Part shown: piece after piece, positions 1-64,000 of the stretch
How positions within the stretch are numbered: position 1 is the stretch's first letter
Layout: every line of letters starts with the position of its first letter
Assembly (NCBI RefSeq): GCF_900143015.1
Contig: NZ_FSRT01000003.1
Span: 372,001 to 436,000, forward strand
Direction: 5' to 3'
From: Fibrobacter sp. UWB11
GTDB lineage: Bacteria; Fibrobacterota; Fibrobacteria; Fibrobacterales; Fibrobacteraceae
Length of the DNA stretch: 64,000 nt
Program-made: the position numbers and the translations under genes
The notes under the pieces: generated by a model
What the model was told of the DNA's origin: nothing
Database searches by the model: none
Seen by the model: only the letters and a program-made list of their open reading frames with translations

Positions 1-467
1 TTCGAAATCCACTCCTTCTCTTTTTCAAGAATCTGGTAAAGCAAATACTTCATTTCTTCGGCAGTAAAGGAATCCTTGATTGTCATAATCGAGAGCCCCT
101 TCGGAGCAATCAAGACAAACGCAGGCAGCACGGTCAAGTTCCACACGTCAAAATAGCAACGCTGTACAGTCTTTCGCTTGCCATCACAGACAATCGTGTC
201 TTGCGAATCCACATCAAGTTTTGTAGAAATGAATCTTGTATTCAAAAGCGATGCGACCGTCGGATCCGAATATGTATTTGCATCCATAATTCGGCACGGC
301 ACACACCAGTCCGCATAAAGATCTACAAAAATCAGTTTCTTGGAATTCTTCGCTTTTTCCAATGCTTCGGTGTAGTCCATCCAATGCACAAGCTTAGGCT
401 TGGGAGGAGGCGCCGCAAACGCGGAAAGAGCAAGGCAAAATACAGCAATCCATACACTCGCTTTCAT
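1..467 (-). CDS. exported thioredoxin-fold protein (C-terminus beyond window)
   Basis: Reading the minus strand from ATG at 467 gives an open frame to the window edge (about 155 residues). Residues 1-18 form a signal peptide ending SAFA. The motif ADWCVPC near residue 55 is a thioredoxin CxxC active site, followed by a Leu-Pro-Ala stretch where thioredoxins carry the cis-Pro. It is probably a periplasmic thiol:disulfide protein of the DUF255/thioredoxin-7 type that reduces or isomerises disulfides. The ATG overlaps the stop of the upstream lipoprotein gene (TGATG), so translation is probably coupled. The exact subfamily is undetermined and the 3' end is not visible. Confidence 0.8.
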   Translation of the reverse strand, partial: MKASVWIAVFCLALSAFAAPPPKPKLVHWMDYTEALEKAKNSKKLIFVDLYADWCVPCRIMDANTYSDPTVASLLNTRFISTKLDVDSQDTIVCDGKRKTVQRCYFDVWNLTVLPAFVLIAPKGLSIMTIKDSFTAEEMKYLLYQILEKEKEWIS

Positions 468-799
468 CACTTCTTATCCTTTTTTTGCACAGGTACAACT
501 TTCGGGATTCCAAGCAAAGAATCAATCCGGTCCGAGACTGCCAACTGGAACGACATCCATCGTTTTTCGTCATCGAGAACTTTATCACAAGCCTTGATAA
601 AATCTTCGCGGGTGTAGCCGTACTTTTTCAAGACCTCACGGCGGACAAGGCGCCCCATGGGGGATTCGCCACCATAAAGCTGTTCGGCAACACGCATTTC
701 GACATACGCGGAAACAAGGCGTTTATCCGCTTTCGGAGCAGAATCCGTACAGGCACAAAGAGCTAGCGCCACTACACCGAAAAGAAACAAACGCCTCAA
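467..799 (-). CDS. small lipoprotein, DUF4296-like
   Basis: About 110 aa. The frame stays open further upstream into ftsY, but the sensible start is TTG at 799, just after the ftsY stop and behind a GGGAG ribosome site. It gives a short hydrophobic signal with lipobox-like L-C-A-C and a lipid-anchor Cys. The mature part is helical and charged (pattern YVEMRVAEQLYGG, then KKYGYTREDF), which resembles the DUF4296 lipoproteins of Bacteroidetes; this match is by eye. It sits between ftsY and a thioredoxin-like gene with overlapping ends, so the clpP-ftsY-lipoprotein-thioredoxin set is probably one transcript. Its function is unknown. Confidence 0.65.
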   Translation of the reverse strand: MRRLFLFGVVALALCACTDSAPKADKRLVSAYVEMRVAEQLYGGESPMGRLVRREVLKKYGYTREDFIKACDKVLDDEKRWMSFQLAVSDRIDSLLGIPKVVPVQKKDKK

Positions 800-803
800 G
801 AGA

Positions 804-1724
804 CTACTCCCTATTTTCCAGAGCGTTTTCGAAAAGACCGTCAACGTAGTCGCGCTTATTGAATTCCACAAGCTGGTCGATGCGTTCGCCCATGCCGACC
901 CAGCGGATCGGGATTTGCAAAGAACTAGCAATCGAAAGCACGGAGCCACCACGCGCGGTTCCATCGAGCTTGGTCACGACAAGACCGGTGAGTGGGAAAC
1001 TCTGGTTGAAGATCTTCGTCTGGTTAATGGTGTTCTGTCCAGTGTTACCGTCAATCACAAGCCACATGTCGTGCGGCATGTCCGGACTCACCTTCTTGAT
1101 GACACGCACAATCTTCTTGAGTTCTTCCATCAAGTAGTCTTTATTGTGCAAGCGTCCGGCAGTATCAATCAGCACCACATCGCAGCCGCGCGCAACAGCG
1201 GCACTGCAAGCATCAAACGCAACCGCAGCCGGGTCAGAACCTTCCTGATGCTTCACGAATTCGGCACCGGAACGTTCGGCCCATGTTTCAAGCTGGTCAA
1301 TTGCAGCTGCACGGAACGTATCGCAAGCGGCAATCATGACCTTCTTGCCTTCGTTCTTGAGGCGGGCAGCAAGTTTACCGATAGTCGTTGTCTTGCCTGC
1401 ACCGTTCACGCCTATCACGAGCACCACATGCGGTTTGCCCTTGAGTTCAAACGGAGGAGGATCCTTGAGCAAGCGTTCCGCTTCGTTACGCATGATGTCG
1501 AGCACCTGCTCTGTCGTAAGAGACTTGCCCAAAGCGTTTTCGCGAAGTGCATCCGTCAAAAGGAATGCAGCCTCGACACCAACATCAGCCTTGATGAGAT
1601 GTTCTTCAAGTTCTTCGAGTGTCTCGTCCGTAATTTTTCCGGCGCCGACAATACCCTTCAATTCGCCAAGCAAGGCGTCGCGGGTCTTAGCAAGCCCGCT
1701 CTTAATTGCAGAAAATAAACCCAT
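804..1724 (-). CDS. ftsY: signal recognition particle receptor GTPase FtsY
   Basis: 306 aa. FtsY docks SRP-ribosome complexes at the inner membrane so that membrane proteins are inserted co-translationally. An N-terminal helical N domain (about 1-90) is followed by the G domain. The P-loop GVNGAGKTT is at about 105-113. DTFRAAA, DTAGR and TKLDGTARGG are the other SRP-type GTPase motifs, and the C-terminus GMGERIDQLVEF is typical. The long acidic A domain of enterobacterial FtsY is absent, as in many phyla. The start ATG overlaps the clpP stop (TAATG), indicating coupled translation. Confidence 0.97.
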   Translation of the reverse strand: MGLFSAIKSGLAKTRDALLGELKGIVGAGKITDETLEELEEHLIKADVGVEAAFLLTDALRENALGKSLTTEQVLDIMRNEAERLLKDPPPFELKGKPHVVLVIGVNGAGKTTTIGKLAARLKNEGKKVMIAACDTFRAAAIDQLETWAERSGAEFVKHQEGSDPAAVAFDACSAAVARGCDVVLIDTAGRLHNKDYLMEELKKIVRVIKKVSPDMPHDMWLVIDGNTGQNTINQTKIFNQSFPLTGLVVTKLDGTARGGSVLSIASSLQIPIRWVGMGERIDQLVEFNKRDYVDGLFENALENRE

Positions 1725-2305
1725 TAGATGATGCTCTCGACTTTATCCACGAGACCGTAAGACTTGGCTTCTTCGGCAGACATGAAGTTATCGCGTTCGG
1801 TGTCGCGGTCAATCTGTTCAATTGTGTGGCCAGACGTTTCAGCAAGAATCTTGCCCGTGATGCCACGGATGCGAAGCATTTCTTCGGCCTGGATTTGAAT
1901 ATCACTTGCAGGGGCAACAATTTCACCATGAATAAGCGGCTGGTGAATCATGATACGAGCGTTCGGCCATGCACAGCGCTTGCCCTTTGCACCGGCAGTG
2001 AGGAGCACGGCACCCATCGAGGCAGCCTGTCCACAGCAAACCGTCACGACATCGCTCTGGATTGCGTTCATGCAGTCGTAAATGGCAAGACCGGAGGAAA
2101 TCACGCCACCCGGGCTGTTGATGAAGAAAATAATGTCTTCGTGATTCAGGGAATCCAAATACAGGAGCTGCTTCACAATGCGTTCGGCACTTTCATCATC
2201 GACACCACCCCACAAGAAAATTCTGCGCTTGGAGGCGAGGTATTCTTCAGCCTTTCTGAGCATGTCCGGGGTCTGTTTTTCTTTATTCTCGTTACAATCA
2301 GCCAT
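1724..2305 (-). CDS. clpP: ATP-dependent Clp protease proteolytic subunit
   Basis: 193 aa from ATG 2305, chosen over the ATG at 2362 because an AGGA site precedes it and the extra 19 residues do not resemble ClpP. It forms the tetradecameric peptidase chamber that degrades proteins unfolded by ClpX or ClpA/C. The catalytic triad is visible: Ser96 in GQAASMG, His121 in IMIHQP and Asp172 in ERDNF. The length matches the family. It is the first gene of a minus-strand cluster with ftsY, and the upstream region is shared with divergent aroD. Confidence 0.95.
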   Translation of the reverse strand: MADCNENKEKQTPDMLRKAEEYLASKRRIFLWGGVDDESAERIVKQLLYLDSLNHEDIIFFINSPGGVISSGLAIYDCMNAIQSDVVTVCCGQAASMGAVLLTAGAKGKRCAWPNARIMIHQPLIHGEIVAPASDIQIQAEEMLRIRGITGKILAETSGHTIEQIDRDTERDNFMSAEEAKSYGLVDKVESII

Positions 2306-2380
2306 AAATAATCCTTTTGTTCGAGTATAATTTAGAAAATTCAATATATTATCGTTCGTCAATAGTCGTTAGTCGATTGC

Positions 2381-2386
2381 TATATT
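2381..2386 (+). promoter_or_regulatory. -10 box of a leaderless aroD promoter
   Basis: TATATT ends 7 nt before the aroD ATG and no Shine-Dalgarno sequence lies between them. Transcription would begin at or next to the start codon. The same geometry recurs at rpe, lpxA, the GT2 gene, the NYN gene and the PorZ-like gene in this window. No good -35 hexamer is visible 17 bp upstream. Confidence 0.5.
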
Positions 2387-2393
2387 TAAAACC

Positions 2394-3155
2394 ATGCCAA
2401 CAGATTCTCAGAAATACCTCGTCGGGCTAGTTGACCCCGAAACGCTTACCGCCGCTGAAAGCGAAGAGCTCCACCCGGCACGCATTGACTACGAAAGCTG
2501 CGACATCCTCGAAATCCGCTACGACTTTTTTGATGAATCCGACTGGCCATCATTAGCATCTCGCGTCCACAAAATCGCACCGAATACGATACAATTGGGC
2601 ACCATACGACTCAAGCGAGATGGCGGAACATTCCCCAATGCACGCGCCACAGAACGCCCTGCCTTGTGGAAAAAGATTCTCGAAGCCGCAGACGTTCCGG
2701 AATGGCTAGACCTCGAACGCGACTGCCTCCATGACTTTGACGAACTCCGCGATATCGCCGCCCCCAAAGGCGTAAAGATTCTCGTTTCCGAGCATAACTT
2801 TACCCGAATCCCGAACGACCTCGAACTCAAGAACTACCTCACCGATGTCAAACGGGTCAAGGCAGACGGCATCAAAATTGCGGCCATGAGCAACTCCGAC
2901 GACGACTGCACCAGACTCTACAAGTTTGCAAAAAAGGCAAAAGGGTTTAAATTCATCGCCGCATTCGGCATGGGCGAAACCGGAAAAATCAGTCGAATCT
3001 GGTCCCTGAAAGAGGGCGCAAACCTCACTTACGGCTCCATCGGGAAAGCAGCCGCCCCAGGTCAAATTGATGTTGCACTCATGAGAAAAGCCATCGACAG
3101 GCTCGAAACGACCACTTCACAGATAGAATTATCTTCTTTTTTAAACATATTTTAA
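2394..3155 (+). CDS. aroD: type I 3-dehydroquinate dehydratase
   Basis: 253 aa. Third step of the shikimate pathway, dehydrating 3-dehydroquinate through a Schiff base. EIRYDFF (near residue 40) is the conserved substrate-binding strand. His134 in VSEHNF and Lys161 in IKIAAM correspond to the catalytic pair of the family. MGETGKISR and GSIGKAAAPGQ close the barrel. It is cytosolic. It stands alone on the plus strand, divergent from clpP, and has no ribosome site; see the -10 box directly upstream. Confidence 0.93.
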   Translation: MPTDSQKYLVGLVDPETLTAAESEELHPARIDYESCDILEIRYDFFDESDWPSLASRVHKIAPNTIQLGTIRLKRDGGTFPNARATERPALWKKILEAADVPEWLDLERDCLHDFDELRDIAAPKGVKILVSEHNFTRIPNDLELKNYLTDVKRVKADGIKIAAMSNSDDDCTRLYKFAKKAKGFKFIAAFGMGETGKISRIWSLKEGANLTYGSIGKAAAPGQIDVALMRKAIDRLETTTSQIELSSFLNIF

Positions 3156-3232
3156 ATATACCCCTCTCCAAACAGCATTTTATTTTCTAAAATAGTTGTT
3201 TGATAGGTTCATAAAAAGGAAAAAATTACACC

Positions 3233-3697
3233 ATGCGTCTATCTGAAAGATTTGTAGATAATTGCATCTTGATAAATTCTTCCAGTGAAACAAAGGAAGC
3301 CATTCTTAACGAATTGGTTGACACTCTCTGCAGCGCATACAAACTCGATCATCGTGACGAGATTTTCGAAGCAATCTGGACACGCGAACAAAGCCGCTCC
3401 ACCGGCATCGGTTGCGGACTTGCCGTTCCGCATGCAAAGATTGACTACGTGGACCGCATGTGCATGGTCGCCGCCACCATCGAAAAGGGTCTGGATTTCC
3501 AGTCTTTTGATGGCGAACCGGTATTCCTGCTCATCCTCATCGTGAGTCCGGGAAACACCGTCGGCCCTCACCTCAAGGCGCTTTCTTCCGTGAGCCGCCT
3601 GTTGGCAGACGGAAACGTGCGCAAGGACCTCATCGCCTCGAAAACTCCGGCAGAGTTCCTTACCATCCTCCGCGCCGCCGAAGACAAGTACTTATAA
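3233..3697 (+). CDS. PTS EIIA-type (fructose/nitrogen-regulatory) protein
   Basis: 154 aa, the length of a single PTS EIIA-2 domain. The phosphorylatable His is His67 in GLAVPHAK, and the following hydrophobic strand and HLKALSSVSRLL match the PtsN/EIIA-Fru fold. No EIIB or EIIC transporter is adjacent, so a regulatory role (PtsN-like, signalling carbon, nitrogen or potassium state) is more likely than sugar transport; this is inference. It is preceded by an A-rich leader with AAGGA about 13 nt before ATG and followed directly by the tRNA promoter. Confidence 0.85.
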   Translation: MRLSERFVDNCILINSSSETKEAILNELVDTLCSAYKLDHRDEIFEAIWTREQSRSTGIGCGLAVPHAKIDYVDRMCMVAATIEKGLDFQSFDGEPVFLLILIVSPGNTVGPHLKALSSVSRLLADGNVRKDLIASKTPAEFLTILRAAEDKYL

Positions 3698-3700
3698 CCC

Positions 3701-3729
3701 TTGACAGCAAATAAATCCTTTTCTATATT
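3701..3729 (+). promoter_or_regulatory. promoter of tRNA-Val
   Basis: TTGACA (3701-3706), a 17-bp spacer and TATATT (3724-3729), 12 bp before the mature 5' end of the tRNA. This is a near-perfect sigma-70-type promoter and helps calibrate what promoters look like in this genome. Confidence 0.85.
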
Positions 3730-3741
3730 TGCTCTCACTTC

Positions 3742-3816
3742 GGACGGTTAGCTCAGTTGGTTTAGAGCGCTGCTTTCACACGGCAGAGGTCACTGGTTCA
3801 AATCCAGTACCGTCCA
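3742..3816 (+). tRNA. tRNA-Val (anticodon CAC)
   Basis: 75 nt without encoded CCA. Acceptor arms GGACGGT and ACCGTCC pair fully, with discriminator A at 3816. The D arm contains TAGCTCAGTTGG, and the T arm CTGGTTCAAATCCAG is canonical. The anticodon loop TTCACAC places CAC at 3777-3779, which reads GUG (Val). CCA must be added post-transcriptionally; a CCA-adding/poly(A) polymerase family gene lies at 40.5-41.8 kb. Confidence 0.95.
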
Positions 3817-3820
3817 TTCG

Positions 3821-3847
3821 AAAAGGCTTCCACACGGAAGCCTTTTT
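3821..3847 (+). terminator. rho-independent terminator after tRNA-Val
   Basis: AAAAGGCTTCC, loop ACAC, GGAAGCCTTTTT: an 11-bp stem followed by T residues, 4 nt after the tRNA. Confidence 0.9.
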
Positions 3848-3915
3848 GTGTTTGTACAAAATTTCTATCTTAAAAAACACGCAACCAAAATATACAGCTG
3901 GGGCATCTAAAAGGT

Positions 3916-5214
3916 ATGAATTACAAAAAAGCAATCGTTCTCGGTATTTTTGCGTCAGCATCTCTTGTTTTCGCTGATGGTTCATGGACTTTAAGCGCAT
4001 GTCTCAAGCAGGCAAAAGAAAAAAGCTTAAAGCTAGAATCTGCAAAAATCCGTGAACAAAAGGCAGATGTAAGCCTCGAGCAGGCTAAAGTCGGGAACTA
4101 CCCCACCCTTTCGGCCAGCATCGGCAACTCCCTTTACGATTCCCCGTTCAGAGATGGTCCGCAAGACCATTACCGTCTCAGCGCAGGCATAAATGCTTCT
4201 TACACGTTGTGGGATGGCGGTTCTACGCGCCTTTCCATCAAGGCCAACGAACTGAACAAAGAAGCCACGCGCTTTTCGACAAAAGAAACCGAACGTTCCG
4301 TGCAAGAAAGCGTCCTGAACGCATACATGAACTTGCTCGCCGCCATCGAAAAACTGCACACCGCAGATGCTTCTGTTGAACTTGCCAAGGCTGAATTCGA
4401 GCACTACAACACACTGTTCGAAGCCGGTTCCATCACCAAGAAAGACTTGACCCAGTCGCAGGCAAACGTTCTGCAGAAAGAAGCAGCTCAACTCGCGGCA
4501 CAATTGAGCGTCAACACTTCGAAGACTACACTTCGCCAGCTTTTGGAACTTCCCGAAAGCGAAACATTCGAGGTTACTGCTCCGGAAACAGAAATCCAGA
4601 CACCGGATGCACTTACGCCAATTCCCTCGCTCGACGAACTTCAAAAAACCGCAACGGATAATTCCCCTAGCCTGAAATCCGACAGTCTTTCTATCCAGGT
4701 TGCACAGAAGAATACTGAAATTGCAGGCAAGGGCAAGTCTATCAAAGTCTCGCTCGGAGCAAGCGCAAGCACAGGCCTCCAAGCATGGGAATCCCAAAAA
4801 TACGGTACCCAAATCAAGAACGGCTATTCGCATAGCATTTCGTTGAACATCAACATCCCGATTATCGATGGCGGAGCTACAGAAAACAAGGTGCTGCAAG
4901 CCCAGCTCAGCGAAACTGAAAGCGCGGTCGCCTTAAAGGAACAGGCTAAGTCCCTCGAAAATACTATCGAAAAACTTTACCTGAACGCCCTCAGCGCCGA
5001 CATGCAGTGGAAGGCCGCCATTCTACAAGTCGAAGCAGAAAACGAAGCCTTACTGGTTGCCGAAGAACAGCGTAACGTAGGCGCCCTCACGTACACCGAT
5101 TACCTTTCTCAAAAGAACCGCCTCGAAAGCGCGCAGTCCACGCTTACGAACGCCAAGTACACAAGCCTCTTGGCCCGCAATCTGCTGGACTTGTATCAGG
5201 GAAAGCTGGACTAA
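3916..5214 (+). CDS. TolC-family outer membrane efflux protein
   Basis: 432 aa with a signal peptide (cleavage after LVFA). Two homologous halves show the OEP pattern: LKQAKEKSLKLESAK near the N-terminus, and YTLWDGG (about residue 98) repeated as IPIIDGGATENKV in the second half, each followed by long amphipathic helices. It should form a trimeric channel-tunnel spanning the outer membrane for type I secretion or drug efflux. No membrane-fusion or RND/ABC partner is adjacent, so its substrate is unknown. The ribosome site is weak (AAAAGGT immediately before ATG). Confidence 0.9.
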   Translation: MNYKKAIVLGIFASASLVFADGSWTLSACLKQAKEKSLKLESAKIREQKADVSLEQAKVGNYPTLSASIGNSLYDSPFRDGPQDHYRLSAGINASYTLWDGGSTRLSIKANELNKEATRFSTKETERSVQESVLNAYMNLLAAIEKLHTADASVELAKAEFEHYNTLFEAGSITKKDLTQSQANVLQKEAAQLAAQLSVNTSKTTLRQLLELPESETFEVTAPETEIQTPDALTPIPSLDELQKTATDNSPSLKSDSLSIQVAQKNTEIAGKGKSIKVSLGASASTGLQAWESQKYGTQIKNGYSHSISLNINIPIIDGGATENKVLQAQLSETESAVALKEQAKSLENTIEKLYLNALSADMQWKAAILQVEAENEALLVAEEQRNVGALTYTDYLSQKNRLESAQSTLTNAKYTSLLARNLLDLYQGKLD

Positions 5215-5221
5215 AAAAGGC

Positions 5222-5379
5222 GACCCCGTCCCCATTCGCGGATCATGACCACGTAAGAGCTGAATAGCATTCAAGGCGAGTGTCGCAAAATCAAGCATAC
5301 TTGATTTTATGATCGAGCCGAAATTGCTGACGCGAAGCGTCAACCGCAAGTGGTCAAAGAGCACCATGGCCGGGGTGAC
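5222..5379 (+). repeat. 158-bp intergenic palindromic repeat, copy 1
   Basis: Positions 5222-5361 match 27769-27908 with one mismatch (G/A) in 140 bp. The outer ends form an imperfect inverted repeat (GACCCCG at the left, CCGGGGTGAC at the right). Inside, 5273-5322 is a hairpin module: AAGGCGA, then arms AAAATCAAG and CTTGATTTT around CATA, then GAGCCGA. It lies between convergent genes. It has no coding potential and no transposase. It may be a REP-like or non-autonomous element. Confidence 0.85.
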
Positions 5380-5421
5380 AAACCAAAACGTGTCATGCCC
5401 CGCTCCGACGGGGCATTTTTA

Positions 5422-6576
5422 TTACACCAGCTTTTCGGCTTCGCCTTCGGCGTACTTTCCGTACAAAATAGCGACAATGTCTTTCTTGGGAACCTTCTGA
5501 CCGGTTTCCTTGAGGCTTACGCGAAGCCTGTCGAGCATGGCCTTGTCTATTTCTTTCCAATACTGGTTTGTTTCGGCAACGGTCCAAAGCTTGTCATCAC
5601 CACCGCTGATGGTCACAAGTTTCGCCTTGAAAAAAGTTCCCAGAGCGCGGTTGATGATGCTGCTTGTCGTACCGGCAATATTCTTTGCAACAATTTCCTG
5701 AACTAAATCCTGCTTGTTCATCGGAACAAACGAAGTCAAGTCACAAGCTTCGGCATAAATCTTTTTGAGCATGTTGCGCGGGAACATATCCCAGCCCTTA
5801 CGCTTGAGCGCTTTTGCAAGAATCATCTGCGCATCTTCTTCAACAGCGACTTTCTGCTCTGCAAGGGCAACCGTGTAAGAGCCGCCGCCCACATCCGTCA
5901 TTTGCACAAAGTCCGCGGACTTTACGAAATCCTTGAACGTCTTGAAACCGAGGCGCTTTTCGTTAAACGCGTTATCGAGCCCGAGCATCTTGGGCTTGAT
6001 TGCCGCAAGTGCAATCGGGCCATCTTCTTTTTGCAAAACGCTCCGGAGCATTTCCATGGAATCAATCTTTTCGGAGACAAGCCTATTTGCACGTTCCTTG
6101 GCATCGGACACTTCATCGCCGGAATCTTCATCGGCGACAGTCGCATCGTCAGTATAAATGTATCTGGAGCAAGAATTCTTGACGCACTCGCTCAACGGGG
6201 ACTTGGGGCCCACACCAATCACTTCTTTACCTTGTTCGCGGAGTTTGCGGAACAGGGGCGAAAAATCGGAATCGCCCGTTGCAAGAACAATCCACTGCAC
6301 CTGCGAATCGAGCGCCACTTCCATGGTATCGACTGTCATCTTGATGTCCGTCGAATTTTTACCGCTCACCGGATGGAATGTATGCACAAGTTCAAATCCG
6401 TTCTCGTTGAGCGCCGACTGCATTGGAATCAGCTGCGGCGAAGACCATTTGCCATACGCCTTGCGCACGACAATCTGCCCCAACGGCAAAAGTTCGTCCA
6501 TGAGGGACTGCACGCCGTCGTGCTTGATCCAATTGGTAAGGTTTTCCGCGTCGATAAAAATTGCAATGTGGTTCAT
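5422..6576 (-). CDS. NYN-domain (LabA/DUF88-like) putative ribonuclease with OST-HTH-like C-terminus
   Basis: 384 aa. Residues 1-145 match the NYN/PIN-like fold: IFIDAEN (Asp9), STDIKMTVD and [11 protein letters not shown] supply the acidic metal-binding residues of this nuclease family. Residues about 170-245 and 255-330 look like two winged-helix OST-HTH/LOTUS modules ([16 protein letters not shown] then GGGSYTV). LOTUS domains bind RNA, so an RNA-processing role is plausible but untested. It is cytosolic, with no signal peptide. The gene has no ribosome site; a TATATA box ends 7 nt before ATG, suggesting a leaderless message. Confidence 0.85.
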
Positions 6577-6761
6577 GGGTATATATATAGCATTTAGTTA
6601 CTAGGCAATAGTTATTAGAATATGGAATTCAGGGCGTTGCGGGATGTGCCCGCTAGAAGGGGTGGTGAGCAACGAAGTGCGAGCCAGGGGACAACAGTAC
6701 AACGCTTGCCCCTCGGAAATATTACAAATTTATTACAAACTCAATTAACCGCCCAGAAGCG
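6577..6761. other. intergenic block, unresolved
   Basis: Between the NYN gene and the esterase cluster. 6634-6715 is distinctly GC-rich with short self-complementary stretches, unlike the AT-rich DNA around it. It has no reading frame of note and may be another degenerate repeat. The rest holds only the NYN -10 box (6584-6589, minus strand). Confidence 0.4.
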
Positions 6762-6790
6762 TTGACAAATTGTCCATAACAAAATATTTA
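6762..6790 (+). promoter_or_regulatory. promoter of the first esterase gene
   Basis: TTGACA (6762-6767), 17 bp, TATTTA (6785-6790), giving a leader of about 85 nt before ATG 6882. The spacing is identical to the tRNA promoter and the 17.4-kb promoter. Confidence 0.7.
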
Positions 6791-6881
6791 CATTCTGTAA
6801 TTATACCTCATCGGAAAATAAATTTGAATTGGGTTAAGAGGTCCAAAGACAAATTTTTTGGATTTTTAAAAGGAGTGTCCG

Positions 6882-8393
6882 ATGAAAACGAAACGTCTTT
6901 CGTTCGTTACTGCAGCATGCGCTGCAGCTTTATGTTCCACATCATTTGCTTACACCATCAGCGGAACGGTTTCCGACGATAATGGCCAGGCCATCAAGGA
7001 TGTCGATGTCAGCCTGCTTAAAGAAGGCAAGACTGCAAAAACTGATAGCCAGGGCAAATTCACCATCCACGAAGACGAAGAAGAGGTGGCAATCCACCCG
7101 GCTTACAAGAACTCCGTCGGATACGTCAATATCAACAACGGGATCCTTTCTTACTCCCAGAGCAGCACTTCTCCAGTCCAGGTGAAGATTTACAACTCCC
7201 TCGGCAACCAGGTTTTCGAAAAGAAGTTGCAGGGTTCCGGCACGTATGACTTGAGCAAGGGCCTCAACGCCAAGGGAACCTATTTTGCACAGGTCTCCGT
7301 CGGCAACGCAAAACAGAATTTCAAGTTCACGACCGAAGGCAACTACGGCAGTTCTTTCGGTACGGCTAGCGCTCTCATGAAGGACGCTCAGAAGGGCGAA
7401 GCCATCCAGTTTGTCGCAACAGACTACGACACGCTCACCATCGCGCTCAATACGCTTGACACGACTCTCAACGTGAAGCTCACGAAGACCGTGCCTCCGG
7501 CACCGACATTCAAATTCGGTTACGCATTGAAGAACGAACCGACCCCGAGTAAGGGCTGCGGCACGACATCAAAGTTGCAGAAGACCAAGAGCGTCGAAAA
7601 CGGCGACCGCTTCGAAATGAGAGTCGGTAGCGACAACCGCGAATACTTCATCACGCTACCGAAGAACTACGACAACAAGAAACCTTACAAGTTGCTCTTC
7701 GCCATGCACTGCATGGGCTCTAACGCCGAAGACTTCGTCCACCACTATGCGGACCAGGACCATCCGTCTCCGTACTACGGCCAGCAGAAACTCGACACCG
7801 AAGGCAACTATATCTTCGTTTCTCCGCGTGGCGATACCGACGGCATGCCGTGGAGCGTATCTAGCGACAAGGACCACAAGTTCATCAACCAGTTGCTTAC
7901 GACTCTCGAAGAAAACTACTGCATTGACACCAGCCGCGTGTTCATGACGGGCTTCAGCTTCGGCGCCATGGTCACGAACTCCATGGCCCAGGATATGCAA
8001 GACCGCCTCCGTGCAGTCGCAGTCTATGCAACCGCCGACTACAACATCTACCTGCCGAAGAACAAGGGCCTGCCTATCGCCTGGATGGCCGTCCATGGCA
8101 AGAATGACGGCACCTGCCAGTACAACCGCGCTCGTGACAGTGCACTCAAGCGCATTCTCAAAAACAACGGCAAGGCCGATGCAGAAGGCAACTTCACCGA
8201 TGCCAGCGCCGAGAAGCCCAAGGAAGTCGGCGGCAGCGGCCACCTCTGCTACGACTTCACAACAGTCGACGAACGCTTCCCGGTCAAGTTCTGCAGCTGG
8301 AACGGTCAGCACCAGTGGACAGCCTACGACAACGGCAACTGGCAGAATACCTGGGTTCCTCAGGAAGTCCACAAATTCTTCGAACAGTTCTAA
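6882..8393 (+). CDS. secreted CE1-like esterase, paralog 1
   Basis: 503 aa; AGGAG lies 7 nt before ATG. A signal peptide (about 1-23) is followed by a carboxypeptidase-regulatory-like beta domain (SGTVSDDNGQAIKDVDVSLL). A T9SS sorting-like module follows at about 90-155 (SPVQVKIYNSLGNQVFEKKL, LNAKGTYFAQV). The catalytic alpha/beta-hydrolase domain starts at about 205. The nucleophile is Ser359 in GFSFGAM; Asp in HGKNDGTCQYN and His in GQHQW probably complete the triad. The layout matches CE1/LpqC-type feruloyl or acetyl-xylan esterases that release acyl groups from hemicellulose. Substrate is inferred. Upstream of two tandem paralogs, with a terminator just after it. Confidence 0.85.
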   Translation: MKTKRLSFVTAACAAALCSTSFAYTISGTVSDDNGQAIKDVDVSLLKEGKTAKTDSQGKFTIHEDEEEVAIHPAYKNSVGYVNINNGILSYSQSSTSPVQVKIYNSLGNQVFEKKLQGSGTYDLSKGLNAKGTYFAQVSVGNAKQNFKFTTEGNYGSSFGTASALMKDAQKGEAIQFVATDYDTLTIALNTLDTTLNVKLTKTVPPAPTFKFGYALKNEPTPSKGCGTTSKLQKTKSVENGDRFEMRVGSDNREYFITLPKNYDNKKPYKLLFAMHCMGSNAEDFVHHYADQDHPSPYYGQQKLDTEGNYIFVSPRGDTDGMPWSVSSDKDHKFINQLLTTLEENYCIDTSRVFMTGFSFGAMVTNSMAQDMQDRLRAVAVYATADYNIYLPKNKGLPIAWMAVHGKNDGTCQYNRARDSALKRILKNNGKADAEGNFTDASAEKPKEVGGSGHLCYDFTTVDERFPVKFCSWNGQHQWTAYDNGNWQNTWVPQEVHKFFEQF

Positions 8394-8420
8394 TCAAGTT
8401 TCATAAATCAGCTCTCTACC

Positions 8421-8455
8421 AAAAACGACTTCCTTCCTCCGGAAGTCGTTTTTTT
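8421..8455 (+). terminator. terminator after esterase 1
   Basis: AAAAACGACTTCC, loop TTCCTCC, GGAAGTCGTTTTTTT: 13-bp stem with a T tract. It separates paralog 1 from paralog 2 transcriptionally. Confidence 0.9.
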
Positions 8456-8587
8456 ACAGTAAAATTCTTTTTATAGACAATTAGTCAATAAGCATAGCAC
8501 TTGGCCACGCAACTTTGGACGCATCCGGATTTAGATTAGTTTATAGTTAGGTGTGTTGAATTAGGAGTCTTGGTAAAAGGAGTAAAC

Positions 8588-10117
8588 ATGAGTATCAAAT
8601 CACCCAAGCTTTTCACGGCAGCAAGCCTATTGGCGTTCTGCGGATTTGCATCGGCATACACAATCTCTGGCACCGTTTCCGATGACCAGGGCAAGGCCAT
8701 CAAAGGCGCCTCGGTAAACCTTCTCAAAGAAGACAAAACCGCAACGACCGATGACAAGGGCAAATTCACCATCCACGAAGAAGAAGTGGGCATCAAATCG
8801 GCCTTCAGGAATTCCGTCGGATACATCAGCATCAATAACGGTATTCTCTCTTATTCGCAGAGCAGCACTTCTCCCGTACAGGTGAAGATTTACAACTCCC
8901 TCGGCAACCAAGTTTTCAACAAGACTTTGCAAGGCGCCGGCACGTACGACTTGAGCAAGGGACTCAGCGCACAAGGCACGTACTTAGCACAAGTAACCGT
9001 CGGTAACGCAAAACAGAACTTCAAATTCACGACGAACGGCAACTACAATAGCGCCATCGGATCCAACGCAAGCGCCCTCATGAAAGACGCTCAGACAGGC
9101 GAAGCCATCCAGTTTGCCGCTGAAGGTTTTGACACGCTGACGGTTCCGCTCGGCACACTCGACACGACGCTCGATGTAAAACTCACGAAGACAGTCCCTC
9201 CCGAACCGACATTCAAATTCGGTTACGCACTTGGCAACAAGCCGACACCAAGTAAGGGTTGCGGCACAAATTCCACATTGAAAAAAGTCAAGAGCGTCGA
9301 AAACGGCGACCAGTTCCAAATCAGGGTCGGCAGCGACACCCGCGACTACTTTATTACCTTGCCCAAGAATTACGACAACAAGAAACCGCACAAGGTTCTC
9401 TTTGCCTTGCACTGCTACGGAAGCCGTGGCGAAGACTTTGTACACCACAAAGCAGATTATGACCATCCGACACCGTACTATGGCCAGCAGGTTCTCGACA
9501 AGAATGGCGACTACATCTTTGTTTCGCTGGATGCAATCGGCGGCGTATGGACTAAGGGACAGGGCGACCACGATTTCTTCGCCCAAACGCTTACGACTTT
9601 GAACGAAAACTACTGCATCGATACGAGCCGCGTGTTCATTACAGGCTTTAGCTTTGGCGCCATGTTCAGCTACTCCTTGATGCAGGACATGCAGAGCCGC
9701 GTCCGCGCTGCAGCCACCTACGCAGTCGCTGACTACAACATTTGGCTCCCCGAAGGCAACAACATGAAGAACTTGCCGATTGCCTGGATGAACGTTCACG
9801 GCAAAAACGACGGCAGATGCGATTACAACCGCGCAAAAAACAGCGCCCTCCCGAGAATCCTCAAGCGCAACGGCAAGGCCGATGACGACGGCAACTTCAC
9901 CGATGCAAGCAGTGAAAAGCCCGAAGAAGTCCAGGGCAACACCGGGCACGTCTGCTATGACTTCAAAAATGTCGACGAACGCTTCCCCGTCAAGTGGTGC
10001 TCCTGGCCGGGTGACCACCAGTGGACTGCACACGACACCGGTAACATGGGTGTCGGTTGGAACTGGGAAAGCACCTGGGTCCCCGAAGAAGTCCACAAGT
10101 TCTTCGAACAGTTCTAA
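8588..10117 (+). CDS. secreted CE1-like esterase, paralog 2
   Basis: 509 aa from ATG 8588. The frame opens at TTG 8570, but AAAGGAG lies 5 nt before 8588 and the signal peptide starts there. Architecture equals paralog 1: signal peptide, regulatory-like beta domain, T9SS-like SPVQVKIYNSLGNQVF module, then hydrolase with Ser355 in GFSFGAM, Asp in HGKNDGRCDYN and His in GDHQW. It is closest to paralog 1, with long identical stretches, so it is a local duplication. It carries a short insertion near the C-terminus (NMGVGWNWE). It probably de-esterifies plant-wall polysaccharide outside the cell. Confidence 0.85.
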   Translation: MSIKSPKLFTAASLLAFCGFASAYTISGTVSDDQGKAIKGASVNLLKEDKTATTDDKGKFTIHEEEVGIKSAFRNSVGYISINNGILSYSQSSTSPVQVKIYNSLGNQVFNKTLQGAGTYDLSKGLSAQGTYLAQVTVGNAKQNFKFTTNGNYNSAIGSNASALMKDAQTGEAIQFAAEGFDTLTVPLGTLDTTLDVKLTKTVPPEPTFKFGYALGNKPTPSKGCGTNSTLKKVKSVENGDQFQIRVGSDTRDYFITLPKNYDNKKPHKVLFALHCYGSRGEDFVHHKADYDHPTPYYGQQVLDKNGDYIFVSLDAIGGVWTKGQGDHDFFAQTLTTLNENYCIDTSRVFITGFSFGAMFSYSLMQDMQSRVRAAATYAVADYNIWLPEGNNMKNLPIAWMNVHGKNDGRCDYNRAKNSALPRILKRNGKADDDGNFTDASSEKPEEVQGNTGHVCYDFKNVDERFPVKWCSWPGDHQWTAHDTGNMGVGWNWESTWVPEEVHKFFEQF

Positions 10118-10147
10118 GAAAGCTTCATAAATTAACTCTCCTCGCCC

Positions 10148-10179
10148 AAAGGGCTTCCCATTCAGGGAAGCCTTTCTTT
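10148..10179 (+). terminator. terminator after esterase 2
   Basis: AAAGGGCTTCCC, loop ATTCA, GGGAAGCCTTTCTTT: strong stem followed by a T-rich tail. Confidence 0.85.
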
Positions 10180-10319
10180 ATTGTAGATCCCGCCCCCCCT
10201 TTCTACATGATTCTAAAAATTTTGTTTACAAAGACAAAGTTGTTATTTTTATTATTATTTTATTTTATAATAAACATTACCCAAATTTGTTTTAAAGGGA
10301 TGTGGAAAAGGAGTGCACG

Positions 10320-11792
10320 ATGAAGAAAGCAATACTTTCTGTTTTCTCTATTATCCTAGCATCATCATTCTCTACGGCATCTGCCTATACTTTAAGCGGA
10401 ACCGTTAAAAGTGAATCTGGTTCACCAATTTCAGGTGCTTCCGTAAGATTAGCTATCGCAGGAGATTCTACCTCCACCGATAACGATGGCAAATTTAAAA
10501 TTGAGAAAAAGGATAGCACAATAAGTATTCCCAAAGCCGGATTTACGCCCGGTTATATCAGCTACGAGAACGGAACACTTCATTTTGCACAAAGTTCAAA
10601 CTCGCCCGTACAAGTAAGCATCTTCGACATGGCCGGTCACCAGGTTCTGAGCCAAACGTTGCACGGCACTGGACAAGTTCATTTGCGTGACGGCGTAAAA
10701 GCAGAAGGAAGTTACATCGCTCGCATTCGCGTCGGCAGTGCACAACAGGCAATCAAGTTCTCGACCGAAGGCTCTTTCAACCGTTCCTATTCTGCACAAC
10801 AAGGGGGAGCGCTCCTTAAAGTCGAAGACGATTCCAAAGACACCTTGATTGTCACAGCAAATGATTACGATACACTCCGCGTTTACCTTTCCAAGCTAGA
10901 CACTGCACTCGAGCTCACGCTGAAAAAGCCTGTCATTGAACAAACTCACAGCTTCGGCTATGCCATGGGCAATGAACCTACTCCGAGTAAAGGCTGCGGC
11001 AAGGACAACACGCTTAAGGACTACTTCAAGTTTACCGGCGGGGGCATTGAGCACGAAATTTACCTCACCATGCCCGAAAATTACGACAAGAACAAGCCCT
11101 ACCGCCTTGTATTCGGCATGCATTACATGGGCGGTTCCGCCGAGGTTGTGGCAAAGAAGGAAAACTACTACGGATTTAGAAACCAGCCAGGCGCCAAGGA
11201 AAACACCATCTTTGTCGCACCGCATGGATATACAGATGAAAATGGCAGAGAAAATCCTTGGCGTTGCAACGACAACAAAGACCATCTCTTCTTTGACGAG
11301 TTCCTCACCTACCTGAACGAAAACCTCTGCATCGATACTTCACGCGTGTTCTCAATTGGTTTTAGCTTTGGAGCCATGTTCAGTAATGCGCTTGCTCAAG
11401 ATTTCCAGCACCGTTTGCGTGGCGTGGTGGTGTTCTCGACGATGGATCAGGTGATTTACATGCCTAAGAATGTGGGCAAGCCAATTGCATGGATGGGTAC
11501 TGTTGGCATGGAAGACAATCTTTGCACACCTAAGCTTGGACGCAGCGCCCGCGACAGGATTCTCAAGAATAACGGAATACCCGATGAAAATGGAGAATTC
11601 ACCGACGCTCGTGGCGAAACCGCCGAAGAATATTCCGGCAGCGGCAACCACGTGTGCTACGACTACAAGACGGTTGATCCGCGCTTCCCTGTGAAGTGGT
11701 GTACGTTTAAGGGTGAACACACGTACAATCCCCGTGAAGACGGCAAGATTTGGACAATCGAAACCGGCTGGGAATTTATCACGCAGTTCTAA
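10320..11792 (+). CDS. secreted CE1-like esterase, paralog 3
   Basis: 490 aa from ATG 10320, preceded by AAAAGGAG (the frame opens at GTG 10302). Signal peptide, regulatory-like domain, T9SS-like module (SPVQVSIFDMAGHQVL) and hydrolase domain with Ser349 in GFSFGAM. The expected Asp is in GMEDNLC and His in GEHTYN. It belongs with the fourth paralog at 24.2 kb rather than with its neighbours: both share GCGKDNTLK, FTGGGIEHE and ENYDKNKPYRLVFGMH-type segments. Two subfamilies may act on different acyl groups. The 5' region is very AT-rich. Confidence 0.85.
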   Translation: MKKAILSVFSIILASSFSTASAYTLSGTVKSESGSPISGASVRLAIAGDSTSTDNDGKFKIEKKDSTISIPKAGFTPGYISYENGTLHFAQSSNSPVQVSIFDMAGHQVLSQTLHGTGQVHLRDGVKAEGSYIARIRVGSAQQAIKFSTEGSFNRSYSAQQGGALLKVEDDSKDTLIVTANDYDTLRVYLSKLDTALELTLKKPVIEQTHSFGYAMGNEPTPSKGCGKDNTLKDYFKFTGGGIEHEIYLTMPENYDKNKPYRLVFGMHYMGGSAEVVAKKENYYGFRNQPGAKENTIFVAPHGYTDENGRENPWRCNDNKDHLFFDEFLTYLNENLCIDTSRVFSIGFSFGAMFSNALAQDFQHRLRGVVVFSTMDQVIYMPKNVGKPIAWMGTVGMEDNLCTPKLGRSARDRILKNNGIPDENGEFTDARGETAEEYSGSGNHVCYDYKTVDPRFPVKWCTFKGEHTYNPREDGKIWTIETGWEFITQF

Positions 11793-11799
11793 AAAACAA

Positions 11800-11816
11800 C
11801 CCCGGCCAAGCCGGGG
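11800..11816 (+). repeat. short palindrome CCCCGGC-CAA-GCCGGGG
   Basis: Perfect 7-bp arms, followed by TGAC. Same outer motif (CCGGGGTGAC) as the ends of the 158-bp repeats. There is no T tract, so it is not a typical terminator, though it may protect the esterase 3 mRNA end. Confidence 0.7.
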
Positions 11817-11848
11817 TGACGTTACCGCCAACCGAGCTAGGTAAAAAA

Positions 11849-11949
11849 GGCGATGCCGGAATAAAAGCAACCAAGGCGAACGCTGCGAAAATGCTTGCAT
11901 TTTCATAGCTGAGCCGAAGGGCTTTGTACTTGTACAAATCCGGCATGAC
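11849..11949 (+). repeat. nested palindromic repeat
   Basis: The outer inverted repeat GGCGATGCCGGA and TCCGGCATGAC encloses the hairpin module 11873-11918: AAGGCGA, arms GAAAATGC and GCATTTTC around TT, then GAGCCGA. The same plan as the 158-bp repeats, but with different arm sequences. Located between convergent genes. Confidence 0.8.
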
Positions 11950-11967
11950 ATCCACCGTCTACTTCTA

Positions 11968-13308
11968 CTAGATTAGTTTTTCAACCTTAGAGCAGAGCGA
12001 TTCGGCTTCTTCAGCAGTCGGTGCTTCGGCAATCACGCGGATCACGGGTTCCGTGTTGCTGGCGCGTACATGCACCCAAGACTTTTCGGAACCGAGCCAG
12101 AGACCGTCGCGTTCATCCATCTTCCAGCCGGCAAATTCAGCCTTGACCTTCGGAAAAATGTCAGCAACCTTCTTGTCGCCGAGTTCGAACTTTTTCTTCG
12201 GCATCACGTAAGCCGGATTTTCAGCCACGAACTTTTCTGGACCGCCATTGTGGTGAGCCATCCAGCTAAGCACAAGTGCTGCAGCCACGAGGCTATCGCG
12301 ACCGTAGTGGAGAGCCGGGAGAATCACGCCGCCGTTGCCTTCACCACCGATAACGCAACCGTTCTCGATCATCTGGAGGCTAACATTGATTTCACCGACC
12401 TTCGCGCGGCTGAATTCGCAACCGTACTTGGCAGCAACATCTTCGTTCATGCGGCTCGTGGAGAGGTTCACGCAAACGCTACCCTTCTTTTGAGCAAGGA
12501 CTTCGTCCGTCGCAATCGCAAGCGTATATTCTTCACCAATACTTTGTCCAAGGCCATCGACGAGAGCGCAGCGGTCTGCATCCGGGTCCACGGCAAAACC
12601 GACAGCGCAACCGTTATCCTTGACAGCCTTGCGCAAATCACCGAGATTTTCAGGAATCGGTTCTGCACCGCGCGGGAACGTCCCATCCGGGCTGCAATGA
12701 ACGCGGACAACTTCACAACCGAGCTGTTCCAAGAGGCGCGGCACAATAAAGCTACCGGCACCGTTCACAGCATCGACAGCAACCTTAAAATGCTTGGCCT
12801 TGATAGCTTCGACATCCACGAACGGAATCTTGAGCGTACCATCAATGTGAATACCGTCGGCATCCGGGGCAACTTCGTACTTGCCCATCGTGCGGTAATC
12901 TGGATAACTGAACTGGTTAGCATCAGCGAGAGCAAAGAGCTGCTTCACATCATCCGGACCGAGGAAAAGACCCTTGTTGTTGAGGAACTTGAGAGCGTTC
13001 CATTCGAGTGGGTTATGGCTAGCGGTAATGATGATGCCCGCATCAGCCTTGAAATGCGTCGTCAAAAGTTCCACGGACGGAGTCGTCGAAAGGCCCACAT
13101 CCACCACATCCACGCCAGAAAGGCGGCAAATACCAGCAACAAACTGCACGATGGCATCACCTGTCGGACGGCTATCGCGACCAATCACCACGCGTTTTGC
13201 CTTCGTGATTTCGAGGAAAGCACGCACATGGCTCTGCAAAATCTGCGGAGTAAGGGTATCACCAACGATTCCGCGGATACCAGAAATAGAACGCATAAGT
13301 TTAGACAT
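11968..13308 (-). CDS. glmM: phosphohexomutase (phosphoglucosamine mutase-like)
   Basis: 446 aa, alpha-D-phosphohexomutase family. Catalytic phosphoserine Ser97 in TASHNPLEWNALK, Mg2+ loop DPDADRC, sugar-specificity loop GEGNGG and phosphate-binding loop RASNTEPVIRV. The WNALKF and GEGNGG context resembles GlmM of Bacteroidetes, which makes glucosamine-1-phosphate for peptidoglycan and lipid A. Phosphomannomutase/phosphoglucomutase activity cannot be excluded by eye. The cupin gene 21 bp upstream on the same strand may be co-transcribed. Confidence 0.82.
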   Translation of the reverse strand: MSKLMRSISGIRGIVGDTLTPQILQSHVRAFLEITKAKRVVIGRDSRPTGDAIVQFVAGICRLSGVDVVDVGLSTTPSVELLTTHFKADAGIIITASHNPLEWNALKFLNNKGLFLGPDDVKQLFALADANQFSYPDYRTMGKYEVAPDADGIHIDGTLKIPFVDVEAIKAKHFKVAVDAVNGAGSFIVPRLLEQLGCEVVRVHCSPDGTFPRGAEPIPENLGDLRKAVKDNGCAVGFAVDPDADRCALVDGLGQSIGEEYTLAIATDEVLAQKKGSVCVNLSTSRMNEDVAAKYGCEFSRAKVGEINVSLQMIENGCVIGGEGNGGVILPALHYGRDSLVAAALVLSWMAHHNGGPEKFVAENPAYVMPKKKFELGDKKVADIFPKVKAEFAGWKMDERDGLWLGSEKSWVHVRASNTEPVIRVIAEAPTAEEAESLCSKVEKLI

Positions 13309-13329
13309 ATTTTCTCCAATAAATTAAAC

Positions 13330-13662
13330 TTATCCAAGTTCCGGAACAGTAGCATAAAAGACTAAATCTTCCGGACCTTCATTAATCAAGCTATGGGAAT
13401 GGCCCTTCGGACAGAAATGGCACTGGCCTGCTTCGACGTATTCAACTCCGTCATCGAAAAGCACCTTGCCCTTGCCCGAAACAAAGAACATAATTTCGCT
13501 GTTGGTTTCGTGCTTGTGGTAGCCGATGGAAGCCCCCTGTTCAAGCGTACCATGCATAATACGCGTTGTTCCATCAAAATACATCTTGGCCTTGTATTCT
13601 TTTTCGCCACCCTTAAAATTCGGGAGAACGGTCGTCTCCATGCCTTTTAAATCAATAATCAT
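13330..13662 (-). CDS. single-domain cupin protein
   Basis: 110 aa, one conserved cupin barrel. Motif 1 is GYHKHETNSEIMFFVSGKG (metal-binding His, His, Glu), and motif 2 is HFCPKGHSHSLINEG with the third His. Such proteins act as small isomerases, dioxygenases or sugar-binding sensors; nothing here fixes the reaction. It immediately precedes the phosphohexomutase on the same strand (21-bp gap), so a link to sugar-phosphate metabolism is possible. Cytosolic. Confidence 0.85.
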   Translation of the reverse strand: MIIDLKGMETTVLPNFKGGEKEYKAKMYFDGTTRIMHGTLEQGASIGYHKHETNSEIMFFVSGKGKVLFDDGVEYVEAGQCHFCPKGHSHSLINEGPEDLVFYATVPELG

Positions 13663-13723
13663 TATGACCTCTTTGAACGAGGAAATAATAGAATTTTAGG
13701 GAAAGAGAGCCAACCATATAAGG

Positions 13724-14494
13724 CTAAACGTTGCGGCGATATCCGCTCAAAGCAAGGAAAATAATGGCCGGGACGTAGAACAGCCAAATAAAGTTATTCG
13801 ACACAACTGCAAGGATTTCACGGGTCGAATGGTCTGCGCCCGTAAGCAAAGATATTCCTGTTAGCAAGTCGCAGCAAACAAAGCAAATCATCCCAAGCAT
13901 AATCCGGAACGCACTCCCTTTAGGGAATAATTTCTGTTTTGATGCCCTGCATGCAGCAAACAGCGAACAACTCAGCGTCGGAGCATAGACAAGAACTGCC
14001 ATGAGCATCAGCGAATCCAGCACATGAAAATACGCAAGGAAAACCATCGAAAAAATTGCCGCTAGCGGAATACAATAAATCCACGGGAACGTCCAATCGG
14101 AATCACTTGTACGCGTATGGCGGTAAATAAAAATCATCTGTGACAAAAAGAAAAATACGATTCCAATCGTGATGAAATTTTCGCGGTTGTCCGCAGAACC
14201 AAAATAGTTGTACAATATCTTAAAACAAAAATCAGCACACAAAATCAAAGCAAAACTAGCCTGTACAAAGAAGCGGTCTCGCCTGCTTATGGCATGGCGC
14301 CCAATCATAAACGCAATCAACGTTGCAATCGCTGTTACAATAAACTTGGTTATATTCTGAAAATCACTCGAAGAGTCAAGACAAGATTGCACGGCGCCGC
14401 ATTGATAAAGCACATACCAGTCGCGCCCAAAGAACGCGACAAACAAGACCGCGGCAATAGCAACAAGAATTGAGACTATCTTCGAATACACCAT
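13724..14494 (-). CDS. YhhN/TMEM86-like integral membrane protein
   Basis: 256 aa from ATG 14494; the frame extends to TTG 14545 but neither start has a clear ribosome site. Seven to eight hydrophobic segments. The stretch GMICFVCCDLLTGISLLTG resembles the Asp-containing helix of the YhhN family, whose studied members are lysoplasmalogenases. Fibrobacter membranes are reported to contain plasmalogens, which would fit, but the family match is by eye and moderate. It stands alone between the cupin and a transporter. Confidence 0.55.
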   Translation of the reverse strand: MVYSKIVSILVAIAAVLFVAFFGRDWYVLYQCGAVQSCLDSSSDFQNITKFIVTAIATLIAFMIGRHAISRRDRFFVQASFALILCADFCFKILYNYFGSADNRENFITIGIVFFFLSQMIFIYRHTRTSDSDWTFPWIYCIPLAAIFSMVFLAYFHVLDSLMLMAVLVYAPTLSCSLFAACRASKQKLFPKGSAFRIMLGMICFVCCDLLTGISLLTGADHSTREILAVVSNNFIWLFYVPAIIFLALSGYRRNV

Positions 14495-14607
14495 ATATAT
14501 AATATAGACTGAAACTCCCCAAAAAAGCAAATGAATTTTTAGCAAAAGAATGTGGAATTAAAATAACCGCAGCAAAGCCGCCAAATTAAAAGGCGCCTGA
14601 TTCCGGA

Positions 14608-15507
14608 CTATTTTTTCGGCTTTATCTTAGCAGTCATGTAACTGAGCACAAGGTTTTGCCATACAACATAGCAAGTCGGAGCGAGCGCCACCACCGGGCC
14701 AGCGTAAAGGCTAGAGACCCAAATGACAAGCGTCGTATTCTTTTGGCCCATGCTCTGCGAGCCTTCAATCGGACGGCGACCACGTTCGCAAACCCAGCCA
14801 AGCCAGAACTGCACAATGCAAAGGACCAGCGAAACACCAGCCATAAGCGGGAGCTTACCACTGTTCCACAAATCGGCAAAGCCCATCTCGCGGATATCAA
14901 AGCTCGCTTTCGACAAAATAATGAACACCGAGAACGTCCACACGAACATCGTGTACTTCTGGTATTTGGCGGCGCGGTCGGCAAGTTCCGGATAAAAGTT
15001 GCGCAGTCCAAACGCAAAAGCAAGCGGGATACTGATAATCGGCTGGATTGTATTGAAAATCTTCACCGCAATTTCGGAGAGATTTGCCTCGATTCCCGTC
15101 AGATACCCAAAGACAATCGGAATGCTAAAGCAGGCAATCAAATTTCCGCTGAGGAAAATCTTAAGCGCGAGTGATGCGCTACCACCAAGCATCTTCGCCA
15201 TTGCAGGAGCGGCGTTCGCCGGCGGACAAAGCGCAATAATAGCACCACCCAAAAGAACCTCTCGCGGAAGATGGAAAAGTTCGACAATGCCCCAGAGAAT
15301 CGCAATCATGATAAGGCTTACAACAAACGCACGAGCCTCGATTTTGAAAGTGTAGCCATGCGTCTGCGGCGGAATCTTCGTCACGAACGTAAGGAACATC
15401 ATGATGCCGATAGTGAACGGCAAGAGCGGCGACAAAAAGTGCGCCTGAGGAATGAGGATGCCCGCAAGAATTGCGATGGGCATGAGAATCGCGCGTAAAT
15501 TTCCCAT
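14608..15507 (-). CDS. BASS-family (bile acid:Na+ symporter) transporter
   Basis: 299 aa from ATG 15507, preceded by GGAAATAAG (the frame opens upstream at 15555). About nine to ten transmembrane helices, of the SBF-like fold. GGAIIALCPPANAAPAMAKMLGG resembles the helix-break region of the family, and NTTLVIWVSSLYAGP fits the second crossover. Likely an inner-membrane Na+-coupled carrier for an organic anion; bacterial members carry pantoate, keto acids or other small molecules, so the substrate cannot be given. Confidence 0.75.
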   Translation of the reverse strand: MGNLRAILMPIAILAGILIPQAHFLSPLLPFTIGIMMFLTFVTKIPPQTHGYTFKIEARAFVVSLIMIAILWGIVELFHLPREVLLGGAIIALCPPANAAPAMAKMLGGSASLALKIFLSGNLIACFSIPIVFGYLTGIEANLSEIAVKIFNTIQPIISIPLAFAFGLRNFYPELADRAAKYQKYTMFVWTFSVFIILSKASFDIREMGFADLWNSGKLPLMAGVSLVLCIVQFWLGWVCERGRRPIEGSQSMGQKNTTLVIWVSSLYAGPVVALAPTCYVVWQNLVLSYMTAKIKPKK

Positions 15508-15555
15508 AGTCTTATTTCCGGCGGCAAAGATAGAAATTTGATTTTTGAAAATCAA

Positions 15556-15757
15556 GAAAACACATTATGCGGGCGGGGCCCCAGCTCGGAGTTGACGCCT
15601 ACGGCGTCAGCGGCTTCACTCGGTCATGAACGCCTGCTAGCAGTCGTTCGCGACTCTCGTTTTGCACGCTACTGCGAAGAAAATACCTTGGCCGACGCTC
15701 CATTCTCGCAACAACAACCATTTTTCACAACTTTACCACTTTATCTCTATATAAAGA
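15556..15757. other. intergenic block with palindrome
   Basis: Between the BASS gene and lysA. 15570-15690 is GC-rich and includes the perfect palindrome TGACGCC-TAC-GGCGTCA (15593-15609) and several shorter inverted repeats. No coding frame was accepted. It resembles the block at 6634-6715 in composition and may be a decayed repeat. Confidence 0.4.
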
Positions 15758-15778
15758 AAGCGGAGCAATAGCTCCGCT
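15751..15778 (-). terminator. terminator of lysA
   Basis: Read on the minus strand: AGCGGAGC, loop TATT, GCTCCGCT, then TTCTTTAT. It begins 22 nt after the lysA stop codon. Confidence 0.8.
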
Positions 15779-15800
15779 AATCTTGATTATATCAAATCAA

Positions 15801-17060
15801 CTACAATTCAATAATTCTGTCGTTCTGCAAGAGCTGTTCGAAAGTCTGGCGTTCACGAACGAGTTTGATTTCACCCTTCGTGTACATCGTTTCGGCTGCA
15901 TAGCGACGGCTGTTGTAGTTGCTGCTCATGGCGGCACCGTAAGCACCGGCATCATGGAGAATCAACAAGTCACCGACCTGAGCCTTCGGGAGCTTGCGCG
16001 TCACGACAAAGCCGCCTTCTTCCTGCGTGAACACGTCACCGGATTCGCAGAGCGGGCCTGCGACAACGGCATCAACAGTTTCGTTGAGTTCACGACCGTC
16101 ACGAGCGACCACAGAAATAGCGTGGTAGCTACCGTAGAAGCTCGGGCGAACGAGATCGGTAAAGCCAGCATCGAGCAAGTAGAACAAATTATTACCCTGC
16201 TTTTTCACAGCGCGGATTTCGGCAACGAGGTAGCCGCTTTCTGCAACAAGGTAACGGCCCGGTTCCACTTCGAGGTGGACATCGTGACCGATGCTCTGCT
16301 GGATACGCTTGCGGGCGTTGTCCCACAAATCGTAGTAGGCCTTCACGTCAATGCGATTGCCCTTTTCTTCTTCGTGATACGGAATCGGGAGGCCGCCACC
16401 AGCGCTAATCGTGCGGAGGTGAGAACCGAGGTGACGGCTAGCGTCAACCATGGCATCGCAAACCTGTGCGAGGTGTTCGAAGTCCGTACCGGAACCGATG
16501 TGCATGTGCAAACCGGTAATCCACATGCCGTTGCTCTGGGCAAGCTTGATGCAATCCTTAATCTGTTCGTGCCAAATGCCGTGCTTGCTGAGGTCGCCAC
16601 CAGTATTCGTCTTGCGGGAGTGACCATGACCAAAGCCCGGATTCACGCGGATCGTGAGTTCAGACTTCACGCCGAAATCAGCGAGTTGCTGGATCATGTC
16701 CGGAGAGCCCACGTTCACGGCGATGTCGTACTTCTTCACGAGCTCGAGAGCATCGCGGTCGAAGATGTCAGCTGTGTAGACAATTTCAGGAACCTTGCCC
16801 TTCTGCTGTCCACCTTTGAAACCGGCCTTGAGAGCGCGTACAATTTCGCCAGCGCTCACAGCATCGACCACACAGCCGAGCTTACGGATGAGCGAAACGA
16901 CAGAAAGGTTCGGGCAGGCCTTCTGAGCAAAGCGCACAGTGTCAAAAACCTGCACGTCCTTTACAGCACGTTCAATCGTTGCACGGTCATAAATCCAAAG
17001 CGGGGTGCCGTATTCACTGGCCGCTTTCAAAAGCACTGAATCAGGGATGGAATATTTCAT
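15801..17060 (-). CDS. lysA: diaminopimelate decarboxylase
   Basis: 419 aa, fold-III PLP enzyme. Lys47 in AQKACPN is the expected Schiff-base lysine; SVGSPDM-like and GHGHSRKTNTGG stretches, GGGLPIPY and EPGRYLVAESG are the PLP-phosphate and substrate motifs, with CESGDVF near the C-terminus as the dimer-interface active-site segment. It converts meso-DAP to lysine, the last step of lysine synthesis. Cytosolic. ATG has no ribosome site; a TAAATTTG box ends close upstream (leader of only a few nt). Confidence 0.92.
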   Translation of the reverse strand: MKYSIPDSVLLKAASEYGTPLWIYDRATIERAVKDVQVFDTVRFAQKACPNLSVVSLIRKLGCVVDAVSAGEIVRALKAGFKGGQQKGKVPEIVYTADIFDRDALELVKKYDIAVNVGSPDMIQQLADFGVKSELTIRVNPGFGHGHSRKTNTGGDLSKHGIWHEQIKDCIKLAQSNGMWITGLHMHIGSGTDFEHLAQVCDAMVDASRHLGSHLRTISAGGGLPIPYHEEEKGNRIDVKAYYDLWDNARKRIQQSIGHDVHLEVEPGRYLVAESGYLVAEIRAVKKQGNNLFYLLDAGFTDLVRPSFYGSYHAISVVARDGRELNETVDAVVAGPLCESGDVFTQEEGGFVVTRKLPKAQVGDLLILHDAGAYGAAMSSNYNSRRYAAETMYTKGEIKLVRERQTFEQLLQNDRIIEL

Positions 17061-17087
17061 ACAGGCGCAAATTTAGCAAAAGTGAGC

Positions 17088-17133
17088 AAGGCGAACAAAG
17101 CGTGAAAACTTGTTTTCGCATTTTTGAGCCGAA
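17088..17133 (+). repeat. AAGGCGA...GAGCCGA hairpin repeat
   Basis: AAGGCGA, arms GAAAAC and GTTTTC around TT (extended by GCG/CGC with a bulge), then GAGCCGA. Same constant flanks as the modules at 5273, 11873, 17157 and 27820, but with its own arm sequence. Confidence 0.75.
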
Positions 17134-17156
17134 GCCACGGACGCTAAAAGCGTCAA

Positions 17157-17208
17157 AAGGCGAGCGATGCGCGAGTCAAACTTGTTTGAACGAGCATATT
17201 CGAGCCGA
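17157..17208 (+). repeat. AAGGCGA...GAGCCGA hairpin repeat, second tandem copy
   Basis: AAGGCGA, arms TCAAAC and GTTTGA around TT, then GAGCCGA. It lies 23 bp after the preceding copy; arms differ from it at most positions yet still pair. The remaining 17209-17382 is AT-rich without recognised content. Confidence 0.75.
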
Positions 17209-17382
17209 GCTAAATGCGTGCAAATTGAGTTTTTTAGTCGAAAGACTAGAGACAAGAGAATGAACTAAAAATACAGCGTCTCCGTTTTTACAAAAACCGT
17301 AAAACGTAAAAGCCAGCTATCGTCGAAATTTATAGCCCATTCATTAATCACAAACTTAATCTTACAAACTTACTTTAATTCG

Positions 17383-17411
17383 TTGACAAAATTATAAGCA
17401 ATTTGTATTAT
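17383..17411 (+). promoter_or_regulatory. strong promoter of the 41-aa ORF
   Basis: TTGACA (17383-17388), 17 bp, TATTAT (17406-17411). The leader then holds a small hairpin, TGGGC-ATAAAC-GCCCA, and CAGGAAAAC before the ATG at 17462. Confidence 0.8.
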
Positions 17412-17461
17412 TCGATTTTTCATAAAACTGGGCATAAACGCCCAAAACCAGGAAAACAAAA

Positions 17462-17587
17462 ATGAAAAAAGAGTTGGAACAAAAAAAGAATTACCAGGCC
17501 CCAAAATTGAAGGTCGTCAAGCTCAAGCGCCAGAGCAACCTGCTGCGAGCTAGCGAACCAGACCCGTACAAGGGCCCCCTCGGCTAG
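17462..17587 (+). CDS. 41-aa basic peptide, unknown
   Basis: ATG 17462 to TAG 17585-17587, preceded by CAGGA 7-8 nt upstream. Residues 1-30 are Lys-rich (KKNYQAPKLKVVKLKRQSNL). The tail LLRASEPDPYKGPLG is acidic, then Pro/Gly-rich. There is no signal peptide. The general shape (Y-x-A-P-x-x-x-V-V, then Leu-Leu, then a polar Gly/Pro tail) recalls very short ORFs found before surface-protein genes in Bacteroidetes; this is an impression, not a match. It has its own strong promoter and terminator, so it is highly transcribed. It could be a regulator peptide, a secreted signal or a precursor peptide. Confidence 0.6.
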   Translation: MKKELEQKKNYQAPKLKVVKLKRQSNLLRASEPDPYKGPLG

Positions 17588-17599
17588 AAAAAAATTATT

Positions 17600-17627
17600 G
17601 CGTCGAACGCCTTGTTCGACGCTTTTT
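17600..17627 (+). terminator. terminator or attenuator between the 41-aa ORF and the large protein
   Basis: GCGTCGAAC, loop GCCTT, GTTCGACGC, TTTTT. It lies 12 nt after the short ORF and 26 nt before the large gene. No other promoter is evident for the large gene, so read-through of this hairpin may set its expression. Confidence 0.85.
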
Positions 17628-17653
17628 AATTACACAAGACCAGGAATGAACAA

Positions 17654-20600
17654 ATGAAAAGCAACCAAAAAACACCTTTCACACGAGCGGTGTCAACATC
17701 GCTTGTACTCTTACTATCTGCAGCTTCGGCATGGGCAGCCACCACGATAGGCTCCATTGTTTATAGCAATGGTTACTACAACATTTCAAAGTCCTCCGAC
17801 CTTGTCGACCTAGCAACATACGTAAATGGCGGCGGATCAACTTCCGGCTTAACATTTAAAGTAACCACAAACATAACCGCAACCGGAACCTACACCCCCA
17901 TCGGCAACCCCAATCACGTCTTCAATGGAACGTTCGACGGAAACGGCAAAACCATTAGAGTTTACTATATATACGATCCGACCCCCACAACAGTTACTGT
18001 GGGAGGAGGCTATTCATACGAACTTACCGCAGGTCTTTTTGGTGTACTCGGCAGAAACGCTGTCGTAAAGAACCTTACCGTTGAACAGCCAGCTTATTCA
18101 CTAGTTTCGACAAAGGCGAAATTAGGCGGAAATATTCAAATGTCCAATGCGGACTTCGGCGGCATCGCAGGCATTAATAATGGACAAATCATAGACTGTA
18201 CAGCAAACAATTATTCGTTCACAGTAGAAGTGGATGCCTACTCTAGTAGCATCGGCGGTATTGTCGGTACAAATAACGGCACCATCAAGGGTTCTACATT
18301 CAATTATACTCTTACAACAAACCTAAAAAGCGGAGCTAACAATTATGTAGGCGGAATCGCAGGCTACAACACAGGAACGCTCGATTCCAACATAACTGAG
18401 TCCTATATAACAAACAATGGTGGCGATGCCTATATTGGAGGTATTGTTGGCTTTAATGCTGGCACCGCAACTAAAAACTTTGTTTCCAACTACAAAAAAA
18501 ATTCAGGAAGCAAAGGCAAAGGCGCCATTGCCGGATATAACAACAAAACACTCACCCAGAACGGCTACTACAACCTCGGCACGGGAATCGGCACAAGCAG
18601 CGGCGATGTTACTAGCAGCAGCGGCGCAATCCCAGTATATAAAATCACAGCCGGCACAGGCGTCTCTGTATCAGGAGCAACAACTGTCACCTGGAACAAA
18701 ACAACATACTACGCTTATAATTCAACTATCACTCTATCGGCCACAAGCGGAAACAATCCCAAGACCGGATATGCCATCGGTTACTCCGCAGATAACGGCA
18801 TCACCGTCTCTTCATCCGGGACATTCACCATGCCTGCCAAAGACATCTCTGTCGCTAGAGCAGACAAGCCTATCAGCTACACAATCACATACAAGCTAAA
18901 CGGCGGTTCAAACCCCTCTAGCGTTCCTACAAGCTACACTACCGACAAAGCAACAACGCTCCCAACTCCGACCAGAAACGGATATAGTTTCAGTGGTTGG
19001 TACACAACTCCTAACTTTAATGGTTCCAAATTCACTTCTATCGCAAAAGGAGCCTCCGGCAACAAAACGTTCTACGCCAAATGGACAGCATCATCCTACA
19101 CCATCACATACTATCTGAATGGCGGTACAAACCCGTCGGGTGCACCCACAAGCTACACAGCAGAAAGTGAGGCCATCACACTCCCGACCCCAACCCAGAC
19201 AGGTTATTCCTTTGCGGGCTGGTACACAACTAGCACATTCTCTGGTACCAAGGTGACCACAATTCCTAGCGGTTCTTCTGACAACAAGAGTTTCTTTGCC
19301 AAGTGGACCCCCAATACATACAAAGTCCAATTCAACGCCAACAACGGTACAGACGAATCAACAACCCAACAGTTTACCTACGGCACCGCAAAGAATCTCG
19401 ATCTAAATACGTTCAACCCACCCCAAGGTAAAGGCGGATTTTCGAAATGGACGACTAACGCTAACGGAACCGGCACCAGCTATGCCGACGGCCAAAGCGT
19501 TCAAAACCTCACAACAACGTTGGGTGAAACAGTCCAGCTCTACGCCCAATGGAAAAAGCATATCGCTTACACAAACGACTTCTATTTCTACGATATTGAT
19601 GATGAATATTATACAGGAAAGGCCATCGAACCTTCTGTCACTATCATCAAGGATGCAGTTGATGTTTCCGATGATTTCATTATTAGCTATTCCGACAACA
19701 TCAACGTCGGCGAAGCTACCGTGACAATCACCATCGATAGCAAGAAACACCCCGATTACGACGGTTCCATCACAAAGCACTTCAAGATTAAAAAAGCAAA
19801 ACCGACCATTACAGTTCCGACAGCAACCAAGTTTAAATACAATGGCAAAGCCCAAGCTCTTGTAACAGCAGGCTCCACCAATGTCGGGTTCATGCTCTAC
19901 AGCCTTGACGGAACGAACTATAGCGATGAAATTCCGACCGCAGTGAACGCCGGGAATTACACCGTTTACTACAAGGTCGCAGAAACTGAAAACTACAGCA
20001 GCGTCACGGGCTCTGTTGAAGTAAAAATCGAAGGAACTTACACAAAGAACGAATTTATCGAAATCAACGAAGTCGATGGCAAGAAGCACGTCACTATCGA
20101 CGGAAACGCTTCCAGCGACAAGGCTTTCGAAATCAAGGACGATGTCGTTGTCGAAGATGTCAAGCTCACGCGTGAATTCACATTCGGTGAAGGCTACTCC
20201 ACCTTGGTCTTGCCCTTCGAAGTAAATACCAACCAGCTCACAGGAGTCTCCTCGATTCTTGAATTTACAGGCATGGGCTTAAACGACAAAGGCATCAAGC
20301 AAGTCGAAATGAGCACCCTTTGGGACGAAACAAAGGCTCACACAAAGATTCAAGCCAACAAGCCGTACTTGATCAAGATGGCAAGCGCAACGCTCGGAGT
20401 TGTAGGTTCTGTTACCCTCAAGAAGACAGAAACACCGATTGCAACCGTACCTAATAGCTCCTGGACATTCGTAGGCACCTACTCTTACAAGGAATGGACT
20501 TCGGACGATCCGGAACTCGGACGCGCTTACGGCTTTGCCGGACAGGCCAAAGAAGGAGTCGAAGCAGGAGAATTCGTGAAGGTTGACGCAGGCGCCTATA

Positions 20601-20890
20601 TCAACCCGATGCGCGCATACCTGTTAGCACCGGCCAAGCCCGCAAAGGTAAGAGCCGCAAACAATGTCACCACAACAGCCTCTATCCATAACGACTACCC
20701 CGAAACAATCGAGATGGTCATTGTTGACAAGGAAAACAACCAGACAACCGTCATCGGCACACTCAACACCCACACAGGCGAATTCCGCTGGAACAAGACC
20801 AAGCGCACGTTCGACCTCAAGGGCCGTCACGTAGGCAATGGCAACAAGGCCCGCAGTGCTTATTACGGAAAAACCGAACTGAAGAAATAA
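17654..20890 (+). CDS. large exported repeat protein (GLUG, InlB-type and MBG-like repeats)
   Basis: 1078 aa with a signal peptide ending SAWA. Residues about 170-280 hold three GLUG-type repeats (IGGIVGTNNGTIKGS, VGGIAGYNTGTLDSN, IGGIVGFNAGTATKN). Residues about 410-640 hold Listeria-Bacteroides (InlB B/Flg_new) repeats, each with YxLNGG, GYSFxGWYTT and FxAKW. Residues about 715-795 are an MBG/YDG-like beta domain (KAKPTITV...NAGNYTVYYKV). The C-terminal part ends TFDLKGRHVG...KTELKK, which resembles T9SS-type or Prevotella-like tails. Likely a surface adhesin. Repeat content is typical of exported proteins in gut Bacteroidetes and Fibrobacter. Ribosome site CAGGA. Confidence 0.85.
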   Translation: MKSNQKTPFTRAVSTSLVLLLSAASAWAATTIGSIVYSNGYYNISKSSDLVDLATYVNGGGSTSGLTFKVTTNITATGTYTPIGNPNHVFNGTFDGNGKTIRVYYIYDPTPTTVTVGGGYSYELTAGLFGVLGRNAVVKNLTVEQPAYSLVSTKAKLGGNIQMSNADFGGIAGINNGQIIDCTANNYSFTVEVDAYSSSIGGIVGTNNGTIKGSTFNYTLTTNLKSGANNYVGGIAGYNTGTLDSNITESYITNNGGDAYIGGIVGFNAGTATKNFVSNYKKNSGSKGKGAIAGYNNKTLTQNGYYNLGTGIGTSSGDVTSSSGAIPVYKITAGTGVSVSGATTVTWNKTTYYAYNSTITLSATSGNNPKTGYAIGYSADNGITVSSSGTFTMPAKDISVARADKPISYTITYKLNGGSNPSSVPTSYTTDKATTLPTPTRNGYSFSGWYTTPNFNGSKFTSIAKGASGNKTFYAKWTASSYTITYYLNGGTNPSGAPTSYTAESEAITLPTPTQTGYSFAGWYTTSTFSGTKVTTIPSGSSDNKSFFAKWTPNTYKVQFNANNGTDESTTQQFTYGTAKNLDLNTFNPPQGKGGFSKWTTNANGTGTSYADGQSVQNLTTTLGETVQLYAQWKKHIAYTNDFYFYDIDDEYYTGKAIEPSVTIIKDAVDVSDDFIISYSDNINVGEATVTITIDSKKHPDYDGSITKHFKIKKAKPTITVPTATKFKYNGKAQALVTAGSTNVGFMLYSLDGTNYSDEIPTAVNAGNYTVYYKVAETENYSSVTGSVEVKIEGTYTKNEFIEINEVDGKKHVTIDGNASSDKAFEIKDDVVVEDVKLTREFTFGEGYSTLVLPFEVNTNQLTGVSSILEFTGMGLNDKGIKQVEMSTLWDETKAHTKIQANKPYLIKMASATLGVVGSVTLKKTETPIATVPNSSWTFVGTYSYKEWTSDDPELGRAYGFAGQAKEGVEAGEFVKVDAGAYINPMRAYLLAPAKPAKVRAANNVTTTASIHNDYPETIEMVIVDKENNQTTVIGTLNTHTGEFRWNKTKRTFDLKGRHVGNGNKARSAYYGKTELKK

Positions 20891-20904
20891 GCTAAAAACA
20901 CAGC

Positions 20905-20936
20905 AAAAAACGCCGGATTAATTCCGGCGTTTTTTT
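20905..20936 (+). terminator. terminator after the large repeat protein
   Basis: AAAAAACGCCGGA, loop TTAAT, TCCGGCGTTTTTT. It can also work for the convergent CBM48 gene. Confidence 0.9.
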
Positions 20937-20976
20937 ATTTCTTTAAAGCCGCAAAGCGGCGATTTCATTGTTTGAA

Positions 20977-21411
20977 TTACACGTGCTTAATCTTGTTGTC
21001 GCCGGCATCCCAGTTCTTGCCATCACAAACAAACTTGTATTCGTAATCGCCCGGAACGAGGGAAATCTTTGCGACCCAAAAACCAGTCTTCTTGTCCTTC
21101 TTGAGCATATCGACATCGACAGCCCAGTCATTGAACGTACCAGCAATGGAAACAGTCGTTGCAAGCGGGCAATCGGCGATAAATTCGACAGCCACTTTTT
21201 TCGGGGCGGCAGCCTTCACAGACTTCGTAGCCTTCTTTGCAGGGGACTTTTCAGCCTTCACGTCGGCCTTCGGGGTTTCAACAACCTTTGCGGTTTTCTT
21301 TGCCGGAGCAGCCTTTGCTTCAGCCTTCTTGGCAGGAGCCTTCGGAGCCTTAGCGGCAGCGGTTTTCTTTGCAGCAGGTTTTTCAACCACAGTTTTTGAA
21401 TTTTTAGACAT
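20977..21411 (-). CDS. CBM48/AMPK-type glycogen-binding domain with H1-like basic tail
   Basis: 144 aa. Residues 1-72 are almost only Lys, Ala, Pro, Val and Thr, in PAKK-like repeats like histone H1 or bacterial Hc/AlgP tails. Residues 73-144 match the CBM48/AMPK-beta fold: VSIAGTFNDW, then GFWVAKISLVPGDYEYKFVCDG and NWDAGDNK. CBM48 domains bind glycogen or starch. The basic tail could bind nucleic acid or act as a flexible spacer. No catalytic domain is attached. An AGGAGATAATT ribosome site precedes ATG. The role is unknown; glycogen-granule association is an inference. Confidence 0.8.
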   Translation of the reverse strand: MSKNSKTVVEKPAAKKTAAAKAPKAPAKKAEAKAAPAKKTAKVVETPKADVKAEKSPAKKATKSVKAAAPKKVAVEFIADCPLATTVSIAGTFNDWAVDVDMLKKDKKTGFWVAKISLVPGDYEYKFVCDGKNWDAGDNKIKHV

Positions 21412-21467
21412 AATTATCTCCTCTTATTCTTGTACTTGAAAATTTAGTAAAAAAAATTTTATTTTGC

Positions 21468-21473
21468 TATATT
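21468..21473 (+). promoter_or_regulatory. -10 box of leaderless rpe promoter
   Basis: TATATT (TATATTTG) ends 6 nt before the rpe ATG, with no Shine-Dalgarno sequence between. Confidence 0.5.
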
Positions 21474-21479
21474 TGAAAT

Positions 21480-22136
21480 ATGCTTAAACAAATCATCGCT
21501 CCTAGCGTCTTGAACGCAAACTTCCTCTCTCTCGGCGATGGTCTCAAGGCCATCGAAAACGGAGGCGCAGGCCTCGTTCACTTGGACATCATGGATGGGC
21601 ACTTTGTCCCAAACATCAGCTTTGGTCCGGGAATTTCCGCTTGCGTCAAAAAAGGCACCAAGCTCCCGCTCGATTGCCACTTGATGATTGAAAATCCAGA
21701 AAACTACGTGGGCGAATTTGCAAAAGCAGGCGCAAGCATCATCAGCGTGCACGCCGAAACCACAAATCATCTCGACCGCTTGCTGCACCAGATTGCAGAA
21801 CTCGGCGTAAAGCCGGCAGTCGCCATCAATCCGGCAACCCCGCTCGAAAGCATTAAGTACGTTCTTGACATTGTCGACATGGTGCTTATCATGTCTGTAA
21901 ACCCCGGATTCGGCGGCCAGAGCCTCATTCCGTATTGCCTCGACAAGATCCGTGAACTCCGCGCTCTTAAGCCGGAACTCAACATTCAAATCGATGGTGG
22001 TGTAAAGCTCGACAATATCCTCGCCTGCAAAGAAGCAGGTGCAAACATTTTTGTTGTCGGAAGCGCTATTTTCGGGAAGCCGGATCCAGAAGCCGTCTGC
22101 CGCGAATTCGTGAACTTAGTAGACAACAATAAGTAG
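21480..22136 (+). CDS. rpe: ribulose-phosphate 3-epimerase
   Basis: 218 aa TIM barrel. Interconverts ribulose-5-phosphate and xylulose-5-phosphate in the pentose phosphate pathway. APSVLNANF (Ser), HLDIMDGHFVPN (His, Asp), DCHLMIENP, MSVNPGFGGQ and IDGGV are the metal-binding, catalytic and phosphate-binding motifs, all intact. The length is normal. Cytosolic, monocistronic. Confidence 0.96.
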   Translation: MLKQIIAPSVLNANFLSLGDGLKAIENGGAGLVHLDIMDGHFVPNISFGPGISACVKKGTKLPLDCHLMIENPENYVGEFAKAGASIISVHAETTNHLDRLLHQIAELGVKPAVAINPATPLESIKYVLDIVDMVLIMSVNPGFGGQSLIPYCLDKIRELRALKPELNIQIDGGVKLDNILACKEAGANIFVVGSAIFGKPDPEAVCREFVNLVDNNK

Positions 22137-22154
22137 AGAGCAAGAAGAAACGGC

Positions 22155-22175
22155 ATTGCGAGCCTAGCGAAGCAA
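22155..22175 (+). repeat. ATTGC...GCAAT palindromic element
   Basis: ATTGCGAGCCTAGCGAAGCAA-type sequence: outer arms ATTGC and GCAAT, inner AGC and GC. A related element is at 47187-47214. Confidence 0.6.
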
Positions 22176-22208
22176 TCTATTCTTACTCCTATAAAAATCA
22201 CGCAAAAA

Positions 22209-22240
22209 AAAAATTAGGTCCCTTACGGGGCCTTTTTTTT
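22209..22240 (+). terminator. terminator downstream of rpe
   Basis: A-rich 5' side, AGGTCCC, loop TTAC, GGGGCCT, then eight T. Region 22241-22484 after it is AT-rich and shows no gene or clear site. Confidence 0.85.
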
Positions 22241-22516
22241 CATATAACCTTTGTATTCCCCCTAATATTTTCCGCTACATCGGTGTCGATGCAGTAGAAG
22301 CAAAAAGAGCAGAAACAAAAACTATAGAAAGAACGATTATAAGATACCAGTTTTGCATGCCTGTAATATATACTGAAAACTCGTCCATAATCTACACATT
22401 CACAAAATATTACAATTTTACTACAAAGTAAAGTTTACACAGCACGTTTTATGTTTCAGGAAATTAACAATCTATGACAATAATTAAATTTGCGCCGTAA
22501 AAAAACGCCCACGATT

Positions 22517-24112
22517 ATGCAAATTTACGCAAACAAAAAATTTGTCACGCCCATAGAAACAATTGAAATCTTCGAGCCCAAAGAAATCAAATCCGTTCTA
22601 GACAAAATCGAGTCTTTACAAAAGAAAGGCTATTATCTCATAGGTTATATGAGATACGACCTTAAAAATTCAGCAGGCGGCGCACCTCTCATTTATTTCG
22701 AAGCATTCGACTCCTTCCAGCCGTTCGAACCGCAAACACCCGACTACAAGATTGGCACCATCGTAAAGCCACGTATTTCCAAAGAAGAATACGCACAAAA
22801 AATCAACTACATCAAAGAGCAAATCAAAAACGGCATTACATACGAAGTCAATTACACTTACCCTTCAACGCTAAGAACAAATGCAAGTGAATTAGACTTA
22901 TACCAGTTCCTATTGCAAAATCAAAAGACACCCTACAACGCCTTTTTGCAAAACAAGTACGAGACAATCTTATCATTTTCGCCGGAACTGTTTTTCGTGA
23001 AGCGCGGCAACAAGATTTTGACAAAGCCCATGAAAGGCACGCTCAAACGCGGCAAGACATCCGAAGAAGACAACGCGCTACGAGAATTTTTGCACAACGA
23101 CTTAAAGAACCGCACCGAAAACGTCATGATTGTAGACTTGCTACGCAACGATCTCGGGAGAATTTCAAAGCCGGGAACCGTACGCGCAGACAAGCTCTTT
23201 GAAGTCGAACAACATAAAACAGTTTTCCAAATGACTTCCGAGATTTCATCGGAACTGAAAGACAGCACAACGCTTTACGACATCATCAATGCGATTTATC
23301 CGTGCGGTTCCATCACAGGCGCGCCAAAAATTTCTACAATGGAAGTCATCGCAAATGCAGAACCGTTCCCGCGAGAAGTGTACTGCGGAGCCATCGGCTA
23401 CATCCACGGCGACGAAATGATTTTCTCCGTCCCTATCAGAATCCTGCAGAAAAAGCAAGGCGAATCCGAATACAGATACGATGCCGGTGGCGCAATCACA
23501 TGGGCCTCTACCACAGACGACGAATGGAACGAAACAATGACTAAGGCAAGTTTTTTAAATACAGAATTTTCGCTGATAGAAACGGGCATCAACGATTTCG
23601 AGATGCATCTTGAGCGCTTGAGAAATTCCGCACAAGCACTCGGCTTCACCTGGAACAGCGACCTTGAAAACATCAAATTTGATAAGTCCGTTGTCAATAG
23701 AATTGAGCTTTTCAAGGACGGTCACTTTGAACACACGACAAGACCAATTCCCGCACCCAAGCAAGATCCAAAAATCAAGATTGTGCACAAAGTCAATTCC
23801 TCTAACCCATTCCTGTATCACAAAACGAGCATTCGCCTCCCGTTCCCGAAAGACGTCTTCGATGAAATCTGCGTGAACGAGAAAGGCGAAATCACCGAAG
23901 GAACGTTCACGAACATCGGCATTTTGCAAAACGGCATTATCTACACGCCGCCTATCGAGTGCGGACTTTTAAACGGCATCACAAGACAAAAGCTTTTAAA
24001 CGAAGGCAAGGCCAAAGAAAAAATCCTGTACCCGAGCGACCTCAAAATCGCCGAGAAAATCTACTGCTTCAATTCCGTCCGCGGCGTTGTAGAAGTGACC
24101 CTTTGTGAGTAA
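22517..24112 (+). CDS. pabB: aminodeoxychorismate synthase component I / aminodeoxychorismate lyase fusion
   Basis: 531 aa from ATG 22517 (the frame extends to TTG 22490; neither has a ribosome site). Residues 1-340 are the chorismate-binding PabB domain: LRNDLGRISKPGTV, HKTVFQMTSEI, SITGAPKIS (near residue 267) and YCGAIGYI. Residues about 345-531 are a class IV PLP aminotransferase-fold PabC domain: LIETGINDFEMHLERL, YHKTSIR with the PLP Lys, ITEGTFTNIGI and ECGLLNGITR. Together they make 4-aminobenzoate for folate. Such PabB-PabC fusions are known. The glutamine amidotransferase PabA is not adjacent. folE is also in this window. Confidence 0.9.
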   Translation: MQIYANKKFVTPIETIEIFEPKEIKSVLDKIESLQKKGYYLIGYMRYDLKNSAGGAPLIYFEAFDSFQPFEPQTPDYKIGTIVKPRISKEEYAQKINYIKEQIKNGITYEVNYTYPSTLRTNASELDLYQFLLQNQKTPYNAFLQNKYETILSFSPELFFVKRGNKILTKPMKGTLKRGKTSEEDNALREFLHNDLKNRTENVMIVDLLRNDLGRISKPGTVRADKLFEVEQHKTVFQMTSEISSELKDSTTLYDIINAIYPCGSITGAPKISTMEVIANAEPFPREVYCGAIGYIHGDEMIFSVPIRILQKKQGESEYRYDAGGAITWASTTDDEWNETMTKASFLNTEFSLIETGINDFEMHLERLRNSAQALGFTWNSDLENIKFDKSVVNRIELFKDGHFEHTTRPIPAPKQDPKIKIVHKVNSSNPFLYHKTSIRLPFPKDVFDEICVNEKGEITEGTFTNIGILQNGIIYTPPIECGLLNGITRQKLLNEGKAKEKILYPSDLKIAEKIYCFNSVRGVVEVTLCE

Positions 24113-24130
24113 TTGCCCTATAAAATGGCG

Positions 24131-24152
24131 ATGCCGGCACTAAGGCCGGCAT
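24131..24152 (+). repeat. ATGCCGGC...GCCGGCAT palindrome
   Basis: 8-bp perfect arms around ACTAAG, flanked by GGCG at left and GACA at right as in the other elements of this class. Between convergent genes. Confidence 0.8.
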
Positions 24153-24201
24153 GACAATTCCAAAAGGCTTCATTACAATCACAATTGGGCGCATTCAAAA
24201 A

Positions 24202-25638
24202 CTAGAACTGCGTAATAAATTCCCAGCCAATGTCTGAGGCCCAAAGCTTGCCATTTTCGCGCATATCCCACTGGTGGCCGCCATTGAAGGTGCACCACTT
24301 CACAGGGAAGCGCGGATCGACCGTCTTATAGTCATAGCAGACGTGATTGCCACTGGTGTATTCGGTAGCCTTTTCGCCAGTGCAGTCGGTATGGCCTTCG
24401 GGACCATTGTTCTTCAGAATCCTGTCACGGGCGCTACGTCCCATGCTCGGCGGGCAGGTACCGTCGCCTAAACCCACGGTTCCCATCCAGGCAATAGGCT
24501 TGCCCACATTCTTCGGAATGTAAATCACCTGGTCGGCAGTCGCGAACACCACGACACCGCGGAGACGATGCTGGAACGTCTGAGCGAGCGAATTTGTATA
24601 CATAGCACCAAAGCTGAAACCGGAAGAGAACACACGAGACGTATCCACGCAGAGGTTTTCGTTCAAGTGCGTAAGAAGTTCGTCAAAGAACAGGTGGTCT
24701 TTGTTATCGCCACAGCGCCACGGCATTTGGTCGGTGTAACCGTGCGGAGCCACAAAAATGGTGCTCTCCTTGGCGCCCTTCTGGTCGCGGTAACCATAAT
24801 AGTGTTCGTTTTTAGCAACGTTCTGTGCGGAACCGCCCATGCAGTGCATACCGAACACCAAACGATACGGCTTGTTCTTATCGTAGTTGTCAGGCACGTC
24901 GAGATAGACTTCGTGCTCGATACCGCCACCCGTGAACTTGAAGTAGCTCTTGAGCGTATTGTCCTTGCCGCAGCCCTTACTCGGCGTAGGATCGTTGCCC
25001 ATGGCATAGCCAAACGCAAACGTCTGCTTAGTGGCCGCCTTGCTGAGTTTCAAATCGAGAGTCGTATCAAGTTTCGACAGGGGAACAAACAACGTATCAT
25101 AATCTTCTGCAACGACACGCAGCGTATCAATAACATCGCCTTCCTTATGAAGCGCCTTCTTTTCTGCGGAACCCAAAGACCCAGAAGCATAGCCATAAGT
25201 GCTAAAGCGAACCGTTTCTTGCGCGGATCCCATCTGCACCTTTGCAACAAATGTCCCCGGCGCCTGGATCGAAGCTGCAAGATCAACCGTCCCAGAACCT
25301 TGCAACGTTTTCGCAAGTACCTGGTTACCCGTCATGTCAAATACCTTGACCTGCACAGGAGTGCTACCGCCCTGCGTAAAATTCAGGATTCCGTTAATCA
25401 AGCTGAAATGTCCAACAGCGGCACGTGAACCGTGTAAGGATACTTCCTCTTCATAAATGACAAAATTTCCAGATCGGTCCGTTTCAGTTTCATTGCCCTT
25501 TTGGAGCAATTTCACGGTCGCCGCAATTGGCGAAGAATCGTCTTTATCTTTAACGGTTCCTTTTAGGGTGTAGGCAGATGCCGCAGAAAAAGCGGTCGCC
25601 ATAACAATGGGAAATACAGAAAAGAATATTCTCTTCAT
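24202..25638 (-). CDS. secreted CE1-like esterase, paralog 4
   Basis: 478 aa from ATG 25638, behind AAAGGAGA (the frame opens at 25665). Signal peptide, regulatory-like domain (LKGTVKDKDDSSPIAATVKL), T9SS-like module (STPVQVKVFDMTGNQVL, IQAPGTFVAKV) and alpha/beta-hydrolase domain with Ser342 in GFSFGAM. Asp is in GLGDGTC and His in GGHQW. Very similar to paralog 3 (GCGKDNTLKSYFKFTGGG). It lies 135 bp downstream of the GH9 cellulase on the same strand, so the two may be expressed together to attack esterified cell walls. Confidence 0.85.
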   Translation of the reverse strand: MKRIFFSVFPIVMATAFSAASAYTLKGTVKDKDDSSPIAATVKLLQKGNETETDRSGNFVIYEEEVSLHGSRAAVGHFSLINGILNFTQGGSTPVQVKVFDMTGNQVLAKTLQGSGTVDLAASIQAPGTFVAKVQMGSAQETVRFSTYGYASGSLGSAEKKALHKEGDVIDTLRVVAEDYDTLFVPLSKLDTTLDLKLSKAATKQTFAFGYAMGNDPTPSKGCGKDNTLKSYFKFTGGGIEHEVYLDVPDNYDKNKPYRLVFGMHCMGGSAQNVAKNEHYYGYRDQKGAKESTIFVAPHGYTDQMPWRCGDNKDHLFFDELLTHLNENLCVDTSRVFSSGFSFGAMYTNSLAQTFQHRLRGVVVFATADQVIYIPKNVGKPIAWMGTVGLGDGTCPPSMGRSARDRILKNNGPEGHTDCTGEKATEYTSGNHVCYDYKTVDPRFPVKWCTFNGGHQWDMRENGKLWASDIGWEFITQF

Positions 25639-25773
25639 CCACAGTCTCCTTTCCCACGACACCACAATCCATATTGTAATATAAATTAAAGGCCAGCAAA
25701 AATTACCGAGTAAAAATAATTTTCAATCGGAGTCCGGGGTGACAGTGAAAACGGGATTGACGAAAACAAAGAA

Positions 25774-27534
25774 TTACTTCACGACGGCGTTGGCGTGGCC
25801 GCTGTAAATGGCCTGCAAGGAACCAACGAGGTATGCAAGCGGAGCATTCCAGTTGATTGCCACTTCGTTAGTCGCGTAACTGCAACGGTTATCAATGTAG
25901 GCAAGTGCCGGCTTATCGGCCGAAGCGTAGTTCGGGCACTTCCAAAGTTCCTTACCATCCAAATTAATATCTTGCTTGCCCAAGTGCGGACCGCCCACAA
26001 GCATGCCCGGCACCGGATCATCAACAAAGTCAGATTCGCTTACGCGGTGGTGCGGGAAACGCGGGCTTCTAAAGCCGTATCCAGTCACGTAAGAAATTTC
26101 CATCGGGTTCTTGCCGAGCAAGTAATCCAAGCACTGCTGTGCCCCATCCAAATAGCTCTTGTCGCCCGTGAGGTAATAAGCGTGCAACAATACAATTCCG
26201 TTATTCGCCATGGCACTGTTACTGCCCCAGTTCCAGCTAGACGGAAGTGCCGGGAGCCTGTAAGCGCTCGTATCGCCAATAGCACGGAGTTCGTTCGCGA
26301 CCTTGAGCAAGGCCTTGCGAGCATCGCTACCAAGCTTTGCGCCATATTCCGCAGAATCAAGCGCCACACGGTAAACGGCAAGCATATTCACGTCGCCCCA
26401 CCAGGCACCATCCGGACGGAACTTGTACTGTTTCAAGTCCTTGAGGTAATCGGCCTTTTTCGTAGCACGATAAAGTTCTGCCGCAGCAAAGGCAAATTCA
26501 TCCTTGCCGTTTTCTTCGCCATACGTATAGTTACCCGTTTCAACATCAGACGGTTGTTTATACAAAGTTTTCGGATGACGCTTAGCCCAATAGTAGGCGA
26601 CTTCAGAAGCCTTCAGCATGCGCTTTGAAAATTCGCTGTCAAACGGAGCATACACGCGAGATGCCTGAGCCATTACCGCTGCAAAATCAAGCGTTGCAGT
26701 CAAACTCTTTTCAATCGCATAACGCAAGGCGCCATCAAGTTCAGGCATTGTGCTAGAACCGAACTTGAGCGAGGTGAGTTTGTGATAAACACCGCCATCC
26801 TTGTCTTGCATCGAAAGCATCCAGTCAAGATTCCAGCGGATTTCTTCCAACAGTTCCGGCATCTTCGGGAATTCACGCGGAATGTCCCAGTGGAGCGTAT
26901 CTACAAATGTCGGGAAATGCTCGTACATTTCCAAAAGCGTAAACACGGTAATGCCGGAATTCACAATATACTTGCCATAGTCGCCCGCATCATACCAGCC
27001 GCGCTGCGACTTGATAATCTTTGCATCGGCCTTCTTGGGTTCGGGCTTGCCATTTGCCTTTGCAACCGTCTTTGCCGTTGGCAAATCCGTACCATAAACT
27101 ATCACGCTATCATCGGCATGGCCCATTGCACGTGCCCACTTGCCCGCATAACGCGTATCGAGCGCCATGCCCGCACGCTGGAAATAGAACCACTTGAGCG
27201 CAGCCTTTGTCACGTCAACATAAACATTCTCGCCCACCACGACCGGATTACCGATATAGCCGTCCCTGAACAAACGATAGGTGCCAGGTTTCTTGATTGC
27301 AGAAATATCGTATGTCTGGACTTCTTCACCGCTATATTCCCAGTCATAGACCATCGGGGCTTCGAGCGTGAGCACCACCTTCCCCGCCATATCGCGAACT
27401 TCAAGCGGATTTGCATCATTGCCGGGGATGACAACAATCTTTTCAGATTCAGGAGCAAAACCAAGCTGGTTCACCAAGGGAATGGCAAAAGACGGAACTG
27501 CAATCGCTAACGCAGCGAGCAAATGTTTACGCAT
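25774..27534 (-). CDS. GH9 endoglucanase
   Basis: 586 aa from ATG 27534 (GTGAGG ahead; the longer frame to 27579 adds no signal peptide). Signal peptide 1-17, N-terminal Ig-like CelD-N domain about 18-100, then the (alpha/alpha)6 GH9 barrel. Catalytic residues: Asp182/Asp185 in GWYDAGDYGKY, His495-His496 in SPRFPHHRVSE, and the general acid Glu557 in NEVAINWNAPL. It hydrolyses beta-1,4-glucan outside the cell. No carbohydrate-binding or sorting domain is present at the C-terminus. An inverted repeat in its promoter region suggests regulation. Confidence 0.93.
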   Translation of the reverse strand: MRKHLLAALAIAVPSFAIPLVNQLGFAPESEKIVVIPGNDANPLEVRDMAGKVVLTLEAPMVYDWEYSGEEVQTYDISAIKKPGTYRLFRDGYIGNPVVVGENVYVDVTKAALKWFYFQRAGMALDTRYAGKWARAMGHADDSVIVYGTDLPTAKTVAKANGKPEPKKADAKIIKSQRGWYDAGDYGKYIVNSGITVFTLLEMYEHFPTFVDTLHWDIPREFPKMPELLEEIRWNLDWMLSMQDKDGGVYHKLTSLKFGSSTMPELDGALRYAIEKSLTATLDFAAVMAQASRVYAPFDSEFSKRMLKASEVAYYWAKRHPKTLYKQPSDVETGNYTYGEENGKDEFAFAAAELYRATKKADYLKDLKQYKFRPDGAWWGDVNMLAVYRVALDSAEYGAKLGSDARKALLKVANELRAIGDTSAYRLPALPSSWNWGSNSAMANNGIVLLHAYYLTGDKSYLDGAQQCLDYLLGKNPMEISYVTGYGFRSPRFPHHRVSESDFVDDPVPGMLVGGPHLGKQDINLDGKELWKCPNYASADKPALAYIDNRCSYATNEVAINWNAPLAYLVGSLQAIYSGHANAVVK

Positions 27535-27579
27535 TTGAAACCTCACTTTATAAAAGACGCCCGTATTCACGGGCTTCAC

Positions 27580-27607
27580 ATCGTAATATATAAACCGTAA
27601 TTACGAT
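27580..27607 (-). promoter_or_regulatory. operator-like inverted repeat over the GH9 promoter
   Basis: ATCGTAAT (27580-27587), 12 bp, ATTACGAT (27600-27607): perfect 8-bp arms. It overlaps a possible minus-strand -10 box TATATT (27590-27585), so a bound protein would block the GH9 promoter. The leader also contains the hairpin GCCCG-N6-CGGGC (27559-27574). Confidence 0.5.
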
Positions 27608-27722
27608 ATAAAGATACCTTTAATTTTATGAAATTGTATTGAGCCAACTCACTTTAATGTTTACCATAGGTAACACCAAGTGTATCAAGTGTATCGCAAT
27701 TAGGCATTGACTATTCATTGTC

Positions 27723-27744
27723 ATGCCGGCCACTGTGCCGGCAT
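27723..27744 (+). repeat. ATGCCGGC...GCCGGCAT palindrome
   Basis: 8-bp arms around CACTGT, followed by CGCC, so oriented opposite to the copy at 24131. It lies 25 bp from the next repeat. Confidence 0.8.
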
Positions 27745-27768
27745 CGCCTTTTCGTATTACGAGATGGT

Positions 27769-27925
27769 GACCCCGTCCCCATTCGCGGATCATGACCACA
27801 TAAGAGCTGAATAGCATTCAAGGCGAGTGTCGCAAAATCAAGCATACTTGATTTTATGATCGAGCCGAAATTGCTGACGCGAAGCGTCAACCGCAAGTGG
27901 TCAAAGAGAACAAGTCCGGGGTGAC
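27769..27925 (+). repeat. 158-bp intergenic palindromic repeat, copy 2
   Basis: 139 of 140 positions (27769-27908) match 5222-5361; the right end CCGGGGTGAC is also shared. It contains the hairpin module 27820-27869. The near identity 22 kb apart indicates recent duplication or gene conversion. Confidence 0.85.
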
Positions 27926-27930
27926 AGTAA

Positions 27931-27964
27931 AAAAATCCTCGGCGCGGGTGCGTCGAGGATTTTT
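27931..27964 (-). terminator. terminator of the six-gene surface operon
   Basis: AAAAATCCTCG and CGAGGATTTTT form an 11-bp stem with an inner CGC/GCG pair. It lies 33 nt beyond the last stop codon of the operon and is symmetrical enough to act in both directions. Confidence 0.85.
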
Positions 27965-27997
27965 AAAAGCGTTTGTAAGTCTCGCGAACTTCGGGAA

Positions 27998-29053
27998 TTA
28001 CTTCTTCTTGCCACCCTTGTAGTTGATACCTGGACGGAGTTCGAGACCAACAGTCACGAGGAGCGACACAACCGGTTCATAATGATCCTGAGAAAGATCA
28101 TACACGGCAACGCCAGCCATGCCTTCGCTCTTCACGTGCTGAGCAACAGCCTTCACAGACGGAATGCCCATGAACACGATAGATTCGGATTCGCTCACAG
28201 CCACTTCGGACTTGGAAGCTTCATCGAATGTCACCGTGTAATCTGGAGTATCGAAGCGGTTCATGAGTTCTGCGTACGGGAGGTAGCCTTCATTGCCACT
28301 GCCTACACCTGTGTGACTAGAGCCGAGGCCCTTGGCACCAGCAAAGGACTTACCGTAGAGGAACACGACCGGAGCAAGGAGATCCTTGTTCACACCGGCA
28401 GCAGCGACTGCATCAAGCGTTTCCTGCACAGAGTTTGCGCTCTGGTTCGGAACGAGGCTGCTTTCGCTTTCGTTCATAAGGTCAGCCATAAACACGTCAA
28501 CGTAAGCGGCACGGTTCAAGGCTTCGGCCTTGTAGGCATCCATGCCTGCGGCCGGGTAAATCACGGCCGTCACCGTAGAGCCCGAAAGACCATCGACCAA
28601 GGCGTTCAGCATCTTGGCGTAATCTTCGGAATCGTCCGTCGTGAGGTTCTGCCAATCGAGTTCAACACCGTCGCCACCGTTTGTCGAGAGCCATTCCTTG
28701 ACGTTCGAAACGAACGTGGAAAGCGTTTCGTCAGAAGAAGCGATAGCCTTGAGGCTCGATTCAGCTTCCATGCCACCCACGGAAACAATCAGCTTCACGC
28801 CGTTTTCCTTGGACATGCTTACGAGGTTCTTGAAGTTGTCGGCATCGTATTCGTCGGCAAAGGCAACCGTACCTTCTGCAGTCGGAGTGATAGACATGTA
28901 ATGGATGTCGGTCACGAGATTGTAGCGGATATCCTTTGCATAGAACTGTGAATACTGACTCCAATACGGATAGAAGCCAATCACTTTGTCAGCAGCAGCC
29001 TGGGCCATTGCAGCGCCCATGGCGAGAGCTAATGTAATAACTTTAAAGTTCAT
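27998..29053 (-). CDS. exported GH18-fold protein lacking the catalytic Glu
   Basis: 351 aa, signal peptide ending AQAA. The fold is GH18: VIGFYPYW at strand 1, KLIVSVGG at strand 3, the strand-4 motif, and GVAVYDLSQDH near the C-terminus. In active GH18 enzymes strand 4 reads DxxDxDxE; here it is D128-G-V-E131-L-D133-W-Q135, so the proton donor Glu is Gln and one Asp is Glu. It should therefore be a non-hydrolytic GlcNAc- or peptidoglycan-binding (chi-lectin-like) protein, unless an unusual mechanism applies. Last gene of the six-gene operon, 17 bp after the lipoprotein gene. Confidence 0.82.
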   Translation of the reverse strand: MNFKVITLALAMGAAMAQAAADKVIGFYPYWSQYSQFYAKDIRYNLVTDIHYMSITPTAEGTVAFADEYDADNFKNLVSMSKENGVKLIVSVGGMEAESSLKAIASSDETLSTFVSNVKEWLSTNGGDGVELDWQNLTTDDSEDYAKMLNALVDGLSGSTVTAVIYPAAGMDAYKAEALNRAAYVDVFMADLMNESESSLVPNQSANSVQETLDAVAAAGVNKDLLAPVVFLYGKSFAGAKGLGSSHTGVGSGNEGYLPYAELMNRFDTPDYTVTFDEASKSEVAVSESESIVFMGIPSVKAVAQHVKSEGMAGVAVYDLSQDHYEPVVSLLVTVGLELRPGINYKGGKKK

Positions 29054-29070
29054 TTTGAATACCTCTTATC

Positions 29071-29736
29071 CTATTGAATCAGACGATCAACGCCAAGAGC
29101 GTCACGGCAGTAATAACCAGAATCTGCTATAAATGCTCCGTCTTTTTCAGCAATATTCAATTGTTGCGCGAAAATCGGCAAAGAGTTACGCGGCGTATTA
29201 GCAGCTTCTTCCGGGCGACATGCACGGTATGCCCAACCATGGTCCCTACCATAAATGTTGAATTGCTGAGCAATAGCCTGATAGTCCACAGGAACAGTCA
29301 ACAACATCCCTGCATCATCGGCAACACCGATAAAGTTGAATTCAGTCAAGCCACTACGTGTTTCCCTGCGGAGAAGCGACGTATCGGGCAAAGACAAATC
29401 CTTAATAACATCTGCCCATTGTTCTGCATTATGGCCACCAATTTGCGGATGCGTGTAAATAGCCATAACCACATCCATATTGGCGAGGAAGGCTTCGTCA
29501 TCAGCTTTCTTTGTGGCATCGTAATCTTTACCAAGATTAACCTTAATCTGGCTATTATAATCAGCCACAAAGTCCTTAATTTGACGAACACGCAACTCCG
29601 GATGAAGAGCCATATACTCTTGAGCATTGAAATCTGCCGGAAGAGCTTCTGCATAAGGGTCACTAACACTCATCGATCCGCAAGCGCTCAAAACGCCTGC
29701 CACGAGAATCATCATGTACTGGTGAAGTTTTTTCAT
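29071..29736 (-). CDS. operon lipoprotein, unknown family
   Basis: 221 aa from ATG 29736 (AGAGGTG ribosome site; the frame opens at GTG 29745). Signal peptide with a good lipobox L-S-A-C. The mature protein begins GSMSVSDPYAEALPADFNAQ and is rich in aromatic and acidic residues. A C-terminal stretch (YRACRPEEAANTPRN, GYYCRDALGVD) has two Cys that could pair. No family was recognised. It sits 12 bp after the third barrel gene and 17 bp before the GH18-like gene, so it probably forms part of one surface assembly. Confidence 0.75.
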   Translation of the reverse strand: MKKLHQYMMILVAGVLSACGSMSVSDPYAEALPADFNAQEYMALHPELRVRQIKDFVADYNSQIKVNLGKDYDATKKADDEAFLANMDVVMAIYTHPQIGGHNAEQWADVIKDLSLPDTSLLRRETRSGLTEFNFIGVADDAGMLLTVPVDYQAIAQQFNIYGRDHGWAYRACRPEEAANTPRNSLPIFAQQLNIAEKDGAFIADSGYYCRDALGVDRLIQ

Positions 29737-29748
29737 TTTCAGCACCTC

Positions 29749-31869
29749 TTAGAAATTCACCGTTACATCGGCAAGGAGAACGAGCTTGCTGATGGAAATT
29801 TTGTTAGTAGGAAGACCCGGAATGGTATATTCGAGTTCGTTCTTAAGCATACCGCCCTGGAGGGAGACGTAAGAAAGCGGAGCAAGCTTCACACGGGCAC
29901 CACCGAGAGCGAGCATTTCTGTTGCCTTGCTAACAGAAGCAGCGGCAACACCGAAACCATTTCCAAATTCCTTCGTGTACATCTGGAAGCCACCGAGCAA
30001 AGCAAACGGACCCCAGACATCAGCAGTAATACCACCCACAAAGCGAGAGGTCTTACGCTTGAGGAATGCGCTTTCAGAACCCATGGCCACAGAACCCTGA
30101 ATGAGAATCTGCTGGTAGTCACTCAAGAAGCGACCTGCATCAACACCGATGCCCGCTCCGAATTCCGTATACTTATTTTCAGACACAGCCATGGTGGTGT
30201 AATCGATGGAATTGGTTTCAGTCACCATGTTAAAGCGAGCATTGAAGAACACCTTGTCAGCCCAGTTCACATCGGCCTTAGCGGTAATACCCTTGCGGTC
30301 CGGAGTAGCAAGGCCGAGCGGCAAGGCAAGACCCACAGACGGATCGATAATCATCAACGGGTCGAGTTCCATCTTCTTGGCCGTGACGCCAGAATAACCG
30401 TTACGGTAGAAGTGGCCGTTCTTGTAGTTGTTGAACAAGCGAGCGTACATGTTTTCGCTTTCGTCCTGATCGCTCAATGCATTCGAAAGGTTCTTCGAAG
30501 TCATCAAGTTCGTAGCCTGCAATGTCGAGGAGTTGTAGACATTGAAGTAGAGGTTTTCAAGACTTGAACCACCGAAGGTAGCGAGAACAAGGCTGTCTGC
30601 CGAATTGCCATAGAAAGCGTTCGAGTTAAAGATGGTCGAACGGCCCTGGTAAACCGGAGAAGAAGCAAGTTCAGACCAGAATCCGGAATCCGTCTGGAAG
30701 TAACCAGCGTTTACCTTGAAATCGATGTCGCTGATATTGCCCTTCACGAAGAGGTCGGCATAGAAGCTCTTGCCATCTTCATCAAGGTAATCTTCATTCT
30801 TAACGACAGTCGGAGTCGAAGTAACAGGTTTCAGGTAGACGAAGAATTTGTGGTCTTCCTTGGCCTGGACTGAATTATAAGACGTCTTGGTTTCCGTCGT
30901 ATTGAAATCACGGTCAACCTTCCACTTGGACATGGCAAATTCGCCGTTCAAGCCGAACGTAACCGGAAGTTCCGGCATGAGCTTCTTGGAATCGAAAGCA
31001 GCTTCGACAGAAATGACCCTGTTGTTATCGTAGTAGACGGTATCGGTATTAGCAATGCTTCTAGAACGACGGGAGAGTTTACGATCCATCAGGTTCACGA
31101 AGTTCACGCCAAGATGAGCACCGTAAGCATCAGCACCGACTCGTGCACCCAAGAGGTAACGGTCCGAGAAGTCGAAGTCGAAGAAGATCTGGTCCAACTT
31201 CTTTGCCGTATTGCGGAGACGGGCGCCAGTAAGCTGAGCAGTGATGTTATCAACCACACCGGCTACGTTACCGCTATTGTAAACGACATTGATACCATGC
31301 AACAGGCGACGGCTCGTTGTATCGAGATTGCGCTTTTCAAGAGCTTCACGACGCTTTTCTGCGAAAATTTCCGGTTCCTGGAGAATTTCGGTCTGCGGAG
31401 TGAAAATGGTGAGCGGCGTATAACCGACACGCATGTAACCCAAGTTGAAGTCTACATGCTTATTGAGGATGGTACCATCGTAGCTGAACCAATGACCGAT
31501 AACCGGGTTATTGTTTTCATCGAAGGCACTCTGCCAATCCTTGTGCAAACGCAACTGGACATCGATCATGGTCTCGGAGCTCGGACGAGCAGTCAAGCGC
31601 AGGTTCACGTCCGTGAAGGCCTGGTTTTCTTGAGTCGGAGATTCCTTGGCAAACTGATCGGAAGTCGCAAAAGAAGCAACCGCACCGGCCTTTGCCGTAC
31701 CATTAATCTTAAGTCCCAGCACAGCTGCATTGAGAGAATCCAGCTTTTCTAACAGGGATTTCTGTTGCGTAGCAACCTCAGCCTGATTTTCAGCAGCAAA
31801 AGCAGATGCAGCCGAGAAAGCAATTGCGGAGGTCAATAAAAGTTTGCGCATGTTCATATTGAAATTCAT
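29749..31869 (-). CDS. outer-membrane beta-barrel protein (operon barrel 3)
   Basis: 706 aa; GGGAGG lies 8-9 nt before ATG 31869. Signal peptide ends SAFAA; a short coiled segment follows (QQKSLLEKLDSLNAAVLGLK). The rest has alternating hydrophobic strands and ends in VTVNF, a terminal aromatic expected of outer-membrane barrels. It is related to barrel 2: both have SxxxPxxEIxxEPxIFAxKR near residue 150 and IDPxxxLALPxGLATxxRKG at about 500-530. Function unknown; the pattern suggests a porin-like or glycan-binding barrel specific to this group. Confidence 0.8.
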   Translation of the reverse strand: MNFNMNMRKLLLTSAIAFSAASAFAAENQAEVATQQKSLLEKLDSLNAAVLGLKINGTAKAGAVASFATSDQFAKESPTQENQAFTDVNLRLTARPSSETMIDVQLRLHKDWQSAFDENNNPVIGHWFSYDGTILNKHVDFNLGYMRVGYTPLTIFTPQTEILQEPEIFAEKRREALEKRNLDTTSRRLLHGINVVYNSGNVAGVVDNITAQLTGARLRNTAKKLDQIFFDFDFSDRYLLGARVGADAYGAHLGVNFVNLMDRKLSRRSRSIANTDTVYYDNNRVISVEAAFDSKKLMPELPVTFGLNGEFAMSKWKVDRDFNTTETKTSYNSVQAKEDHKFFVYLKPVTSTPTVVKNEDYLDEDGKSFYADLFVKGNISDIDFKVNAGYFQTDSGFWSELASSPVYQGRSTIFNSNAFYGNSADSLVLATFGGSSLENLYFNVYNSSTLQATNLMTSKNLSNALSDQDESENMYARLFNNYKNGHFYRNGYSGVTAKKMELDPLMIIDPSVGLALPLGLATPDRKGITAKADVNWADKVFFNARFNMVTETNSIDYTTMAVSENKYTEFGAGIGVDAGRFLSDYQQILIQGSVAMGSESAFLKRKTSRFVGGITADVWGPFALLGGFQMYTKEFGNGFGVAAASVSKATEMLALGGARVKLAPLSYVSLQGGMLKNELEYTIPGLPTNKISISKLVLLADVTVNF

Positions 31870-31884
31870 TCTAGTTACCTCCCA

Positions 31885-34041
31885 TTAAAATTCCACATTA
31901 ATGGAAGCTTCAAAAATAGACTGACTAAACTTATGCGTGTAAGTTCCCGTAGCACCGTCACCGCTCTTTGCGCTGAAGTAATCCGGCAAGTTACGGATAG
32001 ATTCGCCAAGAGCAGCCGTATTGTAGTCATTCTGAACCATGATCATGCCGTAGTTGATGGCAAGCCAAGCATTTTCACCAACCAGATAATCAAAGCCAAC
32101 CATCCAGTGTTTCTGATTGCTCTTTGTAACAGGAACATCCTGACCCACGAACGGATTGATAGAACCGATACCGTAATCGGTATTGATCATCTGGAAGCCA
32201 GCGGTAAAGCCGAGACGCGGCAAGAACTGGAACGAGAAACCAGCGTTGATAAAGTTGCTTGTGAGCTTTACAGATTGACCACCCACCAAGCTAGTTTCAT
32301 TTTCAGAATGTTTGAAAGAACCGGAGAATTCAGCAGGCTTGCTGAAACCAGCGAGCTTAGCGATATCGAACTTTGCACCGGCACCGAATTCCATGTAAGA
32401 AACCTTGTCGATTTCAGGAGCGCTTGTCTGGACCTGGTTGAAGAGGCTTACGAGAGCCTGAGCTTCAATCTTATCCTGCCATTCGCCCTTGACCAAAGCG
32501 CGAACGCCCTTACGGTTTGCAGTAGCAAGGCCATTCGGCAAAGCAAGTTGGAGAGCCGGATCAATCATCATGTTCAAGAGAGCGATCTGAGCGGCGGAGT
32601 AGACATTGGAACCCCAAGAATTCTTGTTGTAGGTAGCAATGTTGTAGCTCTTGCTCTGACCGGCATAGAAAGCATCGTCATCGGTGCCCAAAGTACGACC
32701 CACCGGAGAGAACTTCGGAGAGTAGTTGTAAAGAGCATCGAAGGTGGAGTAAAGCGGAGAGTTCACGCCATACTTGACCGTATTACCGTCCTTATCGGAG
32801 TTCAAGACGCGCTGAGCGAAGAAACTCGGAGACTGGGCCATGTTGTTGAACCACTTTTCGTTGTTCATCAACACGTCAAGAGTAAGGCCTGCGCTCCAGG
32901 AATTATCAACCTTGTAACCTGCATTCACGGTAGCAAGGATAGCAGATCCATTTACGCTTTCTTCTGTTTCAGGAGCAAGAACGATTGTTCCCGTTTCGTC
33001 GGTAATAGCCGGAGTCTTAACCTTGTTGATAGACATGGCGTATTCGGCGACGAGATCAAGAGTAAGGTTCTTGTTATTGAGAATGCCAGCAACATCGGCA
33101 CCGGCACGGGCACTCAGCACAAACGTGTTCTGCGGAGTGGTTTCGTACGGGTTGATTTCCTGACGAACGTAATCGTTAAAATTGATAACATCATCTTCAA
33201 CCGGATGTCTGTAGACATAAGACTTCGAATTTTCGTTATCGAAAATGAGCATCGGAGTCACGCCGACGTAGACGTTCTTCTGAACCGGCAAGAGTTCGAT
33301 GTTACCACCGACGAGCCACTTGTCCGTTGCAGAAGCAAGCGAAACACCAGCAACAGAATCATTCGGGAGAATGTTGCCTTCGGCACCGCTCAAGTCAAGC
33401 ACAGACACGCGATTGACGCGAGCAAAGAATGCTTCGGCACGGAGTTCGCCAATCATCGGGTCGATTTCCTGGCGGAACTGGAGATTCACACCCTGAAGGT
33501 TGCGCTTGTTGCCGTCAAGGAGCTGTTCCTTCTGGGCCATGTGGCGCTTACGGGCGAAAATCGTCGGTTCGTACATGATTTCGATACCGGGATTGTAAAT
33601 AGAGAGCGGGGAGATTGCCTGACGGAAATCACCGACCACCCAGTAGAAGTTCTTGCCGACATTGCCTTCGACGTTGAGCCACTTGGCTTCGAGAGTCTTA
33701 GCTGCAGCGGCGAAGTATTCCTGCATGCCGCCACCAAGACGCATAATCACGTTAGCGCGAACGCTTTCGTACGGACGGAAACCGAAGCTCAAGTCTGCAC
33801 TGACAAACTCATTGCGTTCGACATCCGGCATATTGTTGATGCCGCGATTGTCCTGATCCGAAGAGAAGCTAGAACGCTGAGCAACAGCACGGATGCTACC
33901 GCCAATTTCGACACCGCGCTTTGCATTGGCGCTATCAGCCTTGGCTTGCAATGCCTTTTGATTATCCGCAACTACAGATGCCGATGCGGCAACCGATGCG
34001 GTAAGAAGGGCGATTAAAATATTTTTCATTTTCATATTCAT
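31885..34041 (-). CDS. outer-membrane beta-barrel protein (operon barrel 2)
   Basis: 718 aa from ATG 34041; ATG 34050 directly abuts GGGAGG and is too close, while 34041 is spaced 9 nt. Signal peptide ends ASASV, then a short helix (ADNQKALQAKADSANAKRG). It has barrel-like alternating strands and ends with EASINVEF, Phe last. Paralogous to barrel 3 (IYNPGIEIMYEPTIFARKR and IDPALQLALPNGLATANRKG). Preceded by barrel 1 with a 15-bp gap and followed by barrel 3 with 15 bp. Function unknown. Confidence 0.8.
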   Translation of the reverse strand: MNMKMKNILIALLTASVAASASVVADNQKALQAKADSANAKRGVEIGGSIRAVAQRSSFSSDQDNRGINNMPDVERNEFVSADLSFGFRPYESVRANVIMRLGGGMQEYFAAAAKTLEAKWLNVEGNVGKNFYWVVGDFRQAISPLSIYNPGIEIMYEPTIFARKRHMAQKEQLLDGNKRNLQGVNLQFRQEIDPMIGELRAEAFFARVNRVSVLDLSGAEGNILPNDSVAGVSLASATDKWLVGGNIELLPVQKNVYVGVTPMLIFDNENSKSYVYRHPVEDDVINFNDYVRQEINPYETTPQNTFVLSARAGADVAGILNNKNLTLDLVAEYAMSINKVKTPAITDETGTIVLAPETEESVNGSAILATVNAGYKVDNSWSAGLTLDVLMNNEKWFNNMAQSPSFFAQRVLNSDKDGNTVKYGVNSPLYSTFDALYNYSPKFSPVGRTLGTDDDAFYAGQSKSYNIATYNKNSWGSNVYSAAQIALLNMMIDPALQLALPNGLATANRKGVRALVKGEWQDKIEAQALVSLFNQVQTSAPEIDKVSYMEFGAGAKFDIAKLAGFSKPAEFSGSFKHSENETSLVGGQSVKLTSNFINAGFSFQFLPRLGFTAGFQMINTDYGIGSINPFVGQDVPVTKSNQKHWMVGFDYLVGENAWLAINYGMIMVQNDYNTAALGESIRNLPDYFSAKSGDGATGTYTHKFSQSIFEASINVEF

Positions 34042-34056
34042 CTTTAGCATCCTCCC

Positions 34057-36348
34057 TTAGAACCAAGCCTTGGTTTCGGCAGCAATGTAATGGGAATGCC
34101 AATCATTGTCAGATACGGTTTCATCAGAGTGCGTCATGAACTTGTAACGGAAGTGGAGACCCACGCGGTCAGAGAAGTCCCAGTCAAAGCCAAGGCCAAT
34201 TGCGAAGTCCTTGTAGTTGATCGGAGCTTTCTTGACGAGATAAGAATTCACTTCGTAGATGTAAGTAGTCTTACCAGCCTGCGGTCTACCGAGAGTATTT
34301 GTTGCGGCTTCAAGGATGTAGGCCTTATCAGATCTGAACGTTTCGAAACCGAGGATACCCACCATGTGGAAAGTCGGTGTCACGGCGACGGTCGGTTCAA
34401 ACTGGCCGTAGAAGCTCGTCAAAAGCATGTTGGACTGCTTTTCGGAAACAGCAAGCGGAGCAAAAGAAGTAGAAATACCAGAGAGGGCGAAGTAGCCAGT
34501 CATCATGATATTGCGGTCGGTACCGAACCAGTGACCGATATCGTAACCACCCATGAAGGAGAGGTAAGAAGACCACTTGGCATGCATCGGAACACTCGTA
34601 TGGGCAGCCTGGTCGCCATTATCGTAAGCGGCAAAGGATTCCCACATTTCCCAAGTACCACCATAGAGACCACCGCGCTGACGGTACATCTTGACGCCTT
34701 CACCAGAATTCTTTTCAGCGCCAACACGATTAATATAACCAGCATTAGAGCTGTTACCAGAGTCAGCAACGAAGAGCGGCTTATGCTTTGTCCAGGAGTT
34801 TGTGCTTTCCCAAATATTGCGGCCGTTCAAACGGTAGTTGAAAGCAATCACGTCTTGACCCGGGTCAATCTGACGATGCTGAGCATACTGGAAGTCAAAG
34901 TAACCACGGTTGAAGCTCGGTTCCAACTTGAAGTTGATACCGGCCATGTTCGGGGAGTAGCGGAGCGCACCTGCGTTGAGGTAGGTTTCATCCTTGCGCC
35001 AGCCCGTGAAACGGGACGGGTTCGTGAGAGAATACGGAGAATAGAAGCCCGGCTGGAAGAACACGAGTTCAGCAGTCATCGGCCAACCTTCGAGGTACTT
35101 GCTCTGAGCCTTTACATAAAGACCGAGCTTCGGGTTTGCCATGCTAGAACGGTAGCCTTCCTTATTTGTGGTATAGCCCTTAGTTCTATTAACAGCTCCG
35201 GTTGCATCAACGGCATAATCAAGAGCCTGCGGATCCGGAATAAACACCGTGGAATCCGTAATGCTAACACCCACATCGGCCATCAAGTAGAGTTTCGGGG
35301 TAACGTTACCCTTCACATCAATTGTTGCAATGTGAGTATTGAGGAGGGTCGGGAAACCTAAATCGGTATATGTGGTCCACTGCGAACGGAATTCCGGTTC
35401 GAAGATGGTTCCCTTATCATAGGTAACACCCATGTAGTTCACACCGACGGTAAGGTTATCAGCAATCTTTTCCTTGGCGATACGGCCATGGAGCACTGTA
35501 CCGCGGAAATCGTAACCACCGGACATTTCGAGTTCGCCCGGCTGACCACCGTACATACGGAGACCGTCACGAGTTGCCACGTCGGCATCGATCGGCTGGG
35601 CAACGAGGAACTGGGCCTTCATGTCGTACGGAAGCTGGTAGACGTTGGCAAAGACACCACCGAAAGAGCGGTTCGTCCAGAATGCACGACCACCTTCCTT
35701 GACCGGCTTAAATGCCTTTTCCTTATAGTAAGTAGACACGGTCTTTTCGTCTTCGAAAAGTTCGTACTGCCAAACGAAACGCGGGTTCGTTTCACGTTCC
35801 CACATGGTAAGCGGAGAGGCGTTTGCCCAAATAACACCGCCTGCGGTAATGTAGGCACCGAACACACCTGCACGGATATCGACACCAACGTTCAATTCTT
35901 CGTTAATCGTCGAAGAATAGTAGTCCGTAGAGTGGTCGAACAAGACACGTTCATTGTCGGCATTAGTCGGGGACTTGGTCGGATTCTTGGCCAAGTAGTT
36001 CGTATAAATACCGCTCAAGTCGAACGGGAACATGAGGTTCGTAAACAACGTAATGTAGGAGTTCGGCATTGCGACAACGTTGACGTTCAAGATAGCGTCG
36101 ACGTTTGTGCGGGCCTTATCGTCCCTGACCCACGGGCTCTGTTCGGAATAGTGGAAATTCTTCAAACGGAAAGCCATGTAACCGGAGACTGCCAGTGGCA
36201 GATCGTCCTTACCCAAAAGAGTCGATTCCATGTTACCGGAAAGAGTATCCAACGAAGCGTGAAGGGAATCAAGCTGCAACTGCGGAGGGAGAGCCCACGC
36301 AGCACCGAGGCTAGACGCTAGTAAAAGAGAAGAAACTGTTTTGCGCAT
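34057..36348 (-). CDS. outer-membrane beta-barrel protein (operon barrel 1)
   Basis: 763 aa, AGAGGA before ATG 36348. Signal peptide ends AWA; then a short helical segment (QLDSLHASLDTLSGNM) and many aromatic-rich amphipathic strands. The C-terminus AAETKAWF ends in Phe. More distant from barrels 2 and 3, but it has the same layout and a comparable SPLTMWERETNPRFVWQYELF segment. It probably spans the outer membrane. No known transporter family was recognised by eye. Confidence 0.8.
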   Translation of the reverse strand: MRKTVSSLLLASSLGAAWALPPQLQLDSLHASLDTLSGNMESTLLGKDDLPLAVSGYMAFRLKNFHYSEQSPWVRDDKARTNVDAILNVNVVAMPNSYITLFTNLMFPFDLSGIYTNYLAKNPTKSPTNADNERVLFDHSTDYYSSTINEELNVGVDIRAGVFGAYITAGGVIWANASPLTMWERETNPRFVWQYELFEDEKTVSTYYKEKAFKPVKEGGRAFWTNRSFGGVFANVYQLPYDMKAQFLVAQPIDADVATRDGLRMYGGQPGELEMSGGYDFRGTVLHGRIAKEKIADNLTVGVNYMGVTYDKGTIFEPEFRSQWTTYTDLGFPTLLNTHIATIDVKGNVTPKLYLMADVGVSITDSTVFIPDPQALDYAVDATGAVNRTKGYTTNKEGYRSSMANPKLGLYVKAQSKYLEGWPMTAELVFFQPGFYSPYSLTNPSRFTGWRKDETYLNAGALRYSPNMAGINFKLEPSFNRGYFDFQYAQHRQIDPGQDVIAFNYRLNGRNIWESTNSWTKHKPLFVADSGNSSNAGYINRVGAEKNSGEGVKMYRQRGGLYGGTWEMWESFAAYDNGDQAAHTSVPMHAKWSSYLSFMGGYDIGHWFGTDRNIMMTGYFALSGISTSFAPLAVSEKQSNMLLTSFYGQFEPTVAVTPTFHMVGILGFETFRSDKAYILEAATNTLGRPQAGKTTYIYEVNSYLVKKAPINYKDFAIGLGFDWDFSDRVGLHFRYKFMTHSDETVSDNDWHSHYIAAETKAWF

Positions 36349-36357
36349 AAAATCCTC

Positions 36358-37101
36358 TTAAATCTCGTTGCGGAACGGATAATGAGCCGGGCCTTCGTAC
36401 GGCTTGCCATGCTTCTTAATCACAATATCGTCGATCCAAACCTTGAAGGATTCGTTTTCATCCTTACGGACTTCGAGACGGAAGCCCTTGAAGTTGGACC
36501 ATGCGAACGGGAGCATCACTTCGCGCGTGTTCTTTGCATCCCAGTAAACACCGGTATTACCGAAGAGTTTCAGAGGAATGCTGAAGTGCTTCCATTCAGT
36601 CGTAATTTCACCAAGACTCTTGGAACGGAGCTTGACCTGGAGGGATTCGCCGTTGCTCTTGACGCCATCGTCAACGAGCACGAACAAGGCGTTTTCACCA
36701 CCCTGGGCACCCTTGATCCAAAATTCGAGAACACCTTCTTCCAAATAAGGAGTCAAGTCCACGGAACCCGCAATACAAATTGCAACGCCGGAATAGTCAC
36801 TTGCGATAAGTTCGATTTCCATGGAAAGAGCACCTTCCATAGCGTACTTATCCGTGAGTACCGGTTCGGGGTTTTCACGCGGATACTGGTAGGTATAACC
36901 ACCACCGCGAGGAATAGCCTCACGCATGACAACGGTGACAACTTCTTTATCAGGACGGAACGGCTTGGGATCCTTCATGACAAAGTGGGACTGGTCGCGG
37001 TCGCGGTAATCGCTAAAGCCGTAGCCAGCAAAAGAAGATGAAGCAAGAAGCATCGCCGCTAGAGCGGACTTCCAAATGGCTTTTTTTAAGTTTCCATTCA
37101 T
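36358..37101 (-). CDS. exported galactose-binding-fold (CBM11-like) protein
   Basis: 247 aa, first gene of the operon. Signal peptide ends SSFAG. The mature domain has the jelly-roll pattern of CBM11/CIA30-like modules: GALSMEIELIASDYSGVAI, LEFWIKGAQGGENALFVLVDDG, KHFSIPLKLFG and FKGFRLEVRKDENESFKVWIDDIVIKK, the last strand being characteristic. No catalytic domain. It likely binds polysaccharide (beta-glucan) or mediates surface contacts; the family match is by pattern only. The next gene starts 9 bp downstream. Confidence 0.72.
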   Translation of the reverse strand: MNGNLKKAIWKSALAAMLLASSSFAGYGFSDYRDRDQSHFVMKDPKPFRPDKEVVTVVMREAIPRGGGYTYQYPRENPEPVLTDKYAMEGALSMEIELIASDYSGVAICIAGSVDLTPYLEEGVLEFWIKGAQGGENALFVLVDDGVKSNGESLQVKLRSKSLGEITTEWKHFSIPLKLFGNTGVYWDAKNTREVMLPFAWSNFKGFRLEVRKDENESFKVWIDDIVIKKHGKPYEGPAHYPFRNEI

Positions 37102-37238
37102 AATAGGTACAAATCTCCAAATTCGGATCGTCTACAATATAGCTTGTTTTTTGAGAAAACAACGCACCTGCATTGCAAAAAAGGCTTTGCAAACCTCGAT
37201 CCCTCAACGAAATACCACTATCAAAGCCGCATAAACGC

Positions 37239-37337
37239 TGGACTCAAGCGTATACAGAAATTTTTAGCATCGCAACGTTTCGGAATGTTTACAAATTAAG
37301 ATTTTTGATAGGCGTCACATGGACTCAAGCGTAAACA
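37239..37337. promoter_or_regulatory. two 18-bp direct repeats between the surface operon and the GH5 gene
   Basis: TGGACTCAAGCGTATACA (37239-37256) and TGGACTCAAGCGTAAACA (37320-37337) differ at one position and start 81 bp apart. The 326-bp divergent region 37102-37427 has no gene. The repeats could be binding sites of a regulator shared by the cellulase and the operon. Confidence 0.6.
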
Positions 37338-37427
37338 CAACATAAGCATGTTTTCATTTTTCTATTTTGCAATTGAATATAGATTTTGAGAACAGGTATT
37401 TATAGCGAAACCTTTTTGGGGGTCAAC

Positions 37428-38576
37428 ATGTTTAAAAAAGTTCTTTCTTCTTTGGCTATCGGCTGCGCCCTCGGATGCTCATTCTGGGCATGCGACAGCG
37501 GGTCTGCAACAATTCCTACTGCACCCACTACCACCAAAGCCACTCCCGTAGACTACACCTTGGGCAGAACCATGAACGCCATTCTCGGGCGCGGTATAAA
37601 CCTTGGCAATTCTTGGGATTCGGAAGGTGCAGACGACAGCGGTTGGGGAAACCCGATCAACGACGGGGATTTCGCGATTATCAAAGCCGCCGGTTTCAAT
37701 TCCGTGCGCATTCCGGTTCGCTGGCAATACGGTTCCGATTACGGCACTCATACGGTAGACCCGGACCGCTTAAACGGCGTTCTGGCAGACATTCGACTCG
37801 CCATCGCAAACGGACTTGCCGTAGTTGTTAACTTCCACCACTATGTAGAATTGAACTGCGCCGGTGGCGGTGGCACAAAATCGGATGGCTCCAAGTGCAA
37901 ATACGACGCCAATGAGTTCACAGCCGAAAAAGCGCACTTCCTTGCCTTGTGGGCGCAAGTGGCAGCCGCAATGGCAGAATTTCCCGATAACATGGTCGTT
38001 CTTGAAATTTTGAACGAACCTTCGATCCCAAACGCTACGCTCGTAGACCAATTGATGAACGAAGCTTATACCGTTATCCGCACGTATGCTCCGGGCAAAA
38101 CCATCATGTTTGAGACTTACCACTTGGCAAAGTTCGAAGACATTGAAAGCTTGCACATGCCTGCAGACGGCAACATCATCTTTAGTGGCCACTATTACCT
38201 CCCCTACAACTATAGTCACGAAGGTCACGGCTATGAATGCAAGGGCGATGCCACATTGACATCCACTGCAGTTGATGATTTCGCTTACTATGTTTCTCTC
38301 GCCTACAAATTCTACCCCGATATAAACGGAATTGACCATATTCCTATGAACATGGGTGAATTCGGCGTTGCCGGTGGAGACAACAGCCCCTGCCAGTGGC
38401 AACAAGGTGATGGCCCCAGCGAGACAGGAAAAGCCTACTGGGCCGAAAAAACCGCAAAAGTAGCCGTCCAGTACGGGATATCTTTCCATTACTGGAGTTT
38501 CGGTCAAACAGGTGGGTTCCAAGCCTTCGATGGCAAAAATTGGCTTCCTGGATTCCCGGAATCTTTGATCTTCTAG
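37428..38576 (+). CDS. GH5 endoglucanase, exported (possible lipoprotein)
   Basis: 382 aa from ATG 37428, preceded by GGGGGTC (the frame opens at 37386). Signal peptide followed by F-W-A-C-D, a poor but possible lipobox, then a Thr/Pro-rich linker (about 25-41). Family 5 barrel: RGINLGNSWD, FNSVRIPVRW, VVNFHHY, acid/base Glu197 in ILNEPS, nucleophile Glu311 in MNMGEFGV, and ISFHYWSFG. It cleaves beta-1,4-glucan, and the lipid anchor would keep it at the cell surface. Divergent from the six-gene surface operon. Confidence 0.92.
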   Translation: MFKKVLSSLAIGCALGCSFWACDSGSATIPTAPTTTKATPVDYTLGRTMNAILGRGINLGNSWDSEGADDSGWGNPINDGDFAIIKAAGFNSVRIPVRWQYGSDYGTHTVDPDRLNGVLADIRLAIANGLAVVVNFHHYVELNCAGGGGTKSDGSKCKYDANEFTAEKAHFLALWAQVAAAMAEFPDNMVVLEILNEPSIPNATLVDQLMNEAYTVIRTYAPGKTIMFETYHLAKFEDIESLHMPADGNIIFSGHYYLPYNYSHEGHGYECKGDATLTSTAVDDFAYYVSLAYKFYPDINGIDHIPMNMGEFGVAGGDNSPCQWQQGDGPSETGKAYWAEKTAKVAVQYGISFHYWSFGQTGGFQAFDGKNWLPGFPESLIF

Positions 38577-38606
38577 AATCTAAAAACCGCCCCAAAGGCG
38601 AAACCA

Positions 38607-39374
38607 CTACGGGCGAACCAAAGTGCCCGACCAGTGTTCATCAAAGAAGGCTTGGAACAGAGGTTCCGGGCCTTTTTTCAATTCTTCGATAACTTCGGCA
38701 ATCGGGCGTTTGTTGCGGTAAAGTTCACGGAAAGCACGCTCGAAAAACGCAATGCGTTCCGGCGGGAATTCTTCGACATGCAAGCGAAGCGCATGAAGGT
38801 TGAGGGATGCAAAGCGAAGCGGGTTACCGAAAGCGCGACTGCACGGAGGAACATCGTAATCGACCTTGAGCGTGCCGCCCACGAAAGCGTAGGCGCCCAC
38901 CTGATTGCGCTGCTGCACTGCAGTTGTTCCGCCGAGAGTGGCGAACTTGCCGATGCGCACATGCCCGCCAAGCTGGCAACCATTTGCAATGACCGCCCCC
39001 TCGCCAATTTGACAATCGTGCCCCACATGAGCATAAGCCATAACGAGGACACGGGAGCCAAGGCGCGTGCAACCACCCCCCTGCGCTGTACCGCGATTGA
39101 GAGTCGTATATTCGCGAATGATGCAATTTTCGCCAATTTCCAAGCAAGTCGGTTCACCGGCATACTTGAGGTCTTGTGGAGGCGCCCCTAAAATTGCACC
39201 GTCATAAACGTGCGTATTTGCCTTGATGGTCACGCCGCCATACACCCGCACTCGTGATTCGAGTACCACATTTTCGCCAATTTCCGCACCTTCATCAACA
39301 ACGCACCAGGGGCCAATAATTGTAGACTCGTGGATTTTTGCAGAAGGATGAACGTAAGCGGAAGGATGGAGCAT
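38607..39374 (-). CDS. lpxA: UDP-N-acetylglucosamine acyltransferase
   Basis: 255 aa left-handed beta-helix with hexapeptide repeats (IHESTIIGPWCVV, IGENVVLESRVRV). Catalytic His119 in AYAHVGHDCQIG corresponds to the family catalytic His. The C-terminal helical part LNLHALRLHVEEFPPERI is typical of LpxA. It transfers a 3-hydroxyacyl chain from ACP to UDP-GlcNAc, the first step of lipid A synthesis, confirming a Gram-negative envelope. No lpxD or fabZ lies nearby. The gene has a TAAATT box 6 nt before ATG and no ribosome site. Confidence 0.93.
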   Translation of the reverse strand: MLHPSAYVHPSAKIHESTIIGPWCVVDEGAEIGENVVLESRVRVYGGVTIKANTHVYDGAILGAPPQDLKYAGEPTCLEIGENCIIREYTTLNRGTAQGGGCTRLGSRVLVMAYAHVGHDCQIGEGAVIANGCQLGGHVRIGKFATLGGTTAVQQRNQVGAYAFVGGTLKVDYDVPPCSRAFGNPLRFASLNLHALRLHVEEFPPERIAFFERAFRELYRNKRPIAEVIEELKKGPEPLFQAFFDEHWSGTLVRP

Positions 39375-39408
39375 ACCCGCAATTTAGTAATTTCCTATAT
39401 TTCCCCGC
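39375..39408. promoter_or_regulatory. 34-bp divergent double promoter, both leaderless
   Basis: On the minus strand TAAATT (39386-39381) precedes lpxA ATG by 6 nt. On the plus strand TATATT (39396-39401) precedes the GT2 ATG by 7 nt. Neither gene has a Shine-Dalgarno sequence. Each -35 region must lie in the other gene. Confidence 0.5.
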
Positions 39409-40512
39409 ATGGGTGGCATTATTATCGCATGCCTGACTGCACTTTACGCGTTCCTGTTCCTATTCTTCATCATAGGACTGTTAAAGACACATCGCTATAA
39501 AGGCCCCAAAGCGACCCCGAGCGTTTCTGTGGTCATCCCAATGCGTAACGAAGAGGAATTTGCAGAACGCACGCTCGAAGCAATAGCCGAACAAGACTAT
39601 ATCGGAGAATGGGAAGTTATTTGCGTTGACGACCGTTCTACCGATCGTACACTCGAGATTCTCGAAAAGTTCGCCGCCACGCACCCGCGATTCCGCGTTT
39701 TAAGCCTCCCGCAAGATTTACCGCAAATTGCAAGCCCCAAAAAGCGAGCCCTCGAAAGCGCCTTCAAGATTGCCAAAAACGAAGTTCTTTTGACGATGGA
39801 CGCCGACTGCATTCCGCGCAAGAGCTGGATTACCGCCATGGCCGGACGATTTGTCGATGGCATCTGCATTGTGCAAGGCCCCAAGCAGAACAACGGCACA
39901 CGCTCCATGCCGCACCTCTACCAGAAACTCGAAACGCTCGGCTACACCGCGATGGAAGCTGCAGGATTTAGCTGGGGCCGCCCGATTGTCGCGAGTGCCG
40001 CTTGCCTCGCCTACAAGAAAGACCTGTTCTTTAAAGTCGGCGGATTCGGAGACCTCATCAACCTCTCGAGCGGCGACGACGACATGCTCATCCACAAGAT
40101 GATGAAAATTCCGGGAACAAAAGTCTGCTACAACCTCGATCGCGATGCAGTAATCGAGACCGCCCCGGTACATACGTGGAAACAATTGTTTAACCAGCGC
40201 GCCCGCTGGAGTAGCAACGGCACGAACTACGAAAGCAAATCGTACATTTTGCTCCTCACGCTCATCTACACGTACTACATCTGGATGTTCGTGAGTCCCT
40301 GGTGCGCCATATTCCTAGACTTTCCGTGGGAATGGTGCGTGTTCAGCATACTGCCGAAATTCCTTGTCGACTTTATCTTCCTCTCCATCGCATCGTGGAA
40401 GTTACATTCCAAGCGCCGCATGTTTGCGTTCTTGCCGGTGGAGCTGATTCAAATTCCGATGATTGTATTCTGCGTTCCCGCAGGAATCACCGGAATGTTT
40501 AGATGGAAGTAA
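39409..40512 (+). CDS. membrane-bound family 2 glycosyltransferase
   Basis: 367 aa. An N-terminal transmembrane helix (about 3-25), a GT-A domain (SVVIPMRNEEE, CVDDRSTDRT, TMDADCIPR as DxD) and SSGDDDMLIHK plus QRARW, the QxxRW-type motif of processive or membrane GT2 enzymes. Three C-terminal hydrophobic helices. The layout resembles hydroxychlorobactene- or lipid-type and polysaccharide glycosyltransferases. It probably transfers a sugar to a lipid or envelope glycan at the inner membrane; the acceptor is unknown. The 3' end overlaps the convergent tRNA nucleotidyltransferase by 14 bp. Confidence 0.85.
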   Translation: MGGIIIACLTALYAFLFLFFIIGLLKTHRYKGPKATPSVSVVIPMRNEEEFAERTLEAIAEQDYIGEWEVICVDDRSTDRTLEILEKFAATHPRFRVLSLPQDLPQIASPKKRALESAFKIAKNEVLLTMDADCIPRKSWITAMAGRFVDGICIVQGPKQNNGTRSMPHLYQKLETLGYTAMEAAGFSWGRPIVASAACLAYKKDLFFKVGGFGDLINLSSGDDDMLIHKMMKIPGTKVCYNLDRDAVIETAPVHTWKQLFNQRARWSSNGTNYESKSYILLLTLIYTYYIWMFVSPWCAIFLDFPWEWCVFSILPKFLVDFIFLSIASWKLHSKRRMFAFLPVELIQIPMIVFCVPAGITGMFRWK

Positions 40513-41830
40513 GCTGCGGCTTCGCCCAGGCGAGGGCTTCTTCTGCACTCTTGATTTTGCCGTCGAGCTGGAGTTCAAAACTCTGCTTGATAAGTTCTCC
40601 CATTTCCTTGCCAGGCTTCATGCCCATTTCCATAAGCATTTTACCCATAAGGAACGGTTGCGGTGCCGAATCAAGCAAGTTAAGCTCTGCAGCCGCTTGC
40701 CACAATTTCTCGGGGAAATTCGCATCGCTAGCGTAGAATTCGTGCGGCGTGCTCTTTACAAGCAAGCACAAAAGCTTCAAACCGCCGAGTTTAACAGCGA
40801 GGCGGCGAAGTGCAGGCGCATTGTCTACAATGGCAAAGTCAAGATTGCGGTACTCGTTCAAAAGCAGCGGAACGATTTTCAACAAATGAGTTTCATTGGT
40901 GATGCGTTCCAGGAACTTGAGCGAAGTTTCCGGATTCCCGCAAAGGAATGCGGCAAACGCAAATTCCATGGCCTGCGCATCCGAAAGCGGCGCGCATTTA
41001 ACTTTTCCAATAACCTCAGCATGAACATCCGCGAGACTCCTGCGCATGGATTCCATGTTATCAAGCATTTCACCCAAAGCATCCCAAGAATCATGCAGCG
41101 GAAAAACTTCTGGGAAAAATTCATTCAGCTTAATATCCAAGAACGCACGGAGGCCCATCGACGGCTTGCCGGGCTTCAAAAGCCACTTTTTGAATTCTTC
41201 AAAAAGCCTTTCGATAGAAAGGTCGGCAAGCGAAAGCGTCTTGCAAAGTTCTACCGTCTCGGGCGCAAGTTTAAGCGCAAAGCGGCTCGCGAACTGCACA
41301 CCGCGCAAAATGCGCAAGGAATCTTCGACAAAAGCAGGCCCCACATGGCGGAGTAGCCCCTTTTTCAAGTCATCGATACCGCCATACGGATCGCAAAGCG
41401 TAAGCTCCGGCAGTTCCATGCCCATCGCATTGATCGTAAAGTCACGACGAAGTGCGGCTTCCTTGAACGAAAGTTTCTCGTCCGTATGCACCACGAATCC
41501 GCGATGTCCATAACCGACTTTACTTTCTGTACGCGGGAACGAAAAATCAAGCGAAAGGCCCTTCATCGCCAAATGGATGACGCCAAATGCTTTCCCGACC
41601 AAATTTGTACGGCCATATTTCTTTAGAATAGGGACAAGTTCATCTTGTGTAAGATCGTAAACTTCGACATCGTAATCGCGGCAATCCTTGCCCAAAAGCG
41701 CATCGCGCACCCAGCCGCCCACCAAAAAAGCGCGACCACCGGCTTCACGAATTTCACCAGCAATGGAAAGCAAGCGCCTGGGCAGATCCGGTTCAAACGA
41801 CTTGCCCGCAAGAGTCATTATGGTTGGCAT
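40499..41830 (-). CDS. CCA tRNA nucleotidyltransferase / poly(A) polymerase family
   Basis: 443 aa. The class II nucleotidyltransferase head is clear: LVGGWVRDALLGKDCRDYDVEVY with the two metal-binding Asp, LRRDFTINAMGMEL, DPYGGIDDLKKGLLRHVG and EDSLRILRGVQFASRF. The C-terminal 250 residues are a helical tail without an HD domain. As tRNA-Val here does not encode CCA, a CCA-adding role is reasonable, but poly(A) polymerase cannot be separated by eye. The ATG at 41830 overlaps the upstream lipoprotein stop (TAATG). Confidence 0.88.
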   Translation of the reverse strand: MPTIMTLAGKSFEPDLPRRLLSIAGEIREAGGRAFLVGGWVRDALLGKDCRDYDVEVYDLTQDELVPILKKYGRTNLVGKAFGVIHLAMKGLSLDFSFPRTESKVGYGHRGFVVHTDEKLSFKEAALRRDFTINAMGMELPELTLCDPYGGIDDLKKGLLRHVGPAFVEDSLRILRGVQFASRFALKLAPETVELCKTLSLADLSIERLFEEFKKWLLKPGKPSMGLRAFLDIKLNEFFPEVFPLHDSWDALGEMLDNMESMRRSLADVHAEVIGKVKCAPLSDAQAMEFAFAAFLCGNPETSLKFLERITNETHLLKIVPLLLNEYRNLDFAIVDNAPALRRLAVKLGGLKLLCLLVKSTPHEFYASDANFPEKLWQAAAELNLLDSAPQPFLMGKMLMEMGMKPGKEMGELIKQSFELQLDGKIKSAEEALAWAKPQLTSI

Positions 41831-42195
41831 TACTTATTTGCCTCGACAGACTTATAGCGGTCGTAAATGCTTGTGGTCTTTTCTTCAGAAGAATCCTGCA
41901 ACAACGTGGAAACAGGAATAACGCTCTTGGACGTATCGCTTATCGAAGAATTTTCCGTATTGGCGTAGCGCTCATAAATGCTCGCATTCGATTGCCCGGA
42001 TTCATTTTTCTTTCTTGATTCTTCTGCGCGGCAAGTGCGAAGTTCATTTTCAATATAAGCGCGCTGGTCCGGGGAATACGTCTGCGTATTCAAGCGGTAT
42101 TCGATTTCTTCACAAACAAGTCCCTGGCGTTCACCGGCACAGCCAGCAAACAACACAGCAACAAAAAAGAGAGCAATTCCAACAAACTTATTCAT
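41830..42195 (-). CDS. small lipoprotein, unknown
   Basis: 121 aa. Signal peptide with lipobox F-A-G-C (LFAGCAGERQ). The mature part is short, polar and charged. The segment SIYERYAN recurs as SIYDRYKS 45 residues later, a small internal repeat. No known family. It lies 10 bp after the PorZ-like gene and its stop overlaps the nucleotidyltransferase start, so it is likely part of that transcript. Confidence 0.75.
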   Translation of the reverse strand: MNKFVGIALFFVAVLFAGCAGERQGLVCEEIEYRLNTQTYSPDQRAYIENELRTCRAEESRKKNESGQSNASIYERYANTENSSISDTSKSVIPVSTLLQDSSEEKTTSIYDRYKSVEANK

Positions 42196-42205
42196 AGCAA
42201 CCCCA

Positions 42206-44563
42206 TTAATGGATAATCAAGAGTTTTCCTTTTCTCACCTTGGTGCCGCCACGAACAACATACTGATAAACACCGGGCGCCACGATAGATCCATTTTCCA
42301 TGCGGCCATTCCATTCGGCTCGGCCACCAGAAATCTGATTACCACTCAACGATACCACCAGTTTTCCGCCCCTGTTATAAACGCTAACGATAGCATCATC
42401 GGCAACATTGGCAAACGAAACGTACGGCTGTAGCTTCGGTCGGAACGGGTTGGGGTAAACCTTCACGTCTTCGCGGGCATCATCGGTCATGTTATTTTCG
42501 GTACTGCGAACATCGTCTCTCTTGTAACGGGTAATTCCATTGTCATGGGCAAACCAGACCATGCCAAGCACAGTATCAACAGCCACATCCTGAATCTTTT
42601 CGCTTAAAAGACCATGACGGGACGTAAAATGCAGCACAGACAATGTATCGGGGCTTGTCGGGCGCGGAGTCAAGCGGTAAGCACCTTGCGATGACGTTCC
42701 CACCCAGAGATTTCCTCGGCTATCGACATCAAGACTTGTATAGACCGCACCGCTAAGACCATTTGTCGAAAGAGGTGTCTTCAAGTCATTTTCATCTTTA
42801 TCCCAATACACCAAGGAAGATGTCGTCACCATCCAAACATTGTCCGTCTTCGGTTCATAAACCAAGTCCAGCGGAGTCGAAATGGATTCACCGGAATACG
42901 TTTTTCTATAAGTCGTATCGACCCTAGAAATGTCTCCACCCATCTTATTCGGAGGCGGGAAGGTAAACACATCCAGGCCACCATTTGCATCGGTCGTCGT
43001 TGAAGCACGGGTTCCTACATAGACAACCCAATTGCCGTTTTCATCGATTCGAGCAAACATCGGCCCACCAATAGGCGCAGAACCGACATTGCTTGCGCAG
43101 GACATCGGATTTCCATTTTCGCCAAGTTCAACATAAATCAAGCTATACCCTTTATTCGATGCCGAAGTCGTCAAATAGCCCATGTTGTTAGGCGCAGGCG
43201 TTGTAGACACGGCAATCGTAAATCCCGACTTGCTCGTTTCTTCGGTAAAGTCATCCATGCAATAATCTTTTTCCTTATTTGCAAAAGAATACGATTCTGC
43301 AAGCGTTTCGGCCCAGCCGCTATACAAAAGATAACCCAACCCCCAAATATGGTAGAAGGTTCCACCCGTAGGGAGCACGGACAATGTTTTCAAGTTATGG
43401 ACTCGAGCGTCTGTTCCATTCCTAAAGACAGAATACGCCGGCTTAGGATCAGTCCATCTAAAGTTTTTATCCTTGCCAGAGAAATAATAGTACGACAAAT
43501 AGCCATCTTCGGTAGCGGCCAACACGCCCCCCTGAGGAAGCGCTTGAAGTTCGTAGGTATATCTCAGCGGGAACGGCTTATATTCCGTCAAGTCCGTAAA
43601 TTTGCCATTATCGTAATAGAGGATAATTTCAGGACCACCCAAGACTGCAACACCCTTCGGCTGCAATGACACCCAACGTACACGGGACCTGTAATAATAA
43701 CGGTGAGCCTTTTTACCATCAGGACCCTTGATTTCAACAGAATCGCGCTCGTACAGAATGGAATCCTTCAACACCTTTCCACGTACAGAAACCATCGATT
43801 CCGTTTCGGTAAACACAGAGAATGTATCAAGAGCAACACGCGTCTCGCCATCCTTGTCCCAGATTCTCATGCCTTCCGTAGCAAACGTCTGGATTTTGCC
43901 GTCTTTCCAGGCAATCGACTTGATGGGTTCATTGCTGCTTGACGCGCTCTTGATGATTTTCCAAGAATCCGGGTTATACAGCTGGACATCGGAATCCAAG
44001 TTTTCCCAATCCATTTTGCGCATGTAGATGCCACCACCTGCAGCGACAATCAAAGAATCACCTCGAATATCCATCGCACTTACTGTAAAGGCAGAAACGC
44101 TAATATCCGCAATACGCTCCACAGTGAGGATGGATGTCATGGTCTTAAGGCTAAAAAACGAAAGTCGGTCTTCAAAAGCAATCACCAGCACCGGGCCGCC
44201 CAAGAGCGCCATTCCCGGAACCACATGCGTATTGCTGCCGGCATAAGAGCGGCTAAGGACCTGCCAAGAACCACCCGGCAACATCGTCGAAATAACACCA
44301 ACATCGCTTACCGCGAACACACCAAGGTCAGAGACCGCAATGGCACTCATAGCCTGGTCGCCAAGACCATTCGATGTCGTGTACAAGTCATCGGCATTAT
44401 TCGCTCGATAGCGAATGCCTCCTCCCGTAGCCATGAGCAAGCCTTCGCCACTAGGAATCGCAGCCTTGACCGGATAAGGGCTAGAAAAGTTGAGCCACTG
44501 GTCTTGCGCCAAAACCGACGTGACCATGGAGAGGATACAAATAAGATGGATTAACGCTTTCAC
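42206..44563 (-). CDS. PorZ-like beta-propeller protein with T9SS-type C-terminal domain
   Basis: 785 aa from GTG 44563. Signal peptide ends VLAQ. Residues about 20-690 form propeller blades: LLMATGGGIRYR, AIAVSDLGVFAVSDVGV, LWVGTSSQGAYRL and VWFAHDNGITRYKRD are two-component-regulator-propeller blades, as in PorZ. The C-terminal 85 residues start VKVYPNPFRPK and end GVYQYVVRGGTKVRKGKLLIIH, a FlgD/T9SS type A sorting domain. It may belong to the T9SS attachment complex at the surface. It lies 29 bp after an ECF sigma gene. A TAATTT box lies 6 nt before GTG, suggesting a leaderless start. Confidence 0.78.
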   Translation of the reverse strand: MKALIHLICILSMVTSVLAQDQWLNFSSPYPVKAAIPSGEGLLMATGGGIRYRANNADDLYTTSNGLGDQAMSAIAVSDLGVFAVSDVGVISTMLPGGSWQVLSRSYAGSNTHVVPGMALLGGPVLVIAFEDRLSFFSLKTMTSILTVERIADISVSAFTVSAMDIRGDSLIVAAGGGIYMRKMDWENLDSDVQLYNPDSWKIIKSASSSNEPIKSIAWKDGKIQTFATEGMRIWDKDGETRVALDTFSVFTETESMVSVRGKVLKDSILYERDSVEIKGPDGKKAHRYYYRSRVRWVSLQPKGVAVLGGPEIILYYDNGKFTDLTEYKPFPLRYTYELQALPQGGVLAATEDGYLSYYYFSGKDKNFRWTDPKPAYSVFRNGTDARVHNLKTLSVLPTGGTFYHIWGLGYLLYSGWAETLAESYSFANKEKDYCMDDFTEETSKSGFTIAVSTTPAPNNMGYLTTSASNKGYSLIYVELGENGNPMSCASNVGSAPIGGPMFARIDENGNWVVYVGTRASTTTDANGGLDVFTFPPPNKMGGDISRVDTTYRKTYSGESISTPLDLVYEPKTDNVWMVTTSSLVYWDKDENDLKTPLSTNGLSGAVYTSLDVDSRGNLWVGTSSQGAYRLTPRPTSPDTLSVLHFTSRHGLLSEKIQDVAVDTVLGMVWFAHDNGITRYKRDDVRSTENNMTDDAREDVKVYPNPFRPKLQPYVSFANVADDAIVSVYNRGGKLVVSLSGNQISGGRAEWNGRMENGSIVAPGVYQYVVRGGTKVRKGKLLIIH

Positions 44564-44592
44564 AATCTAAAATTACAAATTTTAAAAACTTT

Positions 44593-45207
44593 TCAACCAA
44601 TGTATTCAATAATTTCCCGCAATGAAGCCTCACGTCCCGTTATCATTTTAATCCGGTCTTTCTGCATGGCCATTTTTTCTTGCATTTTTTGAATCGCCAC
44701 CTGCCGGCGGTGAACAACGCTCCCCTTAGAAAGCCCCGTCAACAGGCTCAAATCACGGAGACTGAGCCCGCCCACAACAGAAAGTTCCAAAATCATTTTT
44801 TCAAGCGGGTTTAAGGCCTCGAGCAACAACGAAAACTCGCCCATGACCGCCTCCATGCCAAGATCATCATCGGGAGCCACGCACGCATCGGCTCCACTCG
44901 CCTCGTAAGCCGCTTTAGGCTCGGACAGGCAAGAAAAGGGGATTTCGTGAATTTGGTGCCTTTTGCGGTAATCGTTGTAGTGACAATGCAAAAGTACGGT
45001 CTGGAGCCACGCAAAGAGATGGATTTGGTTGTTCAACTCCCCTGCATTTCTACAAAAACGTAGTGCCACTTCCTGAAACAAGTCATCAGCTTCGTCTTTT
45101 GTCGCACACTTTTGCAAGCACAATTTGTATATTCTGTAGGAATATTTTTTCCACACAGAACCTACCCAATTGGGGGGACGGTTACCAAGGAAACCCTTAT
45201 ATGACAT
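44593..45207 (-). CDS. ECF-type RNA polymerase sigma factor
   Basis: 204 aa. Region 2: KYSYRIYKLCLQKCATKDEADDLFQEVALRFCRN, continuing LFAWLQTVLLHCHYNDYRKR. Region 4: LNPLEKMILELSVVGGLSLRDLSLLTGLSKGSVVHRRQVAIQKM, a helix-turn-helix for -35 recognition. An extra segment (about 105-125) separates the two. No anti-sigma factor is adjacent. It leads the PorZ-like gene, so it may direct envelope or secretion genes. Divergent from the DsbD-like gene with a 50-bp gap. Confidence 0.88.
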   Translation of the reverse strand: MSYKGFLGNRPPNWVGSVWKKYSYRIYKLCLQKCATKDEADDLFQEVALRFCRNAGELNNQIHLFAWLQTVLLHCHYNDYRKRHQIHEIPFSCLSEPKAAYEASGADACVAPDDDLGMEAVMGEFSLLLEALNPLEKMILELSVVGGLSLRDLSLLTGLSKGSVVHRRQVAIQKMQEKMAMQKDRIKMITGREASLREIIEYIG

Positions 45208-45257
45208 ATTTTTTTGAATTCTGATTTATCCGATTACTTTTAAGTGAGATTCAATTT

Positions 45258-47141
45258 ATGAAAATTTTAGACAAATTTAAGGTTTTTGAAAATTTTGCAA
45301 ACAACCGTTTGCAAAAAGCGTCATTTTGCATCCTATTGTTTGCAGCCGTTGCCTTTGCAGAAGAATTCAACATGAACAATATGCCTCCTCCCGAGGCTAG
45401 TTTGCACTATTCTACGGGAGCACTCAAAAAGGGTTCTAGCGTCACGGTAGACATTACCATTCCTGATAATTGGCATGTCAACGCCAACGTTGCCGCCGAT
45501 GAATTTTTGAAGCCGTCGTCTATCGAAATTTCGGCACAAGGAATTCACTTTGGAGAACCCAAGTGGCCTGAACCCCTCAAGGAATACAGCGAAGCCTTGG
45601 ATCTCGAGAATCTTGTTTTCAGGGGACATTTCCAAATCCATCTCCCTATCGAAAGCATCGACAACAATTACGATAGCCTCACAACTTCGGCAACATTCCA
45701 TTACCAGGCATGCGATAATTCCATTTGCCTTGCGCCTTCCCAAGTCACATTTGGGCTAAACGCACTCGGCTTTGCGCAAAAAAGCGGTTTGCAGCCAGCA
45801 CCTTTAAAAAAAAACGATGACGACGAAACAAGCAACACGCCCAGTTTCCAAGAATCGGTAAACTCGACTGTTGCGAACAAAAGTTTCGCGGGTACGATTA
45901 TTTTGCTTTTGTCCGCACTGCTCGGCGGTTTGATTTTGAACCTGATGCCGTGTGTGCTGCCAGTGCTTTCGCTCAAACTGTTTAGCTTAATGAAGCAAGC
46001 ACGGGAAAGCCGCGGGCGCCTACTTCTGTTAGGCGCCACAACGACAGCGGGGATACTTGCAAGTTTCTGGCTGCTCGCCGCTGTCGTTGCCGCCGTCAAG
46101 GCGGGCGGCGGAAATGCAGGCTGGGGAATGCAATTCCAGAGTGCAGGCTTTATCGCGTTCATGGTCGTGATTCTGAGCGCCTTTGCGATGAGCTTCTTCG
46201 GAGTCTTTGAAATTTGGCTCCCCGGAAGTGCCACAACCAAAATGGACAGCGCCGGTCGCAAGCAGGGAATTATCGGTGCGTTTTTCACTGGCGCGCTCCT
46301 CGTTCTCTTGAGCACGCCGTGCTCCGCACCGTTCCTCGGAACTGCCATGGGTTTTGCCTTTACCGCCTCGACCCCTGTGCTGTTCCTGTTTTTCACAGCG
46401 GCAGGCGTCGGGCTTGCACTCCCCTACATGCTCGTAAGCGCATTCCCTAAAGTTCTAAAAGTATTCCCGAAACCGGGCGCCTGGATGGTAACGCTCCAAA
46501 AGATCATGGGCGTTCTGTTGCTCGCCACCGTCGTTTGGCTTTTGTGGATTGTACACGAACAGTCCGGCAATTTTGGCGTAGGCATCTTTGCAGCGATTTC
46601 GCTATTGAGTATAGCCTTGAGCTTTGCCATCGGAAACATCGCGCCACCGGGCGTCGCATTTTTCCGCGAAGTTCTCGCCGTTGGCGGTTCTGTAATTTTC
46701 CTCTTCGTAATCTGGTTTGCATTCGCTTCACCAAAATACGAAGATGAAGTAGACGCAAGATTCAAGGCAAGATCGGTACAGCTCGTTACTGAAGACGGAT
46801 GGTACCGCTACACGCCGGAAGTCATTGAAGAATTCGCCAAGGCCGGACGCACAGTATTCATCGATGCCACCGCAGACTGGTGCATCACCTGCAAGGCAAA
46901 CGAAGCCGCAGTTCTCAACCGCGAAGATTTTAGACGCGCCATGGACAGCCTAAACGTCGCCCTCGTAAAAGCAGACTGGACTCGCGAAACGCCCGAAGTC
47001 ACAAAGCTCCTCCGCAGCATGGGCAAGTCCGGAGTGCCGGCTTATGCCATCTACCCCGCCGGTGACAAGAGCAAACAAATTGTGTTGCCGGAACTGCTCA
47101 CGACAAATGCGATTGTGGAAAAAATAGCCGGCAGTAAATAG
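45258..47141 (+). CDS. dsbD: DsbD-type thiol:disulfide interchange protein
   Basis: 627 aa. Signal peptide, periplasmic DsbD-alpha/DsbC-like domain about 35-170 (NWHVNANVAADEFLKPSSIEI), then eight hydrophobic helices about 210-490. The two membrane Cys are in LNLMPCVLPVLSLK and STPCSAPFLGTAMG. The C-terminal thioredoxin domain has CxxC in ATADWCITCK (about residue 548). It carries electrons from cytosolic thioredoxin across the inner membrane to periplasmic thiol proteins, perhaps including the thioredoxin-like protein at the start of this window. GTGAG lies before ATG. Monocistronic. Confidence 0.92.
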   Translation: MKILDKFKVFENFANNRLQKASFCILLFAAVAFAEEFNMNNMPPPEASLHYSTGALKKGSSVTVDITIPDNWHVNANVAADEFLKPSSIEISAQGIHFGEPKWPEPLKEYSEALDLENLVFRGHFQIHLPIESIDNNYDSLTTSATFHYQACDNSICLAPSQVTFGLNALGFAQKSGLQPAPLKKNDDDETSNTPSFQESVNSTVANKSFAGTIILLLSALLGGLILNLMPCVLPVLSLKLFSLMKQARESRGRLLLLGATTTAGILASFWLLAAVVAAVKAGGGNAGWGMQFQSAGFIAFMVVILSAFAMSFFGVFEIWLPGSATTKMDSAGRKQGIIGAFFTGALLVLLSTPCSAPFLGTAMGFAFTASTPVLFLFFTAAGVGLALPYMLVSAFPKVLKVFPKPGAWMVTLQKIMGVLLLATVVWLLWIVHEQSGNFGVGIFAAISLLSIALSFAIGNIAPPGVAFFREVLAVGGSVIFLFVIWFAFASPKYEDEVDARFKARSVQLVTEDGWYRYTPEVIEEFAKAGRTVFIDATADWCITCKANEAAVLNREDFRRAMDSLNVALVKADWTRETPEVTKLLRSMGKSGVPAYAIYPAGDKSKQIVLPELLTTNAIVEKIAGSK

Positions 47142-47186
47142 CAGAAAGTGGTTGATGATTAGCAAGCCATAGGCTGTGTTTACGTC

Positions 47187-47214
47187 ATTGCGACCCTCGT
47201 AGAGGGGAAGCAAT
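47187..47214 (+). repeat. ATTGCGA...GCAAT palindromic element
   Basis: ATTGCGACCCTC, GTAGA, then GGGGAAGCAAT: outer and inner arms pair with a bulge. Related to the copy at 22155. Confidence 0.6.
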
Positions 47215-47256
47215 CCATCCCATATGATGTATGAAATGAACAGTTTCATCGGAGCA

Positions 47257-47289
47257 GTCATCCTGAGTGGTTTTAACCGCGAAGGATCC
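47257..47289 (+). repeat. GTCATCCTGAG...CGAAGGATCC palindromic element
   Basis: ATCCT and AGGAT outer arms, with GTGGTT-TT-AACCGC inside. Sequences of the type CATCCTGAG...CGAAGGATC are common intergenic palindromes in several bacterial phyla. It lies 42 bp from the ATTGC element. Confidence 0.65.
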
Positions 47290-47315
47290 AGTTAAATCTC
47301 GAAATTCTTGACATT

Positions 47316-47344
47316 AAAAAAGGTGGCTTGAGGCCACCTTTTTT
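47316..47344. terminator. bidirectional terminator between dsbD and the GT4 gene
   Basis: AAAAAAGGTGGC, loop TTGAG, GCCACCTTTTTT: A/T tracts on both sides. Confidence 0.85.
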
Positions 47345-47357
47345 CGCTTTACTGGCG

Positions 47358-47378
47358 ATGCCGGAATAAATCCGGCAT
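47358..47378 (+). repeat. ATGCCGGA...TCCGGCAT palindrome
   Basis: 8-bp perfect arms around ATAAA, flanked by GGCG and GACA as in the other members of the class; 8 bp from the GT4 stop codon. Confidence 0.8.
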
Positions 47379-47385
47379 GACAACA

Positions 47386-48618
47386 TTAAACGCGCTTGCC
47401 TTCGCGCTTGTAGCGTTCGATGCATTCCTGGTAGAAGTCGAATGTCTGCTTGGCAATCGTCTTCCAGCTAAACACGTCAATGGCGCGCTTGCGGCTGACT
47501 TCGCCCATCTTCTTTGCAAGTTCCGGATTTTCGAGAATCTTGTTAAGTTTGTTCGCAAAATCCGTCTGGAAGGCCTTCGGATCAGCCGGTTCAAAGTTCG
47601 TTGCAGACACAGCCTTGAGCGGCACGAGATAACCCGTTTCGCCATCGACAATGATTTCCGGAATGCCACCGACAGCGCTACCCACAACCGGAGTACCGCA
47701 GCTCATGGCTTCGAGATTGATAATGCCAAACGGTTCATAAAGAGACGGCGTTGCAAAAACGGTTGCATGGCTGTAGAGCACGCGAAGTTCCGTGTGCGGC
47801 ACAGCATCCTGAATCCACACGACGCCATCGCGTGTCTTCTGGACTTCTTCAATCAAGCGCTTGCATTCATCGGCAAGTTCCTGCGTATCCGGCGCACCGG
47901 CACAGAGCACTACCTGGGCGTTCTTGTCGATTTGCGGAATTGCCTGGATGAGCTGGCTAATGCCTTTCTGGCGCGTAATACGACCCACAAAGAGCACGAA
48001 CGGACGCTTCGGATCCACGCCCCATTTCTTCAAGATTTCTTCATCAAATGTCGGCTTGTAAAAGTCCGGATCAATACCATTGTAGATAACCTTCACACGG
48101 TCTTCCGGTACACCATAAAGCTTCATCACATCGCGCTTCATGCCTTCGCTCACAGCAATCACGCCATCAGCGGCTTCATAAGCGGTACGTTCAATCCAGC
48201 AGCTCATGTTATAGCCGCCGTCACCAAGCTGTTCAGCCTTCCACGGACGGTGCGGTTCAAGAGAGTGCGTCGTGAGAATGAGCGGGCACTGCAAAAGGCG
48301 ACTTGCAACAACGCCACCAAAATGGCTATACCAAGTATGGCAATGAATAACGTCGATATCCTTGAGCGATGACATCCACTGGAGATTGATGTCCAAAGGC
48401 TTCAAGATTTTCTTGAAACGTTCGTCAGCTGGATTGCATTCAAGCTTCTGGCTAAAGCCAATCGCACGGATGTTGTCGGCATCATCGTTCTGCGGGCCAA
48501 AACAACGGGCTTCGATATGGCAGAGCTTGGAAAGTTCCTGGCTCAAGAACTTGACGTGAATACCTGCACCGCCATAGATTTCTGGCGGAAATTCATTAGT
48601 AAGGATTGCAGCGTTCAT
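47386..48618 (-). CDS. GT4 glycogen synthase-like glycosyltransferase (actinobacterial GlgA type)
   Basis: 410 aa from ATG 48618; the frame extends to 48678 but the extension does not resemble the family. N-terminus AILTNEFPPEIYGGAGIHVKFLSQELSKL and VRCFG-like ARCFGPQNDD match the Corynebacterium-type glycogen synthase (TIGR02149). GT-B motifs: HCHTWYSHFGG, VIYNGIDPDFY, LFVGRITRQKGI and TPSLYEPFGIINLEAMSCGTPVV (E-x7-E). It probably elongates glycogen or makes maltose-1-phosphate from ADP-glucose. No other glycogen gene is adjacent, but the CBM48 protein at 21 kb may be related functionally. Confidence 0.85.
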   Translation of the reverse strand: MNAAILTNEFPPEIYGGAGIHVKFLSQELSKLCHIEARCFGPQNDDADNIRAIGFSQKLECNPADERFKKILKPLDINLQWMSSLKDIDVIHCHTWYSHFGGVVASRLLQCPLILTTHSLEPHRPWKAEQLGDGGYNMSCWIERTAYEAADGVIAVSEGMKRDVMKLYGVPEDRVKVIYNGIDPDFYKPTFDEEILKKWGVDPKRPFVLFVGRITRQKGISQLIQAIPQIDKNAQVVLCAGAPDTQELADECKRLIEEVQKTRDGVVWIQDAVPHTELRVLYSHATVFATPSLYEPFGIINLEAMSCGTPVVGSAVGGIPEIIVDGETGYLVPLKAVSATNFEPADPKAFQTDFANKLNKILENPELAKKMGEVSRKRAIDVFSWKTIAKQTFDFYQECIERYKREGKRV

Positions 48619-48810
48619 AATACAGCAAACAGTGTTTAGTGGGCAGTGGTTAGGTGGATGTCCGCAAACTGTTTTCACTGATAATATTAAAAATTTACAC
48701 TCTGAAATTCAATAGTTTCACTATCGCAAACTATTGAATTGTCTCCATCATCACTTTACAATTTCTTGTGCTTTTTCAATATCGCGTATAATTAAAAAAA
48801 TGCATAAAAC

Positions 48811-48840
48811 AAACGCCCCGACCATAAAGATCGGGACGCT
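48811..48840 (-). terminator. terminator of hydrolase lipoprotein 1
   Basis: On the minus strand CGTCCCGA and TCGGGGCG pair with one mismatch, followed by GTTTGTTTTATG. It lies 28 nt after the stop codon. The gap 48619-48810 before it is AT-rich with nothing recognised. Confidence 0.7.
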
Positions 48841-48868
48841 TGGTGTTTGGAGTGTTTAGAATGAAAAA

Positions 48869-50107
48869 TTAGAAGTTCTTGCAGGTGCCTTTCCAGTGGC
48901 CACGTTCACCGATGATTTCACCGTTGATGTAACGACCGCTCGAACCGACAAAGTCTGCCTTGCGGAAGTCTTCGCCACCGAGGTGCCAACGCATCCAGGC
49001 AACCGTTGCAGCCATGCCGCCCCACGGACCGGAACCATGACCCCAGCCGCATTCGCCCTGCTGGCATTCATTGCCCTGGCCGCCCGTCATCTTGATGAGG
49101 CATGCCGGAACCTTGACGCCGGGGTTGTTGTAGTCGGCTTCGGCGTTCGGGCGTTCCATACCGCCTTCGCCATACACGATACCGATTGTTTTGCCCTGCG
49201 GAACTTGAGACATTGCAGTATGTCCAAGGTCACCGCTATTGTTGAGCATAGCGGTAATAACGCGCTTGTCTTGAATGACCATTTGTTCGGATTCGAGTCC
49301 ACCCATAGAGTGTCCGGAACAACCAACAACATTCATGTCAAGTTTCTGGTACAAAGGATCATTCGGATCGTTATTCTTCTTTGCAAGCCAATCGAGAGCG
49401 GGCTTACCCTGCGAAGCGTTACCCGGAGATTCGCGGAGCGCAATCACCACGAAGCCATGAGAAGCAAGGCGACGGATCATTCCACCGTATGCACCCGGTT
49501 CCGTGCCGCCACCCGGCCCCCACACGACAATAGCGTGCTTCTGGTCGTTAGAAAGCTGTTCCGGATAAGCAAGGATTCCTCCACCATCGTGACCGGTGCG
49601 TTCAATGTACTTGACTCGCATCTGGTCCTTCGTTTCGTCCTTACCTTCGGCAAGGAAAACGCCCTTCGGCTTCGGAGCTTCACTAGAAGAAGATTCCACC
49701 TTTTCTTCGGAGCTGGAGGAGCTTACAGCAGGAGCCTTTTCAGAGCTGGAACTTACAGCCTTAGCTTCGCTAGAGGAACTTGCCGGTGCAACATCTGCGC
49801 TTGAAGCAGGATCCGCTACAGAGCTGGAACTTGCAACAACATCAGCGGAAGATTCCGGATTCTGGGCTGTCGCGCTGCTAGATTCTGCAGCAGAGGATAT
49901 TTCGGTGCCACCTTGTTGATTTAATTCGCCACCGCCCTGAACATCGGATGTAGAACTAGACGATTCATCGCCCGGCTGAACTTCTTGAACAGAGCTAGAC
50001 GAAAAATTGCCATAGTTATTCATCGCAGAGGTGACTGCGTCTTCACCGCAATTCATGAAGGCCAATGAGCTGGCCAACACCATTGTCTTTAAGAGTTTAG
50101 ATTTCAT
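48869..50107 (-). CDS. Ser-rich lipoprotein alpha/beta-hydrolase 1
   Basis: 412 aa. Signal peptide followed by FMNCGED; Asn at -1 is unusual for a lipobox, but the paralog has the same (FFNCGDE). Residues about 30-150 are a low-complexity Ser/Ala/Glu linker with SSSS blocks. The hydrolase domain (about 155-412) has VVWGPGGGTEPGAYGGMIRRLA (oxyanion region), Ser267 in GCSGHSMGG, and His in GWGHGSGPWGGMAATVAWMRWHL. The fold resembles chlorophyllase/PET-hydrolase/dienelactone-type esterases. Substrate unknown, perhaps wall acyl esters. A GGAG-like site precedes ATG, and a strong terminator follows. Confidence 0.82.
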   Translation of the reverse strand: MKSKLLKTMVLASSLAFMNCGEDAVTSAMNNYGNFSSSSVQEVQPGDESSSSTSDVQGGGELNQQGGTEISSAAESSSATAQNPESSADVVASSSSVADPASSADVAPASSSSEAKAVSSSSEKAPAVSSSSSEEKVESSSSEAPKPKGVFLAEGKDETKDQMRVKYIERTGHDGGGILAYPEQLSNDQKHAIVVWGPGGGTEPGAYGGMIRRLASHGFVVIALRESPGNASQGKPALDWLAKKNNDPNDPLYQKLDMNVVGCSGHSMGGLESEQMVIQDKRVITAMLNNSGDLGHTAMSQVPQGKTIGIVYGEGGMERPNAEADYNNPGVKVPACLIKMTGGQGNECQQGECGWGHGSGPWGGMAATVAWMRWHLGGEDFRKADFVGSSGRYINGEIIGERGHWKGTCKNF

Positions 50108-50302
50108 TTTGTTCTCCTATTTACCATAACCTGATTAGAAATTACCTAAAAAATCCTTGATATTACAAGGGTTGGAGAAAGTCTCATGGATAAAAAATCC
50201 AAATGATCAATTTATTCAAAATTCACAATTTACGAAAACATGATTTTCGAAACCACAATTTTTCAAATTCGCAAATCACAAAAATTAATTTGTTATAAAC
50301 AC

Positions 50303-50332
50303 AAAAAAAATCCCGACCGCATGGGTCGGGAC
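50303..50332 (-). terminator. terminator of hydrolase lipoprotein 2
   Basis: On the minus strand: GTCCCGACC, loop CATGC, GGTCGGGATTTTTTTT. The 50108-50302 stretch upstream of hydrolase 1 is AT-rich with no recognised site. Confidence 0.88.
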
Positions 50333-50369
50333 CTTTGGTTGTTGGAGTGTGGAAATATCTATTGCTTAA

Positions 50370-51659
50370 TTAGAAGTTCTTGCACTGGGTTTTCCATTTA
50401 CCCTGCTTACCAATGATGGAACCGTCAATGTACTTGCCACTGCTGCCGACGAAATCAGCCTTGCGTTCCGTTTCGCCACCGAGATGCCAACGCATCCATG
50501 CAACTGTTGCAGCCATGCCGTCCCAAGAACCGGAACCATGACCGTAACCGCCTTCGGAGTTACGCGGACCACCCGTCATTTCGATGAGGCAAGCCGGAGC
50601 CTTCACGCCAGCGTTGTTGTAATCGTTCTTGGCGTTGTCCTTTTCCATACCGACTTCACCGAAGAGGATTGCAATCGTTCTGTCCGTTGCGACCTTGTTG
50701 GCACCTGCACCATTCCAGTCACCACTGTTGTTGAGGAACGCTGTCAAGACGCGCTTATCCTTGATAACAGCCTGTTCAGATTCAAGACCACCCATGGAGT
50801 GACCGGAGCAACCGACCGTATTCATGTCGAGCTTGCCAAACAGCGGGCTATTCTGATCCTTGTTCTGCTTGTCGAGCCAATCCAAAGCCTTTATGGCCTG
50901 GGAAGCATCACCCGGAGATTCCTTGAGAGCAATCACAACAAAGCCATGCGAAGCCAAGCGACGGATCATGCCTTCATAAGCACCCGGTTCGGTACCGCCA
51001 CCCGGTCCCCAAACCACGACGCCGTGCTTTTGAGTCGAAGAAAGTTGCTTCGGATACGAGAGGATTCCACCGCCATCCCAGCCGGTGCGGGTCTTGTATT
51101 CCACCTGCATCTGGTCCTTTTCTTCTTCCTTGCCACTAGCAAGGAAAATGCCCTTCGGGGCTTCGCTTGAGCTGGATTCCACCTTCTTTTCGCTGGAAGA
51201 AGACTCCACTTTCTTTTCGCTCGAAGAGCTTGCCGGTTTTTCAGCTACGCTGGAGCTAGAGGCCGGTTTTTGCACATCAGCGCTAGAAGTTGCACTTTGG
51301 GCGCCGGCGCTAGAAGCAGGCACAGCATCGCTGCTAGATGTCGGAAGCGGATTCGTGCCCGGGCCACAAGCGTCAGGCAAGCTAGAAGCCAAGCAGCTTT
51401 CATCGCTGCTAGAACTGAATACAGCATTCTCAGCCGTCGAACTGGACGAAACTTCGGCAGCTCCATTCTGCCCCTGCTGCTGACCAGCCTGTTCCACAGA
51501 GCTTGAAGAGCCCTCAACGCCCGGCTGGACTTCGCCTGCGGAACTGGAAGAGAATCCAGCTGCATAATTGTTAATTGCAGAAGTGACAGCCTCGTCTCCG
51601 CAATTGAAGAAAACCAATGAGCTGGCCAACACCACTGTTTTTAAGATTTTTGATTTCAT
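50370..51659 (-). CDS. Ser-rich lipoprotein alpha/beta-hydrolase 2
   Basis: 429 aa from ATG 51659, behind GGAGTACAAAGA (the frame opens at 51686). Signal peptide then FFNCGDE. A linker of about 140 residues carries poly-Ser blocks, and EKKVESSSS appears twice. A short Cys-containing insert (DESCLASSLPDACGPGTNP) is not in paralog 1. The hydrolase domain has VVWGPGGGTEPGAYEGMI, Ser288 in GCSGHSMGG and His in GYGHGSGSWDGMAATVAWMRWHLGGE. Tandem duplicate of the next gene, each with its own terminator; the linker diverged far more than the enzyme domain. Confidence 0.82.
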   Translation of the reverse strand: MKSKILKTVVLASSLVFFNCGDEAVTSAINNYAAGFSSSSAGEVQPGVEGSSSSVEQAGQQQGQNGAAEVSSSSTAENAVFSSSSDESCLASSLPDACGPGTNPLPTSSSDAVPASSAGAQSATSSADVQKPASSSSVAEKPASSSSEKKVESSSSEKKVESSSSEAPKGIFLASGKEEEKDQMQVEYKTRTGWDGGGILSYPKQLSSTQKHGVVVWGPGGGTEPGAYEGMIRRLASHGFVVIALKESPGDASQAIKALDWLDKQNKDQNSPLFGKLDMNTVGCSGHSMGGLESEQAVIKDKRVLTAFLNNSGDWNGAGANKVATDRTIAILFGEVGMEKDNAKNDYNNAGVKAPACLIEMTGGPRNSEGGYGHGSGSWDGMAATVAWMRWHLGGETERKADFVGSSGKYIDGSIIGKQGKWKTQCKNF

Positions 51660-51807
51660 TCTTTGTACTCCTCGTGTTTTTGGCAAAACCTACAACCCAT
51701 CCATTAGCCCTTGAGGAGGCTATTTTTAAACTAAATCAAAACGGAAGGAGTAAATACTTATGTAAAATTCCTTTTATTGACAAAAAATCCATAACACCCC
51801 TAAAACA

Positions 51808-51836
51808 AAGAAAAAGCCGGAACAAAAATTTCCGGC
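51808..51836 (-). terminator. terminator of folE
   Basis: On the minus strand: GCCGGAA, loop ATTTTTG, TTCCGGC, TTTTTC. Confidence 0.8.
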
Positions 51837-51915
51837 AAAATTGCATAAAACAGAATTTCAGCCCCAAATTTCGCCCAGTTTTGAACTGGGTAGGGCTCAA
51901 AAAAAGCATTATAGG

Positions 51916-52485
51916 CTATCTGGGAGCGTAAATGCGCGACATGAATTCCGCGCGGGTCTTTTCGTCCGTCTTGAAGCGTCCGAGAAGCTGCGTCGTCACC
52001 ATGGTTGCACCCGGCTTTTTCACACCGCGCATCGTCATGCACATGTGGCTAGCTTCGAGAACCACGGCAACACCCTTCGGCTGCAAAACCTTCTGGATGA
52101 GTTCTGCAATCTGGCGGGTCATGCGTTCCTGAATTTGCGGGAAACGGGCGTAAAATTCCACCACACGCGGGATTTTCGAAAGACCGACCACGCAATCACC
52201 CGGGATATAGGCCACGTGAGCCTTACCCGTGAACGGCAGAAAATGGTGTTCGCACATGCTCGCGAACTCGATATCCGGCACGATAATCATTTCATCGTAC
52301 TTTTCGTGGAAACGCGTCTTGAGGATGTCCTCGGCCTTCATTTCGCCCGTAAGGCTCGTCATGAGTTCGGCGTACATCTTCGCAACACGCTTTGGCGTAT
52401 CGATAAGGCCTTCACGGTTCGGGTCTTCGCCCATGCCTTCCAGAATCATCCGGAAGCCGTCTTCCATTTTCTTGAAATCCATCAT
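51916..52485 (-). CDS. folE: GTP cyclohydrolase I
   Basis: 189 aa from ATG 52485 (a second ATG at 52482; the frame opens at 52527 without family similarity). Zn2+ ligands: Cys78 and His81 in [10 protein letters not shown], and the Cys in [32 protein letters not shown] and [10 protein letters not shown] are family signatures. It converts GTP to dihydroneopterin triphosphate, the first step of folate synthesis. PabB-PabC (22.5 kb) supplies the other folate precursor. Confidence 0.96.
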
Positions 52486-52647
52486 GCGAGCAATTATAAA
52501 AAAATATCCAGTGTCGGGCAACCGCAACCGGGTTGAAATTGCATCACGGCTTTTAAATCCAGCAATTGCGCCAGCGAGTAAATATCACTTTTTTACAAAG
52601 TAATAAGAACGTTTGCAAAGTCTTTCGCGTTTTGATTGTTAGACTAT

Positions 52648-52683
52648 ATGATACGCTATTTAATGATACACGAACGTATCATT
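52648..52683. promoter_or_regulatory. operator-like ATGATAC repeats upstream of the TIGR02147 gene
   Basis: ATGATAC at 52648 and again at 52663, then the inverted copy GTATCAT at 52676. AATGATAC (52662-52669) and GTATCATT (52676-52683) form a perfect inverted repeat with a 6-bp spacer. Lies in the 354-bp AT-rich gap 52486-52839 between divergent folE and the regulator. Confidence 0.6.
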
Positions 52684-52723
52684 ATTAAAATTTCGCTTTA
52701 AAAAATTAAAAAAATTGATGTTT

Positions 52724-52752
52724 TTGATCAAAAATTCGAGACTTTGTAATAT
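52724..52752 (+). promoter_or_regulatory. possible promoter of the regulator-lipoprotein pair
   Basis: TTGATC (52724-52729), 17 bp, TAATAT (52747-52752). It lies about 40 bp downstream of the ATGATAC sites and about 85 bp before ATG. Confidence 0.45.
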
Positions 52753-52839
52753 TTTTTGTTGTTTTCAGGAATGTCGCGAAATTAAATTTATAGATGTCGG
52801 GGCACATTAGCGCCAACAGAAAACGAAAGGGAAATGAAC

Positions 52840-53664
52840 ATGAGGCCCATTCTTGATTATTTGGATTATCGCTGCTACATGCGCGATTTCTACGAGGAGC
52901 GGAAGAAGTCATCCGCGTTTTCGTGGAGGGAATTCGCCAAGCTAGCCGGATTCGTCTCGCCCACGTACTTGAAACTGGTGTGCGACGGAAAGACAAACTT
53001 GAGCAAGCCCGGCATTCAAAAAGTCGCGAAGGCTATGGGTCTCGAGGGATTCGAACGAACCTTCTTTGAAAACCTAGTGCAATTGGGCCATGTGAAAAGC
53101 GATGCCGAGAAGAAGACCGTGCTTGCAAAAATCCTGCAGTCGGCCAAGGAGAACAAGATGCACGTCCTGAATGCGGACGGTTTCCGCTTCTGTGAACATC
53201 CGGTGTGCCCGATCGTGCGGGAACTTGCCCCGCTGATGCCCGGCGCACTTCCAAGCGAAATGGCCGCAAAAATCAATTCCGAGGTCACGGCGCTCGATGT
53301 CCGCGATACACTCCAGTTCTTGGTAAAGACAGGACTTCTAAAAAAGACGGGCGAGAATTCCTACGAGCAGACTTCGAAAATGGTGAAGATTTCGAAGGAC
53401 GCCTTGCCCCTGACGGTACGCTCCATGAACCGCGAAATGGGCCGTCTCGGCTTTCTGTCGCTGGACAACACAGAAGTTGACGAACGAAGCGTCTCGGGCC
53501 TCACCATGGGCGTCGACGAAATTACCTACCGCCGTATCGTGCGCGAGGTGGACGAGTGCCGCCGCAAGGTGGCCGCCATCGCCGGCGAATGCAAAAAAAT
53601 TAACCAGGTCTACCGCCTGAATCTGCAACTTTTCCCCCTGACGAAAAAAGTCGATGAAACCTAG
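52840..53664 (+). CDS. TIGR02147-family putative regulator
   Basis: 274 aa from ATG 52840, which is spaced 7 nt from AAAGGG; ATG 52834 is too close. The start MRPILDYLDYRCYMRDFYEERKK and the helix-turn-helix-like segment SWREFAKLAGFVSPTYLKLVCDGKTNLSKPGIQKVAKAMGL are typical of the TIGR02147 family, known as a large paralogous set in Fibrobacter. A C-terminal winged-helix-like part (LQFLVKTGLLKKTGENSYEQT) follows. Members are presumed DNA-binding but are largely uncharacterised. It sits 8 bp before a surface lipoprotein gene, suggesting it controls that gene, perhaps through the upstream ATGATAC palindrome. Confidence 0.85.
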   Translation: MRPILDYLDYRCYMRDFYEERKKSSAFSWREFAKLAGFVSPTYLKLVCDGKTNLSKPGIQKVAKAMGLEGFERTFFENLVQLGHVKSDAEKKTVLAKILQSAKENKMHVLNADGFRFCEHPVCPIVRELAPLMPGALPSEMAAKINSEVTALDVRDTLQFLVKTGLLKKTGENSYEQTSKMVKISKDALPLTVRSMNREMGRLGFLSLDNTEVDERSVSGLTMGVDEITYRRIVREVDECRRKVAAIAGECKKINQVYRLNLQLFPLTKKVDET

Positions 53665-53672
53665 AGGAATGT

Positions 53673-55841
53673 ATGAATATGCTGAAAACTTTGAGTAGCC
53701 TACCAATTGCCGCATCATTCCTTGCCGTCGCATTTTTCGGCGCCTGCTCCGAAACCGAGAACCCGCAGGATGCCGGCGTCTGGGTAGACGAACCCGCCAT
53801 TGCGATTAATGAAAGTTCGTCCAGTTCAGAAAATTCGTCTAGTTCACTTTTGGAAATCAAATCCTCAAGTTCTGTCGTGGAGGAAAGCAGTTCCTCGGTG
53901 AAAGTAGAGTCATCAAGTTCATACAAAGTCGGAATACACTTTCCGGAACATAACGGATGCGGAATAGCACCCAAAATCTACACAGACCCACTGGAAACAA
54001 TGCCCACTGCGAAAGCAGCAAAGATAAAAGCGGGATCCGCCAAGGAGCCCTCGTACGCAGCCATTATGATGAAAGATGAGGAACATGGAGTCCTGAGCGC
54101 CTTTGTCGAAAAACGTCTCGAGGTTCTTGAAAAACAAGGAGCAGCACACGATTCCGCTTGGATACAGGCGGCAGAAGAACTGTTGCAAGAACTCGGTCTA
54201 GACTCCCTACTTGCCGATCGTCAAATGCCGGTATATTATATGGAATATACCTTGTTCTACCTTTACAGAAGTGGCAGCGATCAATTGAAAGCGTATTTGG
54301 TCGACGATTTTGCAGACGGCAAGCTTGAACCGAAAAATTACTGCTTCAGTAATAAGCCATACGATACATTTGACCAAGTTGCCTTTAATTTCATGCCCAT
54401 AGGGTGCGTATACGATGAGCACGATATTTTGGACCCGGAAGCCATCATCAAGAACATCTGGCGCAAGTGCTCCGGAATGCCGTACTGCAGCGATGCGATG
54501 GTCGGGATGTTCAACAAAGACAGTTCATTAGTATGCAAAAGTAGCAGGTATTACGCTTATACCATAACTGACAATTATACCATAAATGACGATACCTATA
54601 CCAATTGGGAAATAGCCTCTCCACTGGATGTCGAAACGTCGGGAAACCCTTGCGACGCCGACGGCAAGTTCATCGTGAGCCGCAAGAACCCCGATCGCTC
54701 CTATATTTGCACAGCCGATAGTGGATGGGATTCAACAACGACCGTCAAGATCGAAATGAAGCAAATCCCGTGCGATACAGTAGGAGCATTGTTCAAGAGC
54801 AAACTGAATCCTGGAGGGGTTTATATTTGTAGGGATACCGTCTGGACCGGGGAATATCTCTGGAATCGAGAATATACCCTAAATACATGGGACAAGGCGA
54901 CTCCTTTTGAAGCCGAAGTCGCGGACGTTCCCTGTGAAAAAAATGGGGAAATGATAAAAAGCGTCGTGGCTCCGGATTCATTCCATATTTGTAGGGACGG
55001 CATTTGGGGATTAGCCACCCGCTTGGAAAGGGAAACCTACAAGATCCCATGCGACGAAGAGGGCAAACATTTCGAAAGCCAAGAACTCCAATCTATGTAT
55101 TATGTGTGCCATGAAGGCAAATGGCATCAATTTGACGAAATCACTTGCGAAAATGGCGCAAGGTACTCTACGGCCAATGAAAAGGACAAAAAATACAAGA
55201 CGAATTATGCCTGCAAAGACGGAAAGTGGTATTCAAGCAAAGACGAATCCTGGGAAATTCCATACGAACTTTATTTCAATCCCAACATTGAATACGGCTC
55301 GTTTTCAGATCCGAGAGATGGTCGCACCTATCGTACCATTGGCTACCGAGGAACAACATGGATGGCCGAAAATCTCAAGTATCAAGGAACTCCAGAAACC
55401 TTTGAAGTTGACAAAAAATACTGCAAAAGTGACAATTGCAAAAATTCAGGTTACTACTATACCATAAATGCTGCGGAACAAGCCTGCCCGGAGGGATGGA
55501 GATTCCCGACAGATAACGAAGTTGCACTTCTAAGTACTCCTGACGACTCAGAAGAAGTTAGTGTGTCCTCGACGCGAAAGTTGTTCAATGCATTGTTCTC
55601 GCAGATGAATAGCTTGGGCCTTGGCTATGATGGATTGGATAAAAATGGACTGAGTTTCACCAAGACCGGCCTATTTAATAGAGAAGTCTATGTGAATAGC
55701 GACTATCAGTACTTCTGGATCCAGGATACCGGATGGAAAGACATAACGGTAGCGGAAATAACAACCTACGAAATAAAGTCTCGCAAATTCTCCAGTGACA
55801 TAAACAACATCAAGGCTCCCGTCCGCTGTGTCAAAGAATAA
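53673..55841 (+). CDS. surface lipoprotein with two-Cys repeats and C-terminal FISUMP domain
   Basis: 722 aa, AGAGGA before ATG 53673. Lipobox F-G-A-C (FFGACSETE). A Ser-rich linker spans about 45-90. The central region (about 325-540) holds five repeats of roughly 40-50 aa with the pattern PCDxxGxxxxS, then YICRDGxW: for example IPCDTVGALFKSK with GGVYICRDTVW. The C-terminal FISUMP domain starts at DPRDGRTYRTIGYRGTTWMAENLKY and includes ACPEGWRFPTDNEVALL and PVRCVKE. FISUMP domains are a Fibrobacter-rich surface module related to the fold of formylglycine-generating enzymes or lectins. Likely binds a ligand at the surface. Co-transcribed with the TIGR02147 gene. Confidence 0.85.
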   Translation: MNMLKTLSSLPIAASFLAVAFFGACSETENPQDAGVWVDEPAIAINESSSSSENSSSSLLEIKSSSSVVEESSSSVKVESSSSYKVGIHFPEHNGCGIAPKIYTDPLETMPTAKAAKIKAGSAKEPSYAAIMMKDEEHGVLSAFVEKRLEVLEKQGAAHDSAWIQAAEELLQELGLDSLLADRQMPVYYMEYTLFYLYRSGSDQLKAYLVDDFADGKLEPKNYCFSNKPYDTFDQVAFNFMPIGCVYDEHDILDPEAIIKNIWRKCSGMPYCSDAMVGMFNKDSSLVCKSSRYYAYTITDNYTINDDTYTNWEIASPLDVETSGNPCDADGKFIVSRKNPDRSYICTADSGWDSTTTVKIEMKQIPCDTVGALFKSKLNPGGVYICRDTVWTGEYLWNREYTLNTWDKATPFEAEVADVPCEKNGEMIKSVVAPDSFHICRDGIWGLATRLERETYKIPCDEEGKHFESQELQSMYYVCHEGKWHQFDEITCENGARYSTANEKDKKYKTNYACKDGKWYSSKDESWEIPYELYFNPNIEYGSFSDPRDGRTYRTIGYRGTTWMAENLKYQGTPETFEVDKKYCKSDNCKNSGYYYTINAAEQACPEGWRFPTDNEVALLSTPDDSEEVSVSSTRKLFNALFSQMNSLGLGYDGLDKNGLSFTKTGLFNREVYVNSDYQYFWIQDTGWKDITVAEITTYEIKSRKFSSDINNIKAPVRCVKE

Positions 55842-55848
55842 AAAAATA

Positions 55849-55876
55849 AATCCCGCGATTTTTTAACCGCGGGATT
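55849..55876. terminator. bidirectional terminator between lipoprotein and nitroreductase
   Basis: AAATCCCGCG and CGCGGGATT around an AT-rich loop; A/T runs follow on both strands. Confidence 0.8.
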
Positions 55877-55883
55877 ACCTGTA

Positions 55884-56474
55884 TTAAACAAACACGACTT
55901 CGTTGCCTGTGCGAGGCGTTTCCGCGCGGTTCGGGAGTCCCGATTCCGTATCGGCATAGCCAATCGCCACAGAAGCGTAAACGCGTTCATCTTCCTTAAG
56001 ACCAAGACCGCGCAGGTATTCCAAAAGCGTCGGGTCTTCATTCAGCCACTTGAGCTGATTGATGTAGCAACTGCCAAGGTCGAGTTCATTCGCGGCAAGC
56101 ATCATGTTTTCGACAGCGCAGGCGACATCCGCCATGTTGTTGCCATATTCTTTTTTATTCGCAACGACAATAAGCACAGGCGCCGTATAGCAGAAAGAAT
56201 AATTGCCCTTGCGCGAAAGCGTGATGGAATTCTTGAGGCTCTTGTAAAGGTCTTCGCGGAGTTCCATCGCAGCAAAAGCAGACTGCACCAGTTCCTTGAG
56301 TTTTGCAATCACCGTCGCATCCGAAATCACAAAGAAGTGATTGGTCTGGCAGTTTCCGCCGGTAGGTCCAAAACGGCCCGCTTCGGCAATGGCTTGCAAT
56401 TTTTCGAGTTCAACAGGCTGTGCCTTGAACTTGCGCGTGCTACGACGAGTCTTGATAGCTTCGAGTGTATTCAT
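55884..56474 (-). CDS. nitroreductase family protein
   Basis: 196 aa from ATG 56474, behind GGAGATTAT (the frame opens at 56504). FMN-binding Arg pair in LEAIKTRRSTRKFKAQPV, RFGPTGGNCQTNHFFVI, and a C-terminal AVENMMLAANELDLGSCYINQL with GYADTE. Typical length for the NfsB/NOX family, NAD(P)H-dependent FMN reductases acting on quinones, nitro compounds or flavin. The physiological substrate is unknown. It starts 13 bp after the lipoprotein array, on the same strand, so it might be transcribed from there. Confidence 0.9.
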   Translation of the reverse strand: MNTLEAIKTRRSTRKFKAQPVELEKLQAIAEAGRFGPTGGNCQTNHFFVISDATVIAKLKELVQSAFAAMELREDLYKSLKNSITLSRKGNYSFCYTAPVLIVVANKKEYGNNMADVACAVENMMLAANELDLGSCYINQLKWLNEDPTLLEYLRGLGLKEDERVYASVAIGYADTESGLPNRAETPRTGNEVVFV

Positions 56475-56487
56475 ATAATCTCCAAAT

Positions 56488-59247
56488 TTATTTATCCTTG
56501 ACACAAAGTGTTTGCACCATCGGGTACAAATCCTTCGGGCAATCTACAACGCGACGACCTAATTCACCGCGGTCACGCCATGCAATTTCAAAACATTCCT
56601 GCGTTTTAGAATTCTTCTCAGTTGCAGACCAAAAGATGTCAAAATATACGTTATTGTTCTCGTAACATCCGCTCATATACAATTTAAAATACCACAAAAC
56701 AGGAGAATCGTTCCGAAGCATCAAATCAGTCGTCAAATACGAAATATAATCTTCTTGCTTAAATTCTTCTATCGAAGGAATATGGAAACCCTCGGGACAA
56801 AACGACATTGCACTTGCCCAATCCATATAGGCAGTTTCATCAAAGTCCAACAAGGACACCGTTTCAACATTTGCGGAACGTCGGTTACACTCGCTATATT
56901 TCTTGACATCGACTTTCCACGTTTCATAAAAAGTCTCAAAACTTTCACTTTTATTATCCAAAGAATCTAACGACAATCTTTCTTTTGAACGTTCCCGATG
57001 CAAGAATAAATTCTTATTGTAGAAATACGCATCATACCCACCGCTTGCCAAATCTACATGGGAAAGGTACATCGTATTTTTTGAAAGGATAAAACGGTAA
57101 AGATTGTTATCGACCGTTACAGAATACACCGAATCATCCGTAAACGTTCCGCCCTTGAATTTTTCTTTTTTAAAGGACTCCGGCATTGTGTAAGGTTCTT
57201 TTCCCAAGCGAATTTCTCGCCAATCCAAAACGCTATCGATTTTTGTACAGCCAAAAAATGCATCCGCTTTTTCACTCCAATAAATCGTCTTTTGCAAATT
57301 CGAATTGCATTTGCCCAAGCTATCACGGAATGCATAAGGTCCTGCTTCTAACGCAGGCATTTCACGCCACGACCTTACAGAATCGCACATATAATAAGTT
57401 CCGCCATAACGCTTCACAAGTCCATACAAACTATCTGTACAGAACAGGCCATCTTTTTCAGGAGGCATTACAGAATCAGCAACTACAGGATACCAACGCC
57501 CATCCCTACATATAAAGAAATCATCTCCATAGCCAATTCTCAAATTAATCCGGTCCCTTTCACAAGGGATATTATCAATCATCGGCGGAATCATTTCGTC
57601 ATCTTTTATTTTACGCCAATGACCGATACCCCAGCAACCGAATTTCACAAAGCCATCTTCTTCAATGCAATATTCCGCTTCGCAAATAAAATATGTACTA
57701 TCATATTTTACAACATGATTTTGGAACCTAGAATCGCAAGTATCGTTAAAATACACAGGCGGATAAACTTCTCGCCATACAGGCGAATCAGAACCCGCCC
57801 AATAATCTTTACATGAATAGTAGACCCCAAGATGTTTGCCCACCTGATTAGTTTTCGTGCATCCGCCCAAATAATATATCAAGGAATCTAGTTGCACCCA
57901 TCTTCCAAAAGAGCAATGCACAAAAACACTATCTAGCTGTTTTTTATTCCCATCGTCCTTACATTCCCCAAATTGATCAAGTGCTTTCGCATGCAATACT
58001 TCTGCATACAAAGAATCTTTTTCGTTAAAATCAGTTTTCACATATTTATCGGTCCAAGCGCAATTTTTCTCATCGAGACATTCACAATAGAAAAGCGAAT
58101 CGTGCATATAAAAGGCATGATTCTTGGTAGCGTAACTACCGCATGTTCCAAACTTGTACGTCAGCAAAGTATCGCGGTTATTTTCGATTTTCCATACATT
58201 TTCATCTTTCTTGCATAAATAATTTAAACCGTTATGTTCGACAAGAGCCGTCTTCGACAGCAAACATGCTCCGATAGAATCTTCGAAAAGAGTCGCCAAA
58301 CGGATATAGGAATTAGACCCGCCCCATTTTTCAAATTCACATACAAATCTACGACCATAAAAGTCGCTACTCTTTTTTTCAATTATCGCTTGGCAAGTAT
58401 CGCACATCGAGAATTTTATTCCGTAACTATTTTGAATAAAATTATGCCAATATTTATACTCGTTCCAAAAGGTATTCCTCGAAGAACTCTTAAACGTAGG
58501 CTTACCATTCTCACCGATTGTATTTTCAAAAGTAGCAAGCCACGCATCGGCTGCACGAACAATCATCGAAGAATCGATACGGCCCGTCTTGCTAAAGCTA
58601 TCGTACAGTTCCTTGTAATCGCTATAAAAAAGGCTATCTGAAATCTCGTGTCGGCAATAAAGATACGGTTTATACATTTCCCATTTATTTGCATAATGCA
58701 CACCGTTATACTGGTTCGCATGGAGCGCGTTAAAATCCAGGCCAAACAATTGTGTCATTTCCGAATACGCCTTTTCTTCGGCAACGGCAAAATCAAGATT
58801 TTCTTTTTGCATCAAGTAATCAATACGCCCTGCAGCCAACGCCTCGTTAAGATTCAATTTCAAATTGCCGTTATTTTCTGTTAATCGAACATATTGCGGA
58901 AATTCAACTTTTTCATTTCCGTTCAAAAAAACAGCCACAATTTTAACATACGGATTTTTGTAATCGCGTTCGAAAGCCCTAAAAGCAAAAGCTGTCTTGA
59001 TATTAGGATTTATTTCGACCTCAATCGAATCCATCGAACGGAAAGAGTCATCTAGGCGTTCAACCCTTACAAATTCAGGCACCAACGGGAGCGCATATTC
59101 AACCAAGCCCTGCAATCCCGTGGGAGAATATTGGAATCCATTGTCATCGTATCGGGAAAGAACAACACCTTCATCGCCATCGGAGCATGAAATTGCAAAC
59201 AAGCTCAACAAAACAAGCAATAACGCAAGCATCTTTCGGAAATACAT
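56488..59247 (-). CDS. large surface lipoprotein, array member 1 (FISUMP-like C-terminus)
   Basis: 919 aa; GGAAAGG lies 4-5 nt before ATG. Lipobox I-S-C (LFAISCSDGDE). The N-terminal domain (about 25-280; FQYSPTGLQGLVEYALPLVPE, CRHEISDSLFYSDYKELYD) is shared by all members. The middle (about 290-720) is a chain of two-Cys modules with YxC near a Trp, such as DDFFICRDGRWYPVV and GGTYYMCDSVRSW. The C-terminus has SFCPEGFHIPSIEEF, FDIFWSATE and VVDCPKDLYPMVQTLCVKD, a diverged FISUMP domain. No enzyme motif was seen. Probably a binding or adhesion protein. Downstream is the nitroreductase. Confidence 0.8.
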   Translation of the reverse strand: MYFRKMLALLLVLLSLFAISCSDGDEGVVLSRYDDNGFQYSPTGLQGLVEYALPLVPEFVRVERLDDSFRSMDSIEVEINPNIKTAFAFRAFERDYKNPYVKIVAVFLNGNEKVEFPQYVRLTENNGNLKLNLNEALAAGRIDYLMQKENLDFAVAEEKAYSEMTQLFGLDFNALHANQYNGVHYANKWEMYKPYLYCRHEISDSLFYSDYKELYDSFSKTGRIDSSMIVRAADAWLATFENTIGENGKPTFKSSSRNTFWNEYKYWHNFIQNSYGIKFSMCDTCQAIIEKKSSDFYGRRFVCEFEKWGGSNSYIRLATLFEDSIGACLLSKTALVEHNGLNYLCKKDENVWKIENNRDTLLTYKFGTCGSYATKNHAFYMHDSLFYCECLDEKNCAWTDKYVKTDFNEKDSLYAEVLHAKALDQFGECKDDGNKKQLDSVFVHCSFGRWVQLDSLIYYLGGCTKTNQVGKHLGVYYSCKDYWAGSDSPVWREVYPPVYFNDTCDSRFQNHVVKYDSTYFICEAEYCIEEDGFVKFGCWGIGHWRKIKDDEMIPPMIDNIPCERDRINLRIGYGDDFFICRDGRWYPVVADSVMPPEKDGLFCTDSLYGLVKRYGGTYYMCDSVRSWREMPALEAGPYAFRDSLGKCNSNLQKTIYWSEKADAFFGCTKIDSVLDWREIRLGKEPYTMPESFKKEKFKGGTFTDDSVYSVTVDNNLYRFILSKNTMYLSHVDLASGGYDAYFYNKNLFLHRERSKERLSLDSLDNKSESFETFYETWKVDVKKYSECNRRSANVETVSLLDFDETAYMDWASAMSFCPEGFHIPSIEEFKQEDYISYLTTDLMLRNDSPVLWYFKLYMSGCYENNNVYFDIFWSATEKNSKTQECFEIAWRDRGELGRRVVDCPKDLYPMVQTLCVKDK

Positions 59248-59248
59248 T

Positions 59249-62005
59249 TTACCTTTCCTTGATGCAAAGCGCTTGCACCATGGGGTACAAATCCTTAGGG
59301 CAATCTACAATACTCTTTTTCGATTTAGATCCGGCTGGGGTATTGATCCGATCATCTTCATAGCATTTTTGCGTTTCAGAATCAGTTTCATCACTCGTCC
59401 AGAAGAAATTAGAAACCAAATTACCACCTGAACAATTTTCTCCACTATCCATTTCATAAGTCCACACAGACTGCGAGCCCAATGCAGAATACGTAATATC
59501 AATTATGGAGTTCGTAAATTCCTCGGCCTTCAAAAGACGGAATCCCTTGGGGCAGAACTGGCTTGCGTGCGCAAAGTCCATGTAGGAATTATCATTAAAG
59601 TGATAAGCCAAGACAGACGCATCTTTGACCTCGGCCTTTTGCGTGCTGCATTCGCTATAACCCGTTGCGCGAGTTTTCCAGTCTTCGTAAAAAGCATCAA
59701 AACTAGCACTCTTATTTTCTATCAAATTCAATTGGACATTTTCGGCGCCGCGCTTACCACGTATAAACAAATTATCTTTATAAAAACTTGCATCATACAC
59801 AGTTCCAGAAATTTCGACATTATCCAACACCCATTTATAAATATTGGAATTGTACCTACGGAACGTATATTTATTACCGTCAACAGTCACCGTGTAAACG
59901 CTATCGCCATCAACAACGCCTCCTGCAAACTTTCTTTTGTCCAAATAACTTGGAATAGAATCGTTGGGCGATGCAGACATTGGGGCCGTACTCCAAGTGT
60001 ACTTTTTATCTACCGTTTGGCAGCTGTAAAATGCTCCAGCCTCTTCATTCCAAACAATAGTCTTGTGAGAAATCGTATCGCAAGTACCGAGGCTATCTTT
60101 ATATTTATAAGGCGCCGCAGAGCTAGCGTTCAATTCAATCCATTGATTAGATGTATTGCAAATATAATACGCCCCTTGATAGCCCTTTACAAGCCCATAA
60201 TCCTTTATCGAACAAAGGAATCCTGCTTGTTCAATGGGCAATAAAGATTCTTTTTTTACATGAGACCAACCACCTATAAAGCACATATAAAATTCACCGT
60301 CATAGGCTTTTTTCATATTGTACTGATTCACGCCGCATGTATCCATATTTATTACGGGAGGAATCGCTTCTGCACTATCAAGCTTACGCCATTTGTAGAC
60401 AACATCGGAAACGTCATTTCCCTCGCTACTCTTTTCGCAAATAAAATAATTTGTACTATCTGTTGTTACCTTTTTTAAATCTCCAGCAACAGAGCACTGT
60501 TCGCCCGCATAGACTGGCCACGGAATTTCGGCCCATACGGTATCGCTAGCATCGTAATCAGTGAAAACACGGCACCCATAATAAGTTCCATTGTATTCAC
60601 CTTTCACACGATCCTTTGCGCAATGGCCAATATGGTATGTCAACGAATCCACCTCAAGCCATTTGGACGAAATGCACTGTATATACAAATCATCTAGCTT
60701 TTTCGTAGCGCCATAACCATTCGTATAGCATCTTCCGAATTGCTCGACCGCTTTCGCTTCGATATATTTTGCAAAAGCCGTAGAATCCTTTCGTGGAACT
60801 TCCTTGCCGGCATACTTATCGCTCCAAGCGCAATTGCCCGATTTATCGCACTCGCAAATAAACAAAGAATCCCTAGTATAAACAGCATCGCCATTATTTG
60901 ATTTTTCGCAAACTTCATAATAGCTATCTAGCAGTTCATCATGAGATACATTCTTTCTCCAGATATTTGAGCCTTTGTCGCATAGATATTCATTGCCCTT
61001 ATACGTGACAAGAGACTTTGTCTTAAGCAGGCACAATCCAAGGGTATCTTCAATGGGATTTTTAAATCGCCATTTAGAACTATAACGATCATTTTCTTCA
61101 TTGTCATAATAAAAGTATTTTCCATAATAAGCACTAGACTTTTTATCAATCATCACAGAATCTTTCGTCGTGAATTTTATTTCGTAAATCTGACTGAAAA
61201 AATCCTTCTCCATATATCTCAACTTCACGCTAGTATCCCTCGAAACGCTTTCAAACTCAGATATGTGCGTACGTTCGTTAGGGATATTTTCAAACGTAGA
61301 AAGCCAGGCATCGGCTGCAGCAATGGCCATCGCTGTATCGACAAAGCTTTTCTCGGCATAGTATTCACGCAACTTCTTAAAATCACTAACGAACAAGCTA
61401 TCCGAAATTTCATGTCTGCACATCACGTACAAAAGCAGATCATTAAGTCTAATGTCGGAAGAAGGGAATTCATACGTCATGAATCGATTTGCATTGAGGC
61501 CAAATCTTTCCGACATTTCTTCCATTACCGTATCCTCGGCATCTGCAAAGCTGTAATTTTCCTTCTTTACAAAATGCTCGATACGCGAAGATGCAAGTGC
61601 CATGTAAATATTCTGGCTAATGGTAGAGCGAGTTTCAGAACTCAGGCGATTGTACTGCGTAAATTCCACCTTGGAATTTTTGCCATACGGGAACTCCGTT
61701 ATAATTTTCAAATACGGATATTTAATATCCTGAGATTTCATGGAAAAATATTTTCCCATCCAAGCCGATGTATCTTTGGACAGCTCAATCGTATCTACAG
61801 TATTCAGCTGGTCATCGACAACCTCAATACGGACGGCCGAAGGTTTCATCGTCGGCAAATACTCTACTACCACACTCAATGACATCGGTGAATACTGATA
61901 CCCGTTTTCGTCAATTCGGGCAATGACAACACCCTCATCGTTATCGGAACATGCGGCAAAATATAACGCCGCAAACATTGTCAAAACTGCACTTTTAAAA
62001 CTCAT
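59249..62005 (-). CDS. large surface lipoprotein, array member 2 (FISUMP-like C-terminus)
   Basis: 918 aa from ATG 62005; GGAGG is only 2 nt from ATG 62008 and better placed for 62005 (the frame opens at TTG 62017). Lipobox F-A-A-C (LYFAACSDNDE). Same plan as member 1: N-domain (YQYSPMSLSVVVEYLPTMKP, CRHEISDSLFVSDFKKLRE), two-Cys modules (YYICNTSNQW, FYMCFIGGW), and C-terminal FCPKGFRLLKAEEF, FFWTSDE and VDCPKDLYPMVQALCIKE. Less similar to member 1 in the N-domain than member 3 is. Its stop is separated from the member 1 start by a single base. Confidence 0.8.
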   Translation of the reverse strand: MSFKSAVLTMFAALYFAACSDNDEGVVIARIDENGYQYSPMSLSVVVEYLPTMKPSAVRIEVVDDQLNTVDTIELSKDTSAWMGKYFSMKSQDIKYPYLKIITEFPYGKNSKVEFTQYNRLSSETRSTISQNIYMALASSRIEHFVKKENYSFADAEDTVMEEMSERFGLNANRFMTYEFPSSDIRLNDLLLYVMCRHEISDSLFVSDFKKLREYYAEKSFVDTAMAIAAADAWLSTFENIPNERTHISEFESVSRDTSVKLRYMEKDFFSQIYEIKFTTKDSVMIDKKSSAYYGKYFYYDNEENDRYSSKWRFKNPIEDTLGLCLLKTKSLVTYKGNEYLCDKGSNIWRKNVSHDELLDSYYEVCEKSNNGDAVYTRDSLFICECDKSGNCAWSDKYAGKEVPRKDSTAFAKYIEAKAVEQFGRCYTNGYGATKKLDDLYIQCISSKWLEVDSLTYHIGHCAKDRVKGEYNGTYYGCRVFTDYDASDTVWAEIPWPVYAGEQCSVAGDLKKVTTDSTNYFICEKSSEGNDVSDVVYKWRKLDSAEAIPPVINMDTCGVNQYNMKKAYDGEFYMCFIGGWSHVKKESLLPIEQAGFLCSIKDYGLVKGYQGAYYICNTSNQWIELNASSAAPYKYKDSLGTCDTISHKTIVWNEEAGAFYSCQTVDKKYTWSTAPMSASPNDSIPSYLDKRKFAGGVVDGDSVYTVTVDGNKYTFRRYNSNIYKWVLDNVEISGTVYDASFYKDNLFIRGKRGAENVQLNLIENKSASFDAFYEDWKTRATGYSECSTQKAEVKDASVLAYHFNDNSYMDFAHASQFCPKGFRLLKAEEFTNSIIDITYSALGSQSVWTYEMDSGENCSGGNLVSNFFWTSDETDSETQKCYEDDRINTPAGSKSKKSIVDCPKDLYPMVQALCIKER

Positions 62006-62019
62006 CATTTCCTCCAAAA

Positions 62020-63696
62020 TTATTTATCTTGCTTTTGCCAAAAGAAATTACAACCAAGAGCGCGTTGCCTTTCAGGTACAGCAATTCCCTCTTCATTTTT
62101 ACATTCATCTGTCGATTCACAAATAAAAGAATTACCATCATGTTCTACGACTTCGCCAAAATGCGAAACGAAACATTCATCGCCATAATATTCCGGAGCC
62201 GAAATTTCCTTCCATATATTCTGCCACGCCAAGTAATGTTCATCATACCGGCTCCCTTCACACGAATAATAAGCATCTAGATGTTGCGCTTTACTCCTCT
62301 CACAGCCACCCAGATAATACGTCAGAGAATCAATCCTCCCCCATTTATCAAATTGGCATTGGACAAAGACACTGTCAAGCGGATATTTATCGCCCGAATA
62401 AGTATTATTAATTTGGCACTTTCCAAACTTTTGCAAAGCCCTCGCATTCAGAACAGTCGCGTACAGAGAGTCCTTTTCGTTAATATCCTTATTCACATAC
62501 TTATCTGTCCAAGAGCACTTATCACCATTACATTCACAAAAGAACAGCGAATCATTCAAGTAAAAAAACTGATTTTTCGTTGCCGAATTACCGCACTCCC
62601 CGAACTTATATTTCAACAACGTATCGATTTCGCTTTCCGCCCTCCATACATTGTCCTTTTCCTTACACACGTAATACGAGTCATCATATTCAGCAACGGT
62701 AGAAGTCTGCATCAAGCACAAGCCAAGCGAATCTTCAATAGGATCCAACAGACGATAATAACATGTGGACATCCAGCCATCATTTTCGCAAGGGCAAACA
62801 AACTTGCGACCATAAAACTCACTTTCTTCTTTTTCTATCACTGTTTGGCGATTATAGCTATCACATGATGGCATGGTTATTCCATACATACGCTCAAAAA
62901 CGCGGCTATAATTAACGTAATTGACAAACAACGTATCTCTCGAAAAATTCTTGTAAGTTGGCCTTCCGTTTTTATCCTTTCCTGGCGCAAATGTAGTGAG
63001 CCACGCATCCGCCGCACGGACAATCAGCGAAGAATCGATTTTCCCCGTTTTGGCAAAATATTCACTCATTTCCTTATAATCGTCATAAAAAAATCGATCC
63101 GAAATTTCATGACGGCAGTAAAGGTACGGTTCATACAATTCCCAGCGGTTAGTGTAATTTACACCATTAAACCGGTATGTATTCCATGCATTAAAATCAG
63201 CCCTGAAAATATCCGTCATCTCGGAATACGCCTTTTCTTCGGCTTTCAAAAAACTATAGCCTTCTTCCCGGACTAGCGTTTCAATGCGGCCCGCAGCAAG
63301 CGATGCATTCAAATTCAATTTCAAATCGTTATTGGATTCCCGCAAAGAAACGTACTGCGGAAACTCCACCTTCTTTTTTCCGTCCGAAAAGACCGCCACA
63401 AGCTTCACGTAAGGATTTTCATAATCGCGTTCGTAAACTTTAAAGACAAACGCATTCTTAATGGTCGAATCCAGAACTACATTGATGGAATCCAGCGAAT
63501 TCAACATGCTATCGACACGGATAATCTTCACAGATTCTGGAACCAAGGGAGGAGCGTATTCGATAAAGCCTTGCAACTCCGTAGGAGAATACCGGAAACC
63601 GACATCGTCATACCTTGCCACGACATGTTCCTCACTTTCGGAACATGCCACCAGACTCAACAAAGCAAACAAAAGCCAGATTGCACTCATTCTCAT
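62020..63696 (-). CDS. surface lipoprotein, array member 3 (shortened, no FISUMP)
   Basis: 558 aa from ATG 63696, 9 nt after GAGGAG. Lipobox L-V-A-C (LSLVACSESEE). The N-domain is very like member 1 (FRYSPTELQGFIEYAPPLVPE, CRHEISDRFFYDDYKEM). Two-Cys modules follow, including SYYVCKEKDNVW and CECNGDKCSWTDKY. It stops at about the seventh module (GCNFFWQKQDK), where members 1 and 2 continue for 360 more residues to the FISUMP-like end. The next gene begins 14 bp later, so no decayed remainder exists. Either a clean deletion or a genuinely short form. Confidence 0.78.
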   Translation of the reverse strand: MRMSAIWLLFALLSLVACSESEEHVVARYDDVGFRYSPTELQGFIEYAPPLVPESVKIIRVDSMLNSLDSINVVLDSTIKNAFVFKVYERDYENPYVKLVAVFSDGKKKVEFPQYVSLRESNNDLKLNLNASLAAGRIETLVREEGYSFLKAEEKAYSEMTDIFRADFNAWNTYRFNGVNYTNRWELYEPYLYCRHEISDRFFYDDYKEMSEYFAKTGKIDSSLIVRAADAWLTTFAPGKDKNGRPTYKNFSRDTLFVNYVNYSRVFERMYGITMPSCDSYNRQTVIEKEESEFYGRKFVCPCENDGWMSTCYYRLLDPIEDSLGLCLMQTSTVAEYDDSYYVCKEKDNVWRAESEIDTLLKYKFGECGNSATKNQFFYLNDSLFFCECNGDKCSWTDKYVNKDINEKDSLYATVLNARALQKFGKCQINNTYSGDKYPLDSVFVQCQFDKWGRIDSLTYYLGGCERSKAQHLDAYYSCEGSRYDEHYLAWQNIWKEISAPEYYGDECFVSHFGEVVEHDGNSFICESTDECKNEEGIAVPERQRALGCNFFWQKQDK

Positions 63697-63702
63697 CGCC
63701 AA

Positions 63703-64000
63703 TTACTCCTCGTCACTTTCCACCAGTTTCCACAAGCTTCGGTAAGCGTCGTAATAAAATGAGCAACTCACAGATACGCTATCGATCTGTCTCACCTCAC
63801 CATTCAATTCTTTCGAGCACCGACCAAAAAGCTTGACTGCCTTCGCATTCAATGCAGATGCATACAGCTTATCGCCTTTCTTGAACGTACTATCGATGTA
63901 CTTATCTGTCCAGTCACAAATATTTGAACTATCACATTCACAGACAAACAGGGAATCACTCAAATAGCCCGATTCGCCACTAGATATAGAGTGCCCTTTA
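63703..64000 (-). CDS. surface lipoprotein, array member 4 (5' part beyond window)
   Basis: The minus-strand frame is open to the window edge; about 98 residues are visible. SDSLFVCECDSSNICDWTDKYID and ALNAKAVKLFGRCSKE align with the middle modules of members 1-3 (DSLFFCECNGDKCSWTDKY, ALQKFGKC). It ends YRSLWKLVESDEE, one module earlier than member 3, so it is also C-terminally short. Its stop lies 6 bp before the member 3 start, in the same probable operon. Confidence 0.75.
   Translation of the reverse strand, partial: KGHSISSGESGYLSDSLFVCECDSSNICDWTDKYIDSTFKKGDKLYASALNAKAVKLFGRCSKELNGEVRQIDSVSVSCSFYYDAYRSLWKLVESDEE

Follow-up and report, generated by a model that had tools for sequence, protein, structure and literature searches.

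Gene content and organisation of the locus

The window, a stretch of 64,000 nucleotides from Fibrobacter sp. UWB11 (contig NZ_FSRT01000003.1, positions 372,001 to 436,000), possesses six closely spaced minus-strand genes between positions 37101 and 27998. They encode a CBM30 protein, three predicted outer-membrane β-barrels (here OMPA, OMPB and OMPC), a lipoprotein and a GH18-fold protein. The features of the locus and its surroundings are:

37386..38576 (+), divergent GH5 cellulase sharing the intergenic region (Pfam Cellulase 1.6e-31)
37321..37332 (-), ACGCTTGAGTCC, copy 1 of a promoter direct repeat
37240..37251 (-), ACGCTTGAGTCC, copy 2 of the promoter direct repeat
36358..37101 (-), CBM30, secreted stand-alone carbohydrate-binding protein (247 aa)
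34057..36348 (-), OMPA, large predicted outer-membrane β-barrel (763 aa)
31885..34050 (-), OMPB, predicted 22-strand outer-membrane β-barrel without plug domain (718-721 aa)
29749..31869 (-), OMPC, paralogue of OMPB (706 aa)
29071..29739 (-), lipoprotein (221-222 aa)
27998..29053 (-), GH18-fold putative binding protein without catalytic Glu (351 aa)
27929..27963 (-), intrinsic terminator closing the operon
25774..27579 (-), GH9 cellulase downstream of the terminator (Pfam 9.3e-92)

The observation made in the initial annotation, a six-gene operon of exported proteins closed by one terminator, is confirmed. Depending on the choice of start codon the gaps between the genes are 9, 6-15, 15, 3-12 and 17 bp; the 9, 15, 15, 12 and 17 bp given initially follow from later, plausible starts. 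All six proteins have Sec signal peptides as judged by inspection, and the lipoprotein has a lipobox (LSAC) whose Cys (C22) is conserved in 84 of 84 relatives, together with two further conserved Cys (C176 and C213, at least 98%). The three barrels end in WF, EF and NF; the terminal Phe is invariant in OMPA and invariant or nearly invariant across the two barrel alignments (A1 and A2). The terminator (AAATCCTCG-loop-CGAGGATTTTTTT, followed by a T-run, about 27963-27929) was read by eye, as its loop is longer than 8 nt and the automatic scan did not list it.

Pfam recognises only the CBM30 protein (5.5e-18; 65.9 bits against a cut-off of 27) and the GH18 protein (PF00704, 8.4e-30; 105 bits against a cut-off of 29.6), while NCBIfam adds nothing useful. 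The CBM30 protein has PDB relatives 2c24 and 1wmx at 4.4e-6 and is very highly conserved in 83 Fibrobacteraceae loci, where many aromatic residues are invariant, although these are not assigned to a ligand-binding site. The lipoprotein matches no Pfam family at E <= 1 and is, as far as searched, specific to Fibrobacteraceae. Neither the CBM30 nor the GH18 protein carries a lipobox or a recognised T9SS tail. Of the flanking genes named in the initial annotation, GH5 and GH9 are supported by Pfam, but the CE1 label rests on weak hits only. An esterase-like protein (24202-25665), encoded beyond the terminator, has a weak T9SS-type sorting-tail match (E 0.11) inside the protein (residues 94-151) rather than at the C-terminus. 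Long antisense ORFs of 694 and 497 aa (31933-34017 and 29074-30567, plus strand) lie opposite the barrel and lipoprotein genes and are probably a codon-usage by-product.

The intergenic region shared by the GH5 gene and the operon contains the 12-mer ACGCTTGAGTCC in two copies, 81 bp apart, which are the only copies in the 3.76-Mb genome. The motif recurs at similar upstream positions in about ten close relatives and is a candidate operator, proposed from sequence alone.

By family, gene order and neighbours, and not by direct sequence comparison, the locus corresponds to Fisuc_1525 (FSU_2007, CBM30) through Fisuc_1530 (FSU_2012, GH18) of F. succinogenes S85, with a GH5 (FSU_2005) and a GH9 (Fisuc_1531) beside them. 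FSU_2012 is cited as a cellulose-binding protein, the reference being the cloning of CBP1 by Mitsumori 1996 (reference 50 of PMC6851124 and 35 of PMC3079729). Fisuc_1530 and Fisuc_1525 occur in extracellular or envelope fractions of S85 (PMC4668043, PMC4619616), and the Fisuc_1530 transcript is high and stable (PMC6204037). None of the paper texts searched mentions Fisuc_1526-1529 or FSU_2008-2011.

Conservation and genomic context in Fibrobacterota

OMPB is found in 131 and OMPA in 130 of 151 sampled Fibrobacterota genomes, OMPA as a single copy in nearly all. Genome sets overlap between collections and were de-duplicated by OMPA sequence only, which leaves 111 distinct OMPA loci. Of these, 70 possess the complete order CBM30-OMPA-OMPB-OMPC-lipoprotein-GH18 with median gaps of 9-15 bp, 22 have OMPA-OMPB followed by a long CBM30 protein, 3 have a chitin-type set, and the rest are mostly cut by contig ends or are minor variants. 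OMPB directly follows OMPA in 110 of 111 loci, the single exception ending at a contig edge. Scattered, independent occurrence of the genes in relatives, which had been named beforehand as an outcome that would contradict the operon reading, is thus rejected by near-complete synteny, and the arrangement is not due to chance. The neighbouring cellulases, in contrast, change between genera (the GH9 gene is variably present downstream in relatives) and are not part of the conserved unit. The 80 strongest relatives from a GTDB-wide scan with a single conserved OMPA peptide, which is not exhaustive, are all Fibrobacterota, including F. intestinalis and termite-gut Fibrimonadaceae.

In other families of the phylum the third gene is of Cel51A type, with CBM30 and CBM11 domains; the example tested is 46% identical over its full length to the Cel51A of the window's own genome. 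This arrangement (OMPA-OMPB-Cel51A-type protein) accounts for the 22 loci mentioned above. Around the barrel pair there often lie family-5 solute-binding proteins (SBP_bac_5), BPD permeases, Opp-type ATPases, GH94 cellobiose/cellodextrin phosphorylases or a GT35 phosphorylase. Such ABC-importer and phosphorylase neighbours are absent from nearly all Fibrobacteraceae loci, including the window. In the window's own genome no barrel or ABC-importer genes were recognised beside Cel51A, so that in Fibrobacter Cel51A is separate from the pair; two genes without any Pfam match (430 and 438 aa) are located directly downstream of it (12138-14743 of L154, the Cel51A locus). In one branch of the class the duplicated barrel set sits with GH20 and GH18 genes whose catalytic motif is intact, in 5 of 5 loci, three of them distinct. 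One genome (G077) carries both the chitin-type duplicated barrel locus (L034) and the single-barrel Cel51A-type locus (L053), suggesting two parallel systems.

All 130 OMPA-bearing genomes possess GH9, and all 9 genomes without GH9 lack OMPA, a co-occurrence that is not corrected for shared ancestry. GH94 does not discriminate, as it is present in several genomes that lack the barrels and missing from some incomplete genomes that have them.

The GH18 motif

The GH18 protein of the window shows DGVELDWQ instead of the DxxDxDxE motif and lacks the catalytic Glu. Among 72 distinct operon copies from Fibrobacteraceae the last position is Q in 56, G in 6, I in 5, L in 2, V in 2 and D in 1, and never E, while the fourth position (E131) is E in 72 of 72 and the sixth is D in 71 of 72. 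Other residues are also strictly kept, so the protein is maintained and not decaying. The second GH18 of the genome (L164, G000:C1:1803526-1804458) keeps an intact motif (DGLDMDWE) and may account for the activity that was attributed to FSU_2012. The chitinase reading of FSU_2012 (PMC6851124) is therefore doubtful, although both the loss of activity and the role of the second GH18 are inferred from sequence alone.

Predicted barrel structures

OMPB and OMPC are paralogues (BLASTP 3e-26, 23% identity), whereas OMPA shows only marginal BLAST similarity to them. A FastTree phylogeny of 66 OMPB/C proteins places single-copy barrels, OMPB and OMPC in separate supported groups, with one old tandem duplication before the split of Fibrobacteraceae, a second family of the order and the chitin-type loci. 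The AF2 model of OMPB (pLDDT 85, pTM 0.85) comprises 22 long strands, with long outer loops alternating with short turns, and a 117-residue, partly helical outer loop between strands 13 and 14; it runs from an N-terminal helix straight into strands, without a plug. The OMPA model (pLDDT 77, pTM 0.79) has about 24-26 long strands. Strands were counted by hand from DSSP output, and both models are monomers that do not show whether the pores are open.

None of the barrels has a Pfam family; only faint OMP_b-brl/Porin_4 signals appear in a few of the members. No Plug domain (PF07715) was detected in 38 OMPA and 66 OMPB/C members, although four Plug proteins are encoded elsewhere in the genome, and Pfam found no POTRA, TPR or other secretion-type domain. 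Neither OMPA nor OMPB has a sequence relative in the PDB, and Foldseek searches give generic barrel similarity only, among others to AlgE and FimD, with TM values of at most about 0.5 among the listed hits. A known porin, TonB-dependent or secretion family was thus not recognised. The strand counts and the lack of a PDB sequence relative do not agree with classical sugar porins of 16-18 strands (LamB, chitoporin). The PopA superfamily, 16-strand lipid-trapping oligomers with a central lipid chamber, was set aside on strand count alone; its members named in F. succinogenes (FSU_2404, FSU_0230; PMC12228718) are outer-membrane barrels linked to vesicles or cellulose growth and are encoded elsewhere.

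Interpretation and comparison with known systems

The initial annotation inferred a surface adhesion or glycan-capture complex, analogous in role but not in sequence to SusCD systems, with binding subunits instead of enzymes. This interpretation is partly supported: the genes are conserved as one block, they belong to no characterised porin or secretion family detected in our searches, the accessory subunits look like non-catalytic binders, and a SusCD-like role without SusCD sequence fits the cellulase, ABC-importer and phosphorylase context in relatives. The formation of a complex by the six proteins, and the predominance of either adhesion or uptake, remain inference. It was overlooked that two of the six proteins are already known from F. 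succinogenes S85, namely CBP1 and the CBM30 protein Fisuc_1525.

According to the explanation we favour, with moderate confidence, the operon encodes an outer-membrane glycan-capture and uptake apparatus specific, as far as searched, to the phylum Fibrobacterota. In this view OMPA and OMPB, with its duplicate OMPC, form large pores, the CBM30 protein and the GH18 without catalytic Glu would bind cellulose chains or cellodextrins at the surface, and the lipoprotein would be an accessory subunit. Captured saccharides would cross a pore into the periplasm, where ABC importers would take them on to cytoplasmic phosphorylases. The present analysis establishes the conserved gene block, the phylum-wide barrel pair, the loss of the GH18 catalytic Glu and, in relatives, the location beside cellulase, ABC-importer and phosphorylase genes, whereas cellulose binding by CBP1 and the envelope or extracellular occurrence of CBP1 and the CBM30 protein were reported by others for S85. 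Cellulose binding by the CBM30 protein, assembly of a complex, passage of glycan, its direction and the identity of the conducting barrel are inferred. Against this explanation, the GH18 was modestly lower, not higher, in envelopes of cellulose-grown S85 cells (-1.30, PMC6851124), the importer and phosphorylase neighbours are missing from nearly all Fibrobacteraceae loci, and neither a lipobox nor a T9SS tail was recognised in the two binders. More tentatively, OMPA and OMPB(C) may be the saccharide conduit of Fibrobacterota, plug-less giant barrels that take in cellodextrins, or even single cellulose chains, handed over by a CBM30 protein and a chitinase turned cellulose-binder; the same machine would serve chitin in relatives, so that the substrate would be set by exchangeable surface binders.

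The strongest alternative, although considered unlikely as the sole explanation, is an adhesion platform in which the barrels merely anchor the cellulose-binding proteins and transport nothing. Two apparently non-catalytic binders, the reported cellulose binding of S85 CBP1, its stable expression and the close contact with cellulose that Fibrobacter requires agree with such a platform, and both roles could hold. However, three 700-residue barrels are more than anchoring needs, and in other families the barrel pair stays, next to importers and phosphorylases, while the binders change to a Cel51A-type protein or chitinases. A dedicated exporter of the CBM30-bearing proteins (Cel51A in relatives, CBM30 and GH18 here) is less likely still. 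The barrels lie beside CBM30-bearing genes in all locus types, these proteins have Sec signals but no recognised T9SS tail, and the barrels resemble AlgE and FimD pores at the generic level; but secretion-type domains were not found, Cel51A of Fibrobacter is encoded elsewhere, the cargo would change completely between locus types, and import rather than export genes cluster with the pair. A housekeeping role, i.e. abundant general porins or envelope proteins with a chitinase-like protein for peptidoglycan turnover as suggested for FSU_2012 (PMC6851124), appears very unlikely. The high stable expression of Fisuc_1530 and the joint decrease of endo-N-acetylglucosaminidase activity and FSU_2012 favour it, but the catalytic Glu is absent in 72 of 72 operon copies, the genome possesses a second GH18 with intact motif that could give this activity, and the barrel pair is absent from every genome that lacks GH9.

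Among known systems, the SusCD utilisomes of Bacteroidetes (PMC7618045) likewise co-encode outer-membrane barrels, a lipoprotein and surface glycan binders near glycan-degrading genes, with a capture and uptake role that is here only proposed; the present locus differs in lacking a plug domain and any SusD or SusC family match, in its paired barrel families and in its restriction, as far as searched, to Fibrobacterota. CBP1 of S85 is a GH18-fold protein annotated as chitinase, and its counterparts are here seen to lack the catalytic Glu across Fibrobacteraceae and to belong to a conserved operon with new barrels. BT1284 (PMC11180146), a catalytically impaired GH18-like protein of Bacteroidales PULs, also combines a GH18 fold without activity with a glycan-uptake locus, but locus and ligand are unrelated, and BT1284 showed no measurable glycan binding, whereas CBP1 is reported to bind cellulose. 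In Cytophaga hutchinsonii (Bacteroidetes), the SGBP-B-like cellulose-binding protein CHU_1279 is encoded in a cluster (chu_1276-1280) needed for cellulose use by this non-cellulosomal bacterium (PMC12016534).

Fibrobacter is a leading cellulose degrader of the rumen without a cellulosome, and its cellodextrin transport is stated to be unknown (PMC6851124). The locus provides defined candidate genes for this step, with a phylum-wide core, a chitin-type counterpart for comparison and clear predicted deletion phenotypes, and adds two large predicted outer-membrane barrel families with no Pfam entry and no close solved structure. It also questions a standing annotation: the GH18 counted as a chitinase and linked to peptidoglycan turnover has lost its catalytic Glu in every Fibrobacteraceae operon copy seen, so that CBP1 is best viewed as an enzyme turned binding protein.
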